Positions 1-64,000 of a stretch of 64,000 nucleotides of DNA are shown here, one piece after another (position 1 is the stretch's first letter; each line of letters opens with the position of its first letter). This stretch comes from Pseudomonadota bacterium (GTDB taxonomy: Bacteria; Pseudomonadota; Alphaproteobacteria; Acetobacterales; Acetobacteraceae), in the NCBI GenBank assembly GCA_021815825.1, contig JAKAZO010000003.1, forward strand, positions 1 through 64,000, in the 5' to 3' direction. The notes beneath the pieces are model-generated. The model saw nothing but the letters and a program-made list of their open reading frames with translations, was not told the origin of the DNA and searched no databases. The translations under genes were made by a program, and so were the position numbers.

Positions 1-2717
<2,717 letters not shown>

Positions 2718-2829
2718 CCGCCCCGCCTTTCGTTGCCCGTTGAGTGCCGCGATTTGAGTGCCGCGATCACGCGCGAGGATGGCGGCGGCGTTTTGCCGCC
2801 GTCAACGCTCACGTGGTAAAGCCTGTCGC

Positions 2830-3603
2830 ATGAGCTATTGGGGCAAGATCATCGGCGGCATGGCGGGCTTCGCCATGGGGGGGCCGTTCGGCGCGGTGGT
2901 CGGCGCGGCGCTGGGCCACGCGGCGGATACGGGGATGCTGCCCAACGCGGGTTTCTCCGGCGGATCGGCCTTCGGTCCCGCCCGCCTCGCCGCGCTGCTG
3001 GGACAGCGCGAGCAGCTTTTCGCCATCGCCATCGTCGTGCTCGCGGCCAAGCTCGCCAAGTGCGATGGGCCGGTCAGCCGCGCGGAGATCGACGCATTCA
3101 AGCGCTATTTCCGTATCCCCGCCGGATCGGTGCGCGATGTCGGCCGGCTGTTCGACCAGGCGCGCGACAGTTCCGAGGGGTTCGAGGAGTATGCGGACCG
3201 GCTCGGAGCCGCCTTCGCCGATAATCCCGGCGTTCTGGAAGACGTCCTCGCGGCGCTGTTCGCCATCGCCCGCGCGGACCGGCCGCTGACCCGCGGGGAG
3301 GAGGCGTTCCTGGCCCGGGTGCATCGCGGCTTCGGTCTCGGCTTGGCGTCCTGGGAGCGCGCGCGGGGCGGCAATGCGCGCCCGACCGGAGCAGATGCCG
3401 AGGATGCCTACGCGGTGCTCGGCCTGACCCGCTCGGCCAGCGACGAGGAGGTCCATCAGACCTGGCGGCGGCTGATGCGCGAGAACCATCCCGACAGCCT
3501 CGCCGCGCGCGGCGTGCCGCCGGCCTTCGTCGCCAGCGCCACCGAGAAGGTGGCGCGCATCAATGCCGCCTGGGACCGGATCAAGCGCGAGCGGGGCTTG
3601 TGA
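2830..3603 (+). CDS. DjlA-like TerB/J-domain co-chaperone
   Basis: A membrane-anchored DnaJ-type co-chaperone that would stimulate DnaK ATPase. The 257-residue protein starts with a glycine-rich hydrophobic segment (about residues 6-33, [13 protein letters not shown]) resembling the DjlA membrane anchor. A TerB-like helical region covers about 55-170. A C-terminal J domain begins near 190 and carries the HPD tripeptide at 220-222. The ATG at 2830 was chosen because the MSYWGKI start matches the family; an in-frame ATG at 2758 would add an unrelated basic leader. Its stop overlaps the GTG start of the amidase, so the two are probably translationally coupled. Function is from domain order only. 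Confidence 0.88.
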
Positions 3604-4331
3604 ACCTCCTCACCCGCGCGCTGCCGAGCCCGAACCAGGACGAGCGGCCGGCCGGCGCGGCGATCGACATGATCGTGCTGCACTATACCGGGATGCAGAG
3701 CGCCCAAGCGGCGCTGGATCGATTGCGCGACCCGGAGGCGCGGGTTTCGGCGCACTATGTCGTCGGCGAGGACGGCGAGGTCTGGCAGATGGTGCCGGAG
3801 GAGCGGCGCGCCTGGCATGCCGGCATCTCCCATTGGCGGGGTCGGACGGACCTGAACGCGTATTCGATCGGCATCGAACTGGTCAATCCCGGCCATGAAT
3901 GGGGCTATCGGCCCTTCCCCGTGCTGCAGGTCGCCGCTCTCTGCGATCTCTGTCTCGGCATCCTTGCCCGCCACGCCATCCCGGCGCGCAACATCGTCGG
4001 GCACAGCGACATTGCCCCGGACCGCAAGCAGGATCCGGGCGAATTGTTCGACTGGGAGCAGCTGGCGATGAATGGCGTCGGCCTGTGGCCCGAGGAGGTG
4101 CCGGACCTCGGCATCGGCTCCGCGGTGCGCGACGCCGCCGGACTTGCCCCGGTGCGCGCGGCGTTGTCCACCATCGGCTACCGCGTTGCCCCCGAAGGCG
4201 GCCGGGATCCGGCGCTGGCGCAGGTGCTCCGCGCGTTCCAGCGCCATTGGCGGCCCGAAGCCGTGACCGGGCAGGCCGACGCCGGCACACTGGTGCGGCT
4301 CGCCGCGGTGGCACGGCTCTGCGGGAGTTGA
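3600..4331 (+). CDS. N-acetylmuramoyl-L-alanine amidase, AmpD type, with peptidoglycan-binding tail
   Basis: A zinc amidase that cleaves the muramyl-lactyl/L-Ala bond of peptidoglycan or recycled anhydro-muropeptides. It has 243 residues with a GTG start overlapping the upstream TGA. The amidase_2 fold is visible with candidate zinc ligands His28 (VLHYTGM), His135 (VGHSDIAP) and Asp145 (KQDPG). The likely catalytic pair is Glu93 (IGIELVNPG) and Lys143. The last ~70 residues resemble a PG_binding_1 domain (ALAQVLRAFQRHW). There is no convincing signal peptide, so an AmpD-like cytoplasmic recycling role is more likely than AmiD-type secretion. It fits the murein-synthesis genes downstream, though rnpB intervenes. 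Confidence 0.92.
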   Translation: MNLLTRALPSPNQDERPAGAAIDMIVLHYTGMQSAQAALDRLRDPEARVSAHYVVGEDGEVWQMVPEERRAWHAGISHWRGRTDLNAYSIGIELVNPGHEWGYRPFPVLQVAALCDLCLGILARHAIPARNIVGHSDIAPDRKQDPGELFDWEQLAMNGVGLWPEEVPDLGIGSAVRDAAGLAPVRAALSTIGYRVAPEGGRDPALAQVLRAFQRHWRPEAVTGQADAGTLVRLAAVARLCGS

Positions 4332-4361
4332 CCATTGGAGCGGACGGACGCATGTCTCCGT

Positions 4362-4787
4362 CGCCAGACGGCCGGACGGCCGCCGTTGCGCCCCCGAACG
4401 GGGTGGCGGGCGGAGGAAAGTCCGGGCTCCACGGGAATGCGGTGCCGGCTAACGGCCGGCGGGGGCGACCCCAGGGACAGTGCCACAGAGAACAGACCGC
4501 CCGCGCAAGGTTTCGGCCCCCAAGGCCGTAGCCCCGCGGGCAAGGGTGAAACGGTGCGGCAAGAGCGCACCGCGTCGGCGGCAACGTCGGCGGCACGGTA
4601 AACCCCACCGGGAGCAAGACCGAATAGGGGCGGCCGGCGGCATCCCGCGAGGGGTGTGACGCGAGGGCATTCCCGCCCTGCCGCCCGGGTTGGTCGCGTC
4701 AGGCGCGCCGCGAGGCGCGTCGCAGAGGAATGGCCGTCTCGCACCGCGAGGTGCGGACAGAACCCGGCTTACAGGCCGTCTGGCGCC
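4362..4787 (+). ncRNA. rnpB: RNase P RNA, bacterial type A
   Basis: The catalytic RNA that matures tRNA 5' ends. The universal core GAGGAAAGTCCGGGCTCC lies near 4411-4430, and the 3' core ACAGAACCCGGCTTACAG lies at 4757-4774. The ends are defined by a perfect 12-bp P1 helix: 4362-4373 (CGCCAGACGGCC) pairs with 4774-4785 (GGCCGTCTGGCG). The internal ACAGAGAACAGACCGCC and GGTAAACCCCACCGG segments are also typical. Length, about 425 bases, is normal for alphaproteobacteria. No T-rich terminator is evident just downstream. Several long open frames cross the gene but are chance products of its GC content. Confidence 0.97.
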
Positions 4788-5116
4788 TTCCCCAATTCGC
4801 CGCGGTTTGGGCGATCGGCCCTCCATGAGAACGAAACGCGAATATTTGGTTAATACATCAGTCTTCCAGTTGCATCTTTGCTGCGTCCTTTAACCTACTG
4901 ACGAATAGCCCAGGCTTTTCTCCCGCACACCGCTTCGGCGACGCAAATCCCTTTGACGCCCATATCGGCCCATGATATTCCATGAAACCCCAAGAGGCGG
5001 CGCGAGAGCCCGCCACGGAACGGGCGGCCGCCCCGGCAGGGGCGCGGCCTCGGGGTTGGCGAAATCGGATGCCGCAGCGGCGCGGCGCGATGGCGGGAGG
5101 TCGGCAAGCCCGGTCG
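4788..5116. other. Intergenic region between rnpB and mraZ
   Basis: About 330 bases without a supported gene. The middle (about 4830-4910) is the most AT-rich stretch of the first 20 kb, as expected for a promoter zone. No GTGGG-type repeated MraZ boxes were seen. A possible sigma70-type promoter is listed separately at 4953-4981. Confidence 0.5.
4953..4981 (+). promoter_or_regulatory. Candidate sigma70-type promoter for the dcw cluster
   Basis: TTGACG at 4953-4958 and TATTCC at 4976-4981 are separated by 17 bases, about 135 bases upstream of mraZ. The -35 is strong and the -10 matches only partly. This is a guess from pattern and position. Confidence 0.3.
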
Positions 5117-5626
5117 ATGACCCAGTTCTGGGGCACACATCAGAACCGGCGCGACGCCAAAGGGCGGGTCTCCGTGCCGGCGCAGTTCCGCGCCGCGCTG
5201 CGCGCCCTCGGCGAGGGCGAGGCGACGCTGGTCCTGCGTCCTTCGCACAAGCACAGTTGCATCGAGGCGTGGCCGCAGAGTCTGTTCCAGGAACTGGAGA
5301 CGCCGCTCGCGCGGCTCGACCAGTTCAGCGATCCGCACGACGATCTCGCGCTCACGCTCTACGCCGATGCCTATCCGGTGGAGCCGGACAAGGAAGGGCG
5401 CATCATCCTGCCCGAATCGCTTGCTGCCTTCGCCGGACTCGGCGAGACGGTGGTGTTCATGGGACTAGGGCGAACCTTCCAGATCTGGGAGCCGGCAGCC
5501 GCTGAGCAGCGGCGGGCCGAAGCCCGTGTCCGCGCCCGGGAACTTACGCTCGCGGGCACCGGGGTAAGCCCTGGGGCCGGGATGGGGATGGGCAACGGGA
5601 CCGGCCCGGCCGGCGGCAAGGCATGA
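5117..5626 (+). CDS. mraZ: Transcriptional regulator / cell-division protein MraZ
   Basis: A DNA-binding regulator, first gene of the dcw cluster, that usually represses its own operon. The 169-residue protein carries two SpoVT/AbrB-like repeats, seen as [13 protein letters not shown] near the N-terminus and [12 protein letters not shown] near the middle. The start at 5117 (MTQFWGTH) matches the family N-terminus. An upstream in-frame ATG at 5090 or 4982 would add an arginine-rich leader, and the only Shine-Dalgarno-like GGGAGG lies 16 bases from 5117, so the start is not certain. A Gly/Met-rich tail (GMGMGNGTG) after about residue 145 is unusual. The stop overlaps the rsmH start. Confidence 0.95.
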
Positions 5627-6576
5627 GCTCCCACCGGCCCGTCCTGCTGGAGCCAGCCGTGGCGCTGCTCGCCCCGCGCGACGGCGGCCGCTATCTCGAC
5701 GCCACTTTCGGCGGCGGCGGCTATGCCGAGGCGATCCTGGCACGCGCGCACTGCACCCTGTTCGCCATCGATCGCGATCCCGCCGCGATCGCCCGCGGCG
5801 CCGCGCTCGCCGCGCGTTTCCCGGGACGGCTGCATCTGCTGGAGGGACGGTTCGGCGACATGCTCGCCCTGCTCGAAGCCGCCGGCGTCTCTCGGCTCGA
5901 CGGCGTGGTGATGGATCTCGGCGTTTCCTCGTTTCAGCTCGACGATCCGGCCCGTGGCTTCTCGTTCCGGGCCGATGGTCCGCTCGACATGCGCATGGGC
6001 ACCGACGGGGCGACCGCGGCGACGCTGGTGAACCGGCTACCCGAACGCGAGCTCGCCGATCTGCTGTTCGAACTCGGCGAGGAGCATCATGCGCGCCGCG
6101 TCGCCCGCGCCATCGTCGCCGCCCGCGTGCAGGCGCCGATCGAAACCACCGGCCGGCTCGCCAGCATCATCCGCGCCGTGGTGCCGCGCGACGTCTCCGG
6201 CATCGACCCGGCGACGCGCTGCTTCCAGGCGCTGCGCCTCAAGGTCAATGACGAGCTGGGCGAGATCGAGCGCGGCCTCGCCCAGGCAGCGTCTCTGCTC
6301 GGCCCGGGCGGGCGGCTCGTCGTCGTCTCCTTCCACTCGCTGGAGGACCGGCTCGTGAAGCGCTTCATGGCGCGGGCCTGTGGCCGCGCCGGCGCGCCCT
6401 CGCGGCATGACCCGGCCTCGCTCGCCGCGGCTCCGCCGCCATCGTTCCGGCTGCTGACCGCCCAGGCGCTGCGGCCGGACGTGGCCGAGATCGCCGCCAA
6501 TCCCCGCGCGCGCAGCGCCCGGCTGCGCGCGATCGAGCACCGAAGCTCGGAAATCTCCGTGGAGGCGGCGCCATGA
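5623..6576 (+). CDS. rsmH: 16S rRNA m4C1402 methyltransferase RsmH (MraW)
   Basis: Transfers a methyl group from S-adenosylmethionine to N4 of C1402 in 16S rRNA. The 317 residues are the usual length. The SAM-binding motif I is [14 protein letters not shown] at about 21-34, followed by the acidic ribose contact in [26 protein letters not shown] and [13 protein letters not shown] are diagnostic for MraW. The ATG overlaps the mraZ stop in an ATGA junction, implying translational coupling, and the ftsL start overlaps its own stop in the same way. Confidence 0.98.
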
Positions 6577-7331
6577 TCCGCCCGTTCACCTTGCTCTGCC
6601 TGCTGCTCGCCGCCGGCTCCGGCGTCTATCTCTATCAGGTGAAGCAGCGCACGCGGCTGCTGGACCGGCAGATCCTGCAGGTGGTCCGGCAGGACGAGAC
6701 CGCGCGCCAGCGGATCGGCATCCTCAAGGCCGAGTGGATGCTCCTCAACCAGCCGGACCGCCTGGCCGATCTCGCCGAGCGGTACCTGGCGCTGAAGCCG
6801 GTGGCGCCGACCCAGTTCGTCACCGAGGCCGATCTGGACCGCCGCCTCGCGGCCCTGCCCGAGCCCGTCGCCGCTGTCGCCAATGTTGCCGCGACCGACA
6901 TGGCTCGACCCACCATGGAAGCGGCGGCTTCGCCGGTGCTGCTGGCAACCGCACCCGTCGCGCCGGTGCGATCGTCGGCCACGGCCGCGAAGCCACATGC
7001 GGCGGTGGCGAGCGCTGACCGGCGCGGCCCGAGCCAGCGGGACACGCAGCGGCGAGCCGATGTCAGCGCCGATACGGCGCCGGCGCTCCGCGGCGTTCCG
7101 CTGCCCCTGGCCGCGCCTCTCGCTGCTCCCTTGGCCACCTCGCGTCCCGTCGGCGCTTCGGTGCTGCGCACCGCCGCCACGCAACCGACGGCGCCATCCC
7201 CGGTGACGGTCCGCATCGGACGCGGCATGGCGACGATCGTGCCGCCGGCGCCGTCCGCAGGCTCGGCGCTCGGCATGGCGGCCGCGACCCTGCCGCCGCC
7301 GACGCCGCTGGCCCCGGCGCGCACGCCATGA
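6573..7331 (+). CDS. ftsL: Cell-division protein FtsL with long C-terminal extension
   Basis: A bitopic inner-membrane protein that joins the FtsQLB complex activating septal synthesis. Residues 1-20 form the membrane segment ([19 protein letters not shown]). A charged coiled-coil-like stretch and the FtsL signature [19 protein letters not shown] follow at about 53-71. The core ends near 95. The remaining ~155 residues are Ala/Pro/Thr-rich and low in complexity, so the 252-residue total is more than twice the usual 90-120. Identity rests on the core plus the position between rsmH and ftsI. ATGA overlaps join it to both neighbours. Confidence 0.92.
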
Positions 7332-9328
7332 CCGACGAGCCCGGGCCGAGCCCGCCCGACCCCGTCGCACCGCCGCCCTATAGCGCGCCTGCGCGCAGCT
7401 TCGGCGCCCCGCGCGAGGCTGGGGTGCCGCGCATGGAGACGGTGCGCGTCACGGTCCCGGACCTCGCGCGGCGAGAGGCGATGGCCCGCACCCGCCGGCG
7501 GCTGGTCGTTGCCGCGTGGGCCTTTGCCGGGCTGTTTCTCGCCGTGGCCGGCAAACTGACGGTTGCGACCGTGGTGGCCCCGCTCAAGCCGAAGCTGCCC
7601 GAACAGGTGCGCGTGCCGGAGCCGGATCGCGCCGAACCGTCCGGTCCGCGCGTGGAGCGGGCGATGATCGTCGACCGCAACAACCAGATTCTCGCCGTCT
7701 CGCTGCCAACCGCCGAGCTCTACGCCAACCCGCGCGAGATGATCGACCCGGCCGAGGCCGCACATCGGATCAAGCAGGCCGTGCCGCGGCTCGACGAGGA
7801 GGAGATGCGCGCGCGGCTCTCGGCCGCCAAGGCCTTCGTCTATCTCGCCCGCCGCCTGTCCCCGCGTGAACAGCTGGCGATCAATGGCCTCGGCATCCCG
7901 GGCATCTATTTCCAGCCGTCCGAACGCCGGCACTACCCGCTCGGCCGCGTTGCCGCGCAGGTGCTCGGCGGCGTCGACGTCGATGAGCATGGCGTGGCCG
8001 GGGTCGAACGGTTCTTCGATTCCCGCCTGGCCGGCGGCGCCGAACCCCTGCGCCTGTCGCTCGATATCCGAGTCCAGGCCGTGGTCCGCGAGGAACTCGC
8101 GGCCGCGATGGCCGAGTTCCAGGCCATCGGCGCCTGCGGCATCGTCATGGACGTGCGCACGGGCGAGGTGCTGGCGATGGTCAGCCTGCCCGACTATGAC
8201 GCCAACGCGTTCGGCGCGACGCCAGCGGAGGACCGCTTCAACCGCGCCGTCACCGGCATGTACGAGCCCGGCAGCACCTTCAAGCTGCAGACCGCCGCGA
8301 TGGCGCTCGACGCCGGCGCTGTGCATATCTGGGACCAGTTCGACGCCGCCCATCCGATCCATATCGGACGCTTCACGATCACCGATTTCGAGGGCAAGCA
8401 CCGCTTTCTCTATCTGCCGGAGGTGCTGGCCTATTCCTCCAATCTCGGTGCCGCGCATATCGCCCTCGCGGCGGGCGCCGAGCGCCAGCGCGCATGGCTC
8501 GGCACCATGGGCATGTTCCGCCGCATCGGCATCGAGCTCCCGGAGGCAGGCCTGCCGCTGGCGCCGCCGGCCTCGAACTGGAAGGAAGCGGCGACGATGA
8601 CGATTGGCTTCGGCCACGGCATCGCCGTCTCGCCCCTGCATGTCGTGCGCGGGACCGCAGCGATCGCCAATGGCGGGCTCGTCGTCACCCCGACGCTGCT
8701 CGCGCGCACCGACGGCGCGCCGATCGAATCGGTGCGGGTGATGCAGCCGGCGACGTCGGACCTGATGCGCAAGCTGATGCGCCTCGTCGTCACCGAGGGC
8801 TACGGAAAGAAGGCCGAGGTGGCGGGATATTTCGTCGGCGGCAAGACCGGAACGGCCGAGAAGGTCGGCGGCCATGGCTACAAGAAGCACGCCAATGTCA
8901 GCGCCTTCGTCAGTGTCTTCCCGATGAACACACCGCGTTACGCGGTCTACATGATGCTCGACGAGCCGCACGGCAATGCGTCCACAGGGTTCTTTTCCAC
9001 CGCCGGCCAGGTTTCCGCCCCAGCCGCGGGCCGGGTGATCGCGCGGATCGGACCGATGCTCGGGCTGCTGCCCGAAACCGCAGAAGCGCCGACGATCGAG
9101 GCCTCGTTGGCGATCCCGCTGCAGCCGTCGCACCCCGGCGCCCGCGCGCCCGCCGGCCTCGCCGCCGCGCCCGAGCACCCGCACGAGACCGGGCACGAGA
9201 AGGCGCCGCGCCGTCTGCCACTCGTGCCCGCGACGCCGACGATGCCGCATGACGCGCGCCACGAGGCCACGCTCACGGCGCCGGTGGCACCGGCGGGCTA
9301 CGCGGTGGCCACCGATGCGGCTCGCTGA
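7328..9328 (+). CDS. ftsI: Septal peptidoglycan transpeptidase FtsI (PBP3)
   Basis: Class B penicillin-binding protein that cross-links septal peptidoglycan with FtsW. It has 666 residues. A cytoplasmic Pro-rich tail of about 57 residues precedes one membrane segment (about 59-82). A dimerisation region follows, then a transpeptidase domain with SxxK at Ser316-Lys319 (GSTFK), SxN at 370-372 (SSN) and KTG at 506-508 (GGKTGTAEK). The ~90 residues after the catalytic domain are Ala/Pro/His-rich. It overlaps ftsL by ATGA, and its last codons overlap the murE start at 9315. Confidence 0.98.
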   Translation: MTDEPGPSPPDPVAPPPYSAPARSFGAPREAGVPRMETVRVTVPDLARREAMARTRRRLVVAAWAFAGLFLAVAGKLTVATVVAPLKPKLPEQVRVPEPDRAEPSGPRVERAMIVDRNNQILAVSLPTAELYANPREMIDPAEAAHRIKQAVPRLDEEEMRARLSAAKAFVYLARRLSPREQLAINGLGIPGIYFQPSERRHYPLGRVAAQVLGGVDVDEHGVAGVERFFDSRLAGGAEPLRLSLDIRVQAVVREELAAAMAEFQAIGACGIVMDVRTGEVLAMVSLPDYDANAFGATPAEDRFNRAVTGMYEPGSTFKLQTAAMALDAGAVHIWDQFDAAHPIHIGRFTITDFEGKHRFLYLPEVLAYSSNLGAAHIALAAGAERQRAWLGTMGMFRRIGIELPEAGLPLAPPASNWKEAATMTIGFGHGIAVSPLHVVRGTAAIANGGLVVTPTLLARTDGAPIESVRVMQPATSDLMRKLMRLVVTEGYGKKAEVAGYFVGGKTGTAEKVGGHGYKKHANVSAFVSVFPMNTPRYAVYMMLDEPHGNASTGFFSTAGQVSAPAAGRVIARIGPMLGLLPETAEAPTIEASLAIPLQPSHPGARAPAGLAAAPEHPHETGHEKAPRRLPLVPATPTMPHDARHEATLTAPVAPAGYAVATDAAR

Positions 9329-10790
9329 CATGATCGCCGCGCGACCCGCGATGGCCCCCACGTTGGCCGAGGCAGGGGCACGCCATGCCGGGCTCGACCT
9401 TGCCGGCATCACCGCCGATTCGCGGCGCGTCGGGCCAGGCTTCCTCTTCGCTGCCCTGCCCGGCGCGCATGCCGATGGCCGCACCTTCATCGCCGAGGCG
9501 GTCGCCCGCGGCGCGGCGGCGGTGCTGGCACCGGTGGGAACCATCTGGCCGGAGGGCGTGCCGGCCCGGCCGGTCCTGGAGAGCACCGAGCCGCGCCGGA
9601 GCCTCGCGCACCTCGCCGCCGCCTTCGCCGGCCGCCAGCCACGTACGGTGGCCGCCGTGACCGGCACCAACGGCAAGACCAGCACCGTCTCGTTTCTGCG
9701 TCAGATCTGGACGCTGGCCGGGCATCGGGCGGCCAGCCTGGGCACGCTCGGGGTGGAAGCGCCGGGTTTCGCCGCCGGGGCGGGCCTGACCACACCGGAT
9801 GCGGTGACCCTGGCCGAAACCCTCGCCGCATTGGCGCGTGCCGGCATCGAGCACGCGGCACTCGAGGCCTCCTCGCACGGGCTGGACCAGTTCCGCCTCG
9901 ACGGCGTCACGCTGGCCGCCGGCGCCTTCACCAGCTTCTCGCGCGATCATCTCGACTACCACGCCGACATGGGCGCCTATCGCGCCGCCAAGCTGCGCCT
10001 GTTCGGCGAACTGCTTCCCGAAGGCGCGCCGGTGGTCGCGGTGGCGACGCTCGAACCGGCGACGCTGGTCGCGTTGCGCGCCATCGCCGAGCGCCGGCGG
10101 CTGCGGCTGACGCTCGTCGGCGAGGGCGGCGATGCCATCGGCCTGCTCCGCGTCGTGCCGGTCCCCGCCGGGCAGGTCCTGGAACTCGCCGTCGCGGGCC
10201 GCCGCCAGGAGATCATGCTGCCCCTGCCCGGCCGCTTCCAGGCCGACAATGCGCTGCTCGCGTGCGGGTTGGCGCTCGCGCTCGGCGGCTCCAACGTGCT
10301 CGCGTCGCTGCCGCATCTGCGCGGCGTGCGCGGGCGCATGGATCTGGCCGCGCGCCTGGACAATGGCGCCGCGGTCTATGTCGACTACGCGCATACGCCC
10401 GATGCGCTGGAGCGCGTGCTGCTGGCTCTGCGGCCGCACTGCGCCGGCCGTCTCGTCGTGGTGTTCGGCGCCGGCGGCGACCGCGATCGCGGCAAGCGCC
10501 CGCTGATGGGCGCGGCAGCGGCGCGGCTGGCCGATGCGGCGATCGTCACCGACGACAATCCGCGCGGCGAGGACCCCGCCGCGATCCGCGCCGCGATCCT
10601 CGTCGCCTGCCCGGGCGCGCGCGAGATCGGCGACCGGGAGGCGGCGATCGCTGCCGGGCTGGCGCATCTCGGCCCCGGCGACGTGCTCGTCGTCGCCGGA
10701 AAAGGCCACGAGCAGGGCCAGATCATCGGCGGCCGGACCCTCGCGTTCGACGATGCCGCCGTGGTCCGGCGTCTGGCCGGCACGCCATGA
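9315..10790 (+). CDS. murE: UDP-MurNAc-L-Ala-D-Glu:meso-diaminopimelate ligase
   Basis: ATP-dependent addition of meso-DAP to the peptidoglycan precursor in the cytoplasm. The 491 residues show the Mur ligase P-loop TGTNGKTST at 116-124 and a DNPR motif in TDDNPRGEDP, which marks DAP rather than lysine specificity. The start at 9315 (MRLADMIAAR) lies inside the last codons of ftsI. An upstream in-frame ATG at 9249 would add an arginine-rich leader and a longer overlap, so it is less likely. The stop overlaps the murF ATG. Confidence 0.97.
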   Translation: MRLADMIAARPAMAPTLAEAGARHAGLDLAGITADSRRVGPGFLFAALPGAHADGRTFIAEAVARGAAAVLAPVGTIWPEGVPARPVLESTEPRRSLAHLAAAFAGRQPRTVAAVTGTNGKTSTVSFLRQIWTLAGHRAASLGTLGVEAPGFAAGAGLTTPDAVTLAETLAALARAGIEHAALEASSHGLDQFRLDGVTLAAGAFTSFSRDHLDYHADMGAYRAAKLRLFGELLPEGAPVVAVATLEPATLVALRAIAERRRLRLTLVGEGGDAIGLLRVVPVPAGQVLELAVAGRRQEIMLPLPGRFQADNALLACGLALALGGSNVLASLPHLRGVRGRMDLAARLDNGAAVYVDYAHTPDALERVLLALRPHCAGRLVVVFGAGGDRDRGKRPLMGAAAARLADAAIVTDDNPRGEDPAAIRAAILVACPGAREIGDREAAIAAGLAHLGPGDVLVVAGKGHEQGQIIGGRTLAFDDAAVVRRLAGTP

Positions 10791-12163
10791 GCGGGCTCTG
10801 GACCAGCGACGACCTCCGCGCTGCCACCGGCGGGCGGACCAGCGCCGAGTTCGCCGCCACCGGGGTCGCCATCGACACACGCGGCCTTGTGCCTGGCGAC
10901 CTGTTCATTGCGCTGCACGGCGAGCGCCGCGACGGGCACGACTTCGTTGCCGAGGCCCTCGCCCGCGGCGCCGCCGGAGCGATGGTGGACCGCGTGCCGG
11001 ATGGCTTCCCCACCGACGCACCCCTTGTGCTCGTGCCGGATACGCTCGCCGCCCTCGCCGCGCTCGGCGCCTACGCCCGCGCACGCACCCGGGCTCGCGT
11101 GATCGCGGTCACCGGCAGCGTCGGCAAAACCACGACCAAGGAGATGCTGCGCATCATGCTGGCGGCGCAGGCGCGCGTGCACGCCGCGGAGGCCTCGTTC
11201 AACAATCAGATCGGCGTCCCGCTCACGCTTGCCCGTCTGCCGCTGGACGCAGAGGCGGCGGTGATCGAAATCGGCATGAACCATCCTGGCGAGATCGCCC
11301 CGCTCGCCCGCCTCGCGCGCCCTCATGTCGCGGTGATCACGGCGATCGCGCCCGCCCATATCGGGCAGATGGGCAGCCTGGAGGCGATCGCTGACGAGAA
11401 AGCGGCGATCCTGAGTGGCGTCGTGCCGAACGGCGCCGCCGTGCTGCCGGGCGATTCGCCGCTGCTGCCCCGCCTGGCCGCCGGACTCCCCATGGGGCTC
11501 CGCGTGCTGCGCTTCGGGACGGCAAAGGAGGCCGAGGCGCGGCTCGTCTCCTGCATCGAAGATCCGGCCGGCAGCCAGGTCGTCGCGACCATCGGCGGGC
11601 TGGAGTTCTCCTTTCGCCTCGCCGCCCCAGGCCGCCACATGGCGATGAATGCGCTCGCCGCACTGGCCGCGGTCGCCGCCGCCGGCTTCGATCCGGCCGC
11701 CGCGGCGGCGTCGCTGGCGGAGTTCGCCGCCCTGGCGGGACGCGGTGCGGCACGGCGGATCGCGCTCCCCGGCGGCGAGATGCTGCTGTTCGATGAGAGC
11801 TATAACGCCTCGCCCGCCTCGGTGCGCGCCGCCCTCGCCGTGCTCGGCCTGCAGCCCGCGCCCCGCCGCATCGCCGTGCTCGGCGACATGCGCGAACTCG
11901 GCGCCTTCGGCGAGGCTGCGCATGCAGGCCTTGCCGAGGATGTCCTCGCGGCCGCCGATCTCGTGTTCACGTGCGGGGAGCTGATGCGCCACTTGTACGA
12001 TGCCCTGCCCGCCGGGCGGCGTGGCGCGCACGCGCCCGATGCCGCGGCGCTCGCCCCCCTCGTCGCCGCCGCGATCGCGCCCGGCGATGCGGTTCTGGTG
12101 AAGGGCAGCTACGCGAGCGCCATGCGCACGGTGGTCACGGCGCTGGGCCGGGAGGCCGGCTGA
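10787..12163 (+). CDS. murF: UDP-MurNAc-tripeptide:D-Ala-D-Ala ligase
   Basis: Adds D-Ala-D-Ala to the UDP-MurNAc tripeptide, the last cytoplasmic Mur ligase step. It has 458 residues with P-loop [14 protein letters not shown] at about 107-120 and the MurF hallmark [10 protein letters not shown]. The frame stays open for 525 bases upstream of 10787, but those codons are the wrong frame of murE. The ATG at 10787 gives the family N-terminus ([13 protein letters not shown]) and the ATGA junction used throughout this cluster. Confidence 0.97.
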
Positions 12164-13254
12164 TGTTGTTCGACCTCGCCCGCCCCTTCGCGCACGAGTT
12201 CGCGCTGTTCAATCTGTTCCGCTACCTCACGTTCCGCTCTGGCGCCGCCTGTCTGACCGCGCTCGTCGTGAGCTTCGTCTGCGGCCCGATGCTGATCCGC
12301 TGGCTCAAGACCGTGCAGCGCCAGGGCCAGCCGATCCGCACCGATGGGCCCGAGCGGCATCTGATCGAAAAGAAGGGCACGCCGACCATGGGCGGGGTGC
12401 TGATCCTCGCCGCGCTCACGGTCTCGGTGCTGCTGTGGGCGGATCTGTCGGACCGGTTCGTCTGGGTCGCGCTGCTGGTCACGCTCGGTTACGGCGCGCT
12501 CGGCTTCGCCGATGACTATCTGAAGGTCTCCAAGCGGAATGCCCGCGGCCTCCCCGGACGCGCGAAGCTGCTCGGCCAGGCACTGATCGGCGTGCTCGCC
12601 ACGGCCTGGCTCGCCTCGCTCACGCGTGGCGCCCTCGGCACCGCCCTGGCGTTGCCGGTGTTCAAGGATGTGCTGATCCCGCTCGGCCCGGTTCTGTTCC
12701 CGCTCTTCGGCGGTCTGGTGATGATGGGCGCCTCCAACGCGGTCAACCTCACCGACGGGCTCGACGGGCTGGCCATCGTGCCGACCATCATCGCCGCCGG
12801 TGTGTTCGCGCTCATCGCCTATCTCGTCGGCAACCGCATCTTCGCCGACTATCTGCAACTGCACGAGGTGCCGCGCGTCGGCGAACTGGCGGTGTTCTGC
12901 TCGGCGCTGATCGGTGCCGGGCTGGGCTTCCTCTGGTTCAACGCGCCGCCCGCGGCGGTGTTCATGGGCGACACCGGCTCGCTCGCCCTCGGCGGCGCGC
13001 TCGGCACCGTCGCGGTCGCCACCAAGCACGAGATCGTCCTGGCCATCGTCGGCGGCCTGTTCGTGGTCGAGACGGTCTCGGTGATGGTGCAGGTCTTCTG
13101 GTTCAAGCGCACCGGACGGCGCGTGTTCCTGATGGCGCCCCTGCACCACCATTTCGAGAAAAAGGGCTGGGCAGAGCCGACCATCGTGATCCGCTTCTGG
13201 ATCATCTCGGTGATCCTGGCCCTGGCCGGCCTGGCGACGCTGAAAATCCGATGA
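12163..13254 (+). CDS. mraY: Phospho-MurNAc-pentapeptide translocase MraY
   Basis: An integral membrane enzyme making lipid I from UDP-MurNAc-pentapeptide and undecaprenyl phosphate. It has 363 residues with about ten predicted helices. Signature stretches are [58 protein letters not shown] and the C-terminal [11 protein letters not shown]. The Asp pairs and the triple His are the known Mg and substrate residues. It starts with a one-base TGATG overlap with murF. Confidence 0.98.
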
Positions 13255-14630
13255 GCGCATTCCCTGCCGTTTTCAGCGGCGCGCGATTTGCCGTCCTCGG
13301 TCTCGGCCGCAACGGGTTGCCAGCCGCGATGGCACTCGCCGCCATGGGCGCTGAGGTGTGGCCCTGGGACGACGAGCTCGCGGCGCGTGTCGCGGCGGAA
13401 GCGGCTGGCGTTACGCCGCGCAACCCGGCACCGGCACTCGCGCGTTGCGACGGGTTGGTCTTGTCGCCCGGGATTCCGCATCGTCTGCCAGCACCGCATC
13501 CGCTCGCCGAGGCAGCGCGCGCCGCGCGCGTGCCGATCATCTGCGACGCCGAGTTGCTCTACCGCGCCGTGCGGGCCGCCGGGTCACGCGCGCGGTTCGT
13601 CGGCATCACCGGTACCAACGGCAAATCGACCACGACCGCGCTGCTCGCGCATCTGCTCGCCGAGGCCCGCATTCCCGTCGCCGCCGGTGGCAATCTCGGC
13701 CCCGCGGCGCTGGCGCTGCCGCTGCTGCCCGATGACGGAATTTTCGTGCTGGAAATGTCATCTTATATGTTGGAGCGAATCGAGACGATCCGCTTCGATG
13801 CGGCGGCGATGCTCAACCTCAGTCCCGACCACCTCGACCGTCATGGCGACATGGCTGGCTATATCGCCGCCAAGCGCGAGATTTTCGCGCGCCAAGCAAG
13901 CAGCGACACCGCCGTCGTCGGCATCGAGGACGCAGCATCGCGGGCGATGGCCGATTCGCTGGCACAGCCGTCAGACGGACCTCGCGTCGTGCGCATCGCC
14001 GGCGCGACATTGGCGGACGTTTCCGGCGCCGATGGGATTCTGCGCGACTCGACGGGCGAGATCGTCGATCTCCGCAGCGCGCGGGCGCTGCCCGGCGCGC
14101 ACAACGCCCAGAACGCGGCCGCGGCCGCGGCGCTGGCGATCGCGCTTGGCGTGTCACGCCGCGATATCGCGCGCGGCATCACGAGTTTCCCCGGTCTCGC
14201 CCACCGCCAGGAGCGCGTCGGGACGATCGACGGCATCGTCTTCATCAACGACAGCAAGGCGACGAATGCCGACTCGACGGCGCGCGCGCTCGCCTGCCAT
14301 GAGCGCGTGGTGTGGATCGCCGGCGGTATCGCCAAGGCCGGCGGCATCGAGTCGCTGGCACCGTTCTTTTCGCGCATCGACGAGGCGTTTCTGATCGGGC
14401 GCGATGCCGGGATGCTGGCCGCCACGCTCGCCCAACACCGAGTTCCGCACCGTATCGTGGGCTCGCTCGACCGCGCGGTGCCGGAAGCCTTCGCGGTGGC
14501 GCGCAAATCCGCTGCCGTCGTGCTGCTGTCGCCGGCGTGCGCCAGTTTCGACCAGTTTTCCGGCTTCGAGGCGCGCGGCGACCGCTTCCGTGCCCTCGTC
14601 GCCGCGCTTGCCGAGGGGAGGGCCGCTTGA
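13251..14630 (+). CDS. murD: UDP-MurNAc-L-alanine:D-glutamate ligase
   Basis: Adds D-Glu to UDP-MurNAc-L-Ala. The 459 residues begin with a nucleotide-binding fold ([14 protein letters not shown]), then the ATPase P-loop [17 protein letters not shown] at about 118-134, [13 protein letters not shown] and [10 protein letters not shown]. The C-terminal [14 protein letters not shown] is diagnostic for MurD. ATGA overlap with mraY; its stop shares a base with the ftsW ATG. Confidence 0.98.
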
Positions 14631-15754
14631 TGCCCCCTCTCTCCCGCGCCGACACCTCGCTGCTCGGACGCTGGTGGTGGAGCGTCGATCGTTGGACGCT
14701 GGTCGCCATCGCGGTGCTCATCGGTTTCGGCTACGTGATGATGCTGGCGGCCAGTCCGGCGGTGGCCGAACGCATTGGCGAGGCACGCGACGCGTTCATC
14801 CTGAAGCAGGTCGCCTTCCTCGTGCTGGCGGGCGCCATCGTCATCAGCATCTCGCTGCTATCGCCGCATGACATTCGCCGCATCGGCGTGATCGGCGGCA
14901 CGGTGGCGCTGGCGCTGACCGCCGCGACGCTGGTGGTCGGAACCGAGATCAAGGGCGCGCGGCGCTGGATCGCGCTGCCCGGCCTCTCGCTGCAGCCGAG
15001 CGAATTCCTCAAGCCGTGCTTCGCCATCGTCACCGCCTGGCTGCTCGCCGAGGGACGGCGGCAGGCACGCTTTCCCGGGCTCGCCATCGCGACGGCGATC
15101 TTCGCCGTCATCGCGCTGGCGCTGAAATCGCAGCCCGACATCGGCATGCTGACCGTTCTCACCGCCGTGTTCCTGGCCCAGCTTTTCGTCTACGGCCTGA
15201 ACATGATCCTGGTGGCGATCGGGCTCGCCGCCATGGGCGGGGCCGGTGTGGCCGCGTACGTGCTGTTTCCGCACGTGCACAGCCGAGTGGCGCGCTTCCT
15301 CGATCCCGCCGCCGGCGATCACTACCAGGTGACGACCTCGCTCGAAGCGTTCGGCAATGGCGGGTTGCTCGGCCGCGGTCCGGGCGAGGGGCAGGTGAAG
15401 AACGTGCTGCCGGACGCCCATGCCGACTTCGTTTTCGCCGTCGCCGGGGAGGAATTCGGCCTGCTCATGTGCCTCGCGGTCATCGCGGTGTTCGCCTTCA
15501 TCGTGTTGCGCGGGCTGCTGCGGCTGCGCGAGGAGAACGACCTCTTCGCCGTGCTCGCCGCGGCCGGGCTGGTCACCAGTTTCGGCCTGCAGGCCTTCGT
15601 CAACATGGCCTCCTCGCTGCATCTGATCCCGACCAAGGGCATGACACTGCCCTTCGTCTCCTATGGCGGCTCCTCGGTCCTGGCGGTGGCGCTCGGCATC
15701 GGCATGCTGCTGGCCCTCACGCGCCGGCGCCATCACGGGGATCTGCCGTCGTGA
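14630..15754 (+). CDS. ftsW: Lipid II polymerase FtsW (SEDS family)
   Basis: Septal peptidoglycan glycosyltransferase of the SEDS family, partner of FtsI. It has 374 residues and about ten membrane helices. Typical blocks are [42 protein letters not shown] and [13 protein letters not shown]. The SEDS catalytic Asp is expected in the large periplasmic loop. The ATG overlaps the murD stop (TGATG). Placed between murD and murG, it is FtsW rather than RodA. Confidence 0.97.
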
Positions 15755-16866
15755 GGGGGGCGGCGATCCGTCCCGTTGTCATCGCCGCCGGTGGCACCGG
15801 CGGGCATGTCTTTCCCGCCGCTGCCCTGGCCGAGGCGCTGGCGGCGCGCGGCCGGTGGGTGGCGCTGATGACCGATGCCCGCTCGGCGGAGCTGGCCGCG
15901 GCCAGCTTCGGCGGCTGCGAGCGGTACGTGATCCGGGGCGGCGGGCTCGCGGGCCGCAACCTGCTGCGCGCGGCCATGGCGGCCGGTGCGCTGGCCCTCG
16001 GCGTCATCGAGGCGCGCTCGATCCTCATGCGCATCGGCGCCGAGGCTGTGGTCGGCTTCGGCGGCTATCCGTCGGTGGCCCCGGTGCTGGCGGCGCGGCT
16101 GCTGCGGCGGCGTCCGCGCATCGTGCTGCACGAGCAGAACGCCGTGCTCGGCCGCGCCAACCGCTTCCTGGCGCGCCGGGCGGACCTGCTGGCGCTGAGT
16201 TTCGCCCCGACCGCGCGCGTGCCGGAGGGGGTTCGGACCGAGCTGGTCGGCAACCCCGTGCGCGCGCCGATCGCCGCGCTGGCCGGGCAAGGCTACGCCG
16301 CGCCGCAGGATCGGCTCCGCATGCTGGTGCTCGGCGGCTCGCTGGGCGCACGCGTGCTCAGCGACGTCGTGCCAGCCGCACTCGCCGCCCTGCCCGAAGC
16401 GCTGCGCGCGCGGCTCGACCTCGTGCAGCAGTGCCGGGAGGACGATCTCGGCCGGGTTCGCGCCGCCTATCGTGCGGCCGGAATCGCGGCCGAAACTGCG
16501 GCGTTCTTCAACGACATCCCGCAGCGTCTGGCACAGACCCATCTCGTGATCGCCCGTGCTGGTGCCTCGACCGTCGCCGAACTGGCGGTAGCGGGTCGGC
16601 CTGCGATCCTGGTGCCGCTGCCGACGGCGATCGACGACCATCAGGCGGCCAATGCCCGGGCGATGGCCATCGCCGGCGGCGGCTGGCTGCTGCCGCAGGC
16701 GCATTTCACCGCGAAATCGCTCGCCCATCGGCTCGGCCGCCTGTTCGAGGCGCCGGCATCGCTCGCCGAAGCAGCGGCGGCGGCCGCGCGGTTCGGCCGC
16801 GCGGATGCGGCCGAGCGCCTTGCGGCGCAGGTCGATGCGCTGATCGGCGCGGAGCGCGGCCGATGA
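15751..16866 (+). CDS. murG: Lipid II synthase MurG
   Basis: Transfers GlcNAc from UDP-GlcNAc to lipid I at the cytoplasmic membrane face. It has 371 residues of GT28. N-terminal [14 protein letters not shown] is the diphosphate-binding loop, [13 protein letters not shown] and [15 protein letters not shown] are family blocks, and [20 protein letters not shown] is the C-terminal nucleotide-sugar site. The GTG at 15751 was chosen because it forms the GTGA overlap with ftsW and the protein then starts just before the conserved core. Confidence 0.97.
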
Positions 16867-18299
16867 GGGCGCTCCCGCTCGGCATCGGCACGATCCATTT
16901 CGTCGGCATCGGCGGCATCGGCATGTCCGGCATCGCGGAGGTGCTCCACACGCTGGGCTATTCGGTCCAGGGCAGCGACATCACCGAGAACGCGAACGTG
17001 CGCCGCCTGCGCGCGGCCGGTATTTCCATCGCCATCGGCCATGATCCCGCCCATCTCGGCGCCGCGCGCGTCGTCGTCGTCTCCTCCGCGGTCAAGCGCG
17101 ATAATCCGGAGGTGGCGGCGGCCCGCGCGCAGATGATCCCGGTGGTGCGGCGGGCGGAGATGCTGGCCGAACTCATGCGGCTGAAATGGTCGATCGCCGT
17201 CGGCGGCACCCACGGCAAGACGACGACGACGAGCCTGATCGCCGCCGTGCTCGAGGGCGCCGGGCTGGATCCCACCGTGATCAATGGCGGCATCATCAAC
17301 GCCTATGGCAGCAACACGCGCCTCGGCGCCGGCGAATGGATGGTGGTCGAGGCGGACGAGAGCGATGGCTCTTTCCTGCGCCTGCCCGCGGTGATCGCGG
17401 TCGTCACCAACATGGACCCCGAACATCTGGACCATTGGGGTACCGGCGAGGCGATGGTGGCGGGCTACCATCAGTTCGTCGGCAACGTGCCGTTCTACGG
17501 CTTCGCGGTGCTGTGCATGGACCATCCGGCGGTCCAGCAGATGATCCCCCGGCTGGCCGATCATCGTGTCATCACCTACGGGTTTTCGCCGCAGGCCGAT
17601 GTCCGCGCCGAACGCCTGGTGGCCGACAAGCTCGGCGCGACGTTCGAGGTCATCGTCACCGACCGCGCACGCAACCGGCCACGGCGGATGGGTCCGTTCC
17701 GTCTGCCGATGCTCGGCAGCCACAATGTGCAGAACGCGCTCGCCGCCATCGCCGTCGCGCTCGAAATGGAGATCGGCGAGGAGACGTTGCGCGCGTCTCT
17801 GGCCGGCTTCCGCGGCGTCAAGCGCCGCTTCACCAAGGTCGGCGAGGCCGCCGGAATCACTGTCATCGACGATTACGGCCATCATCCGGTGGAGATCGCC
17901 GCCGTGCTCAAGGCGGCGCGCCAGGCCGGCGCGCGCGATGTGGTCGCGGTGGTGCAACCGCATCGCTATTCGCGCCTGGCCTCGCTGTTCGACGAGTTCT
18001 GCACCTGCATGAACGACGCCGGCACGGTGATCGTGGCCGATGTCTACGCCGCCGGCGAGGCGCCCATCCCGGGCATCGACCGCGACGCCCTGATCGAGGG
18101 GCTGCGGGCACGCGGGCATCGCTCGGTGGTGCCGCTGCCGGGACCGGAAAATCTCGCGGAAATGGTGCATGCCATTGCCCGATCCGGGGATTTCGTCATC
18201 TGCCTCGGCGCCGGCACCGTCACCAACTGGGCGCAGGCGCTGCCCGGCCAGCTGGCAGCGCTGGCCGGCGGCAGCCGCCAGACCGGAGGTGCGGAATGA
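16863..18299 (+). CDS. murC: UDP-MurNAc:L-alanine ligase
   Basis: First Mur ligase, adding L-Ala to UDP-MurNAc. The 478 residues open with [17 protein letters not shown], then the P-loop [10 protein letters not shown] at 114-123, [30 protein letters not shown] and QPHRYSR, all MurC signatures. The ATG at 16863 overlaps the murG stop (ATGA). The upstream continuation of the frame is the antiphase reading of murG. Confidence 0.98.
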
Positions 18300-19267
18300 T
18301 GCCGGCCCGTCGCCCCGAGCCCAGCTTGGCGGAGAGCCTCGGCCTGCTGCGTGGGCGGGTGCGGGCGGGCGCGGTGCTGGCGCCGACCACATGGTTCCGT
18401 GTCGGCGGCCCCGCCGAGTGGCTGGTGCGCCCGGCCGATGTCGCGGATCTGCGCGCGCTGATGGCGGGCTTGCCCGACGCGGTGCCGCTGCGCGTGCTCG
18501 GCGCCGCCTCCAACGTCATCATCCGTGACGGCGGCCTCGCCGGCGTGACGGTCCGGCTCGCGCGCGGCTTCGGCACGATCACGGTGGATGGCGACGGCAT
18601 CGTCGCCGGCGCCGGCGCGCTGGATGCGACCGTGGCCGAGCACGCCGCTTCCGCCGGACTGGCCGGGCTCGAGTTCCTGTCCGGGATCCCCGGTACTGTC
18701 GGCGGCGCGGTGGCGATGAATGCCGGCGCCTACGGCGCGGACATCGCGGCGGTGCTCGACTGGGCGGAACTGGTCTTGCGCGACGGGCGCCTCATCCGGC
18801 TCCGCGCGGCCGAACTGGGTCTGCGCTATCGCCACGCCAGCCTGCCGCCGGATGCCATCGTGGTGCGCGCGCGCCTAGCCGGGAGCCGTGGCGAGCCCGT
18901 CGCGATCGCGGCGCGCATGGCCGAGATCCGCACCCGCCGGGAGACGACGCAGCCGGTCCGTGCGCGCACCGGCGGTTCCACCTTCCGCAACCCGGCGCCG
19001 GAGCAGTCCGGTCTCAAGGCCTGGGAGCTGATCGCCGCCGCCGGCGGCCGAGGCCTGAGCCGCGGCGGCGCAACCGTCTCCGATTTGCACTGCAACTTCC
19101 TGATCAATACCGGCGGTGCCACGGCCGCCGATCTCGAAGGGCTCGGGGAGGAAGTTCGCCGGCGCGTGCACGCGATGAGCGGGGTCCGCCTGGAGTGGGA
19201 GATCCGACGCCTCGGCATCCCGCTTCCAGGCATGGCCGCAACGCTGCCACCGGGGATCACGCCATGA
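18296..19267 (+). CDS. murB: UDP-N-acetylenolpyruvoylglucosamine reductase
   Basis: A FAD enzyme that reduces UDP-GlcNAc-enolpyruvate to UDP-MurNAc with NADPH. It has 323 residues. [16 protein letters not shown] and [12 protein letters not shown] form the FAD domain, [19 protein letters not shown] the core, and GGSTFRNP with [11 protein letters not shown] the C-terminal catalytic region. Two adjacent ATGs exist (18296, 18299). The first makes the ATGA overlap with murC and is preferred. Confidence 0.97.
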
Positions 19268-20193
19268 CCCGGGTCGCGGTGCTCTATGGCGGCATCTCGG
19301 CAGAGCGCGAGGTCAGCCTCGCCTCCGGGGTCCAGGTCATCGCCGGGCTGGCGGAGGCCGGGTTCGAAGTGGTGCCGATCGAGGTCGGCCGCGATCTCGC
19401 CGCCCTGATCGCCGCGCTCGATCCGCCGGGCGGGCCGCGTCCGGACGTCGTGTTCAATGCCCTGCATGGCCGTTTCGGCGAGGACGGCACGATCCAGGGC
19501 GTGCTCGACTGGCTCGGGGTGCCCTACACTCATTCCGGGCTGCGCGCCTCGGCGCTCGCCATGGACAAGGGCGCCGCCAAGTCCGTGTTCGCCGCCGCCG
19601 GGCTGCCGGTCGCGGCAGGGAGCATCGTCAGCGTCGCGGCGCTGGCCGAGGCCGACCCGATGCCGCGGCCCTTCGTGGTCAAGCCGGTGAACGAGGGGTC
19701 CTCGGTCGGCGTCGCCATCCTGCTGCCGGGCGACAACCGGCGCGCCGAAATCGCCCGCGCCTGGCGCTTCGGCGGGCGGGTGCTGGTCGAAGAATTCATC
19801 CCCGGACGCGAGCTCACCGTCGGCGTGCTTGGCGACATGCCGCTGACGGTGACGGAAATTCTCCCCGCCGCTGGCTTCTACGACTATCAGGCGAAATACG
19901 CCGCCGGTGGCTCCCACCACGTGCTGCCGGCCGGGGTGCATCCGGCGATCGCGGAGCAGGCGCTGTCACTGGCGCTGGCGGCTCACCGCGCGCTCGGCTG
20001 CGCCGGCGCGTCACGGGCCGATTTCCGCTACGACGACACGGCCGGCGAGCCGGGGCGGCTGGTGCTGCTCGAGGTCAATACCCAGCCCGGCCTGACCGTG
20101 ACCTCGCTGCTGCCGGAGCAGGCGGCGCATTGCGGCATCGACTTTCCTTCGCTCTGCGCATGGATGGTGGAGCAGGCGCGATGCCACGGATGA
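19264..20193 (+). CDS. ddl: D-alanine:D-alanine ligase
   Basis: ATP-grasp enzyme joining two D-alanines for MurF. The 309 residues show the family N-terminus VAVLYGGISAEREVSL, FNALHGRFGEDGTIQG, the glycine-rich loop NEGSSVGVAI, EEFIPGRELTVGVL and LLEVNTQPGLT, which supplies the metal-binding Glu/Asn. ATGA overlap with murB. The usual alphaproteobacterial neighbour, ftsQ, follows directly. Confidence 0.98.
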   Translation: MTRVAVLYGGISAEREVSLASGVQVIAGLAEAGFEVVPIEVGRDLAALIAALDPPGGPRPDVVFNALHGRFGEDGTIQGVLDWLGVPYTHSGLRASALAMDKGAAKSVFAAAGLPVAAGSIVSVAALAEADPMPRPFVVKPVNEGSSVGVAILLPGDNRRAEIARAWRFGGRVLVEEFIPGRELTVGVLGDMPLTVTEILPAAGFYDYQAKYAAGGSHHVLPAGVHPAIAEQALSLALAAHRALGCAGASRADFRYDDTAGEPGRLVLLEVNTQPGLTVTSLLPEQAAHCGIDFPSLCAWMVEQARCHG

Positions 20194-21050
20194 GAGCCCC
20201 ACGCCCCGCCGCAGTGCCCGACCGCCCCCCGGCCTGGAAGCTGCTGATCCGCCGGCTGCGCCGGTTTCGCCGAACGGCGCTGATGGGCGGGGCCGCCGGG
20301 CTGGTGTTGCTCATCGGCGCGGTGCTGGTGCGTCAGGCGGTGATGGAGGGCCCGAACTCACTCGGCTCGGTGCGCGAGCGCCTTGGGCGGGCCACGGCGG
20401 GGCTCGGTCTCGTTGTCACGAGCGTGGTCATCGAGGGTCGCGCCAACACCCCGGAGCCGCTCCTGCGCGCCGCCCTCGGTGTCTCCCCGGGAGACCCGAT
20501 CCTGGGATTTTCGGTCGCGGCGGCGCGCGCGCGGGTCGAATCCCTGTCCTGGGTCGCCGGCGCGGCGGTCGAGCGGCGTCTGCCGGGAACGGTGGTGCTC
20601 GCTCTGACCGAGCGTCGTCCTTACGCGATCTGGCAGCGCGAGGGGCGCTTCGTCCTCATCGATCGCCAGGGCCAGATGGTGGAAGGCGAGGACGTGGCGC
20701 ATTTCCGCGACCTGCCGCTGGTCGTCGGCGCTGGCGCCCCGGCGCGCGCCGAAGCCCTGCTCGACGCGCTGGCCAAGCACCCCAAGCTCGCCGCCCACGT
20801 CGTCGCGGCCGTGCGGGTGGCGGAGCGGCGGTGGAACCTGCATCTCGCCTCCGGCACCGACGTGTTGCTGCCCGAGGATCACGAAGCGGCCGCGCTCGAC
20901 CGGCTTGAGTCGTTCGAGGCCGCGCACGGGCTGCTTCAGCGGCCGCTGCAGACGGTCGATCTCCGCCTGCCGGATCGGCTGGTGCTGCGCCCGCGTGCGA
21001 CGGAGACGCCGACGGAGACGCCCGCGCACCCGACACGGCGGCCGACATGA
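20190..21050 (+). CDS. ftsQ: Cell-division protein FtsQ
   Basis: A bitopic divisome protein linking FtsA/Z to FtsL/B. About 286 residues: a basic cytoplasmic tail, one membrane helix at about residues 31-51 (ALMGGAAGLVLLIGAVLV), then a POTRA domain (VVIEGRANTPEPLLRAALGV) and the FtsQ beta domain (AAVERRLPGTVVLALTERRP). The ATG at 20190 overlaps the ddl stop; an in-frame ATG at 20181 would add three residues. The Thr/Pro-rich C-terminus is not conserved. A 13-base gap precedes ftsA. Confidence 0.95.
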   Translation: MRAPRPAAVPDRPPAWKLLIRRLRRFRRTALMGGAAGLVLLIGAVLVRQAVMEGPNSLGSVRERLGRATAGLGLVVTSVVIEGRANTPEPLLRAALGVSPGDPILGFSVAAARARVESLSWVAGAAVERRLPGTVVLALTERRPYAIWQREGRFVLIDRQGQMVEGEDVAHFRDLPLVVGAGAPARAEALLDALAKHPKLAAHVVAAVRVAERRWNLHLASGTDVLLPEDHEAAALDRLESFEAAHGLLQRPLQTVDLRLPDRLVLRPRATETPTETPAHPTRRPT

Positions 21051-21063
21051 GCGGGAGCGTGCC

Positions 21064-22362
21064 ATGAACGATCTCTCGCGCCGCTTCCTGCCTCCCGCAA
21101 CCGAGCCGCCGGCGCCGGCCCGCCCGCGCGGGGCGCGCTCGGGCCCGTTCGGCGTGCTCGATATCGGCAGCACCAAGATCATGTGCCTCATCGGGCGCAT
21201 GGAGTCCGACGGCGCGCTGCGGGTGCTCGGCTATGGCTGGTGCAAATCGCAGGGCGTGCGTGGCGGCGGCATCACCGATCTGGAGGAGGCCGAGCACGCC
21301 ATCCGCGGCGCCGTCGCGGACGCCGAAAACATGGCCGATACACAGCTCCGGTCGGTCACCGCGAATCTCTCCTGCGGCCAGCCGGAAAGCCGGCTGTTCA
21401 ATGTGCAATGGCCGGTGGGGGGGCGCGCCGTCGGCGTGCAGGACATCCGGCGCGTGGTGCAGGAAGGCCGCGCGCGAGCCTATGTCGAGGGGCGCGAGAC
21501 GATCCACGCCCTCCCGCTCGCCTTCGCCGTGGACGATACGACGGGCGTCGCCGATCCGCGGGGGCTGCACTGCGAAACCCTGACCGCCCGGCTGCATGTG
21601 CTGGACGCGACCGAATCGGCGCTGCGCAACCTCTCGGCCTCGATCGCGCGGGCGGATCTCGACATTGGCGAACTGGTCTCGGCCCCGCTCGCGGCGGCGC
21701 AGGCAACCCTCGTCGAGGACGAGCGCGAGCTCGGCGCGACCCTGATCGATATGGGCGGCGGCACCACCGGCATCGCCGTGTTCGCCGAAGGGCAGCTGCT
21801 GCACACCGCGCAGCTTCCCGTGGGCGGCATTCATGTCACCAACGACATCGCCCGGCTGCTCTCGACCACGCTCGCCCACGCCGAGCGCCTGAAGACGCTC
21901 TACGGCAATGCGCAGGCGAGCCCCGACGACGAGCGCGAGATGCTGCCGGTGCCGCTGGTCGGCGAGGACGAGCACCACATCGCCAAGGTGCCGCGCTCGA
22001 TGGTGGTCAGCATCATCCGCCCGCGCCTGGAAGAGACCTTCGAGATGGTGAAGGAGCGCATCGAGGGCTCGGGCCTGGCGCGGGCGCCGGGAGCGCGCGT
22101 GGTGCTCACCGGCGGCGCTTGCCAGCTCGCCGGCGCGCGCGAAATGGCCGCTCGCATCCTCGGCCGCCAGGTCCGCATCGGCCGGCCGATCGGTCTGCGC
22201 GGGCTGCCCGATTCGGTCGCCGGCCCCGCCAGCGCGACGGCGGCGGGGCTGCTGGCCTGGGCCGCCGGCGAGGGCCGCGGCCTGACCGACATCGATTTCG
22301 AGGCGGAGCGGCCGCGCGGCCTGCTGCGCCGCTTCATCGTTTTCCTGCGGGAGCGTCTGTGA
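21064..22362 (+). CDS. ftsA: Cell-division protein FtsA
   Basis: Actin-like ATPase that tethers FtsZ filaments to the membrane. It has 432 residues. Phosphate loop [16 protein letters not shown] lies at about 30-45, [19 protein letters not shown] is the second phosphate loop, and [17 protein letters not shown] the adenosine loop. The amphipathic C-terminal helix ([14 protein letters not shown]) is the expected membrane anchor. GGGAG lies just upstream of the ATG, so unlike most of the cluster it has its own ribosome site rather than an overlap. Confidence 0.98.
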
Positions 22363-22417
22363 TGCCCCGCGCCGCAACTCCAATCGCCAACCGAACGCAC
22401 GAGGGAGCAACGCCCCG

Positions 22418-24043
22418 ATGACCCTGAATCTCACCGTCCCGCAGCACATGCACACGGATTTCTCCCCACGCATCACCGTGATCGGGGTTGGCGGCGGCGG
22501 CACCAACGCGGTCGACAACATGATCGCGCTCAATCTGCAGGGCGTGGAATTCGTCGTCGCCAACACCGACGCGCAGCAGTTGATGCATTCGCGCGCCGAT
22601 CGCCGCATCCAGCTCGGGCCGCACATCACCCAGGGGCTCGGCGCCGGCGCGAAGCCGGAGATCGGGCAGGCCGCGGCGGAGGAGGCAGCCGAGGAGCTCT
22701 ACCGCCACCTCGACGGCGCCCACATGGTGTTCATCACCGCCGGCATGGGCGGCGGCACCGGCACCGGCGCGGCACCGGTGATCGCGCGCATGGCGCGCGA
22801 ACGCAACATCCTCACCGTCGGCGTCGTTACCAAGCCCTTCTCCTTCGAGGGCAGCCGGCGCACGCGCATCGCCGAGCAGGGCATCGAGGAGCTGCAGCAC
22901 TATGTCGACACGCTGATCGTCATTCCCAACCAGAACCTCTTCCGCCTCGCCACCGAGCGCACCGGCTGGAAGGAAGCGTTCAAGATGGCCGATCAGGTCC
23001 TCTACATGGGCGTGCGCGGGGTCACCGACCTGATGGTGATGCCCGGCCTCGTCAATCTCGACTTCGCCGATATCCGCACCGTCATGGCGGAGATGGGCAA
23101 GGCGATGATGGGTACCGGCGAGGCCGACGGCGAGAACCGCGCCATCCGTGCCGCCGAGGCGGCGATCAACAACCCGCTGCTCGAGGACACCTCGATGGCT
23201 GGGGCCAAGGGGCTGCTGATCAACATCACCGGCGGCGAGGACCTCACGCTGTTCGAGGTCGATCAGGCCGCCAACCGCATCCGCGAGGAGGTGGACGAGG
23301 AGGCGAACATCATTTTCGGCTCCGCGATCGACGAGCAGCTCCACGGCGTGATCCGCGTCTCCGTTGTGGCCACGGGAATCGACACGCCGGCGCGGGGCAC
23401 GGCGGAACGTCCGCGGCTGGTTGCCGTCGGCGGCGGCCACGGCCAGCCGATCGGGACGGCGGCGGAGCAGGACGCGGTTGCGTCGGCCGCCATGCCGGCG
23501 GCGGCACCGGAAGCCTCCGTGGCCGAGGCGACGGCGAGCCCGGCGGGCCGCGCCGCGCCGCGCCCGCTGCCGGGCGGAAGCCTCGCCGCCCTGCCGCTGG
23601 CTCCCTCTCCGGTCGAGCACCAGGCTGGCCACCCGGCTGGGCAACAACCCAATCGACAAATGGGACGCCAGCCCGCCGCCGCACCGCTCGGCGCGCCGGT
23701 TGCCACGGCGATGAATCCAGCCACGAGTGGAGCTACGACGGGAGTGGCGGCACGGCCGGTCGCGGCGGTGGAGCCGGCGCGGGCGATGGCAGCGCGGCCG
23801 GAGCGGCCCACGCAACCCGCCAGTAACGTGGCCGCGCCGCGCTCGAGCCTGTTCGGCATCGTCACCGGCGCGCTGCGGCGTGGCCCGCTCACCGCCCATA
23901 CCAACCCGGAGATCGCCACCGCGCGTACCGAGCCGCTCTTCGACGACCAGGCGCCCGAAATGGTCCGGGCCGCGGTGCGGCCGGCGGCGAGCGAGGATAT
24001 CGGACTGGACATCCCTGCCTTCCTCCGCCGTCAATCTTCGTAA
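22418..24043 (+). CDS. ftsZ: Cell-division GTPase FtsZ
   Basis: Tubulin homologue that forms the Z-ring. It has 541 residues. The GTPase core spans about 17-320, with [15 protein letters not shown] at 21-35, the tubulin signature GGGTGTG at 111-117, and the T7 loop [11 protein letters not shown] at 213-223 with the catalytic Asp residues. A long Ala/Pro/Gly-rich linker, about 190 residues, leads to the conserved terminal peptide [11 protein letters not shown] that binds FtsA and other partners. GGGAG precedes the start. An intrinsic terminator follows 40 bases after the stop. Confidence 0.99.
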
Positions 24044-24084
24044 GCACCTCCAAGCTTCCCAAACCCCAAGCTGCGAGGGGGCCG

Positions 24085-24138
24085 GAGCGCGGTTCGTCCT
24101 GATGGGCTCATCAGGTTGGACCGCGCTCTTTGTATTTT
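24085..24138 (+). terminator. Nested intrinsic terminator after ftsZ
   Basis: An outer 9-bp stem (GAGCGCGGT at 24085-24093 with ACCGCGCTC at 24120-24128) encloses an inner perfect 7-bp stem (CCTGATG 24098-24104, loop GGCT, CATCAGG 24109-24115). It is followed by TTTGTATTTT. It would end the dcw transcript and isolate lpxC. Confidence 0.85.
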
Positions 24139-24335
24139 CATTTGAAAACAATCGACTGTGAAGAAATATTCAGCAACAAAGCTTGACTGGCCGCCATCGG
24201 GGAAGCGTCCTAGCTTTGCTGTGGCGGCATTCCGATGCCGCTCCCAGCCGACCGGCGTCACGCCGGGGGCCGGGTCTGGTTCCGGGGACGTGCCATGGTT
24301 CGGCACGCGAGAACAGGAAAGCGGCGACGCAGCGC

Positions 24336-25358
24336 ATGGACGGATTGCCCCCAGCATTCGAATCGCGGACCCTCGAAGCGCGGCTGCTTGACCGCCGTTT
24401 CAGCGATGCGGCCGAGCGGCGCAGCACTGCGGCGGTTTTGCGCCAGCGGACGCTGAAGCGCCCGATCGGCTGTGTCGGTGTGGGGCTGCATTCGGGCCGC
24501 CGGGTCGAACTGACCATCGCCCCCGCCCCGGCCAATAGCGGCATCGTCTTTCACCGCACGGATCTCGGTCCGGCTCCGGTGGAGATCGCCGCCCGGTTCG
24601 ACCGGGTCGTCGATACACGCCTGTGCACGGTGTTGGCGAGCGGTATCCGTCCGGAGGCGGAGGTAGGCACCGTCGAACATCTGCTGGCGGCTCTCGCCGG
24701 CAGTTTCGTCGACAACGCGGTCATCACCCTCGACGGACCCGAAGTACCAGTGCTTGACGGGTCGGCGGCGCCGTTCCTGTTCCTGCTGGATTGCGCGGGC
24801 ATCGTTGAACAGGAGCCGCCTCGGCGCTGGATCGAGATCCTGCGCCCGGTCCGCGTCACCGAAGGCGGAGGGTCCGTGGCGTTGCTGCCGGCCGCCGCCG
24901 ATGCGCCGCTGGGCCTGGAGATGGCGATGACGATCGACTTCGCCGCCAGCGCGATCGGGCATCAGAGCCTCGCGTTGCGCCTGAATCCGCTGTCGCTGCG
25001 CCACGACCTGGCCACGGCGCGCACCTTCACCCTTGCCGCCGAAATCGCCCACCTGCGCGCCACCGGCCGGGCCCTCGGGGGCAGTCTCGAAAACGCCGTG
25101 GTCGTGGACGGTGCCAAGGTGCTCAACCCCGGCGGGCTGCGCATGCCGGACGAGTTCGTCCGCCACAAGCTTCTCGACGCGGTCGGCGACCTCGCGTTGG
25201 CCGGCGCCTCACTGCATGGCCGCTTCGTCGGGCGTTGCTCCGGGCATGCCCTCAACAACCGGCTGCTGCGGGCTCTTTTCGAAGATCCCCACGCCTGGCG
25301 CGAGATCGGCTCCTCCCAGGCCGTCGTCTCCTCGCGCGCGCTCGTCGCCGCAGCCTGA
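24336..25358 (+). CDS. lpxC: UDP-3-O-acyl-GlcNAc deacetylase LpxC
   Basis: Zinc deacetylase committing UDP-GlcNAc to lipid A synthesis. It has 340 residues. The core begins with QRTLKRPIGCVGVGLHSG near residue 37. Zinc/catalytic motifs are VEHLLAAL (His115) and RHKLLDAVGDLAL with the His and Asp ligands. About 36 residues precede the point where E. coli LpxC begins. Either this is a real N-terminal extension, or translation starts later, for example at the TTG at 24438. The ribosome site for 24336 is weak (AGGAAA about 16 bases away). The gene is monocistronic between a terminator and tRNA-Pro. Confidence 0.95.
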   Translation: MDGLPPAFESRTLEARLLDRRFSDAAERRSTAAVLRQRTLKRPIGCVGVGLHSGRRVELTIAPAPANSGIVFHRTDLGPAPVEIAARFDRVVDTRLCTVLASGIRPEAEVGTVEHLLAALAGSFVDNAVITLDGPEVPVLDGSAAPFLFLLDCAGIVEQEPPRRWIEILRPVRVTEGGGSVALLPAAADAPLGLEMAMTIDFAASAIGHQSLALRLNPLSLRHDLATARTFTLAAEIAHLRATGRALGGSLENAVVVDGAKVLNPGGLRMPDEFVRHKLLDAVGDLALAGASLHGRFVGRCSGHALNNRLLRALFEDPHAWREIGSSQAVVSSRALVAAA

Positions 25359-25368
25359 AAGCTGCGGC
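25347..25368. terminator. Hairpin spanning the lpxC stop codon
   Basis: A perfect 8-bp inverted repeat, GCCGCAGC / GCTGCGGC with loop CTGAAA, contains the lpxC TGA. No T-tract follows, so it may be a weak or Rho-assisted terminator or only a mRNA-stabilising hairpin. Confidence 0.35.
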
Positions 25369-25387
25369 TGCGGCGCATCGGTGGTCT

Positions 25388-25416
25388 TGCCCTCGGGCAA
25401 ACGCGCCGCTATACGC
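25388..25416 (+). promoter_or_regulatory. Candidate promoter of tRNA-Pro
   Basis: TTGCCC at 25388-25393 and TATACG at 25411-25416 with 17-base spacing end 11 bases before the tRNA. The -35 lies inside a small palindrome, TTGCCCTCGGGCAA. Confidence 0.45.
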
Positions 25417-25427
25417 CCCCCTCGGCC

Positions 25428-25504
25428 GGAGTGTAGCTCAGCCTGGTAGAGCACAGTGTTCGGGACGCTGGGGCCGGAGGTTCGAATCCTCTCACTCCGA
25501 CCAT
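25428..25504 (+). tRNA. tRNA-Pro, anticodon CGG
   Basis: All four arms fold: acceptor CGGAGTG/CACTCCG, D arm GCTC/GAGC, anticodon stem CAGTG/CGCTG with loop TTCGGGA (anticodon CGG), and T arm GGAGG/CCTCT around TTCGAAT. The discriminator is A and CCA is encoded at 25502-25504. The C1-G72 pair is typical of proline tRNAs. Confidence 0.97.
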
Positions 25505-25589
25505 TCTCGCGCCCGTCCGCCGCGGCGGGGCCTGGACTTGGCATGGTCGCGCGCCGGGTCCGCCAAGCGCCACCTGGGAGGAACGCTGA

Positions 25590-26105
25590 ATGGACCTCAA
25601 GGATCACATCCGGTCGATCCCTGATTTCCCCAAGCCGGGCATCCTCTTCTACGACATTTCGACGCTGCTGCGGCACGCCGATGCCTGGCAGGTAGCCATG
25701 GGCCGGCTCGCCCGCGTGGTTCGCGCCCACCATCCGGACATGCTCGCCGGCCTCGAAAGCCGCGGCTTTCTGATCGCGGCGCCACTGGCTCTGAAACTCG
25801 GGTGCGGCTTCGTCATGCTGCGCAAACGCGGCAAGCTGCCCGGCAGGACGACGGGGCTCGAGTACGGGCTGGAATACGGCACGGACCGCATCGAGATCCA
25901 GACCGATGCCGTGGAACGGGGGCAGCGGGTTATCGTGGTCGACGATCTGCTGGCCACCGGCGGGACCATGGCGGCCGGGATCGCGTTGCTGCGCCAGGTC
26001 GGCGCGGTGGTTCCGGCGGCGGCGGCGCTGATCGAACTAACCTTCCTTGGCGGGCGCGAACGGCTGGACGTGCCATTCGAATCGCTGATCGCGTACGACT
26101 CGTGA
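25590..26105 (+). CDS. apt: Adenine phosphoribosyltransferase
   Basis: Purine salvage: adenine plus PRPP gives AMP. The 171 residues match the family length. Visible are [18 protein letters not shown] at the N-terminus, [15 protein letters not shown], and the PRPP-binding loop [17 protein letters not shown] at about 112-128. A strong GGGAGGAA ribosome site precedes the ATG. It sits 85 bases after tRNA-Pro and could be cotranscribed with it. Confidence 0.97.
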
Positions 26106-26169
26106 GGCAGGTCATGACGCGGCTGGGCTCATGCATTTGCCCGATGCCGTGCGGCCTGCGGCCACGCCG

Positions 26170-27297
26170 ATGAGCGGACCGCCGCGTGACCGCCTGGATG
26201 GGCTGACGCGACGCGCGGGCATCGCTGCCGCGCTGTTCGGAATGGCTGGCCCCCTCGTACCACGCCGGACGCTCGCGCGTTCGAGCCTCGTGCATCAAGC
26301 GCTTGCCGACGGCCCCGCCGAGAGCCCATCCGGCCCGCTGGCCCAGGGCGCGACTATCCTGATCGCGGGGCCGCCGGACGGCACGCTCGACCGGGTCGCG
26401 TCGGCGATTCTGCCGCCCCTCACCCGGGCCTTGCCGCACGGCAGCAAAGTGGACCGCACCAACAGCGGCGGGATCGATGGGGTAACCGGGGCCAATCGCT
26501 TCGAGGCACGCGCCGCTCCGGATGGGCTCAATGTGCTGATGGCGCCTGGCTCGAGCGCGCTGGCTTGGCTGATCGGCGAACGGCGGGCGCAATTCGATGT
26601 CGGGCACTGGGTACCGGTCATGGCTGGCGCAACCCCCTGTATCATCGCCGGACGGATGCCGGTGGCGTCGCTGGTCCCGGGAGCGCGGTTCCGAATCGCC
26701 GCCGCGTCGGTCGCGGGCCCCGATGTCGCGGCGCTGCTCGGCCTCTACCTGCTCGGGATCGAAACCAGCGTCGTCTTTGGACTGCGCGGTCGCCAGGCGC
26801 GCGAGGCGCTCGAACAGGGCGGCGTCGATCTGGTGTTCGTGCATGGCACGCGGACAAGCGCCCAGCTTGCCGATCTCACGCGGTTCGGAGCGGCGCCGCT
26901 GTTCAGCCTCGGCGCCCCGAGGCCCGACGGTCAACCGGCCCGGGACCCCGCGGCGCCGGAACTGGCGAACCTCATCGAGCTGCATGAGCGCCTGCACGGC
27001 GCGCTGCCGTCAGGCCCACTCTACCAGGCTTGGTGCAGCGCTGCCGCGGCCGCCAGCCTGGCGTTCCTCATGGCGCTGCCGCAGATGACGCCGGCGGCGC
27101 TGATCGCCCTGTGGCGGGAAGCAGCAGCCGCAGCGGTGCGCTCACCCGACGCCGCGGCTCTTGTCGAGCTGGCTGACGTGCATCCGATGGCAGCACCTGC
27201 CGCCATCACCCGGGTCAGCGGTCTCGCCGCGCCGCCCGAATCGGCGCTGGCGCTGCGCCAATGGCTGGCAGGCCGCTTCGACTGGCACCCGAGCTGA
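26170..27297 (+). CDS. TctC/Bug-like tripartite tricarboxylate transporter binding protein (probable)
   Basis: A probable secreted solute-binding protein of about 375 residues. The N-terminus (LTRRAGIAAALFGMAGPLVP) looks like a Tat or Sec signal with twin arginines. The body has the Bug-family layout: a short strand and loop near 65, a Gly-rich segment (NSGGIDGVTGANRFEARAAPDG) and DVGHWVPVMAGATPCIIAGR. The usual Bug N-terminal Pro/Phe/Gly-rich ligand loop is poorly preserved. No TctA/TctB permease gene is adjacent, so it is an orphan. An alternative start is 26131. The family assignment is moderate and the ligand is unknown. Confidence 0.6.
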   Translation: MSGPPRDRLDGLTRRAGIAAALFGMAGPLVPRRTLARSSLVHQALADGPAESPSGPLAQGATILIAGPPDGTLDRVASAILPPLTRALPHGSKVDRTNSGGIDGVTGANRFEARAAPDGLNVLMAPGSSALAWLIGERRAQFDVGHWVPVMAGATPCIIAGRMPVASLVPGARFRIAAASVAGPDVAALLGLYLLGIETSVVFGLRGRQAREALEQGGVDLVFVHGTRTSAQLADLTRFGAAPLFSLGAPRPDGQPARDPAAPELANLIELHERLHGALPSGPLYQAWCSAAAAASLAFLMALPQMTPAALIALWREAAAAAVRSPDAAALVELADVHPMAAPAAITRVSGLAAPPESALALRQWLAGRFDWHPS

Positions 27298-27336
27298 GAT
27301 CAATCGAGCGACCGACCTCAGCACGGCTCCGCGGGC

Positions 27337-28107
27337 CTATTTCGGCGGCTGCACCGTGATCCCGTAATGGCCGTAGATGCGCGCGATCGTCCCGTCCGCG
27401 GCAAGTCGCGCCAGGGCGTCATCGATCGCGCGATGCAAATCGGCATCCGGCTGGCGCATGCCGACGGCGGCATTCCACGCCAAGGACGGCTCCGCCTCAT
27501 CGAAGCCAAGCAGTTCGATCGGGCTGCTGGGGTGCGTCCCGTTATAGTAGCTCGCCGAGATGTAGTTGACGGTCACGGCATCGACCTCACCCTTGGCCAG
27601 GGAATCGAGGCTATCGTCCTCGAAGGCGAAGGTGGAGATGCCGACATGGTGGCGGCCGAGAACCATTGCCGCGTATGAACCCACCAGGACGCCGACCTTG
27701 TTCTGCGAGCTCAGGTCCTGCCAGCCTTTGATCGGGCTGCCGCGCCGGACGGCCAGCACGACGCCGGTATGATAATAGGGCCGAGACAGTTCGAGCCGGC
27801 TCTTCGACTGCACTTCCGGAACGTCGATTGCGTCCATGATGATATCGCAGTCGGCGCGGTAGCGATGGACGCCGCCGACGATCCATTCGGGGTTCAGCGA
27901 CACGCCGAGCGCCTTGGCGAGTTCACCGGCGAGCTCGAGCTGGAAGCCGTGCAGCCCATCCTTGCGACTGGAATAGGGCAACGCATTGGGATGCGCGCAG
28001 ACCCCGAGTGTGCCCCGATCCTTGATCGACTCGAGCGAGCGCGCATCGCCCGCGCCCGGATGCAGGACCAGCGCCGCCAACAGAACCGTCAAGAACGCAC
28101 TCTTCAT
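27337..28107 (-). CDS. Quinoprotein-dehydrogenase-associated periplasmic binding protein (XoxJ/MoxJ-like)
   Basis: A 256-residue periplasmic protein of the type 3 solute-binding fold, with signal peptide MKSAFLTVLLAALVLHPGAG. LESIKDRGTLGVCAHPNALPYS and GFQLELAGELAKALG are typical of the MoxJ/XoxJ group found with PQQ methanol or ethanol dehydrogenases, where they are thought to help maturation or cytochrome contact rather than transport. The ATG at 28107 has AGGAGG seven bases upstream; ATGs at 28113 and 28128 would be too close to or beyond it. It is last in the dehydrogenase-cytochrome-binding protein order, separated by 267 bases that hold repeat element A. Confidence 0.82.
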   Translation of the reverse strand: MKSAFLTVLLAALVLHPGAGDARSLESIKDRGTLGVCAHPNALPYSSRKDGLHGFQLELAGELAKALGVSLNPEWIVGGVHRYRADCDIIMDAIDVPEVQSKSRLELSRPYYHTGVVLAVRRGSPIKGWQDLSSQNKVGVLVGSYAAMVLGRHHVGISTFAFEDDSLDSLAKGEVDAVTVNYISASYYNGTHPSSPIELLGFDEAEPSLAWNAAVGMRQPDADLHRAIDDALARLAADGTIARIYGHYGITVQPPK

Positions 28108-28122
28108 CGCCATCCCTCCTGC

Positions 28123-28237
28123 GAGCACGGCCCGGCCTGATGGAATGATCAGGTCGGGGACCCGTGCTCTAGAACCATATGAGTCTAGAGCAACGTCTCT
28201 CCAGTCTGCCCGAGCCGGAACGACTCAATCAGACCGG
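28123..28237. repeat. Three-hairpin repeat element, copy A
   Basis: 115 bases. Hairpin 1 is GAGCACGG/CCGTGCTC (28123-28130 with 28162-28169), enclosing an inner arm CCCGGCCTGAT/ATCAGGTCGGG. Hairpin 2 is GCTCTAGA/TCTAGAGC (28166-28173, 28184-28191) around a 10-base loop containing CATATG. Hairpin 3 is CCAGTCTG/CAGACCGG (28201-28237) with an inner GAGCC/GACTC. The 3' side of stem 1 overlaps the 5' side of stem 2, so they exclude each other. It lies just 5' of the XoxJ-like gene, reversed relative to it. Copy B is at 48639-48754. Confidence 0.8.
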
Positions 28238-28374
28238 AGGTTGCTGTAGAGCGTGATCCAAGCCCGAATACGCGCGGACCGCGCTCTAACCCGTTGTCTG
28301 TTCGAGCACCTGTATCCTACCAGCCGAGCCCGTCTGATCGGATGTCGCTCTCGCCGCCGACAGGTGGTGGCGAA

Positions 28375-28713
28375 TCACTTGGATGGCAAGGAGCGGATGT
28401 AATGCAGGATGTTCTGTATCTGCGCATCGTCGAACACCTTGCCCCAGGCCGGCATGGCGCCCGCCTTGCCGTTCTTGATCCGATTGATGATGAACGCATC
28501 ATCGCGCGCCGTGCCGGCGAGTTTCGGTCCCTTGCCGGCCTCGCGGCCGCCGTCGCTGTGGCACCAGCCACAGGAGGTGGCGAACAGGATTTCCCCGTTC
28601 TTGGTGGGGTCGCTGGGAGGCGCCGCTCCGGTCTCGGCCCGGGCCGGCAGCGCGGCAGCGGCAAACAGCAAGGCGAGCAAGGCGGCACGGGAAAACAGGA
28701 TCATGTCTGCCAT
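28375..28713 (-). CDS. Secreted c-type cytochrome, electron acceptor of the PQQ dehydrogenase (XoxG-like)
   Basis: A periplasmic class I cytochrome c, 112 residues with a signal peptide (FSRAALLALLFAAAALPARA). Haem attachment is Cys48-x-x-Cys51-His52 (CGWCH) and the distal ligand is Met87 (AGAMPAWG). It follows the dehydrogenase by 78 bases on the same strand, so it probably takes electrons from reduced PQQ to the respiratory chain. The start is uncertain: ATGs at 28713 and 28704 are both possible and neither has a clear ribosome site. Confidence 0.88.
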   Translation of the reverse strand: MADMILFSRAALLALLFAAAALPARAETGAAPPSDPTKNGEILFATSCGWCHSDGGREAGKGPKLAGTARDDAFIINRIKNGKAGAMPAWGKVFDDAQIQNILHYIRSLPSK

Positions 28714-28791
28714 CGCAACGGTCTCAGAAAGCTCCAAAAGCAAAGGGGAGCGGAGCCGAAGCTCCGCTCCCCCCATTCCAACAGTTCAGAC

Positions 28792-30543
28792 TTACTTCGT
28801 CGCCATCTTGTCGGAGCCAAGGCCGAACACGACGAGTGCACCGGCATCGCGCGGCATGCTCTTCCACGGCTCGCCGAACATCGAGCCGTAATCGTCGCCG
28901 ACGAGCCCGCCGAAGCCGGCCTCGACCGCGATATACTGCTTGCCGTGCGCCATGTAGCTGATGATGCCGCCGTTATGGCCGACGCCATCGTTGTGCGACC
29001 ACAGTTCCTTGCCGGTCTCGGCGTCGTAGGCATGGATGATACCAGCCGCGTCAGGCAGGAACACCAGGTTGCCGGCCGTCGAGAGCACGCTGGCCGTGGG
29101 CGGTGCGTTGTACTTGACTTCCCACTTCAGCTTGCCGGTGATCGGATCGCGCGCGTCCAGATGGCCATAGATCTGCCCGCTGGGCGGCTGTGCCATCTTG
29201 AAGTTCGCGCCGATGTTGAGCTGCACCTGCGGCTCGGTGATCGGCGTCGTCTTCACCACCTCGAGGGTGATGCACCACTCGTTGCCGACCTTGTACCAGA
29301 GGCCCGACTTCGGGCTGTAGGAGCCCGAGTTCCAGCTCACGCCGCCGTTGATCGCGGGGCAGAGCGGCTCCTGCTGCGGACCGGCAGAGAAATCCCGCCG
29401 CCCGATCAGCTCGCCCGTCTTCGGGTCGATACCCTTGACGAAATTATAGTTGTGAACGATCGGCCAGACATTCTCGACCTTGGCATTTGCGCGGTCGTAA
29501 ACAAAAATGAAGCCACTCTTGTTGACGTGCACCATGTACTTCTTGCCGCCCCGGTCGATCATCATGAATTCGCCGAGAGCGCTGTCGAAGTCCCAGTTGT
29601 CGTGCGGAAGTTCCTGATGATAGAACTTCAGCTTGCCGGTGTCCGGATCGAGGGCGAGAACCGAGGTGGTATAGAGATTGTCGCCCGGACGCGCGCCCTG
29701 CGTCTTGATGTCCGCGCCCGCCCAGTCATACAGCGGATCCGGGTTCGCCGTGCCCCACCACACGGTGTTGGTCTCGGCGTCATAGGTGCCCGGCATCCAG
29801 CCGCCACCGCCGCCGATCCGCCAGGTATCGTTGCCCCAGGACTTCTTCGCTTCCTCGGTGCCGGCGGTCGTGCTGAACGACCAGATCTGCTTGCCGGTCG
29901 CGGCATCGACGCCAAAGATGGTGCCCTGAACCGGCCACTCGCCACCCTGGCTGCCGATGATCACCTTGCCGCGCACGAACAGCGGCGCGCCAGTGAAGCC
30001 AACGGTCAGCTTCTGGCTGTCGACCAGCTTGGTGTCCCAGGCAGCCTGGCCGGTCTTCATGTCGAGCGCGATCAGGCGGCCATCGACGGTGCCGACATAG
30101 ACGTGACCGTCGCCAATGGCGATGCCGCGATTGTACGGCGAGTGCGTCTGACGGGCGATCAGGTCTTCGTCGAGCTTCGGAATGTAGCTCCACAGAACCT
30201 TGCCCGAAGCGCCATCGATGGCGAAGACGCGGCTGAACGACGAGGAGTAGTAGACCACCCCGTCCACGGCCAGGGGCATCGACTGCATGCCGCGCGTGGT
30301 GCGGCCGGGGAAGTGCATCCAGGCCACTTCCAGGTTCTTCACAGTCTTGGTGTTGATCTGGTCGAGACCGCTGTAGTCATAGCCCTTGTAGGAGCTGTGA
30401 TAGGTCAGCCAGTCCTTCGAGTCATGGTCGGCTGCTTCCAGCCGCTTGGCGTCAACCGCCTGCGCCATGCTCGCGACCGAACCCAGCATCGTTCCGGCGA
30501 CCAGCGCCGCCGAGAAAGCGATGAATCTGGACTTCACCCGCAT
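28792..30543 (-). CDS. PQQ-dependent methanol/ethanol-type dehydrogenase with lanthanide-type Asp pair
   Basis: A periplasmic quinoprotein alcohol dehydrogenase, 583 residues, eight-bladed propeller, with signal peptide SRFIAFSAALVAGTMLGSVA. Visible active-site residues: Glu202 (GGEWPVQG), Asn267 (GTANPDPLYDW), catalytic Asp318 and the extra Asp320 (HDNWDFD), and Lys342 (HVNKSGF). The Asp-x-Asp pair is the signature of lanthanide-dependent enzymes (XoxF, ExaF). The vicinal Cys-Cys of most methanol and ethanol dehydrogenases is absent; the aligned stretch reads THSPYNRG at about 133-140. There is no C-terminal haem domain, so the separate cytochrome is needed. The start at 30543 has GGAGGAAG upstream. 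Substrate unknown. Confidence 0.9.
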   Translation of the reverse strand: MRVKSRFIAFSAALVAGTMLGSVASMAQAVDAKRLEAADHDSKDWLTYHSSYKGYDYSGLDQINTKTVKNLEVAWMHFPGRTTRGMQSMPLAVDGVVYYSSSFSRVFAIDGASGKVLWSYIPKLDEDLIARQTHSPYNRGIAIGDGHVYVGTVDGRLIALDMKTGQAAWDTKLVDSQKLTVGFTGAPLFVRGKVIIGSQGGEWPVQGTIFGVDAATGKQIWSFSTTAGTEEAKKSWGNDTWRIGGGGGWMPGTYDAETNTVWWGTANPDPLYDWAGADIKTQGARPGDNLYTTSVLALDPDTGKLKFYHQELPHDNWDFDSALGEFMMIDRGGKKYMVHVNKSGFIFVYDRANAKVENVWPIVHNYNFVKGIDPKTGELIGRRDFSAGPQQEPLCPAINGGVSWNSGSYSPKSGLWYKVGNEWCITLEVVKTTPITEPQVQLNIGANFKMAQPPSGQIYGHLDARDPITGKLKWEVKYNAPPTASVLSTAGNLVFLPDAAGIIHAYDAETGKELWSHNDGVGHNGGIISYMAHGKQYIAVEAGFGGLVGDDYGSMFGEPWKSMPRDAGALVVFGLGSDKMATK

Positions 30544-31036
30544 GCGTCTTCCTCCATTCCGGCCCGGAACCATTCCCAGGCACCGTTTCCTCAACCACCC
30601 CACCCTGCGCAGGGTCCACACGAGCACGACCGGCCAACAGCCAGAAATCGCGCGCCCGCGAGTCACTGCAGGTCTCTGGGCCTCACCGAGTTGTCACCGG
30701 AACAGCCGTGCCCCTCTCCGCGGTGCCATGGGAGCAATCAAACCCCAGCACAATCCCGAGCACGTGCAAACCGTTTCCCCCTCGATCGATGGCATTTCTC
30801 TAACCCGGCAGTGAATTCGAGGCAATAGCCGCGTGCTTCCAACGACGCTTCGGCCGTTGGCCTTGCCTCTGGGCGGGACCAGCCGCGCCCAAAACCCAGT
30901 CGGCCCGCGTCTTCACCACCACCGCTGGCAAAGGTTCGTCTGTCGGTCTTGTCACGGGGACGGACCCGATCGCTCTTGGCGCCCCCGGCAGCATTGCAAA
31001 TGCCCGGCGCCGATCCCGCAAAACATAAAGAGGAAT
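30544..31036. other. Intergenic region upstream of the PQQ dehydrogenase
   Basis: About 490 bases between the dehydrogenase start and tRNA-His, both read on the minus strand. I found no credible gene; open frames here are short and include tRNA sequence. It should contain the promoter of the PQQ operon, but no convincing -35/-10 or sigma54 site could be picked by eye. Confidence 0.5.
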
Positions 31037-31113
31037 TGGGGCGAGCGATGGGATTCGAACCCACGACATCCAAGACCACAACCTGGCGCTCTACCAACTG
31101 AGCTACGCCCGCC
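31037..31113 (-). tRNA. tRNA-His, anticodon GTG
   Basis: On the minus strand: an extra G at -1 opposite C73 (the histidine identity feature), acceptor GCGGGCG/CGCTCGC, D arm GCTC/GAGC, anticodon stem CCAGG/CTTGG with loop TTGTGGT (anticodon GTG), T arm GTGGG/CCCAT around TTCGAAT, and encoded CCA at 31037-31039. Confidence 0.97.
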
Positions 31114-31127
31114 GCCCGATGGACATG

Positions 31128-31157
31128 GTGTTAGGACGATCCCCGCGGCGCCGTCAA
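31128..31157 (-). promoter_or_regulatory. Candidate promoter of tRNA-His
   Basis: On the minus strand TTGACG (31157-31152), an 18-base spacer and TAACAC (31133-31128), 14 bases before the tRNA. The TGA stop of the upstream glycosyltransferase lies inside the -35 hexamer. The -10 is weak. Confidence 0.35.
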
Positions 31158-32173
31158 CGTCTCGCCGCGACATCCGCAAGGAAGCGCCGCCACTGTGCCA
31201 GCACCGGGGCGGCCGCGAATTCGGCGGCGAAGCGTGCCCGCCCCGCCGCGGCCATGCGCCGGGCCAGGGTGACGTCGTCAAGCACCGAGCGGATCGCCTC
31301 GGCCAGAGCGGCGGCGTCCTCGCGTGGGCAGACGAGGCCATCGATTCCCGGGCGAATCAGTTCCCGCGGCCCGTCGGCATCGGCCGCCACCACCGCGCAC
31401 CCAGCCGACCACGCCTCCAGCACCACATTTCCGAGCGGCTCCACGCGCGAGGAGCAGACGAAGACGTCCGCCGCCTTGAGCAGCGCTCCGACATCCTGGC
31501 GCCAACCGACGAAATGGACCCGCCCGGCGACGCCTTCCGCACGAGCGATCGCCGCCAGCGCCTCCCCCTCCGGCCCGGCGCCCGCGATCACCAATCGCGC
31601 CCGCGGAACCAGGGCCAGGGCACGGATCAGCACGTCGAACGCCTTGTCGCGATGTAACCGCCCAAGCGCGAGCAGCGCCGGCTCGCCATGCGCGAACGCC
31701 TCGGCCGGGGCTGTCGCGGCGAAGTCGGTGACGAAATTCGGCAGATGGTGCGTTCGCTCCGCCGGCCAACCGTTCGCCCGCAGCCAGGCGACGATCCCCT
31801 CCGTGTTACCGACCAGGTGGTCCGCGTGGCGGTAATATTTCATCGGGTAGTAGCCGCCGAGCCGGGCGACATGGACGAATTTGCCGCGCGGCATGTGCCA
31901 GGTGGCACGGCTCATCCAGCTCACCGCGACGTCGGGCGCGAAGGCGCGCAGGAGCCTTCCCAGCCGTGGACGGGTCATGACATCGAGCCGGCCGCCAAAG
32001 GCCAGGCTCTCGGGCGCGAGACCGGCCTCGCGCAGTCGCGCCGCGCGCGCCGGCTCGGTTCGGATCACCGGCAACACGGTCTCGCCCGCCTGGTGCAGTG
32101 CGATGCTCAGGCGCTCGAAGAAGAGCTCGGCACCGCCGGACGGCGCGCCGGCCATCACCTGGGCGATCCTCAT
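31154..32173 (-). CDS. Glycosyltransferase, GT4 family
   Basis: A retaining GT-B glycosyltransferase, 339 residues, probably acting on lipopolysaccharide or another surface glycan. The N-terminal GAPSGGAELFFERL is the acceptor-side glycine loop. LALGRLHRDKAFDVLIRAL and VHFVGWRQDVGALLKAADVFV are GT4 blocks. The EX7E motif is EPLGNVVLE, followed by AWSAGCAVVA. The ATG at 32173 overlaps the GT9 stop (ATGA), so the pair is coupled. The frame stays open upstream through GT9 in the wrong phase. Donor and acceptor sugars are unknown. Confidence 0.9.
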   Translation of the reverse strand: MRIAQVMAGAPSGGAELFFERLSIALHQAGETVLPVIRTEPARAARLREAGLAPESLAFGGRLDVMTRPRLGRLLRAFAPDVAVSWMSRATWHMPRGKFVHVARLGGYYPMKYYRHADHLVGNTEGIVAWLRANGWPAERTHHLPNFVTDFAATAPAEAFAHGEPALLALGRLHRDKAFDVLIRALALVPRARLVIAGAGPEGEALAAIARAEGVAGRVHFVGWRQDVGALLKAADVFVCSSRVEPLGNVVLEAWSAGCAVVAADADGPRELIRPGIDGLVCPREDAAALAEAIRSVLDDVTLARRMAAAGRARFAAEFAAAPVLAQWRRFLADVAARR

Positions 32174-33087
32174 GCCGCCGCCGCCGCCATGACCAGACGC
32201 TCCGCTTCCGCCAGCACCATTTCGACGGACAGATCCACCATGCGGCCGGTGCGCGCCTGCGCGATGGAGGTGCATCGGCCTGCCGGGGCGTACTGGTCCG
32301 CCGGCGTCGGGCCGAACAGGCCGAGGGTCGGCGCCCCTGCGGCGGCGGCGAGGTGCATCAGCCCGGAATCGTTGCCGACGAACAGCACCGATCGCTGCAG
32401 ACAGGCCGCCGCCTCGGCCAGGCTCAGCCGACCGACGAGGTCGATCGCGTCCGGCAGCCGTTCGAGCAGCGGCGCCGCCATCGCCCGCTCCACCTCGCCA
32501 GGGCCGCCAAGAATCGCGGCACGGGCACCGGCCAGCGGCCCGGCGGCGAGACGTTCGTAGAGCGCGGCGAAGCGCTCTGCCGGCCAGACCTTCTCCGCCC
32601 AGTTCGCGGTCGGCGCCAACGCGATCACCGGCCCGCCCGCGGGGCCAAGCAGCACCTGCGCGCGCGCGCGATCGGCGGGCGCAGTCCAGGCGACCGGCAA
32701 GGGCGGCGGGTCGAGATTCAGGATAGCCGCGAGCTGAGCCGTCTTGTGCCCCGTCCTCGGCCGCATCACCGCCCGCCGCCGCGTCCGCAGCAGCCATGCG
32801 AGCGCCGAGCCGCGAATGTCGACCACGAGGTCCCACCAGGTCGTCGCCGTCATCCGCCACAGATCGAGCCAGTGCAGGCCGCCGCGCCGCTTGTCCATGG
32901 CGATGACCCGCTCGCATCGTGGCATCCGGGCGAACACACCCTCGGCGACGAGGCCGCAGACGATGGTGAAACGCGCCTCCGGCTCGGTGCGCAGGAGATG
33001 GTCGAGGAGCCCGGTCGAGAGCACGGCGTCGCCGATCCGGCTCGAGGTGATGAACAGGATGCGACGCGGTCTCATGCCCGGCGCCAT
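32170..33087 (-). CDS. Glycosyltransferase, GT9 family (heptosyltransferase-like)
   Basis: An ADP-heptose:LPS heptosyltransferase-like enzyme of 305 residues. The N-terminus RRILFITSSRIGDAVLSTGL is the GT9 start. Later FVGNDSGLMHLAAAAGAPTLGLFGPT is the diagnostic nucleotide-sugar block. ANWAEKVWPAERFAALYERL matches the central helix region. The ATG at 33087 has CGGAG six bases upstream; 33075 is the alternative. It probably adds a core sugar to lipopolysaccharide. It is adjacent to and coupled with the GT4 gene. Confidence 0.9.
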   Translation of the reverse strand: MAPGMRPRRILFITSSRIGDAVLSTGLLDHLLRTEPEARFTIVCGLVAEGVFARMPRCERVIAMDKRRGGLHWLDLWRMTATTWWDLVVDIRGSALAWLLRTRRRAVMRPRTGHKTAQLAAILNLDPPPLPVAWTAPADRARAQVLLGPAGGPVIALAPTANWAEKVWPAERFAALYERLAAGPLAGARAAILGGPGEVERAMAAPLLERLPDAIDLVGRLSLAEAAACLQRSVLFVGNDSGLMHLAAAAGAPTLGLFGPTPADQYAPAGRCTSIAQARTGRMVDLSVEMVLAEAERLVMAAAAA

Positions 33088-33115
33088 AGCATGCTCCGCC
33101 GCCCGGCGCATCGGC

Positions 33116-34426
33116 TCAGGCGCCCTGGAGCAGGGTGATGAGAAGCGCCGCGGCACCGGCCGCCATCACCAGCGTGGTCAGCCAACCGAGCGCAGCAAGT
33201 CCCGGCGTGAGCGCAAGCGCGCCCATCACCGCCTTGCGCGAAGCGATACGCATCATCGCCACCAGCACCGGCACCGAGACCACCCCGTTGAGGAGGGCAC
33301 TGAGGAGCAGGGCGCGGATCGGGTTGACGCCGAGCGCAACCAGCGCGGCGCCGAGCGCCGTCGCGATCACGATCGCCGCATAGAAGCCGGGCGCCTCGGA
33401 CGGCGCGTGGGCCAGGCCGGCAGGCCAGCCGCGCGCCTCGGCCAGCGCGAAGGCGGCAGACCCGGCCAGCATCGGCACCGCCAACAGCCCCGTGCCGATG
33501 ATGCCAAGGGCGAAGGCGAGCCCGGCGAGATCGCCGGCCACCGGGCGCAGCGCCGCCGCGGCGTCGGCCGAGGACGCGATCGTGGTGATCCCCGCCGGGT
33601 GCAGCGTCGCGGCGCAGGTGAGCACAACGGCGTAGCCGACCACGGCGGCGACCGCCATGCCAGCCCAGCTGTCGAGCCGTATCCGGCGTCCCTCCGCCGC
33701 CCACCCCGCCAACGCGGGCAGCAGGCGCGCCCGGTCCGCCTCGAGCGAGGACTGCCAGACCAGCAGATAGGGGCTGATGGAGGTGCCGAGAACCGCGACC
33801 AGAATGCCGACCGCGGCCGAGGTCCCCGGCAGCGAGGGCAGGAGACTGGCGCGCAGCACCGTCACCCAGGGAATCGCGAGCCACGCGGGCACAATCAGAT
33901 AGAGAACGAGCGCCAGCGCGGTCCATTTGACGGCCCGCACATAGCGGCGATAGCGCAACCGCAGCAGCAGACCCGCGCAGAGCACCGCGAAGGCGGGGGC
34001 GTACAGGAGCTGCGGGCCACCGATCAGCAGGTGGACCGCGTCCGCCATGGCGGCGAGGTCGGCACCGAGATTGGCGATGTTCGCCACCGCCACGCCGAGC
34101 GCGATGGCGAGACCGAACGGGCGCGGCGTGTGGCGCGTGATCGCACCAACCAGGCCGATCCCGGCGGCGCGGCCGATCCGCGCACTGATCTCCTGGCTCG
34201 CGGCCATCAGTGGGTAACAGAGGGGCAGCATCCAGGCGGCCTGGTAGCCAAGTGCCGCTCCTGCCTGGGAATAGGTGGCGATCCCGGACGGATCGTCGTC
34301 CGCCGCTCCGCTCACCAGACCGGGCCCCAGCAGTCCGGTCAGCGGCCTCGGCGCATGGCCGGGCTCGGATAAAGCAGCTGAACGAGCCCCTCGCGCCCCG
34401 CGCAAAGAGCTCGTTCGCCAGGACAC
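33116..34426 (-). CDS. Nramp-family divalent metal transporter homologue, atypical
   Basis: An inner-membrane transporter of 436 residues with about eleven hydrophobic helices. TM1 has ADDDPSGIATYSQAGAALGY, matching the Nramp DPGN region. The TM6 segment reads GTSISPYLLVWQSS, where classical Mn/Fe transporters have a Met-Pro-His motif, so the usual metal-coordinating Met and His are missing. It resembles Nramp-related groups that carry other ions. The GTG start at 34426 lies 12 bases after coxM, suggesting cotranscription with the molybdenum hydroxylase genes. Confidence 0.82.
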   Translation of the reverse strand: MSWRTSSLRGARGARSAALSEPGHAPRPLTGLLGPGLVSGAADDDPSGIATYSQAGAALGYQAAWMLPLCYPLMAASQEISARIGRAAGIGLVGAITRHTPRPFGLAIALGVAVANIANLGADLAAMADAVHLLIGGPQLLYAPAFAVLCAGLLLRLRYRRYVRAVKWTALALVLYLIVPAWLAIPWVTVLRASLLPSLPGTSAAVGILVAVLGTSISPYLLVWQSSLEADRARLLPALAGWAAEGRRIRLDSWAGMAVAAVVGYAVVLTCAATLHPAGITTIASSADAAAALRPVAGDLAGLAFALGIIGTGLLAVPMLAGSAAFALAEARGWPAGLAHAPSEAPGFYAAIVIATALGAALVALGVNPIRALLLSALLNGVVSVPVLVAMMRIASRKAVMGALALTPGLAALGWLTTLVMAAGAAALLITLLQGA

Positions 34427-34437
34427 AGCCCGTCAGC

Positions 34438-35235
34438 TCAGCCGGCTGCGGCGATCGCCCGCTTCGCCATCACGGTGATGAGGTGCGCGCGATATTCGGC
34501 GCTGCCATGGATGTCGCCGTTGAGATCGGCAGCCGAGGTCTTGATCGCCGCCACCGCGTCGGGCGACCAGGATGCGGTCAGCGCCGCCTCCATCGCCGTC
34601 TGGCGGAACACGCCGTTTTGACCCGCGCCCGTCACCGCGACGCGGACCCCGGCCACCCCCTTGGCAACGAACACGCCAACCAGCGCAAAACGCGAGGCCG
34701 GCTGGTTGAATTTGGCATAGGCGGATTTCTCCACGGGCAGCGGGAACGAGACCGAGGTGATGATCTCCCCAGGCTCCAGCGCTGTGCTGAACATACCCTG
34801 GAAGAAATCGTCCGCCGCGATACGCCGCTTGTTGGTGATGATCGTGGCGCCGAGCGCGAGGACGGCCGAGGGATAGCAGGCGGCCGGATCGTTGTTGGCC
34901 AGCGAGCCGCCGATAGTGCCGCGATGGCGCACCTGGTTGTCGCCGATGCCGCCGGCAAGCGCGGCGAGGCCCGGGATGGCACGGCGCACATCGGCCGAAC
35001 CCGCCACCGCGGCGTGACGGGTCGTCGCGCCGATCACCAGCGCATTGCCGGACAGGCTGATGCCAGCCAAGCCGAGTCCGGCGAGATCGACCACCTTCGA
35101 GGGCTTGTTCAGCCGCTGCTTCAGCACCGGGATGAAGGTCTGTCCGCCGGCGAGCGCCTTGGCGTCGACGTCGGAGCCGAGCAGCGCGACCGCATCGGCA
35201 ACGCTCGTCGGACGGTGATAGGTGAAATCATACAT
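34438..35235 (-). CDS. coxM: Molybdenum hydroxylase FAD subunit (CoxM-like)
   Basis: The medium, FAD-binding subunit of a xanthine oxidase family hydroxylase, 265 residues. LAGGQTFIPVLKQRL is the first FAD motif (AGGQS-like). GDNQVRHRGTIGGSLANNDPAACY is the second (TIGGS). It would pass electrons from the 2Fe-2S subunit through FAD to an acceptor. It lies 12 bases after coxL, in the S-L-M order. GGAG precedes the ATG. Confidence 0.95.
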   Translation of the reverse strand: MYDFTYHRPTSVADAVALLGSDVDAKALAGGQTFIPVLKQRLNKPSKVVDLAGLGLAGISLSGNALVIGATTRHAAVAGSADVRRAIPGLAALAGGIGDNQVRHRGTIGGSLANNDPAACYPSAVLALGATIITNKRRIAADDFFQGMFSTALEPGEIITSVSFPLPVEKSAYAKFNQPASRFALVGVFVAKGVAGVRVAVTGAGQNGVFRQTAMEAALTASWSPDAVAAIKTSAADLNGDIHGSAEYRAHLITVMAKRAIAAAG

Positions 35236-35247
35236 CGTGCTGCTCCG

Positions 35248-37626
35248 TTATTCCGCGGCCATGCGAGGCGCGCCGGCCTGCAGGATCGACCAGATTTTCT
35301 GTGATGTCGCCGGCATGTCGAGATGGCGGACGCCGTATGCGTCGAGCGCGTTGACGATGGCGTTGATGACCGCCGGCGGGCTGCCGATGGCGCCGACCTC
35401 GCCCACCCCCTTCACCCCGAGCGGGTTATGGGTGCAGAGCGTGCTCTCCGTTCCGACATGGATGTTCGGGATGTTGTCCGCCCGCGGCATGGTGTAGTCC
35501 ATGAAGGAGCCGGAGACGATCTGCCCGCCTGCATCGTAGCCGGCCTGTTCGAGCAGCGCCTGGCCGATCCCCTGAGCCACTCCGCCATGTACCTGGCCCT
35601 CGACGATCATCGGGTTGATGACGCGGCCGATATCGTCCACGGCGGTGAAGTTCACGACGCGGACCACGCCAGTCTCGCGATCGATCTCGACCTCGGCGAC
35701 ATGGCAGCCGCCGGGGAAGGTGAAGTTCTTCGGGTCGTAGAACGCCGTCTCATCGAGGCCCGGCTCCAGCTCCTCGATCGGGTAGTTGTGCGGGACATAG
35801 GCGGTCAGCGCGATCTCGCCGAACGTCTTGGATTTATCGGTTCCGGCGACGGAGAATTTGCCGTCCTTGAACTCGATGTCGTCGACCGAGGCTTCCAGGA
35901 GATGGGCGGCGATGCGTTTGCCCTTGGCGACGATCTTGTCCATCGCCTTGACCAGCGCCGAACCACCGACCGCGATCGAGCGGCTGCCGTAGGTGCCCAT
36001 GCCGAACGGAATGCGCGCGGTATCGCCGTGCACCACGTCCACCTGCGACACCGGCACACCGAGCTGATCGGCGACGACCTGGGCGAACGTCGTCTCGTGG
36101 CCCTGACCATGGCTGTGCGTGCCGGTGAACACGGTGATGCTGCCGGTCGGGTTCACCCGCACATTGGCGACCTCGTAGAGGCCGGCACGGGCGCCGAGCG
36201 CGCCGGCGACCGCCGAGGGCGCGATGCCACAGGCTTCGAGATAGGTCGAAATGCCGATCCCGCGCAGCTTGCCCTGCGCCGCCGCCGCCTGTCGGCGCGC
36301 CGGGAAGCCGGCATAGTCGGCCGCTTTCAGCGCCGCAGCGAGCGTGGTCTCGTAATCGCCGCTGTCATATTGGAGGGCAACCGGGGTCTGGTACGGGAAG
36401 GCATTGGCCGGGATGAAATTCCTGCGCCGGAGTTCGATCCGATCGATGCCGGTGTCGTGGGCGATGGCATCGACCAGACGCTCGAGCAGGAACGTCGCCT
36501 CCGGCCGCCCAGCGCCGCGATAGGCGTCCACCGGCACGGTGTTGGTGAATACCGCCTTCACTTCGGCATAGATCACCGGAGTCTTGTAAACGCCGGCGAG
36601 CAGCGTGGCGTAGAGATACGTCGGCACAGCCGGGGCGAAGGTCGAGAGATAGGCCCCCATGTTGGCCAGCGTGCTGACCCTGAGCGCCAGGAAATGCCCC
36701 TCGGCGTCGAGGGCCATCTCGGCGGTGCTGACATGGTCGCGGCCATGCGCATCCGACATGAAGCTCTCGGAGCGTTCGGCGGTCCATTTCACCGGCCGCT
36801 TGAGCTTGCCGGCGGCCCAGGTGACGAGGGCCTCCTCGGCATAGTGATAGATTTTCGACCCGAACCCGCCGCCGACGTCGGGCGCCACGACGCGGAGCTG
36901 ATGCTCCGGGATATGCAGCACGAACGCGCCCATCAGCAGCCGAATCACGTGGGGATTCTGGCTCGTGGTGTAGAGCGTGTAGTTGCCGGCGACGTCGCAC
37001 TCCCCGATCGCGGCGCGCGGCTCCATCGCATTCGGCACCAGGCGGTTGTTGGTGAGGTCGAGCCTGACCACCCGCGCCGCGCCCGCGAAGGCGGCGTCCA
37101 CCGCCGCCTTGTCGCCGATCTGCCAGTCATAGCAGAGATTTCCCGGCGCTTCGTCGTGCACCACGGCAGCGCCGGGCTTGAGCGCGTCCAGCACCGAAGC
37201 CGTTCCGGGCAGGTCCTCGTAGTCGATCTCGATCAGCTCGGCGGCATCCTTCGCCTGCTGGCGGGTCTCCGCCAGCACGGCGACGACCGGGTCGCCGACA
37301 TGGCGGACTTTGCCCTGCGCCAGCACCGGATGCGGCGGCTCGGCCATCGGCGAGCCGTCCTTGTTGTGGATCTGCCACCCGCACGGCAGGCCGCCGATGC
37401 CGTCGGCGGCGAAATCGGCCCCGGTATAGACGGCGACGACCCCCGCGGCCGCCGCGGCGGCCGCGGTATCGATACGAAGGATGCGCGCATGGGGCCGATC
37501 AGAGCGCTTGAAATAGGCATAGACCTGTCCGGGGCGATTGATGTCGTCCACGTAATTGCCGCGCCCGGCAAGAAAGCGCCCGTCTTCCTTGCGCTTCACG
37601 GCGGCGCCGATGCCCTCGAAACCCAT
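35248..37626 (-). CDS. coxL: Molybdenum hydroxylase large subunit, form II CoxL-like
   Basis: The molybdopterin-cytosine-dinucleotide catalytic subunit, 792 residues. [19 protein letters not shown] begins the N-terminal domain and [14 protein letters not shown] is a cofactor loop. The active-site loop reads AYRGAGR at 368-374, the form II type, not the AYxCSFR of true form I CO dehydrogenase. The C-terminal [12 protein letters not shown] carries the conserved Glu. The substrate is therefore probably an aldehyde, N-heterocycle or other compound rather than CO. GGGAG precedes the start; coxS ends 110 bases upstream. Confidence 0.95.
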
Positions 37627-37736
37627 CGTCGATCTCCCTGATCGGCCGACGTCTGGCGCCGGCCTCGTTCTGTGCGCCTATCTTGCTGTGCGCTAACTCT
37701 TTCGGTGCGCTCGTCAGCCCGGGCGAAGCGGCGGAC

Positions 37737-38234
<498 letters not shown>

Positions 38235-38348
38235 CGTCTCTCCCTTTCCAGAAGCCTCGCACGCCCGGCGCACGCGGCCATCGTCCGCCCGAGCACGGAT
38301 TTCGGGCCCACTGTGGCGAGGGATGCCCGTCGCGGTCAAGCCGGCCGG

Positions 38349-39347
38349 TCAGCCCCGGGGCGGAGCGATATCAAAATGGCACGCCGAGCCATGCCCCTCG
38401 CCGACCAGCCGCAGCGCCGGCGCCTCCACGCGGCAGCGCTCGACGGCAAACGGGCAGCGCGTGTGGAACCGGCACCCCGATGGCGGCGCGAGCGGGCTCG
38501 GCACATCGCCGCCAAGGACGATGCGCCGGCGGGTCGCCGTCGGATCCGGCACCGGCACCGAGGACAGCAGCGCCCGCGTATAGGGATGGTGCGGTGCGGC
38601 GAAAAGGGCCGCGCGCGGCGCAGTTTCGACGATGCGCCCAAGATACATCACCGCCACGCGATGCGTCAGATGCTCGACCACGGCGAGGTCGTGGCTGATG
38701 AACAGCAAGGCGAGGCCGAGCCGGTCCTGCAGATCGGCGAGCAGGTTGATGATTTGCGCCTTCACCGAGACATCGAGCGCCGAAACCGCCTCGTCGCAGA
38801 CGATCAGCTCGGGCTCGGTGGCGAGCGCGCGCGCGATGCCGATACGCTGGCGCTGGCCGCCGGAGAATTCGTGCGGCCGGCGCCCCAGCGCCTCACGCGC
38901 CAGGCCAACCGCATCAGCCAGCTGCCCGAGGCGCTCGGCCCGCGCCGCCCTGCCGTGGACGAGGCCGAAATTGCGCAGCGGCTCGGCCAGGATCTCGCCG
39001 ACCGTCAGGCGGGGATTAAGGCTCGAGAACGGGTCCTGGAACACCACCTGGATGCGCCGGCGCAACGGGCGCAGCCGATGCTCGGGCAGATCGTCGATTC
39101 GCTGCCCATCGAGCCGGATCTCGCCCGCGGTCGGCGTGATGAGGCGCAGGATCGCCCGCCCGACGGTCGATTTGCCGCAGCCACTCTCGCCGACGAGGGA
39201 GAGCGTTTCGCCGCGGGAGACAGTAAAGCTGACGCCATCGACCGCAGCCAGCGCCGCGTGACCGAAGCCGAACCGTCCGGCCCGCACCAGGAATTCCTTG
39301 CGCAGATCCTGAACGTCGAGCAGCGGCGCGGTCATCGGGGCCGTCAT
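38349..39347 (-). CDS. Peptide/nickel-type ABC transporter ATP-binding protein (DppF-like)
   Basis: The second ATPase of an oligopeptide-type importer, 332 residues. Walker [10 protein letters not shown] at about 52-60, Q-loop [15 protein letters not shown], signature [16 protein letters not shown], Walker [14 protein letters not shown] and [13 protein letters not shown]. The C-terminal Cys-containing [15 protein letters not shown] is characteristic of the OppD/F family. The ATG overlaps the preceding ATPase stop. Confidence 0.95.
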
Positions 39348-40339
39348 GCCGGGGCCGCCGCGTGGTGGCAGGCGACGGCATGGCCCGCCTGGAGTTCACG
39401 TACCCCCGGTGCAACGCGGCGGCAAAGCTCGGTCGCGATCGGGCAGCGCGGGGCGAAGGCGCAGCCAGGCTGCGGCGCGATCAGGCTCGGCACCTGGCCG
39501 GGAATCTCCGCCAGCCGCTCCCGCCGCCCCGAAAGCGTCGCGCCGAGCCGCGGCAGCGCGCCGAGCAGGCCGCGCGTGTAGGGGTGCAGCGGCGCGGCGA
39601 AGAGCGCCGCCACCGGCGCCTCCTCCACCTTGCGGCCGGCATACATCACCACCACCCGCTGGGCCATTTCGGCAACCACTCCGAGATCGTGGGTGATGAG
39701 CAGGATCGCCGAGCCCAGCCGGGTCTTCAGCCCGCGCATCAGATCCAGGATCTGCGCCTGGATCGTCACGTCGAGCGCCGTCGTCGGCTCGTCGGCGATC
39801 AGCAGCTTGGGATTGCAGGCGAGCGCGAGCGCGATCATCACCCGCTGGCGCATGCCGCCCGAAAGCTGGTGAGGGTAGTCATGCACGCGCCGCTCCGGCG
39901 CCGGAATGCCGACGAGGGTCAGCATCTCCGCCGCCCGCGCCAGCGCCGCACGGGAGCCAAGTCCCTGATGCAGCCGCACCGTCTCGCCGATCTGCCGGCC
40001 GACGGTGAGCACCGGGTTGAGCGAGGTCATCGGCTCCTGAAAAATCATCCCGATCTCGCCGCCGCGCAGCCGGCGCATCTCGCCCTCGGGCAGCGCCAGC
40101 AGATCCCGCCCGCCGAAGCGGATGGCGCCACCGATCCGTCCCGGCGGGTCCGGAATCAGCCGCAGCAGGGAGAGCGCGGTGACCGATTTGCCGCAGCCGC
40201 TCTCCCCGACCAACGCCACCGTCTCGCCGGCCTCGACGGCGAAGGAAAGGCCCTGCACCGCGCGCACCACGCCGGCCGGCGTGCCGAAATGCACCTGCAG
40301 ACGCTCGACCTCGAGCAGCCGGGATCCGTGCGCTGGCAT
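39344..40339 (-). CDS. Peptide/nickel-type ABC transporter ATP-binding protein (DppD-like)
   Basis: The first ATPase of the importer, 331 residues. Walker [21 protein letters not shown]-loop [14 protein letters not shown], signature [16 protein letters not shown], Walker [22 protein letters not shown] and [17 protein letters not shown]. The Opp-type C-terminal motif is [15 protein letters not shown]. It starts 7 bases after the DppC-like gene and is coupled by ATGA to the next ATPase. Confidence 0.95.
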
Positions 40340-40346
40340 CAGACGA

Positions 40347-41258
40347 CTACAGCTTCCGCGCCAGGCGCGGATCGAGCGCGTCGCGCAGCCCGTCGCCGAG
40401 CAGGTTCACCGCCAGCACCGTGACCGAGAGAAAGGCGGCGGGAAAGAACACGAGGTAGGGCTTCACCTGCCAGAGCGCCCGACCCTCCGCCATGATATTG
40501 CCCCAGGACGGAATGATCGGCGGCGTTCCGGCGCCGATGAAGGAGAGGATCGCCTCGGTGATCATCGCCGAGGCACAGATATAGGTCGCCTGCACGCTGA
40601 GCGGGGCCAACGTGTTGGGCAGAATGTGGCGCAGGATGATCATCGGCGAGCGCGTCCCCGCGGCGACCGCCGCCTCGACATAGGGCAACTCACGCAGCCC
40701 CAGCACCACCCCGCGCACCAGACGGGCAACGCGCGGCACCTCGGCGATGGTGATGGCGATGACGACGTTGCGCACCGAGCCGCGGGTCAGCGCCATCAGC
40801 GCGATCGCCAGCAGGATGGAGGGAATCGACATCAGCCCATCCATCACCCGCATCAGCAACGCGTCCAGCCAGCGCAGGAACCCACCGGCCAGGCCGATGG
40901 CGGTGCCGAGGAGCGAGGCCAGTACAGCGACCGCGAATCCAACGACCAGCGAGACCCGCGCGCCGTAGATCACCCGCGAATACACGTCCCGCCCGAGCAT
41001 GTCGGTGCCGAACCAGTACATCGCCGAGGGTGGACGCAAGCGCCGCGCCGGGGCGAGCGCTGTGGGATCGACGGTGCCGAGCACCGGTGCGAGCACCGCA
41101 ATCGCGATCATGACCGCGACCAGCGCGCCGCCGGCGGCGATCCCGGGATGGCGATGGATGAAACCGCGAACCGCGCCGCGTCGGCGTGGCGGAGACAGCA
41201 GCTCGGCCAGCGCCTCCGCCGGCACCTCGCCCGCATCGCCCAGCAGCCGCGCGCTCAA
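40347..41258 (-). CDS. Peptide-type ABC transporter permease (DppC-like)
   Basis: Inner-membrane permease, 303 residues, with an N-terminal cytoplasmic tail, a first helix near 41-61 and the BPD_transp_1 core. The OppC N-domain block [21 protein letters not shown] is clear. The EAA-like loop is [21 protein letters not shown]. The start appears to be TTG at 41258, which overlaps the DppB-like TGA (TTGA). No better in-frame start lies nearby. Confidence 0.93.
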
Positions 41259-42196
41259 TAGCGGATCCTCGGATCAAACACGGTGTATAACAGATCGACC
41301 AGCAGGTTGATCACCACGTAGGCGAAACTGAACAGCAGCACGACGCCCTGGATCACCGGATAGTCGCGCCGCAGGATCGCATCCACCGTCAGCCGGCCTA
41401 ATCCGGGGATGGCGAAGACGCTCTCGGTCACCACCGCGCCGCCGATCAGCAGCGCCACGCCAAGCCCGACGACGGTGACGATCGGCACCGCCGCATTCTT
41501 CAGCGCATGGACAAACAGCACCGCACCCCGCCCGAGCCCTTTGGCGCGCGCGGTACGGATATAATCCTGCGACAGCACTTCCAGCATACTCGCCCGCGTG
41601 ATGCGCGCGATGAGCGCGATGTAGATGCCCCCCAACGTCGCCGCCGGCAGGATCAGCGCGCGTAGAAACGGCCAGAACCCGCCCGCGAGCGGCACGTAGC
41701 CCTGGACCGGGAACCAGTCGAGACGCAGGGCGAAGACGTAGGCGAGCACATAGCCGATGACAAAGACCGGGGTGGAGAAGCCGAGCACCGCGAACAGCAT
41801 CACCCCCCGATCCACCAGGCTGCCCTGCCGCGCGGCAGCAAGCACGCCGAGCGGCACCGCGATCAGGAGCGAGACGACGAGCGTGAGCAGCATCAGCGAC
41901 AGCGTCGGCTCGATGCGCTGGGCGATCATGTGCCCCACGGGCAGATTGGTGAAGATCGAGGTGCCGAGATCGCCGTGTGCGATGCGCCAGGCCCATTCGC
42001 CGAAGCGGACGAGGAACGGCCGATCGAGCCCCAGCGAGGCGCGGATCAGCGCGATCTGCTCGGGGCTCGCCTGATCACCGGCGATGATCGCCGCCGGGTC
42101 ACCTGGCGCGAGATAGAGCAGCGAGAACACGAACAGGGCCACCACCCCCATCACCGGGATAGTCGCAAGCACGCGGCGGACAATGTAGCCGAGCAC
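41255..42196 (-). CDS. Peptide-type ABC transporter permease (DppB-like)
   Basis: Inner-membrane permease, 313 residues, starting GTG. MLGYIVRRVLATIPVMGVVALFVF-type N-terminus, LAPGDPAA, an EAA-like loop DYIRTARAKGLG and the C-terminal [16 protein letters not shown] are DppB/OppB signatures. It follows the binding-protein gene by only four bases. Confidence 0.94.
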   Translation of the reverse strand: MLGYIVRRVLATIPVMGVVALFVFSLLYLAPGDPAAIIAGDQASPEQIALIRASLGLDRPFLVRFGEWAWRIAHGDLGTSIFTNLPVGHMIAQRIEPTLSLMLLTLVVSLLIAVPLGVLAAARQGSLVDRGVMLFAVLGFSTPVFVIGYVLAYVFALRLDWFPVQGYVPLAGGFWPFLRALILPAATLGGIYIALIARITRASMLEVLSQDYIRTARAKGLGRGAVLFVHALKNAAVPIVTVVGLGVALLIGGAVVTESVFAIPGLGRLTVDAILRRDYPVIQGVVLLFSFAYVVINLLVDLLYTVFDPRIRY

Positions 42197-42200
42197 CCGT

Positions 42201-43784
42201 TCAGCCCCGACCCACGCCCCAGAACACCGGGAAGGGCGCCTTCACGATGCCGGTGAGATCCGCACGCCACGCCTGATAGCCGAGGAAGAACCCGGTCGGA
42301 ACATAGGGCAGGAAATCGAGCGCCGCGCGGTTGAGCGCCGCGGCCACGTCGTGTTCGACGCGGGCATCCGGCGCATCGTACCAGCGCGTGATCAGGCCTT
42401 GGATTTCCTCCGAACTCGGCCAGCCGAACCACGCCTTTGGCCCGTTCGTGCGCAGCGCGATGTTGGTCGCGGGCAGCGCGCAGTCGAGCCCGGCGAGCCA
42501 GGTGTGGAAGATGTTCCACCCACCCTTGGCTGGCGGATCCTGCTTGGCGCGACGCGCCCCCACCGTTCCCCAGTCGGTGGCGACATAATCCACGTTCATC
42601 CCCAGCCGGGTCAGGATATCCGCGGTGACATCGCTCTGCCCCTTGGTGATGGCGAGATCGGTAGCGACCAGCATCACGACTTTCTCGCCATTGTAGCCGG
42701 AGGCGGCGAGCCGGGCCTTGGCCGCGGTGTAGTCCCGCGGCCCTTTGAGGATCTCGCCGCCGGCCTCGGTGTAGAGTGGCGTCCCCGGCGTGAACACGCT
42801 CGGCATCGGCCGCCACAGCGCATCATCGCTGCCAACGACCGCGTGCATCTCGTCGGCTTGGTTCATCACCATCGCCACCGCCTGGCGCGCGCGCACATCG
42901 TTGAATGGCGGGTAGAGATGATTGAAGCGGAGCAGACCGACATTGCCCAGCGGATCGGCAATATCCACACGCACGCCGGGGCTCTGACGCAGCAGTGGGA
43001 CGAGGTCCGGGATCGGCGTCTCCCACCAGTCGATCTCGCCATTCTGCAGCGCCGCCGCGGCGGTGCCGGGATCGGGGATGATCTGCCATTCGACCCGGTC
43101 GACGAGCATCCTCTTCCCACCGGCGAGCCAGTCGGACGGCTCCGAACGCGGCACATAGCCATCGAAACGGGCAAAGACGACGCGCGAACCGGGCACCCAT
43201 TCGTCGCGGCGGAAGACCATCGGCCCGGACCCGATATAATCGCCGATCTGCTTGAACGGATCGGTCGCGGCCACCCGCTCGGGCATGATCGCGGCGAGAT
43301 TGGGCATCGGCTTGGCCAGCGCCAACAGCAGCTTGGGAAATGGCGCGCGCAGACGGAAGCGAAAGCGGACGTCATCGACCGCTTCCAGCGCATCGAGGCG
43401 CGCCTTCAGCACCTGCCCCATCGCATCGCGCGCCATCCAGCGATTGAGGCTGGCGACGACGTCGCGCGCGCGCACCGGCTCGCCGTCGTGGAAGCGCAGC
43501 CCCGCGCGCAGGCGGAAATCCCAGCTCAGCCCATCATCGGAGCGCTCATGGCCCTCGCACATCTGCGGCCGCGGCACCAGCCCGCTGTCGAGCCCGTAGA
43601 GCGTATCCCAGACCAGCAGAGAGGCGTTGCGAACGACGTATTGCGTGCCCCACACCGGGTCGAGATTGGCAAAATTGGCTTGCGGCACGAAGCGCAGGAC
43701 CCGGGCCCCGGCAGCGCCCGCCAGACGCGGCGCGGCCAGAATTCCGGCGCCCGCGGCTGCCTTCAGTAGATCACGCCGCTGCAT
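42201..43784 (-). CDS. Peptide-type ABC transporter substrate-binding protein 1
   Basis: Family 5 solute-binding protein, 527 residues. The N-terminus MQRRDLLKAAAGAGILAAP is Tat-like with twin arginines. ANLDPVWGTQYVVRNASLLVWDTL and LSWDFRLRAGLRFHDGEPV are family blocks. It is a close tandem paralogue of the next gene: LDPVW, ERVAATDPFKQ, WGTV and PPAKGGWN-type stretches recur at the same places. It directly precedes dppB, so it is probably the main binding protein of this transporter. GGAGAG precedes the ATG. Ligand unknown. Confidence 0.94.
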   Translation of the reverse strand: MQRRDLLKAAAGAGILAAPRLAGAAGARVLRFVPQANFANLDPVWGTQYVVRNASLLVWDTLYGLDSGLVPRPQMCEGHERSDDGLSWDFRLRAGLRFHDGEPVRARDVVASLNRWMARDAMGQVLKARLDALEAVDDVRFRFRLRAPFPKLLLALAKPMPNLAAIMPERVAATDPFKQIGDYIGSGPMVFRRDEWVPGSRVVFARFDGYVPRSEPSDWLAGGKRMLVDRVEWQIIPDPGTAAAALQNGEIDWWETPIPDLVPLLRQSPGVRVDIADPLGNVGLLRFNHLYPPFNDVRARQAVAMVMNQADEMHAVVGSDDALWRPMPSVFTPGTPLYTEAGGEILKGPRDYTAAKARLAASGYNGEKVVMLVATDLAITKGQSDVTADILTRLGMNVDYVATDWGTVGARRAKQDPPAKGGWNIFHTWLAGLDCALPATNIALRTNGPKAWFGWPSSEEIQGLITRWYDAPDARVEHDVAAALNRAALDFLPYVPTGFFLGYQAWRADLTGIVKAPFPVFWGVGRG

Positions 43785-43842
43785 TCAAACTCTCCAGGAT
43801 CAGGCCACATGACGGTGTAAAGCAAACTATGTGCCACGCGCT

Positions 43843-45444
43843 TCAGGACCGATGCACGTTCCAGAACAGCGGCACACCTTTGAGCATGCCGCTCAGCGAG
43901 TCCCGGCGAACCGTCGGCTGCAGATATTCGCCGATCGGGATGTAGGGAACGTCGGTGAACGCCTGCCGCTGAATCTCCTCGCAGATTTTTTTCTGCAGGC
44001 TCGGGGTGCTGGCGGCGAACCAATCCTCGCGCAGCGCCTCCAGCCGCGGCGCGTTGGGCCAGCCGAACCAGGCATTGAGGCCGTTGCCGCGCAGCCCGAC
44101 ATGGCCCGCCGGATTGAACTGGTCGAGCCCCGACCAGGCGGTGAAGAACACCGACCAGCCGCCCTTGTCCGGCGGGTCCTTCTTCGCCCGCCGCTGCACG
44201 ACGGTGCCCCAGTCGGTCGCCTGCACGTCCAGATTGAAGCCGCAGCGCTTGAGCAGGTCGGCACCGACATTGCCCATGGCCTGCAGCACCGGGAAATCGG
44301 TGGCGATCATCAGCACGACGCGCTCGCCCTTGTAGCCCGCGGCGACAATTTCCTTCTTCACCGTCTCGGTATCCCGCGGCCCGGCGAAGACCTCCATGCC
44401 AACGGAGCTGGCCATGGGCGAGCCCGGGGGGAAGAAGCCGACATTGGCGCGCCAGTATGTGGGGTCGGTCCCGGCCACCGCGGTCATGAATTCGCCCTGG
44501 TCGACGGCGCCGAACAAGGCACGGCGGATGGCGGGATTATCGAAGGGCGGGAAGAGCTGGTTCATCCGCATCATCGCCGGCGTGCCGGTCGGGTCGAGCT
44601 GTTCCAGCACCAGATGGCGGTCACCCTTGAGCAGCGGCAGCAGGTCGAAGGTCGGCTGCTCCCACCAGTCGGCCTCGCCATTCTGCATCGCCGCCGCCGC
44701 GGTCGCGGCATCCGGGATCACCGTCCACTCGACGCGGTCGAAAAATGCACGCTTGGGGCCGGCTATCCACTCGGCGGTGCCGTCTGCGCGCGGCACATAG
44801 TCGGCGAAGCGCTCATAGACCACGCGCGCACCGGGCACGCGCTCGTCGGCCTTGAAGCGGTAGGGTCCGCTGCCGACCATTTCGGTCACCTGCTTGAACG
44901 GGTCGGTCGCTGCCAGCCGTTCGGGCATGATCGCGGCGATCGAGGATGCGGCCTTGCCGAGGGCGGCGGGCAGCAGCGGGAAGGGCCGCTTGAGGCGGAA
45001 GACGATGGTCCGGTCGTCGGCAGCGGCGAGCTCGTCGGTGGCGCTGAGCAGTGCCTGGCCGAACGCGTCGCGCTTGCCCCAGCGCCCGATGCTCGCGACG
45101 CAGTCGCGCGCCAGCACCGCCGTCCCGTCGTGGAATTTCAGACCCGGGCGGAGCACCAGCCGCCAGGTGCGCTCGTTGTTCTCTGTGGCGGCGCTCTCCA
45201 GCATCTGCAGCTGCGGCTGGTATTGCGCGTCGATGCCGAACAGTGTGTCGAAGACCATCAGGGCATGGTTGCGGGTGACATAGGCCGTGGTCCAGACCGG
45301 ATCCAGCACCGCGAGATCGGCCTGCGGGATGAAACGCAGCACCCTCGACGCGGCGGAAGCGGCGAGCGCCGGGCTGGCCAACGGTGGCACAGCCAAGGCT
45401 GCCGTGGCGGCCAGACCGGCCCTGAGCAGGGTGCGTCGCTGCAT
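43843..45444 (-). CDS. Peptide-type ABC transporter substrate-binding protein 2
   Basis: Family 5 solute-binding protein, 533 residues, first gene of the long minus-strand operon. Signal MQRRTLLRAGLAATAALAVP is Tat-like. AVLDPVWTTAYVTRNHALMVFDTL matches the paralogue 58 bases downstream. The duplication suggests one transporter served by two binding proteins with different ligands. GGGGGAT precedes the ATG. The frame stays open upstream of 45444, but that part lacks family similarity. Confidence 0.94.
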   Translation of the reverse strand: MQRRTLLRAGLAATAALAVPPLASPALAASAASRVLRFIPQADLAVLDPVWTTAYVTRNHALMVFDTLFGIDAQYQPQLQMLESAATENNERTWRLVLRPGLKFHDGTAVLARDCVASIGRWGKRDAFGQALLSATDELAAADDRTIVFRLKRPFPLLPAALGKAASSIAAIMPERLAATDPFKQVTEMVGSGPYRFKADERVPGARVVYERFADYVPRADGTAEWIAGPKRAFFDRVEWTVIPDAATAAAAMQNGEADWWEQPTFDLLPLLKGDRHLVLEQLDPTGTPAMMRMNQLFPPFDNPAIRRALFGAVDQGEFMTAVAGTDPTYWRANVGFFPPGSPMASSVGMEVFAGPRDTETVKKEIVAAGYKGERVVLMIATDFPVLQAMGNVGADLLKRCGFNLDVQATDWGTVVQRRAKKDPPDKGGWSVFFTAWSGLDQFNPAGHVGLRGNGLNAWFGWPNAPRLEALREDWFAASTPSLQKKICEEIQRQAFTDVPYIPIGEYLQPTVRRDSLSGMLKGVPLFWNVHRS

Positions 45445-45579
45445 GGATCCCCCGATCGGTGACGACAGGATGGGTGACGAAAGCTGTGAAGTGCTCCCGC
45501 CCCGACGATGGCAGCCTCGCGGGGCGGCTTCAAGCCGGGGCACATTGCCCGGGCCGGCGGAGCCCGGTATTGCGGGGGC

Positions 45580-46035
45580 ATGGACGCGATGCTCAGCCGT
45601 CTCGCCGCCGGCCTGCCCGCCCCGGCGCGCCGCCTGGCCACCGTCGCGCGGCTGACCCTGCTCGCCCAGTTCCTGCGTTTCGGCACCGTTGGGGTCGGCG
45701 GCTTCCTGGTCGATACCGCGACCGTCTATGCGCTCCGCGGCCGCCTCGGCCTGTATGGTGCGGGGGCCGTCGCCTATGTCGTCGCCGCGAGCGCCAACTG
45801 GGCCCTCAATCGGGCCTGGACGTTCCGCGCCGCGCCGCGTCATCGCCCGCACCGGCAATGGCTTCGCTTCCTCGCCGTCAACGCCACCGGCTTCGTCCTC
45901 AATCGCGGCGCCTATGCCGGCTTGATCGCCGGCTTCGCGCTGGCCCGCGAGGCCCCGGTGCTCGCCGTCGCGGCAGGCGCCGTCGCCGGAATGGGGCTGA
46001 ATTTCACGCTCTCGCGTCGGATCGTGTTCCGGTGA
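45580..46035 (+). CDS. GtrA-like membrane protein
   Basis: A small inner-membrane protein of 151 residues with four hydrophobic helices. FLRFGTVGVGGFLVDTATVYAL and ASANWALNRAWTFR are GtrA family marks. Members help flip polyprenol-linked sugars or act in glycan synthesis. The ATG at 45580 gives the family start; 45508 would add a leader. It is divergent from the transporter operon and overlaps the MFS gene by GTGA. No partner GtrB is present here. Confidence 0.88.
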   Translation: MDAMLSRLAAGLPAPARRLATVARLTLLAQFLRFGTVGVGGFLVDTATVYALRGRLGLYGAGAVAYVVAASANWALNRAWTFRAAPRHRPHRQWLRFLAVNATGFVLNRGAYAGLIAGFALAREAPVLAVAAGAVAGMGLNFTLSRRIVFR

Positions 46036-47198
46036 GGCCGGGGGCTGCGGCGCGCGGCATCGGCGTCGTCGCCGCCGGCTTCGCCACCTTCGTCAATCTC
46101 TATGCCACGCAGGCGGTACTGCCGCTGCTGGCGCGCGAATTCGCCGTGCCGCTGCCGCGCACCGGCCTCACCGTCACCGCGCCGCTGTTCGCGGTGGCGC
46201 TGATCGCGCCGTTCGTCGGCTCGATCTCGGACCGTCTCGGGCGCAAGGGGCTCATTACCGTGGCCGCCTGGCTGCTCGCCATTCCGACCGCGCTCCTCGC
46301 CTTGACGCCAGACTTCACCACCATGGTGCTGCTGCGCTTCCTTCAGGGACTCGCCCTGCCCTTCATCTTCGCCGTCACCGTTGCCTATATCGGCGACGAG
46401 GCACGCGAGGCCGAGGGCATCCGGCTCGCCGGCACCTACTCCGTCGGCACCATCGTCGGCGGCTTCGCCGGGCGGTTCATCCTCGGCCATGTCGCAGCGC
46501 TCGCCGGCTGGCGGGCGGGCTTCGTGGTGATCGCGGTGCTGACGGCGCTTGCGGCAGCAGTGGTCGGGCTGATCCTGCCGCGCGAGCAGAATTTCGTCGC
46601 CCAGCGCGGGCTCGGCGCCGCGCTCGAGAGCCTGCGGGCGCATCTCGCCAACCGCCAGCTCATCGCCACCTACGCGGCCGGGTTCGCCGTGCTGTTCTCG
46701 ATCGTCGCGGCCTTCACCTATGCCAATTTCCTCCTCGCCGCTCCGCCCTACCTGTTCGGTCCGGCAGCGCTGGGCAATCTGTTCGCGGTCTATCTGCTGG
46801 CCATCATCTCGACACCGGTGGCCACACGGCTTGCGGTAAGGATCGGCCGCCGCGGCACGTTCGCGCTCGCCGCCGCCATCGGCATGAGCGGAATGGCGCT
46901 CACCCTGGCCCATGGCATCGGCGCCATCGTCGCCGGCCTCGGCTTGGCGATCGGCGGCATGTTCATCGAGCAGGTGCTGGCGATCTCCTATGTCGGCGCG
47001 GCGGCGTTACGCGCTCGCTCGACCGCCGTCGGGCTCTACGTCACCTTCTATTATGTTGGCGGCAGCCTCGGCGGCGTGGCGCCGGCCGGGCTGTGGCACC
47101 TCGCCGGCTGGCCCGGCTGCGTCGCCCTGGTGCTGATCGTCCAGGCCATGACGCTGGCCCTGGTGACGGCATTCTGGCGCGACCCGGCGCCGGCGTGA
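46032..47198 (+). CDS. MFS transporter
   Basis: A major facilitator superfamily permease, 388 residues, about twelve helices. NLYATQAVLPLLAREF at the N-terminus, the loop 2-3 motif SISDRLGRKG, and RFLQGLALPFIFAVTVAYIGDEA are typical of the arabinose/AraJ-like or YnfM-like drug and sugar efflux group. The GTG start overlaps the GtrA stop. Substrate cannot be predicted. Confidence 0.92.
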   Translation: MRPGAAARGIGVVAAGFATFVNLYATQAVLPLLAREFAVPLPRTGLTVTAPLFAVALIAPFVGSISDRLGRKGLITVAAWLLAIPTALLALTPDFTTMVLLRFLQGLALPFIFAVTVAYIGDEAREAEGIRLAGTYSVGTIVGGFAGRFILGHVAALAGWRAGFVVIAVLTALAAAVVGLILPREQNFVAQRGLGAALESLRAHLANRQLIATYAAGFAVLFSIVAAFTYANFLLAAPPYLFGPAALGNLFAVYLLAIISTPVATRLAVRIGRRGTFALAAAIGMSGMALTLAHGIGAIVAGLGLAIGGMFIEQVLAISYVGAAALRARSTAVGLYVTFYYVGGSLGGVAPAGLWHLAGWPGCVALVLIVQAMTLALVTAFWRDPAPA

Positions 47199-47278
47199 TA
47201 CGCACCGGGCTCCGTCGTCTCACGCTCCGGCTGGCCGGACGGGACCTGGCGGCAAGAAACCTTGGAGGAGGAAGCGAC

Positions 47279-48505
47279 ATGACCCTGTCACGCCGGCTGT
47301 TGCTCGGCACCGCCGCCGCCGCTGCGCTGCCCGCCGCACGCGCTCGGGCGCAGGCCCGGCCGAAAATCCGCATCGGCGTGCTCAATGACCTGTCGGGCAC
47401 CTACCGGGACACGACCGGTCTGACCTCCGTGGTCTGCACCAAGCAGGCGCTGGTGGATTTCGGCGCCTCGGCGAAGGACCTCGACGTCGAGATTCTCTCG
47501 GCGGACCACCAGAACAAGCCTGACATCGGCGCCACGATCGCCCGCCAATGGTTCGACCAGGGCGTGGACGCCATCGTCGATGTGCCGACCTCCTCGGTCG
47601 CGCTCGCGGTCGCGCAGGTCGCGCGCGAGAAGGACAAGATGATGCTCAACGCCAGCGCCACGACGACGGCGCTGACCGGTGCCCAGTGCTCGCCCAATAC
47701 CATCGTCTGGAGTTTCGACACGTACATGCTGGCCACGTCCTCGGGCGGGGCCATGGTCAAGGCCGGCGGCAAGGACTGGTTCTTCATCACCGCCGACTAC
47801 GCCTTCGGCCATATCCTCGAGGAGCAGACGAGCAAGCTGGTGCTCGCCGCGGGCGGCAAGGTGCTCGGACGCGTGCGCTACCCGTTCCCCGACACGACCG
47901 ATTTCTCCTCCTTCGTCCAGCAGGCGCAGGCCTCGGGGGCGAAGGTGCTCGGCCTGGCCAATGCCGGGCTCGATACGGTGAACTGCATCAAGCAGGCGAA
48001 CGAGTTCGGCCTGCCGCAATCGGGCATGCGCATTGCGCCATTGCTGATGTTCATCAGCGATGTGCACGCGCTCGGTGCCCAGATGTGCCAGGGCCTGACG
48101 CTGACCGAGAGCTTCTACTGGGACCTCAACGAGCGCACCCGCGCCTTCACCAAGCGGGTGCTGCCGCTGACCCCGAACAACTGGCCGAACCAAGCCCATG
48201 CCAGCGCCTACGCAGCGACCCTGCACTATCTGAAGGCGGTCGCCGACATGGGACCGGCCGAGGCGAAGCGCAGCGGCCGGGCGACGATCGAACGCATGAA
48301 GCGGATGCCGACCGAGGATGATTGCTTCGGCAAAGGAGCGATCCGCGCCGACGGACGCGGCATTTTCCCCGCCTATCTGTTCCAGGTGAAGACGCCCGCC
48401 GAAAGCACGGGGCCTTGGGATCTCTATAATTTGAAGGTGACGACCCCACCCGGGGAGGCGCTGCATCCGCTGGGCGAGGGCGGCTGCACGCTGACGCATC
48501 TCTGA
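47279..48505 (+). CDS. Branched-chain-amino-acid-type ABC substrate-binding protein A
   Basis: A family 6 periplasmic binding protein, 408 residues. Signal MTLSRRLLLGTAAAAALPAA has twin arginines. IRIGVLNDLSGTYRD, SADHQNKPDIGATIARQWFD and CSPNTIVWSFDTYM are shared almost word for word with the gene at 51138-52370, so the two are paralogues. GGAGGAGGAAG precedes the ATG. No LivHMGF permease or ATPase genes are nearby; such orphan proteins often accompany aromatic or aldehyde catabolism genes. Confidence 0.94.
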   Translation: MTLSRRLLLGTAAAAALPAARARAQARPKIRIGVLNDLSGTYRDTTGLTSVVCTKQALVDFGASAKDLDVEILSADHQNKPDIGATIARQWFDQGVDAIVDVPTSSVALAVAQVAREKDKMMLNASATTTALTGAQCSPNTIVWSFDTYMLATSSGGAMVKAGGKDWFFITADYAFGHILEEQTSKLVLAAGGKVLGRVRYPFPDTTDFSSFVQQAQASGAKVLGLANAGLDTVNCIKQANEFGLPQSGMRIAPLLMFISDVHALGAQMCQGLTLTESFYWDLNERTRAFTKRVLPLTPNNWPNQAHASAYAATLHYLKAVADMGPAEAKRSGRATIERMKRMPTEDDCFGKGAIRADGRGIFPAYLFQVKTPAESTGPWDLYNLKVTTPPGEALHPLGEGGCTLTHL

Positions 48506-48562
48506 TACCGGCGCCCCGTCCTGGTCCGCCTGCCCTGGCATTCCCCTGCGCTGGCATTCTGC

Positions 48563-48590
48563 CGTGCTGGCCTGTCGTGAGGCCAGCACG
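48563..48590 (+). terminator. Strong hairpin after the binding protein gene
   Basis: An 11-bp perfect stem: CGTGCTGGCCT at 48563-48573 and AGGCCAGCACG at 48580-48590, loop GTCGTG. It lies 58 bases after the stop at 48505. The following bases (CTTGTG) are not a proper T-tract, so it may stabilise the mRNA instead of ending it. Confidence 0.45.
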
Positions 48591-48638
48591 CTTGTGCGTC
48601 GGGCACGGTCGCGCCATTGTCCGTCGCCCGCGAGGGCT

Positions 48639-48754
48639 GGAGCACGGTGCGACCGGGTGGACCCATCGGGTCGGGCGGCCGTGTTCCAGAAACATATGAC
48701 TCTGGAGCAGCTTGCCGCCGATCTGCCCGAGCCGGAGCGGCTCAATCGGATCGG
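48639..48754. repeat. Three-hairpin repeat element, copy B
   Basis: 116 bases, the partner of the element at 28123-28237. Hairpin 1: GGAGCACGG (48639-48647) with CCGTGTTCC (48679-48687) and an inner CGACC/GGTCG arm. Hairpin 2: GTTCCAGA/TCTGGAGC (48683-48690, 48701-48708) around a 10-base loop with CATATG. Hairpin 3: CCGATCTG/CGGATCGG (48718-48754) with inner GAGCC/GGCTC. Stem 1 and stem 2 share bases as in copy A, and the 9-base gap between hairpins 2 and 3 is the same. Its end is 33 bases before the coxL-like ATG. Confidence 0.8.
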
Positions 48755-48787
48755 GGGTCGTTCCAGCATGGGAGCAGCGCTCGGACC

Positions 48788-51148
48788 ATGGATGCACGGT
48801 TTGACGAAACCGATCTTTCCCTGACGAAGTTCGGCATCGGCCAGCCAGTGCCGCGCAAGGAGGACCCGACTCTCCTCCGCGGCGAGGGCCATTACACCGA
48901 CGACCTGTCGTTGCCCGGCCAGGCCCACGCCGTGTTCCTCCGCAGCAGGGTGGCGCATGGCCGCATCGTCTCGCTCGATGTCGGCGCTGCACGGGCCATG
49001 CAAGGTGTGGTCGCCGTACTGACCGGTGCGGATCTCGCCGCCGCCGGCTTGCGCGCGCTGCCACCCGGGATGCAGGCGCCGTGGCCGAAGGGCGCGCCGA
49101 TGCCGCCGCAGCCCCCGCTGGCCGTTGAGCGGGTCCGCTTTGTCGGCGAACCGGTCGTCTGCGTCATCGCGGAGACCGTCCAGCAGGCGCGCGACGCCGC
49201 CGAGGCGGTCGCGCTGGACATCGACCAGATCGATGCCGTCACGCTGGCGTCCGCCGCCGCGGCGCCGGGTGCACCGCTCCTGCACGAGGCTGCGCCGGGT
49301 AACATCGCCTATGAGTACCAGTATGGCGATCGCGACCGGATCGCCGCAGCCTTCTCCGCCGCCGCCCATGTCACCCGCCTGGCGCTGCGCAATACGCGCC
49401 TCGTGGTCAGTCCGATGGAGCCGCGGGCGGCGATCGGGGCCTACGATGCGGCCAGCGAACGCTATACGCTCCATGTCGGCTGCCAGGGCGTGTTCGGGCT
49501 TCGCAATGGGCTCAAGGATGCGCTCGGCGTGCCGACCGAGAAGGTCCATGTGCTGACCGGACAGGTCGGCGGCTCGTTCGGCATGAAGGCCGGCGTCTAC
49601 CCGGAATATATCGCCCTCCTGCACGCGGCCCGGCACCTCGGCCGGCCGGTGAAGTGGCGCGACGACCGTTCCGACAGCTTCCTCTCCGACAGTCATGGCC
49701 GCGACCATGAAATGGTCGTCGAACTGGCGCTGGCCGCGGACGGCAAGTTCCTCGCCGTCCGCGTCACCGGCTACGGCAATGTCGGCGCGTATCTGACCAA
49801 CGCCGCGACGGTACCGCCAAGCATCAATGCAGTGAAGAACATCATCGGGGTCTACGGCACCGATCTCGTCGAGGTGCAGACGCGTTGCGTCTACACCAAC
49901 ACGACGCCCGTTGGGCCTTATCGTGGCGCTGGCCGCCCCGAGGGCAATTATTACATGGAGCGCCTGGTGGAAACCGCGGCGCGCGAGATGGGGCTCGACC
50001 CGCTCGCGCTGCGCCGGCGCAACCTGGTCCGCCCGGAACAGATGCCCTATGCGACCCCGGCCGCGACCACCTATGACAGCGGCGAATTCCCGACCATTCT
50101 CGACAAGGCGCTGGCGGCGGCAGACTGGGATGGGTTCCCTGCCCGCCGTGCCGCCAGCCGCGCACGCGGGCTCCTGCGCGGGCGTGGCATCGGCCACTAC
50201 CTGGAAGTCACCGCTCCGCCCTCCCGCGAAATGGGCGGACTGCGCTTCGAGGCGGACGGCACGGTGACGATCATCACCGGCACCCTCGACTACGGCCAGG
50301 GCCATGCTTCGCCCTTCGCCCAGGTGCTGGTGGAAAAACTCGGCATTCCCTTCGCGCGGATCCGGCTCCTCCAGGGCGACAGCGACGAGCTGATCGCCGG
50401 CGGCGGCACCGGCGGGTCCAAATCCATCATGGCCAGCGGTGCGGCAATCGTGGAAGCCAGCGCGCTGGTCGTCGAGAAGGGCCGCAAGGCGGCGGCGCAC
50501 GTGCTGGAAGCGGCCGAGACCGACATCGAGTTCGCCATCGACGGTTCGGGCGGGCACTTCCGCATCATCGGCACGGACCGGCGCATCACCGTGCTCGACC
50601 TCGCCGCCCAACTGCGCGGTGCGACGTTGCCAGAGGGCGTGCCGAACTCGCTCGACGTCCGGCACATTCACGAAGGCGCACCTTCGGCTTTTCCCAATGG
50701 CTGCCATGTCAGCGAGGTCGAGATCGACCCCGAAACCGGCAAGGTTGCCGTCGTCGCCTACACGATGGTCAATGATTTCGGAGTGCAGATCAATCCGCTG
50801 CTGGTCGCCGGTCAGGCCCATGGCGGCGTGCTGCAGGGCATCGGCCAGGCTCTCTTCGAGGAGGTGCGCTTCGACGAGAGCGGCCAGCCGATCACCGGGA
50901 GCTACATGGATTACGCGCTCGCCCGCGCCACGGACGCGCCGCCTTTTCTCGTTTCCAGCCACCCGGTGCCAGCGAAGACCAATCTTCTGGGCGCAAAGGG
51001 CTGCGGCGAAGCCGGCTGCGCCGGCTCGCTACCCTCGGTGATGAACGCCGTCGTCGACGCTCTGGCCGAATTCGGCGTCCACCACCTCGACATGCCCGCC
51101 ACGCCCGAGCGCGTCTGGCAGGCGATCCACGGCTCCGCTACGGCTTGA
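48788..51148 (+). CDS. Orphan molybdenum hydroxylase large subunit (CoxL/XdhB-like)
   Basis: A catalytic molybdopterin subunit of 786 residues. RKEDPTLLRGEGHYTDDLSL is the N-terminal family start and TGQVGGSFGMKAGVYPEY a cofactor loop. The active-site loop reads PYRGAGR at 377-383, form II-like with Pro in place of Ala. The C-terminal GAKGCGEAGCAG carries the catalytic Glu. No small or medium subunit gene is adjacent, so it must either borrow those of coxS/coxM at 34-38 kb or use distant partners. The start follows repeat element B. It sits between two paralogous binding protein genes. Confidence 0.93.
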   Translation: MDARFDETDLSLTKFGIGQPVPRKEDPTLLRGEGHYTDDLSLPGQAHAVFLRSRVAHGRIVSLDVGAARAMQGVVAVLTGADLAAAGLRALPPGMQAPWPKGAPMPPQPPLAVERVRFVGEPVVCVIAETVQQARDAAEAVALDIDQIDAVTLASAAAAPGAPLLHEAAPGNIAYEYQYGDRDRIAAAFSAAAHVTRLALRNTRLVVSPMEPRAAIGAYDAASERYTLHVGCQGVFGLRNGLKDALGVPTEKVHVLTGQVGGSFGMKAGVYPEYIALLHAARHLGRPVKWRDDRSDSFLSDSHGRDHEMVVELALAADGKFLAVRVTGYGNVGAYLTNAATVPPSINAVKNIIGVYGTDLVEVQTRCVYTNTTPVGPYRGAGRPEGNYYMERLVETAAREMGLDPLALRRRNLVRPEQMPYATPAATTYDSGEFPTILDKALAAADWDGFPARRAASRARGLLRGRGIGHYLEVTAPPSREMGGLRFEADGTVTIITGTLDYGQGHASPFAQVLVEKLGIPFARIRLLQGDSDELIAGGGTGGSKSIMASGAAIVEASALVVEKGRKAAAHVLEAAETDIEFAIDGSGGHFRIIGTDRRITVLDLAAQLRGATLPEGVPNSLDVRHIHEGAPSAFPNGCHVSEVEIDPETGKVAVVAYTMVNDFGVQINPLLVAGQAHGGVLQGIGQALFEEVRFDESGQPITGSYMDYALARATDAPPFLVSSHPVPAKTNLLGAKGCGEAGCAGSLPSVMNAVVDALAEFGVHHLDMPATPERVWQAIHGSATA

Positions 51149-52370
51149 CCAACGCGCAGTGACCCTCGGCCAGCGGGCGAAACGCCTGCTCGGCCGGGAT
51201 CGTCGACACCAGCTTGAACATGTCCCATTCCCCATGCGATTCGGCCGGCGTCTTGGTCTGCATGAGGTAGACCGGGTGCATGGTACGGCCGTCGGCGCGA
51301 ATCACACCCTTGCCGAACAGCGGGTCCTCGGTCGGGATCACCTTCATCTCCGCCACCACGGCGCGGCCGTCCTCGGCAGCACCGAGCTGCTTAACCGCCT
51401 TCAGATAGTGCAGTACGCCGGCATAGACCCCCGCCTGCATGTCGTTGGGCATGATGTGGCGGGGATGGCGCGCGGCAAAGCGCTTCGCAAACGCGCGCGA
51501 GCCCTCGTCATGATCCCAGTAGAACGGCATCACCGCCAGCACGCCTTGAGCGTTCGCCAGGCCGATCGGCTTGATCACATTGATATTGACGATCGGACCA
51601 GCAAACTGCATGCGCCCCGCCAGCCCGAATTCGCGCGCCTGCTTCAGCGCCGTCACGGTATCGTCGCCGGCGTTCGCCAGCCCCAGCACATCCGCCCCCG
51701 ACGCCTGCGCCTCGACCAGGTAGGTCGAGAAGTCCGTGGTGCCAAGCGGATGGCGCACCGAGCCAACGACGGTGCCGCCTGCCGCTCGCACCGCCTCGGC
51801 CGTGCTGCTCTCCAGAGCGGTGCCGAAGGCGTAGTCGGCAACGAAGAAGAACCATCTCTTGCCGCCATGGGCGACGACCGCGCGGCCGAGCGCGTGACCA
51901 GCCTCCCAGGTATCGTAGGTCCAATGGACCGTGTTGGGCGAGCATTTCTCCCCGGTGAGCGCCGCGGTGCCAGCGCCTGAACCGATGAAGACCTTGTTTT
52001 TCTGGCGCACCAGATCAGCCACCGCCAGAGCGATCGAGGAGTTCGGCACATCGGCGACGACATCGACGCCATCCTGATCGAACCAGGCCCGCGCGATGGC
52101 CAGCCCGATATCCGGCTTGTTCTGGTGATCGCCGAAGACCACCTGCGCATTCACGCCATTCACCGGCCCGAAATCCTCGACCGCCATCTGCGCCGCAATC
52201 ACAGAGCCCTGGCCCTGATAGTCGGCATAGACACCGGACAGATCATTCAGCACACCGATCTTGATCGGCTTCGTCTGAGCCATGCCGGCCGTGACGCCCG
52301 TCCAGCCAAGCATCAGCGCATAAGCCGCCAAAGCGACCCCAGTGCGCCGCCGCAATCCCATCCGTTTCAT
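51138..52370 (-). CDS. Branched-chain-amino-acid-type ABC substrate-binding protein B
   Basis: A family 6 periplasmic binding protein, 410 residues, with a signal peptide (RRRTGVALAAYALMLGWTGVTA). IKIGVLNDLSGVYADYQGQG, FGDHQNKPDIGLAIARAWFD and CSPNTVHWTYDTWEA align with the paralogue at 47279-48505. GGAGGGGG lies before the ATG at 52370. Its 3' end overlaps the coxL-like 3' end by 11 bases, tail to tail, and it is divergent from the MarR gene. Confidence 0.94.
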   Translation of the reverse strand: MKRMGLRRRTGVALAAYALMLGWTGVTAGMAQTKPIKIGVLNDLSGVYADYQGQGSVIAAQMAVEDFGPVNGVNAQVVFGDHQNKPDIGLAIARAWFDQDGVDVVADVPNSSIALAVADLVRQKNKVFIGSGAGTAALTGEKCSPNTVHWTYDTWEAGHALGRAVVAHGGKRWFFFVADYAFGTALESSTAEAVRAAGGTVVGSVRHPLGTTDFSTYLVEAQASGADVLGLANAGDDTVTALKQAREFGLAGRMQFAGPIVNINVIKPIGLANAQGVLAVMPFYWDHDEGSRAFAKRFAARHPRHIMPNDMQAGVYAGVLHYLKAVKQLGAAEDGRAVVAEMKVIPTEDPLFGKGVIRADGRTMHPVYLMQTKTPAESHGEWDMFKLVSTIPAEQAFRPLAEGHCALVKP

Positions 52371-52487
52371 CGCGCCCCCTCCATTGTTGTCGTTCCATCC
52401 TCGCAGCACGCTCCCGCGCCGCGCTTGCGCCATGGCCGACCTCACCTCTACAGTTGCGGCCGCCATGAACCCTTCATCCCACCGGCG

Positions 52488-52961
52488 ATGAGCGACGTGT
52501 CGGCTCCGCCCTGCACGGCGAGTGACGGTGGCGCGATCGACATCGGACCGCTGCCTCAGCTCGTCGGCTATGCGCTGCGCCGTGCGCAGCTTGCCGTCTT
52601 CCAGGACTTCTACGCCACCTTCGCCGAATTCGATATCCGGCCGACGCAGTTCTCGGTGCTCATCGTGCTGCGCCACAATCCGGGACGACGCCAATCGCAG
52701 ATCGCCGATGCTCTCGGCATCAAGCGCGCCAATTTCGTTGCCTTGTTCGATAGCCTGAGAACGCGCGGTCTCGCCGAGCGGCGCCCGGCACCGGACGACC
52801 GGCGGGCGCACGCGCTCTACCTGACCGATGCTGGCGCGGCATTGCTCGACGATCTCGCCGCGCCGCTGGCGCGTCACGAGGGCCGTTTCATCGCCCGGGT
52901 GGGCGAGGCCGATATGCATCGTCTCCTCACCCTGCTGCATCGCATCACCGCCGCCGATTGA
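52488..52961 (+). CDS. MarR-family transcriptional regulator
   Basis: A winged-helix repressor of 157 residues. FDIRPTQFSVLIVLRHNPGRRQSQIADALGIKRANFVALFDSL is the helix-turn-helix region (split in the domain at about 51-93) and RRPAPDDRRAHALYLTDAG is the wing. MarR proteins often control hydroxycinnamate genes by sensing the CoA thioester. Here the gene converges on the ech-fcs operon, overlapping the thioesterase 3' end by 17 bases, and is divergent from a binding protein gene. Either could be its target. The ribosome site is weak. Confidence 0.9.
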   Translation: MSDVSAPPCTASDGGAIDIGPLPQLVGYALRRAQLAVFQDFYATFAEFDIRPTQFSVLIVLRHNPGRRQSQIADALGIKRANFVALFDSLRTRGLAERRPAPDDRRAHALYLTDAGAALLDDLAAPLARHEGRFIARVGEADMHRLLTLLHRITAAD

Positions 52962-53409
52962 GCGCGCGCGGGACATCGACACCGAAACGCTCCATCAATT
53001 CCTCGGGAATCGGCACCGGCTTGATCGCCGTCGCATGGGACGCCGCGCGGGCGACCCAGACCCGTGTTTCCGTGCACTCGACGCAGAGCGCGTGGTCCTT
53101 GAGCAGCCGATGCTCGACATCGAAGCTCGTTCGTCCAAAGCGGGTGACGCGGCTCTCGATCGTAACCTCGTCGCCATAGGCACAGGGCACCAGGAAGCGC
53201 GCCCGCGTATCGACCATCGGAAAGCCGACGACGCCGTAATGCTCGAGCAGCTCGGGCTTCTTCATCCCGGACGCACGTGCGAAAAGTGCCGCCGTGGATG
53301 CATCGAAATAGGCGAAGAAACGTGGATAGAACACGATCCCTGCGGGATCGCAATCTCCCCACTCGACGCTGACGTGGCGTACATGGACGAGCATCGGCTG
53401 AACCTTCAT
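52945..53409 (-). CDS. 4-hydroxybenzoyl-CoA-type thioesterase (hotdog fold)
   Basis: A cytoplasmic acyl-CoA thioesterase of 154 residues. WGDCDPAGIVFYPRFFAYFD contains the catalytic Asp of the 4-hydroxybenzoyl-CoA thioesterase class. RFGRTSFDVEHRLL is another hotdog block. Last gene of the ech-fcs-thiolase operon, coupled by ATGA to the thiolase. It probably releases the aromatic acid from the CoA thioester formed by thiolysis. Confidence 0.93.
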   Translation of the reverse strand: MKVQPMLVHVRHVSVEWGDCDPAGIVFYPRFFAYFDASTAALFARASGMKKPELLEHYGVVGFPMVDTRARFLVPCAYGDEVTIESRVTRFGRTSFDVEHRLLKDHALCVECTETRVWVARAASHATAIKPVPIPEELMERFGVDVPRALNRRR

Positions 53410-54662
53410 CGCGGGAACTCCGGATTTTCCACCAGCAACGCGATCCCCTGACCGCCCCCGATGCAGGCCGAGGCGATGCCCCGCCGAAGCCCCGCACGGC
53501 GCAGTTCGCGCGCCAGCGTCACCGCCAGGCGCACCCCCGTAGCGCCGAGCGGATGGCCGATCGCGATGGCGCCGCCATTGACGTTGAGCCGCGCCTCGTC
53601 GAGGCCAAGCTCACGGACGCAGGCAAGGACCTGGGCACCGAACGCCTCATTGATCTCGATCCGATCAATGTCGCCGAGCCCGAGCCCGGTGCGCGCGAGG
53701 AGCGCGCGGATGGCCGGCGCCGGTCCGATGCCCATGATCTCCGGGGCACAGCCGACGGCGACGCCGGCAACGAGCCGGGCAAGGGCCGGGCCGGAATGCC
53801 GGCGCAGAAACGCGCCGGAGCACACCAGCGCCGCAGCGGCACCATCCACCACGGCGGACGAATTGCCGCCCGTCTGTACGCCACCGAATGCAGGGCGGAT
53901 GCGCGCCAGCGCCTCGACCGACGAGGGCCTGACATGCGTGTCCTCGGCCATCGGCGCCGTCCCGCGCGGCAGCGCGATGCCGCGTGGGCGCAACCCATCC
54001 ACGGCAAACACTTCGTCGCCAACGGCGATGATCTCGGCCTCGAAGAAGCCTGCCTCGCGCGCGGCGAGCGCGCGCTGGAAGCTGCGCGCGGCATAGGCAT
54101 CGACGTCCTCGCGGCGAATATCGTAGCGCCGGGCCAGGTTCTCCGCGGTGCCACCCATTGTGACATCGGCGGCGGGGTCGTGCAGCGCTTCCCAGAGGAA
54201 GTCCTTGAACTCGACCTGGCCCATGCGAAACCCGCCGCGATGGGTGTAGGCCGCCACCGGATTGCGGCTCATCGATTCGGTCCCGACGCAGAGCGCCAGA
54301 TCGACATCGCGCTGAACGGTCTGATCCGCGCCCTGCATGATCGCCTCGATGCCAGTGCCGCACACGCGCTGCACCATCATCGCCGGCACCGCCTGCGGCA
54401 CGCCGGCATAGAGCCCGACATGGCGCGGCAGCATGTAGGCATCGAAGCTGGCTTGCGCCATGTTGCCGGTGATGACGCTGCCGACCGCGTCGGCCGGCGC
54501 GCGCGCCCGCGCCAGCACCGCGCGCGCCGCCTTGATGGCGAGATCGGTCGGCGAGACCAGGGCGAAGGCTCCGTTATAGTCGACGAACGGCGTGCGCACG
54601 CCGTCGAGCAGCCACGCGTCCTCCCAGCGGGCGGCGACACCTTGCGCCGATGCATCGTTCAT
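53406..54662 (-). CDS. Beta-ketothiolase / acetyl-CoA acetyltransferase (Aat-like)
   Basis: A thiolase of 418 residues. The nucleophile is Cys101 (QRVCGTGIEAI), the His motif is NVNGGAIAIGHPLGATG and the second Cys lies in ACIGGGQG. In ferulate clusters (fcs, ech, aat in Pseudomonas HR199) a thiolase of this kind is placed with the synthetase and hydratase for beta-oxidative side-chain removal. ATGA junctions connect it to both neighbours. The specific substrate is inferred from context only. Confidence 0.93.
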   Translation of the reverse strand: MNDASAQGVAARWEDAWLLDGVRTPFVDYNGAFALVSPTDLAIKAARAVLARARAPADAVGSVITGNMAQASFDAYMLPRHVGLYAGVPQAVPAMMVQRVCGTGIEAIMQGADQTVQRDVDLALCVGTESMSRNPVAAYTHRGGFRMGQVEFKDFLWEALHDPAADVTMGGTAENLARRYDIRREDVDAYAARSFQRALAAREAGFFEAEIIAVGDEVFAVDGLRPRGIALPRGTAPMAEDTHVRPSSVEALARIRPAFGGVQTGGNSSAVVDGAAAALVCSGAFLRRHSGPALARLVAGVAVGCAPEIMGIGPAPAIRALLARTGLGLGDIDRIEINEAFGAQVLACVRELGLDEARLNVNGGAIAIGHPLGATGVRLAVTLARELRRAGLRRGIASACIGGGQGIALLVENPEFPR

Positions 54663-56512
54663 TGATGGCCCTCCACGATGATGACGTCCGCGGATGGCGG
54701 ATCGGCATAGAGGGCGGCGACGTCCGCCGCCCGGTGATCCAGCATGGCGCGCTGATTGAGCGAGCCCTTGTCGGTGATCTCGCCGCGATCGAGCGACGGC
54801 GGCGTGGTCAGCAACAGTGCGCGCCGGACGCGGTTCGAGCTGCCGGTCGCGCGCCCGGCCTGTTCGGCGAGCGCGTCGGCAATGCGCGCCCGCACGCGGT
54901 GGTCGGCGAGGATTTCCGAATCCGGGGCGCTCGCGTCACGATCGGCCACCAGGGCGCGGCACGCGGCGACGTCGGGGAGTGCCAGAATCGCGACGTAATC
55001 GCGGTTCTCGCCAGCGACAACGACGTCGCGTACCAGCGGCGTGAGTGCCGTGATCAGCGCCGCGCGCAGCGGGCCGACACTCACCCATGTGCCGGTGGAG
55101 AGCTTGAAATCCTCCGATATCCGCCCTTCGAAGCGGAAGCCCTTGAACGGCGCGGTCTCGTCCACGAAGGCCAGCGCATCGCCGAACTTGTAGAAGCCGA
55201 GCTCGTCGAAGGCCGCGCGCGTGCGCGCCTCGTCGCGCCAGTAGCCCGGGGTGATGTTCGGTCCACGGACGCGCCCCTCGAGCTTGCCCTGCACCGGCGC
55301 CAGCCGCAGTTCGACACCCGGGACCGGTAGCCCGACCATGCCGGAGGCCGCGTAGTCCTTGCTGCAGGCGAGTGCGAAGGGCGCCGTCTCGGTCGAGCCG
55401 AGCCCGGTGAGCATGACGATGCGCTCGCCGCAGGTTTGTACCGCCAGCGCGTCGAGCGAATCCCACACGGGCTGGGCCAGACCGGCACCCGCGTAGAACA
55501 TCATTCTGAGCCGGCTGAAGAAGGTCTCGCGCAGCGCCCGTTCGCGCCTGAGGTACGGCACCAGCTCCTCATAACCCTTGGGCACGTTGAAATAGACCGT
55601 CGGGGCGATCTCGCGCAGGTTGCGCACCGTCGCCTCGATCGCGCCCGGCATCGGGCGTCCGTCGTCGATGTAGAGCGTGCCGCCATTGTTGAGCACCAGG
55701 CCGACATTGTGGTTGCCGCCGAACGTGTGGTTCCAGGGCAGCCAGTCGACGATCACCGGCGGCTCGGCGACGAGGACGGGATAGGTCTCCACCAGCATCT
55801 GCTGGTTGCTGCAGAGCATGCGCTGCGTGTTGATGACGCCCTTCGGCAGCGCGGTCGAGCCCGAGGTGAAGAGGAATTTGGCGATCGTGTCTGGCCCCAC
55901 CTTCGCCGCGGCAGCCGCGACGGCGCCGCTCGCGGTGCGGGCGAGGAGATCGGCGAAGGCGGTCATGCCCGGACGCGGATGCGCCGCGACGATCTCGCAC
56001 CCCTCCGGCGCCGTGGCTGCGATCGCGGCGGCGAACGCGGCACCATCATCGGCGAAAATCAGGCCCGGGGTGAGCACGCCCATGATGTGGCGCAGCCGCG
56101 CATAGTCGGTCGCCACCAGGGAGTAGGCCGGCGAGATCGGCGCATAGGGCACGCCCACATGCATCGCGGCCAGCCCGAGCAGCGCATGAGCGATGGAGTT
56201 TCCCGAGAGGATGGCGATCGGCCGCTCCACCGACAGGTCACGATCGAGGATGGCCTGGCCGAGCGCGCGAACGGCCGCCAAGGTCTCTGCATAGGTGTAG
56301 ATCTGCCACGCGCCGCTGGCCGCGCGTTCGGCGAGGAAGGCGCGCTCCGGCGTCACCCGCGCCCAATGTTCCAACCGTTCGGTGAGCCGGCGCGGGTAGT
56401 CGCCGAGTTGATCCACCGGCCGCACGAGCCAACCGCCGTCCTGCTGGCGTTCGCAACGGACTTGCCAGGTGCGCAGCGCGACGTCCCGCGTCCGAATGGT
56501 CGTGTTTGGCAT
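54659..56512 (-). CDS. fcs: Feruloyl-CoA synthetase (AMP-dependent ligase)
   Basis: Activates ferulate or related hydroxycinnamates to the CoA thioester with ATP. The 617 residues are the feruloyl-CoA synthase length. Adenylation motif TSGSTALPKG lies at 216-225, VDWLPWNHTFGGNHN is typical of the Fcs subgroup, and GLGSTETAPFA is the A5 motif. FKLSTGTWVSVGPLR near 480 replaces the usual A8-A10 layout, as in Fcs. AGGAAA precedes the ATG. The hydratase ends 25 bases upstream. Confidence 0.92.
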   Translation of the reverse strand: MPNTTIRTRDVALRTWQVRCERQQDGGWLVRPVDQLGDYPRRLTERLEHWARVTPERAFLAERAASGAWQIYTYAETLAAVRALGQAILDRDLSVERPIAILSGNSIAHALLGLAAMHVGVPYAPISPAYSLVATDYARLRHIMGVLTPGLIFADDGAAFAAAIAATAPEGCEIVAAHPRPGMTAFADLLARTASGAVAAAAAKVGPDTIAKFLFTSGSTALPKGVINTQRMLCSNQQMLVETYPVLVAEPPVIVDWLPWNHTFGGNHNVGLVLNNGGTLYIDDGRPMPGAIEATVRNLREIAPTVYFNVPKGYEELVPYLRRERALRETFFSRLRMMFYAGAGLAQPVWDSLDALAVQTCGERIVMLTGLGSTETAPFALACSKDYAASGMVGLPVPGVELRLAPVQGKLEGRVRGPNITPGYWRDEARTRAAFDELGFYKFGDALAFVDETAPFKGFRFEGRISEDFKLSTGTWVSVGPLRAALITALTPLVRDVVVAGENRDYVAILALPDVAACRALVADRDASAPDSEILADHRVRARIADALAEQAGRATGSSNRVRRALLLTTPPSLDRGEITDKGSLNQRAMLDHRAADVAALYADPPSADVIIVEGHQ

Positions 56513-56537
56513 TTTCCTGGAGCCTCCCGACCGCCGA

Positions 56538-57323
56538 TCAGGCGCGATGGACGACCTTGCCGGCGCGCTTGTCGAGGAAGGCGCGCAGCCGGTCTTTCGC
56601 CTCGGGCGCAGACTGCGCCACCGCCGACATCAGCGCCTCGAGCAGCAGGCCGGTGGCCGGGTCCGCATCGGCGATGCGCGGCAGCGCTTCGATCAGAGCG
56701 AAATTGGTCAGCGGCGCATTCTCCGCGACGCGGCGGGCCAGTTCCATGCCTTTCGCCAGCCCCGCGCCAGGCTCGGCAAGATACTGCGAGAAGCCGAGCG
56801 ACACGCCCTCCTCGGCGCCGTAGGTGCGCCCGGTGAGCATCATGTCCATCATCCGCGCCACGCCGATCAGACGTGGCAGCCGCACCGAGCCGCCGCCGCC
56901 GACAAAGATGCCGCGCGATCCTTCCGGCAGCGCGTAGAAGGCGCCGCGCTCGGCCACGCGCAGATGCGCGCTGGCCGCCAGTTCCAACCCGCCGCCGACG
57001 ACCGCGCCGTGCAACACGGCGATCACCGGCACGCCGCAATGCTCGATGCGCTCGAAGGCGCGATGCCAGCGCCGCGAATGTGCGAGGCCGGCGGCCGCGT
57101 CGCGCTCCTCAAGGTCGGACAGGTCGAGCCCGGCGGAAAAATGGTCGCCCTCGCCATGCAGCACCACGGCCCGGGCCGACGGCGGCAGGTCGGTGAAGAT
57201 GCGCTCCAGGCCGGCGATGCTCGCGCTGTCGAGCGCGTTGCGCTTGTCCGGCCGCGCCAGCCGGACCACGGCAATGCCATCGTCGATGGCGACCGCCAGC
57301 GGCTCGGGTCGACGTCCCAGCAT
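56538..57323 (-). CDS. ech: Enoyl-CoA hydratase/isomerase, putative hydroxycinnamoyl-CoA hydratase
   Basis: A crotonase-fold enzyme of 261 residues, first gene of the operon. Both catalytic glutamates of hydratases are present: Glu114 (GGGLELAASAH) and Glu134 (YALPEGSRGIF). The oxyanion-hole region is HFSAGLDLSDL. The ATG at 57323 has GGGGGAG upstream; 57359 lacks one and adds a poor leader. With fcs it would hydrate feruloyl-CoA-like esters. Whether it also cleaves them to an aldehyde cannot be told from sequence. Confidence 0.88.
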   Translation of the reverse strand: MLGRRPEPLAVAIDDGIAVVRLARPDKRNALDSASIAGLERIFTDLPPSARAVVLHGEGDHFSAGLDLSDLEERDAAAGLAHSRRWHRAFERIEHCGVPVIAVLHGAVVGGGLELAASAHLRVAERGAFYALPEGSRGIFVGGGGSVRLPRLIGVARMMDMMLTGRTYGAEEGVSLGFSQYLAEPGAGLAKGMELARRVAENAPLTNFALIEALPRIADADPATGLLLEALMSAVAQSAPEAKDRLRAFLDKRAGKVVHRA

Positions 57324-57368
57324 GGCATTCTCCCCCGGTGCGGCGTGCACACCTTCCAATTTGATTAT

Positions 57369-57397
57369 TTGATATAACTATATGCCGCCCGGGTCAA
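57369..57397 (-). promoter_or_regulatory. Candidate promoter and MarR operator of the ech-fcs operon
   Basis: On the minus strand TTGACC (57397-57392), 17 bases, then TATCAA (57374-57369), about 46 bases before the ech start. A palindrome ATATA-AC-TATAT at 57372-57383 lies across the -10 and spacer, in a locally very AT-rich stretch. This is where a MarR repressor would block the polymerase. Confidence 0.45.
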
Positions 57398-57462
57398 CCG
57401 GATGCTCTGCATGATTCCCATCGGGCCGGTAACGGCATACGATTGCCGCCACGGGAGGGCGA

Positions 57463-58032
57463 ATGCTCGGGGAGATCGTCGCAGGCAGCGGGCTGGGAGC
57501 GCTGGTGGGCATGCTGCTCGGCCTCTCGGTTTCGCACGTCGTGGGCAGCGTCATCGGCGCGCTGGCCGCTCTGCTTGGCGCCTTTCTAGGGCTGCGCGGC
57601 GATGGCCCGGCGGGGCGAACCTGGCGCGTCGCCGCGTTCGGCTTCGCCTGCCTGCTCGCCGTGCTGGCCGGCCTCTCGGTGCGCGCCTATGCGCTGCTGG
57701 CACCCAGCGTGCAGGACGATGTCGCCGCCTGGACCCGCGCTGGCTATCCCGCCGATGAAGCGCGCGCTTATGTCGCGCTGGCGCGGCTTGGGGTGAAACC
57801 GGCGCAGCGCGACGTAATCGCCACCCCGGCGCCGAGTGCGACGTCGGATGCGTTGTTCGCCGGGCCGACGGCCGGGCTGTGCGCGCGGCTGGCGAGCATG
57901 CCGGCGCCCGTGAAGCTGCGCCTGTTGCGCGGCGCGGGACTGCCCTACGCGGCGATCGCGGCGACCGCCGAGGCGGCCGCGGATCCTGCCAAGGCGCTCG
58001 CGGGCGGCATGGAGGCACTGTGCGGCGGTTGA
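57463..58032 (+). CDS. Hypothetical inner-membrane protein
   Basis: 189 residues, function not recognised. The first ~75 residues hold three hydrophobic segments: a Gly-rich pair (ALVGMLLGLSVSHVVGSVIG and ALAALLGAFLG) and a third near 57-76 (GFACLLAVLAGLSVRAYALL). The remainder is Ala-rich, predicted helical and soluble (WTRAGYPADEARAYVALARL). Its TGA overlaps the ATG of the secreted protease, so the two are probably coupled and may work together. Near the C-terminus Cys139 and Cys187 could form a disulfide if that part is periplasmic. Confidence 0.75.
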   Translation: MLGEIVAGSGLGALVGMLLGLSVSHVVGSVIGALAALLGAFLGLRGDGPAGRTWRVAAFGFACLLAVLAGLSVRAYALLAPSVQDDVAAWTRAGYPADEARAYVALARLGVKPAQRDVIATPAPSATSDALFAGPTAGLCARLASMPAPVKLRLLRGAGLPYAAIAATAEAAADPAKALAGGMEALCGG

Positions 58033-60056
58033 TGACCATGATGGCGCTGCTGGCCTGGGGCCTCACCGCGCCTGCCGCAGCGGAGGGGCCCGATGTCACC
58101 GTGCTCAACCGCATCGCGCCCTCCGTGGTGCGGATCGTGGCCGAGGGATGCGCCGGTTCGGAGCCGGCCCGGACCGGATCGGGCTTCGTCTGGGGCAGCT
58201 TGCGCCAGGTCGTCACCGATCTGCACGTCGTCATCGGCTGCCGCACCATACGGGTCGGCTATCAGGGCATTGACGAGCTGTCGGCGCGAATCGCCAACGT
58301 CTACGTCAAGGCGGACCTCGTCCTGCTCGACGTGGACCGGCCTCCCGCCGCGGTCGGCGGGCTCGATCTCGCCGGCGACGTGCCGTCGGTCGGCGCCACG
58401 GTGGATGCGTTCGGCTATCCGCTCGGCCTGCCGGAACGCGACACCAAGGAACTGCACATCTCCTACGCCACCGCCGGCTCGCCGGAGTTGCGCCAGGGCC
58501 TGCCGGCAGAGGTGCTGACGGCGCTGCAGAACCAGGGGTTTCCCGCTCTCGACATCGATGTCCTGCATCTCGACGGCAATCTGCTGCCGGGCCATTCCGG
58601 CGCACCACTGATCGATGACGCCGGGCACGTCGTCGGCGTCGGCTCGGGCGGGCTGGCGCGCGGCACGGTCGGCATCGGTTGGGCGGTGCGGGCGCAGTAT
58701 GTCAGCCAGTTGCCAGATCACCACGATCCTCTGCCGACCGGCACCCAGGAGGCGGCCGCGAGCTTCGCCTACGCCGTACCAGCCGCGGCGGCCGATACGG
58801 TGCGGTGCGGCGGGCTCACCCTGGTGCGGACCAGGACGGTCGATCTGGCGGAGCTCGCCTCCGGTTCCGACGACCCGGACCGGCTCGAACCGCTCGCCCG
58901 CGCGCTCACCGCCAGCAGCGTCTCGGCGCTGAGGGCCATCCGCTACGCGATCTGGACCGAAACGACGTCGGGCGCCGCGATCGCGGTTCCGGCCGGTCTC
59001 GCCATCGCGCCGATGACGGAGGGATGCGGCGTGCAGCTGCCGCCGCCGAACCTCCGTCTGGTGATCCGGATCAGCCCGCTGGCCGGGGCGGTTGCGAGCC
59101 TGCCATGGGACCTCGCCCGGAACCGTCTGCAATGGGAGTCCTTCCTGGCGATCGACCGCCAGATCGGGTCGGGGATCACCTATCGCGGCTACGGGCTGAC
59201 CGATGGGCCCCATCTCGTCAACGGCGCCGAGGTGCTGCGCCGGATCGGCGAGGGCCACGGAAAGAACGGCGAGAACATCCGGATGTTCCGCGCTGACCTG
59301 GCCGGCCGCGGCGCCTATATCATGATCGCGGCGATCGACACCGCCGCTCAGCCGCCCGAGCGGATGGGCACCGAGGAGCGCGCAGCGTGGGCGTCTGCGC
59401 TGTTTGCGGTGCAGCTGAGTTCGTTCCCGCCGCTGCCGGGCGAGCCCGCGAATGGATCGAAGCCGTTTCCCCGCACCTTCGAGCTCACAAGCTGCGGCGA
59501 TCTGGGCCTGAGCCTGCTGCACTCCACGACGCTCGACGCGCTGGCGAAGGGGGAAACGGACGCCCCCGCGGCGCCGGACGGAGCCGACGCGGCGGTGGGG
59601 CTGTGGGTGAACCCCGGCTGGGGCTTCGCCCTGCCTCTTCCAGCCGGCATGGCGCCGGCCGCGAGCGACACCGCCTGTGTCATGCGCTGGCGCGAGCACA
59701 GTCGGGTGCGCTTCGTCGTCCGCAGTGTCACGCGCTCAGCCGCCATGACGCGCGCGCGGCGCAGCGGCAACGACAAGGCGACATGGGCAGCCGCACTGGA
59801 GACCGAGCAGTCCGGGTTCGTCAGGCAGCTGGCAACGCTCGCGGACACCGCCTGGCGCGAGCCCGCCCCGGAGGTGCGGCTCCGCAGGCAGACATGGCAA
59901 CTGACGTCGGCCAATGGCAGCCGAGCCATCGTGATCCGCATCCATGGCCTCGAGTACGCCCTCTTTTTCGCCGCCCTGTTGGAGCCCGATGCCTATCCCC
60001 GGGTGCGTAGGCTGGCGGACCAAACGATCGCCGCCACCGGCGGGGGATTGCCCTGA
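58032..60056 (+). CDS. Secreted trypsin-like serine protease with unknown C-terminal domain
   Basis: 674 residues with a short signal (MALLAWGLTAPAAA). The first ~210 residues are a trypsin-like fold: His65 (VTDLHVV), Asp95 (ADLVLLDV) and Ser189 (LPGHSGAPL) form the expected triad. Cys40 and Cys70 could form a disulfide. The serine motif GHSGAP differs from the usual GNSGGP. Residues about 230-674 resemble nothing I recognise; no PDZ domain is seen. It is coupled to the membrane protein and followed by an HtrA-type protease. Likely periplasmic. Confidence 0.82.
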   Translation: MTMMALLAWGLTAPAAAEGPDVTVLNRIAPSVVRIVAEGCAGSEPARTGSGFVWGSLRQVVTDLHVVIGCRTIRVGYQGIDELSARIANVYVKADLVLLDVDRPPAAVGGLDLAGDVPSVGATVDAFGYPLGLPERDTKELHISYATAGSPELRQGLPAEVLTALQNQGFPALDIDVLHLDGNLLPGHSGAPLIDDAGHVVGVGSGGLARGTVGIGWAVRAQYVSQLPDHHDPLPTGTQEAAASFAYAVPAAAADTVRCGGLTLVRTRTVDLAELASGSDDPDRLEPLARALTASSVSALRAIRYAIWTETTSGAAIAVPAGLAIAPMTEGCGVQLPPPNLRLVIRISPLAGAVASLPWDLARNRLQWESFLAIDRQIGSGITYRGYGLTDGPHLVNGAEVLRRIGEGHGKNGENIRMFRADLAGRGAYIMIAAIDTAAQPPERMGTEERAAWASALFAVQLSSFPPLPGEPANGSKPFPRTFELTSCGDLGLSLLHSTTLDALAKGETDAPAAPDGADAAVGLWVNPGWGFALPLPAGMAPAASDTACVMRWREHSRVRFVVRSVTRSAAMTRARRSGNDKATWAAALETEQSGFVRQLATLADTAWREPAPEVRLRRQTWQLTSANGSRAIVIRIHGLEYALFFAALLEPDAYPRVRRLADQTIAATGGGLP

Positions 60057-60144
60057 TCCGACGGCCCCGGGGGCAAGGACTTTCGGTCCGCACGTCGCAT
60101 GCACATCTGCAATCGTACTCACGCCACCGCCGCGAGGTTGAAGA

Positions 60145-61557
60145 ATGCCAAGGCGCCTGATGGTCCGGCTGCTGATGCTGGCCGCCGTTGCGACCGGTTT
60201 CACGCCCGCCGATGCGGGAAACCCCCTGGCCGCGCAACAGCCGCGGCCTCTGCCCGACATCGTGGCGCCGCTCCTGCCGGCGGTGGTGAACATCACCGTT
60301 CTCCGCCAGCCGAGCGGGACCGTCCCCCAGGGTGCGCAGGACATGCCCAAGCCGGTCACCGGCCTCGGCTCCGGCTTCATCATCGACGCCGACGGCTACA
60401 TCGTCACCAACCGCCATGTCGTTGCCGGCGGCTACTCCATCACCGTCGTCCTGAACGACGAGCGCGCCTACAAGGCGCGCGTGCTCGCCACCAACGAGCG
60501 GCCGGACCTGGCGCTGCTCAAGATCGAGGCTGGCCACAAGCTGCCCACCGTCGCGTTCGGCGACAGCGACGCGCTGCGGGTCGGCGAGCCGGTGGTGGCG
60601 ATCGGCAACCCTCTTGGCCTCAGCAGCTCGGTGAGCGTCGGCGTCGTCAGCGCCCTCAACCGCAACCTCAACAGCACGATGATCGATGATTTCGTGCAGA
60701 CCGATGCCGCCATCAACGAGGGCAATTCCGGCGGGCCGCTGTTCAATCTCAACGGCCAGGTCGTCGGCGTCAGCTGGGCCCTGGTCACCCCCGGCAGCGC
60801 CAGCGGCTCGGCCGGGCTCGGCCTTGCCATCCCATCCCGGGACGCGGCCTGGGTCATCGGCCAGATGCGCCGCTACGGCCGCGTCCACGCCGGCTTCCTC
60901 GGGGTCCGTGTCCAGGAGGTCACGCCGGACATGGCCGATGTGCTCGGTCTCCCCGAGCCGAACCCGGGCGGCATCATCGCCGGCATCTGGCCCGGCGGGC
61001 CCGCGGACCAGGCCGGCATGCGCGAGGGCGACGTCATTCTCGCCTTCAATCATTGGGAGCCGCACGACGTGCGGGCCCTGCTCAGGGCCATGGGCTCGAG
61101 TCCGCCGGGCCAGCCGGTTCCGGCGGTGATCTGGCGGGATGGCCGCACCGAGACGGTGGAGGTGACGCTCACCGACTGGCGCGACCCGCGCGATGATCCG
61201 GCCGGCGCGCCGGTGGCAGTCGATCGTGGCGATCGGCAGCGCTCACCGGATCTCGGGCTGCACATGGCAACCGCCGATGCCGCCGCCGTCCGTACCATCC
61301 AGCTTCCCGATGGACGGACCGATGTGACCGTGCACGGCGTCACCGTCGTCGGTGTGGCCGCCAACAGCGCGGCCGCGGATGCCGGTTTTGCCGCAGGCGA
61401 CGTGATCCTGCGGGTCATGAACGCGCCGGTCGCCACCCCGGCGGACGTCACCCGCGCTCTCGAGGCGGCCCGCGCCGACGGCCGCAAGGCGGTGATGATG
61501 CTGGTGCTGACGGACAGCCGAACCCATTGGGTGGTCGTGCCGATCCACGAGGGGTAG
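60145..61557 (+). CDS. HtrA/DegP-type periplasmic serine protease with two PDZ domains
   Basis: 470 residues with a signal peptide (LMVRLLMLAAVATGFTPADA). Protease domain about 40-235 with His91 (TNRHVV), Asp121 (RPDLALL) and Ser195 (EGNSGGPLF). The first PDZ (about 255-345, LGVRVQEVTPDMADVLGL) and a second (about 385-465, VHGVTVVGVAANSAAADAGF) follow. This is the DegP/DegQ layout for envelope protein quality control. Only 88 bases separate it from the other protease gene, so the three genes may form one unit. The regulatory loop is short, more DegQ- or DegS-like. Confidence 0.95.
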   Translation: MPRRLMVRLLMLAAVATGFTPADAGNPLAAQQPRPLPDIVAPLLPAVVNITVLRQPSGTVPQGAQDMPKPVTGLGSGFIIDADGYIVTNRHVVAGGYSITVVLNDERAYKARVLATNERPDLALLKIEAGHKLPTVAFGDSDALRVGEPVVAIGNPLGLSSSVSVGVVSALNRNLNSTMIDDFVQTDAAINEGNSGGPLFNLNGQVVGVSWALVTPGSASGSAGLGLAIPSRDAAWVIGQMRRYGRVHAGFLGVRVQEVTPDMADVLGLPEPNPGGIIAGIWPGGPADQAGMREGDVILAFNHWEPHDVRALLRAMGSSPPGQPVPAVIWRDGRTETVEVTLTDWRDPRDDPAGAPVAVDRGDRQRSPDLGLHMATADAAAVRTIQLPDGRTDVTVHGVTVVGVAANSAAADAGFAAGDVILRVMNAPVATPADVTRALEAARADGRKAVMMLVLTDSRTHWVVVPIHEG

Positions 61558-61580
61558 AGCGCGACCGCTCGGCCGCATCC

Positions 61581-61664
61581 GCTGAGGGATCGGCCAGCGC
61601 CCGCATTCGCTCAGGGATCGGCCAGCGCCCGCATTCGCTCAGGGATCGACCAGCACCCCGGGAT
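61581..61664. repeat. 28-bp tandem repeat at the 3' end of the FAD oxidase gene
   Basis: Three consecutive units of 28 bases start at 61581, 61609 and 61637. Units 1 and 2 differ at one base (GCTGAGGG or GCTCAGGG, then ATCGGCCAGCGCCCGCATTC). Unit 3 diverges in its second half because it is the coding end of the oxidase gene, and it carries that gene's stop codon. Confidence 0.85.
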
Positions 61665-63243
61665 TAAGCAGCCCGCTCGGGTCGAGCGCCCGCTTGGCCG
61701 CAGCCAGCGCGGCGGCGAAGAGGTCGGGCCGCTGGCGATCATACCAGGGGCGGTGATCGCGACCCACCGCGTGGTGATGGGTGATGGTGCCACCGGCGGC
61801 GATGAGCGCGTCGGAGGCAGCCTTCTTGATCGCGCGCCACTGCTCGATGAGAGCCTCGGGCGGCCGACCGGGCGCTCCCAGCGCGTGGAATGTGAAATAG
61901 GGCGCGGGTCCGTCGGGATAGGCATGGGTGAAGCGGCAGGTCACCTGCCCGGGACGGCCGGTGGCCTCGCGGATCGCCGCCTCGGTCGCCGCCGTGACCG
62001 CGGCATGAAAGGACTCGAACCGGTCCCAGGTGATCGCGGTCTCGAATGTGTCGTTGATCGCGCCCCAGCCGACCGTGTGTTCGCGCAGATAGGGCATGCG
62101 GATGAACGCGGTGCGCCAGCGCTCGGCGGCGCCTTCGCGGTGGGCGTCGGCGGCGTCCGTCTCTGGCCGGCCGCCGTGATCGGCGCAGCATTCCAGCGCG
62201 CGGGCCATCCAGGCATCGAGCTTATGGTCCGCCGATTCGAAGCCCAGCACCATGATCGCCACACTGCCATCGGCAGCACCGGTGTTGAGCGCCTCCTGCG
62301 GGTCCAGAATGCGGCAATTCGCGGGATAGAGCCCGGCCTGGAGCAGCGCCCGCACGGCGCGGGCAGCGGCGAAAAAGTCCGGGAAGCGCACCGCCCCGCC
62401 GGCGCGGAAGCGCGGCCGGTCCTGCAGCCGCATCCAGGCTTCGGTGATGACGCCGAGACTCCCTTCCGAGCCGATGAACAGCCGGTCCGGGCTCGGCCCG
62501 GCGCCGGATCCTGGCAGCCGGCGCGTCTCCAGCGCTCCGGCCGGCGTGACCACGCGGAGGCTCTCGACCATGTCGTCGATATGGGTGAGGTGCGTGGCGT
62601 AGTGCCCGCCCGAGCGCGTGGCGATCCAGCCGCCCAGCGTGGAGTATTCGAAGCTCTGCGGAAAATGGCGCAACGTCAGCGCGTGGGGGCGAAGCTGCGC
62701 CTCCAGCGCCGGGCCGAAGATGCCGCCCTGAATCCGGGCCGCGCGCGAAGCCCGATCGACTTCCAGCACCCGGTCGAAATGGCGCAGATCGAGCGAGACG
62801 GCGCCATGGTAGCGCTTGGAGTCGAGCCGCGGCTCGACGCCGCCGACCACGGAGGAGCCGGCGCCGAACGGGATCAGCGCCGCCTGCGCCGCGCCCGCCC
62901 AATCCATGACTGCGACCAGCTCCGCCTCGGTGCGCGGATAGGCGACCAGGTCCGGGGCGTTGGCATAGTCGCCGAGCAGGCCGCGCACCGTGTCAGGATA
63001 GGACTTGCCATAGGTGTGGGCGGCGCGGTCATAGGTGCCGGCGCTGCAGATCGCGGCGAGCGTTGCCGGCGGAGTGAGGCGCGAGGCCGGAAGCGTCAGC
63101 GCATCGAGCGACGGCGCCGCCCGCTCGGGGAAGCCATCGACATGGAAGCGGGCGGCGTAGCGCTGGCGGACGGCGGCCAGCTCCTCCGCAGTGGCACCTT
63201 CGCCCTCGCGCCCCCAGCCGAAATGCTTGAGCCGTGCTGTCAT
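61639..63243 (-). CDS. FAD-binding oxidase, alkyldihydroxyacetonephosphate synthase-like
   Basis: A VAO-type flavoprotein of 534 residues. The FAD motif is PFGAGSSVVGGVE at about 125-137. LDLRHFDRVLEVD and GGWIATRSGGHYATHLTHIDDMV follow in the family order. The C-terminal THHHAVGRDHRPWY matches the AGPS active-site histidines and tyrosine. Bacterial members are often annotated as AGPS-like oxidases of unknown substrate; ether-lipid synthesis is possible but unproven. The ATG at 63243 has GGGAGG upstream. Its stop codon is inside the 28-bp tandem repeat. Confidence 0.92.
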   Translation of the reverse strand: MTARLKHFGWGREGEGATAEELAAVRQRYAARFHVDGFPERAAPSLDALTLPASRLTPPATLAAICSAGTYDRAAHTYGKSYPDTVRGLLGDYANAPDLVAYPRTEAELVAVMDWAGAAQAALIPFGAGSSVVGGVEPRLDSKRYHGAVSLDLRHFDRVLEVDRASRAARIQGGIFGPALEAQLRPHALTLRHFPQSFEYSTLGGWIATRSGGHYATHLTHIDDMVESLRVVTPAGALETRRLPGSGAGPSPDRLFIGSEGSLGVITEAWMRLQDRPRFRAGGAVRFPDFFAAARAVRALLQAGLYPANCRILDPQEALNTGAADGSVAIMVLGFESADHKLDAWMARALECCADHGGRPETDAADAHREGAAERWRTAFIRMPYLREHTVGWGAINDTFETAITWDRFESFHAAVTAATEAAIREATGRPGQVTCRFTHAYPDGPAPYFTFHALGAPGRPPEALIEQWRAIKKAASDALIAAGGTITHHHAVGRDHRPWYDRQRPDLFAAALAAAKRALDPSGLLNPGVLVDP

Positions 63244-63324
63244 CGTCGCCTCCCGAATTTGGCCGCGATCTGACGCCCGCAGCGCGGCGCTGGTCAAGAC
63301 GGGTCGCCGGCTGAATCCGTTCGG

Positions 63325-63903
63325 TCAGAGCCACCGAAGCAGAAGGAAGCCGCCGATGATGCCAGCGGCCAAGAGGGTGGTCACCAGCCCGAGACGCCGC
63401 TCGATGAAGCCACGTACCGGATCGCCGAAGGCGCGCAGCAGCGCCGCCAGCAGCAGGAAGCGCGCGCCTCGCGTCGCCAGGCTCGCCGCCATGAACAGCG
63501 TGAAATCGAACCGTGCCGCGCCGGAGGCGATGGTGACGAGCTTGTAGGGGATCGGCGTCAGCCCCTTGATCAGGATCACCCACAGACCCCACCGGGCATA
63601 GGTCTCCTGAAACCGGGCGAACGCCGCGTCATAATGGTAGAGCTTCAGGATCGGCGCGGCGATCTGGTTGAACAATGCATAGCCGATGAAATACCCGAGC
63701 GCGCCGCCGGCCACGCTGGCCAGCGTGCAGATCAGAGCCAGCCGCCAGGCGCGCTGCGGCCGCGCCAGGGCCATCGGGATCAGCAGCGCATCCGGCGGCA
63801 CCGGGAAGACGCTGCTCTCGGCAAAGGCGATGACAGCCAGCCAAACCGGAGCCTGCGGCGAACTGGCCAGCGCCAGCACGCGGGCATAGAGGCGATGGAG
63901 CAC
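63325..63903 (-). CDS. DedA/VTT-family membrane protein (YqaA-like)
   Basis: 192 residues with about five hydrophobic segments. FAESSVFPVPPDALLIPMAL and KGLTPIPYKLVTIASGAARF are the two conserved DedA/YqaA loops containing the acidic, Pro and Gly residues. Members are thought to be proton-coupled lipid flippases or transporters. It lies 81 bases from the FAD oxidase on the same strand and may be upstream in the same transcript. Confidence 0.92.
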   Translation of the reverse strand: MLHRLYARVLALASSPQAPVWLAVIAFAESSVFPVPPDALLIPMALARPQRAWRLALICTLASVAGGALGYFIGYALFNQIAAPILKLYHYDAAFARFQETYARWGLWVILIKGLTPIPYKLVTIASGAARFDFTLFMAASLATRGARFLLLAALLRAFGDPVRGFIERRLGLVTTLLAAGIIGGFLLLRWL

Positions 63904-63913
63904 GGCGCGCCGA

Positions 63914-64000
63914 TCAGAACCGGAACGATGCGGCGAGCGAGCCGAACTGGTGCAGCCCGGCGCGCTGCGTGCGGAACTCCGCCGTCTGGAAGGCTTGCGT
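63914..64000 (-). CDS. C-terminal end of a probable outer-membrane beta-barrel protein
   Basis: The last 28 codons of a gene that continues past the right edge. The peptide ends SLAASFRF with alternating hydrophobic residues and a terminal Phe, the signature recognised by the BAM complex in outer-membrane barrels. Family (porin, TonB receptor or other) cannot be decided from this piece. Confidence 0.55.
   Translation of the reverse strand, partial: TQAFQTAEFRTQRAGLHQFGSLAASFRF

Follow-up and report, generated by a model that had tools for sequence, protein, structure and literature searches.

Two related palindromic sequences, here called copies A and B, lie in a 64,000-nucleotide stretch (the window) at the start of contig JAKAZO010000003.1 from a member of the Acetobacteraceae, and raise the question of what kind of element they are: a structured RNA, a protein-binding site or a piece of mobile DNA. 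An earlier note, made from the sequence of the window, had left all three readings open. Alignment confirms that there are two related copies where that note had placed them, but the repeat, although real, is not the 115- and 116-base unit described: A and B can be aligned across 130 bp. The features discussed below are:

27337-28107, minus strand: gene for a quinoprotein-associated (MoxJ_2-like) solute-binding protein, beside A (PF00497 above cut-off)
28120-28249, plus strand: copy A, a decayed 130-bp MITE (covariance model R1, E 2.5e-30, model positions 1-130)
28120-28172, plus strand: hairpin 1 of copy A, a 53-bp palindrome (folding; covariation)
28143-28147, plus strand: remnant of a GANTC in copy A, reading GAATG, site lost (alignment; 23 bp from TA)
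28173-28184, plus strand: linker of copy A, including CATATG (alignment)
28185-28249, plus strand: hairpin 2 of copy A, a 65-bp palindrome (folding; covariation)
28247-28288, no strand assigned: second, distinct CTAG-type short palindrome, TAGAGCG...CGCTCTA (sequence)
28375-28776, minus strand: cytochrome c gene, beside A (PF13442 and PF00034 above cut-offs)
48637-48766, plus strand: copy B, a decayed 130-bp MITE with ends CTGG...CCAG (covariance model R1, E 2.4e-30)
48637-48689, plus strand: hairpin 1 of copy B (folding)
48660-48664, plus strand: remnant of a GANTC in copy B, reading GACCC, site lost (alignment)
48690-48701, plus strand: linker of copy B, including CATATG (alignment)
48702-48766, plus strand: hairpin 2 of copy B (folding)
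48788-51148, plus strand: gene for a molybdopterin-binding subunit (CO/xanthine/aldehyde dehydrogenase-like), beside B (PF02738, PF20256 and PF01315 above cut-offs)

The element consists of two long palindromes, of 53 and 65 bp, with a 12-base linker between them, and its termini, CTAGAGCA...TGCTCTAG, are terminal inverted repeats of the kind expected of a MITE; in copy A the ends have degenerated, the left reading TGC where CTA is expected and the right GTAG. The plus strands of A and B fold better than their shuffled versions (z -5.3 and -4.4; 0/200 shuffles as good), and both free folds show the two long hairpins and an open CATATG linker. The three hairpins proposed earlier are actually these two, the supposed third being the inner portion of hairpin 2, and the CATATG, which is indeed common to both copies, lies not in a hairpin loop but in the linker. 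What had been taken for a second stem (GCTCTAGA/TCTAGAGC) represents the facing ends of hairpins 1 and 2, and arises because the last bases of hairpin 1 are TGCTCTAG and the first of hairpin 2 are CTAGAGCA; it is missing from the free minimum-energy folds, and forms only when enforced, at a price of 5.0 kcal/mol in A and 2.3 kcal/mol in B. The apparent mutual exclusion of stems likewise reflects the CTAGAGC terminus common to both palindromes.

Copy A lies between the cytochrome c and binding-protein genes of a PQQ-dehydrogenase cluster. As previously observed, it abuts a ribosome site, beginning immediately beyond the GGAGGG (28114-28119) of the minus-strand binding-protein gene, a site that is just outside the insertion; the protein itself also resembles TIGR03871 (E 5.8e-17, under its cut-off). 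The cluster occupies 27337-30543 (minus strand), with genes for a PQQ-dependent dehydrogenase, a cytochrome c and the quinoprotein-associated binding protein in a single order. An 85% identical PQQ dehydrogenase is found in JAIMBF010000009.1, labelled Terriglobia, which is possibly mislabelled or a mixed bin.

How large is the family to which A and B belong? Copy A gave 51 blastn matches in the window genome (some places counted on both strands), and a covariance model (R1) built from 16 full copies gave 118 hits to E 10, both strands of places included; merged to E about 1e-5, these correspond to 44 places, 17 of them under 1e-20. The element is thus short, multi-copy and non-coding, as MITEs are: 130 bp, present at 44 genomic places, and with at least one stop in each of the six frames of its consensus, frame +3 having one only. 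A coding peptide was considered on the strength of a gene-like frame following CATATG in copy B (MTLEQLAADLPEPERL...), and rejected on three grounds: the strand is palindromic, the frame is shut after 25 codons in A, and 0/58 copies lie within a called gene.

Beyond the window genome, the R1 search of 60 genomes was positive in nine: the window genome, two MAGs of the same genus (G001 and G002, where hit numbers are lower bounds) and six further family members. A second model, R2, was positive in 14/288 alphaproteobacterial genomes, the window genome among them (per-genome counts are lower bounds, the best 11 candidates of each genome having been scored), and most of the 17 loci read from the 13 other genomes have TAGAGC-like ends and two palindromes. 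When relatives are searched with a covariance model, as the earlier note suggested, copies that retain the pairing do turn up in large numbers, without clustering ahead of genes in a single orientation. In G001 and G002 the copies are young and near-identical: 32 distinct full-length places were read, 16 per genome, with CTAG at both termini in 26/32, and eight of those in G002 are identical. Tandem copies have one CTAG in common. No match was found by a plasmid search with the element consensus, by R2 over 31 named PQQ-dehydrogenase-neighbourhood loci, or by a pattern scan of named genomes, the last being uninformative, as the pattern did not fit the young MAG copies in the collection.

Orthologous DNA allows the mobility of the element to be evaluated directly. 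All 13 copies in the stretches analyzed were compared with their orthologous regions, and five, including B, have clean empty sites, in which 4-6 bp separate collinear flanks. At three of the five the site is exact (G001:C89:1128, G001:C89:16658 and G002:C28:235854), CTAG having become CTAG-element-CTAG, a target-site duplication that could equally be of 2 bp (TA) or 4 bp (CTAG) at these sites. Copy B is missing from both G001 and G002, which have CCAG between the corresponding flanks, and one old copy corresponds to an empty site of 6 bp. The other eight copies lack a clean empty site: copy A is part of a larger indel, one copy is at a contig edge, two have no flank pair, and four show a larger one-flank change. 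Copy A is also missing from both relatives, with 237 bp here (28120-28356) corresponding to 7 bp there; the size of this indel is due to further bases adjoining A, among them a second short palindrome of the CTAG type. That palindrome (28247-28288) is nested at the right end of A, with a CTAG-type site in common. Two of the four copies with a one-flank change, G001:C89:264-393 and G002:C28:252512-252641, have one flank in common and may be one older insertion.

The dispersed family, the young near-identical copies and the empty orthologous sites show that the element is a mobile MITE and not an RNA gene or a regulator. Of the readings originally offered, the mobile palindromic repeat is the one borne out, by empty sites with flanking CTAG, dozens of copies and recent amplification in relatives. 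That A and B themselves are decayed, probably immobile remnants of this MITE can be held with considerable confidence; for its movement we infer an IS630-type transposase and, one step further, gating through GANTC sites, both considered below.

It has to be asked why, if these are MITEs, they look so much like structured RNAs. A cis-acting RNA (riboswitch-like, or involved in RNA processing) in the 5' leaders of metabolic genes, with its fold maintained, would account for the good folding of both copies and for the position of copy B, which is directed towards its downstream gene and ends 21 bp from the ATG, but copy A is directed away from the binding-protein gene beside it, and the 58 copies placed relative to their neighbours occur in both orientations and beside mixed genes. 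The covariation noted earlier is modest within the window genome and strong across genera. Within the window genome, 612 pair cells are unchanged, 48 have one-sided changes with pairing kept, 108 one-sided breaks, 20 two-sided changes with pairing kept and 11 two-sided breaks. The 20 exceed the shuffled expectation (10.7 +/- 2.7; 2/1000 shuffles), an excess that descent from different source copies can explain, and one-sided breaks make up 108/187 of the changed cells. Stem positions differ at 0.137 and unpaired ones at 0.224, and these copies are drifting. In the comparison between genera, which covers 49 pairs in 23 sequences (22 of them distinct), pairing holds in 94% of cells, and two-sided changes occur at 23/49 pairs where shuffling gives 12.3 +/- 1.9 (0/500 shuffles), in an alignment that was fitted to the model and hence leans towards pairing. 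The palindromes are thus kept despite changes of letter, as they would be if working copies depended on symmetry of their ends; palindromic DNA that goes on transposing yields covariation equal to that of an RNA, and is the source proposed here for the strong covariation of the arms. The RNA reading is largely refuted by the orthologous sites that lack copies, and with the mixed orientations, the absence of copies from genes and their decay it is left with very little credence.

At Rfam gathering scores, copies A and B match no family, the only RNAs found in the window being RNase P and two tRNAs. The RNase P RNA gene (class A bacterial) is at 4364-4787, and the tRNA genes are at 25427-25500 and 31040-31112. 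REPIN, riboswitch and terminator readings of the copies were also considered, and ruled out by size, structure or empty sites.

With a simple home-made gene caller, which assigns a coding fraction of 0.94 to the window, 0/30 of the best window-genome copies and 0/28 of the young G001 and G002 copies are within a called gene, although four of the former overlap a gene end by 18-55 bp. In 20/58 copies, the element starts or ends exactly at a neighbor's stop codon, which falls within its terminal four bases (8/30 old and 12/28 young copies) and is TAG in every case. Plain non-coding CTAG sites coincide with stops in 4/42 cases (Fisher p 0.0016 against the 12/28 young copies), a background that is small and in which many sites may already be occupied. 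The target itself is rare: the window genome has 13 CTAGs in 117 kb where 323 are expected from base composition (about 25-fold rarer), G001 has 37 in 82 kb (223 expected) and G002 64 in 139 kb (373 expected), with 16/37 and 37/64, respectively, resembling repeat ends, in G001 and G002 stretches that were partly selected for carrying copies. The parasite aims, in other words, at a tetranucleotide nearly missing from its host, and often exactly at stop codons. Insertion at such a CTAG preserves the stop, leaving the gene intact, and turns one target into two.

The same placement could be read as domestication, former MITE copies now serving as terminators, mRNA-stabilizing hairpins or CcrM-linked regulatory sites: with a TAG stop inside the element's edge, the adjoining hairpin could serve as a 3' end. 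Insertion into CTAG without gene damage predicts this placement by itself, and domestication appears unlikely; its CcrM-linked version is taken up with the GANTC sites below.

If the element is a MITE, what moves it? A 1991 paper by Tenzen and Ohtsubo, cited in PMC2170065, gives TA within CTAG in its title as the preferred target of IS630, and both the copies and the empty sites point to a TA target with CTAG preferred, as for an IS630-derived MITE. IS630-family transposases insert into TA and duplicate it (PMC2170065, in part). G002 contains an IS630 element (L098) of 1054 bp with termini CTAGAGC...GCTCTAG and a transposase that scores 140 bits against NCBIfam IS630 (cut-off 100) and 117.5 against Pfam DDE_3 (cut-off 28.6). 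Its ends agree with those of the MITE at 14-15 of the first 20 bases, or 10-11/16 beyond CTAG, a level at which about 8 in 10,000 background 16-mers reach 11/16. The common end layout (TAGAGC, 16 bases, GANTC) makes IS630 elements the likely source and helper of the MITE, and an IS630-type transposase its likely mover. Such a transposase (Tc1/mariner-like) would excise the element and paste it into the TA of a CTAG, duplicating the TA; each end of the element carries its own long palindrome, so that it reads as two hairpins.

A search with PF13358 (DDE_3) found no match in the window genome, which fits with its copies being decayed, or in G001 (assembly 92% complete, 260 contigs), which has many young copies despite the helper being unseen. 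Among other element-bearing genomes, 12/14 have DDE_3 matches at E<=0.001, 10/14 above cut-off. The missing matches, together with the shortness of the terminal identity, are what might be expected if the element were mobile as described but moved by another CTAG-targeting DDE transposase, its likeness to IS630 being incidental. This is quite unlikely given that CTAG is the target named for IS630 in that 1991 title, and that TAGAGC and a GANTC at +23 are common to 18/19 alphaproteobacterial IS630 ends that otherwise average 43% identity.

This GANTC deserves closer attention. In 31/32 young MITEs it lies at the apex of hairpin 1 and starts 23 bp in, counted from the T of the terminal TA; these copies are near-identical and do not represent 31 independent cases. 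Another GANTC begins at position 60 or 61 in 31/32, and may be a trace of an inner IS site or chance. Decayed MITEs keep the +23 site in 5/16 copies, both window copies having lost it; its loss in the other 11 gives no sign of retention for a CcrM-linked function. Elsewhere, GANTC is at 23 in 11/17 loci (9/13 genomes) of the R2 class search, which is biased towards GGAATC at +23 since copies of that kind went into the model, and in 16/18 copies read from G017. In two loci (L172 and L066) it lies within the stem, indicating that the common feature is a fixed distance from the end rather than exposure in a loop.

Of 34 genome IS630 loci, 25 were end-scanned (one, L221, yielding no candidate) and nine short or weak matches were left out; 13/25 have GAGC-type ends, representing 10 distinct elements. 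A further 21 plasmid loci came from 60 rows of 899 records, and by eye 9/14 alphaproteobacterial and 5/7 non-alphaproteobacterial ones had resolvable ends (L223, L229, L231, L234, L235, L242 and L243 were dropped). At alphaproteobacterial IS630 ends thus resolved, GANTC starts exactly 23 bp from TA in 18/19, always with reference to the end that precedes the transposase gene: 10/10 distinct elements from six genomes and 8/9 from named alphaproteobacterial plasmids, the overall figure being nearer to 17/18 because L195 and L213 are near-identical. The exception is a Methylobacterium element (L230), with no GANTC at that end; in an Aminobacter element left unresolved (L234), a weak candidate for the pair of ends would place GANTC at 10 rather than 23, and its inclusion would make the count 18/20. 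Further GANTCs start at 56-60 in 16/19 and at 33-36 in 10/19. The motif has a density of 33.7 per kb within the first 75 bp, compared with 0.70 per kb elsewhere. The 43% mean identity applies to the first 66 bp, where only TAGAGC and GA.TCG (23-28) are columns at or above 80%, and the middle base of the latter can be A, G or C. In non-alphaproteobacterial IS630 elements (Hymenobacter, Nostoc, Acaryochloris) with ends taken as resolved, 0/5 have GANTC in the first 75 bp; for two of these controls (L239, L240) other ends would be almost equally good, and L241 has a short alternative end.

A RAMA domain is found in 4/4 genomes tested; of 14 controls, Caulobacter vibrioides alone has one. The four thus appear to encode a methylase of the CcrM type. 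The +23 GANTC may be a CcrM-type site that adjusts the binding of transposase to DNA just replicated and still hemimethylated, and the movement of the element would thereby be tied to the cell cycle. The +23 site would act on end recognition, to which it is assigned because it is common to MITEs from several genera, elements that lack a transposase gene, and the inner sites on the transposase promoter. In its full form, the proposal is that an alphaproteobacterial IS630 subgroup and its MITEs, CIR-type repeats included, carry a CcrM site at a distance of exactly 23 bp from the end that holds the transposase promoter, together with others near +34 and +57, through which hemimethylation gates transposition. 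This is a serious possibility, somewhat short of an even chance, suggested by the fixed position and the lineage restriction of the site. A search by title and opening of abstract, with subscription journals mostly outside its scope, found no literature linking IS630 ends with GANTC, and the link is not made in the relevant parts of PMC2229807 and PMC9296519. A fixed-position CcrM site common to a transposon subgroup and to miniature elements makes cell-cycle-tied transposition in alphaproteobacteria directly testable.

As a repeat, the element is ordinary, one further MITE family. The closest relatives by description are the Caulobacter CcrM-associated intergenic repeats, or CIR (Chen and Shapiro, 2003, as given in part of PMC2229807), which likewise have two long inverted-repeat arms and a linker, GANTC in the terminal loop of one arm, TA termini and locations outside genes in alphaproteobacteria (PMC2229807, in part). 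CIR are about 110 bp (same source, in part), whereas the element is 130 bp here, with matches of 83-140 bp in other genomes. The element is best filed as CIR-like, because CIR1-CIR4 are known here by description and not by their letters, and because it departs from the CIR definition of multiple stops in all six frames, frame +3 having a single stop. CIR mobility was unexplained in that 2007 review (PMC2229807), while empty sites are found here; the element thus offers an explanation of how CIR-type repeats move. The nearest functional parallel is the pneumococcal RUP, also a MITE (107 bp), intergenic, with a TA target and ends resembling the resident IS630-Spn1 (PMC2229807, in part). In the same review, again in part, bacterial repeats other than CIR fold end to end; the element instead has a long hairpin of its own at each end, and a CcrM site.

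Among autonomous elements on the plasmids sampled, ISRm10 and ISRm2011-2 of Sinorhizobium share the TAGAGC ends and the +23 GANTC at the transposase-promoter end, with further GANTCs at +57 in ISRm10 and at +36 and +59 in ISRm2011-2; unlike the MITE, they are autonomous, about 1050 bp long, and carry their transposase. The transposases of Tn10 and Tn5 are not known to be related to the IS630 type. These transposons have a Dam site at the transposase promoter and another in an inverted repeat, both read hemimethylated (PMC5390034, in part), and are the mechanistic precedent for the proposed methylation gating, with Dam and GATC in place of CcrM and GANTC. In ISRso3 of Ralstonia, base modification at fixed positions along a multi-copy IS has been proposed to control transposition (PMC5390034, in part), although this is a different IS with a different modification and no CcrM site.

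REP and REPIN sequences are moved by tyrosine transposases. With GTAG or CGTC tags, they resemble the element in being palindromic, intergenic and non-autonomous (PMC3733652, in part; see also PMC3116915), but their units are 20-40 bp rather than 130 bp, and CGTC repeats are missing in Acetobacteraceae (PMC3733652, in part).

Other short palindromes accompany the family. In G017, a search for a partner IS whose ends could be resolved gave none. The best end match there (L214:871-918) was rejected as an IS end equal to that of the MITE, being a separate single palindrome of 48 bp; its left end agrees with the left end of the G017 MITE at 21/24 bases, as if hairpin 1 could occur by itself. Near 235.9 kb of G002:C28 and 16.7 kb of G001:C89 (L110 and L117), further short CTAG-bounded palindromes lie beside 130-bp elements, one example being a 35-base hairpin flanked by two CTAGs (AGTCTGTCAGCG...CGCTGACAGACT).
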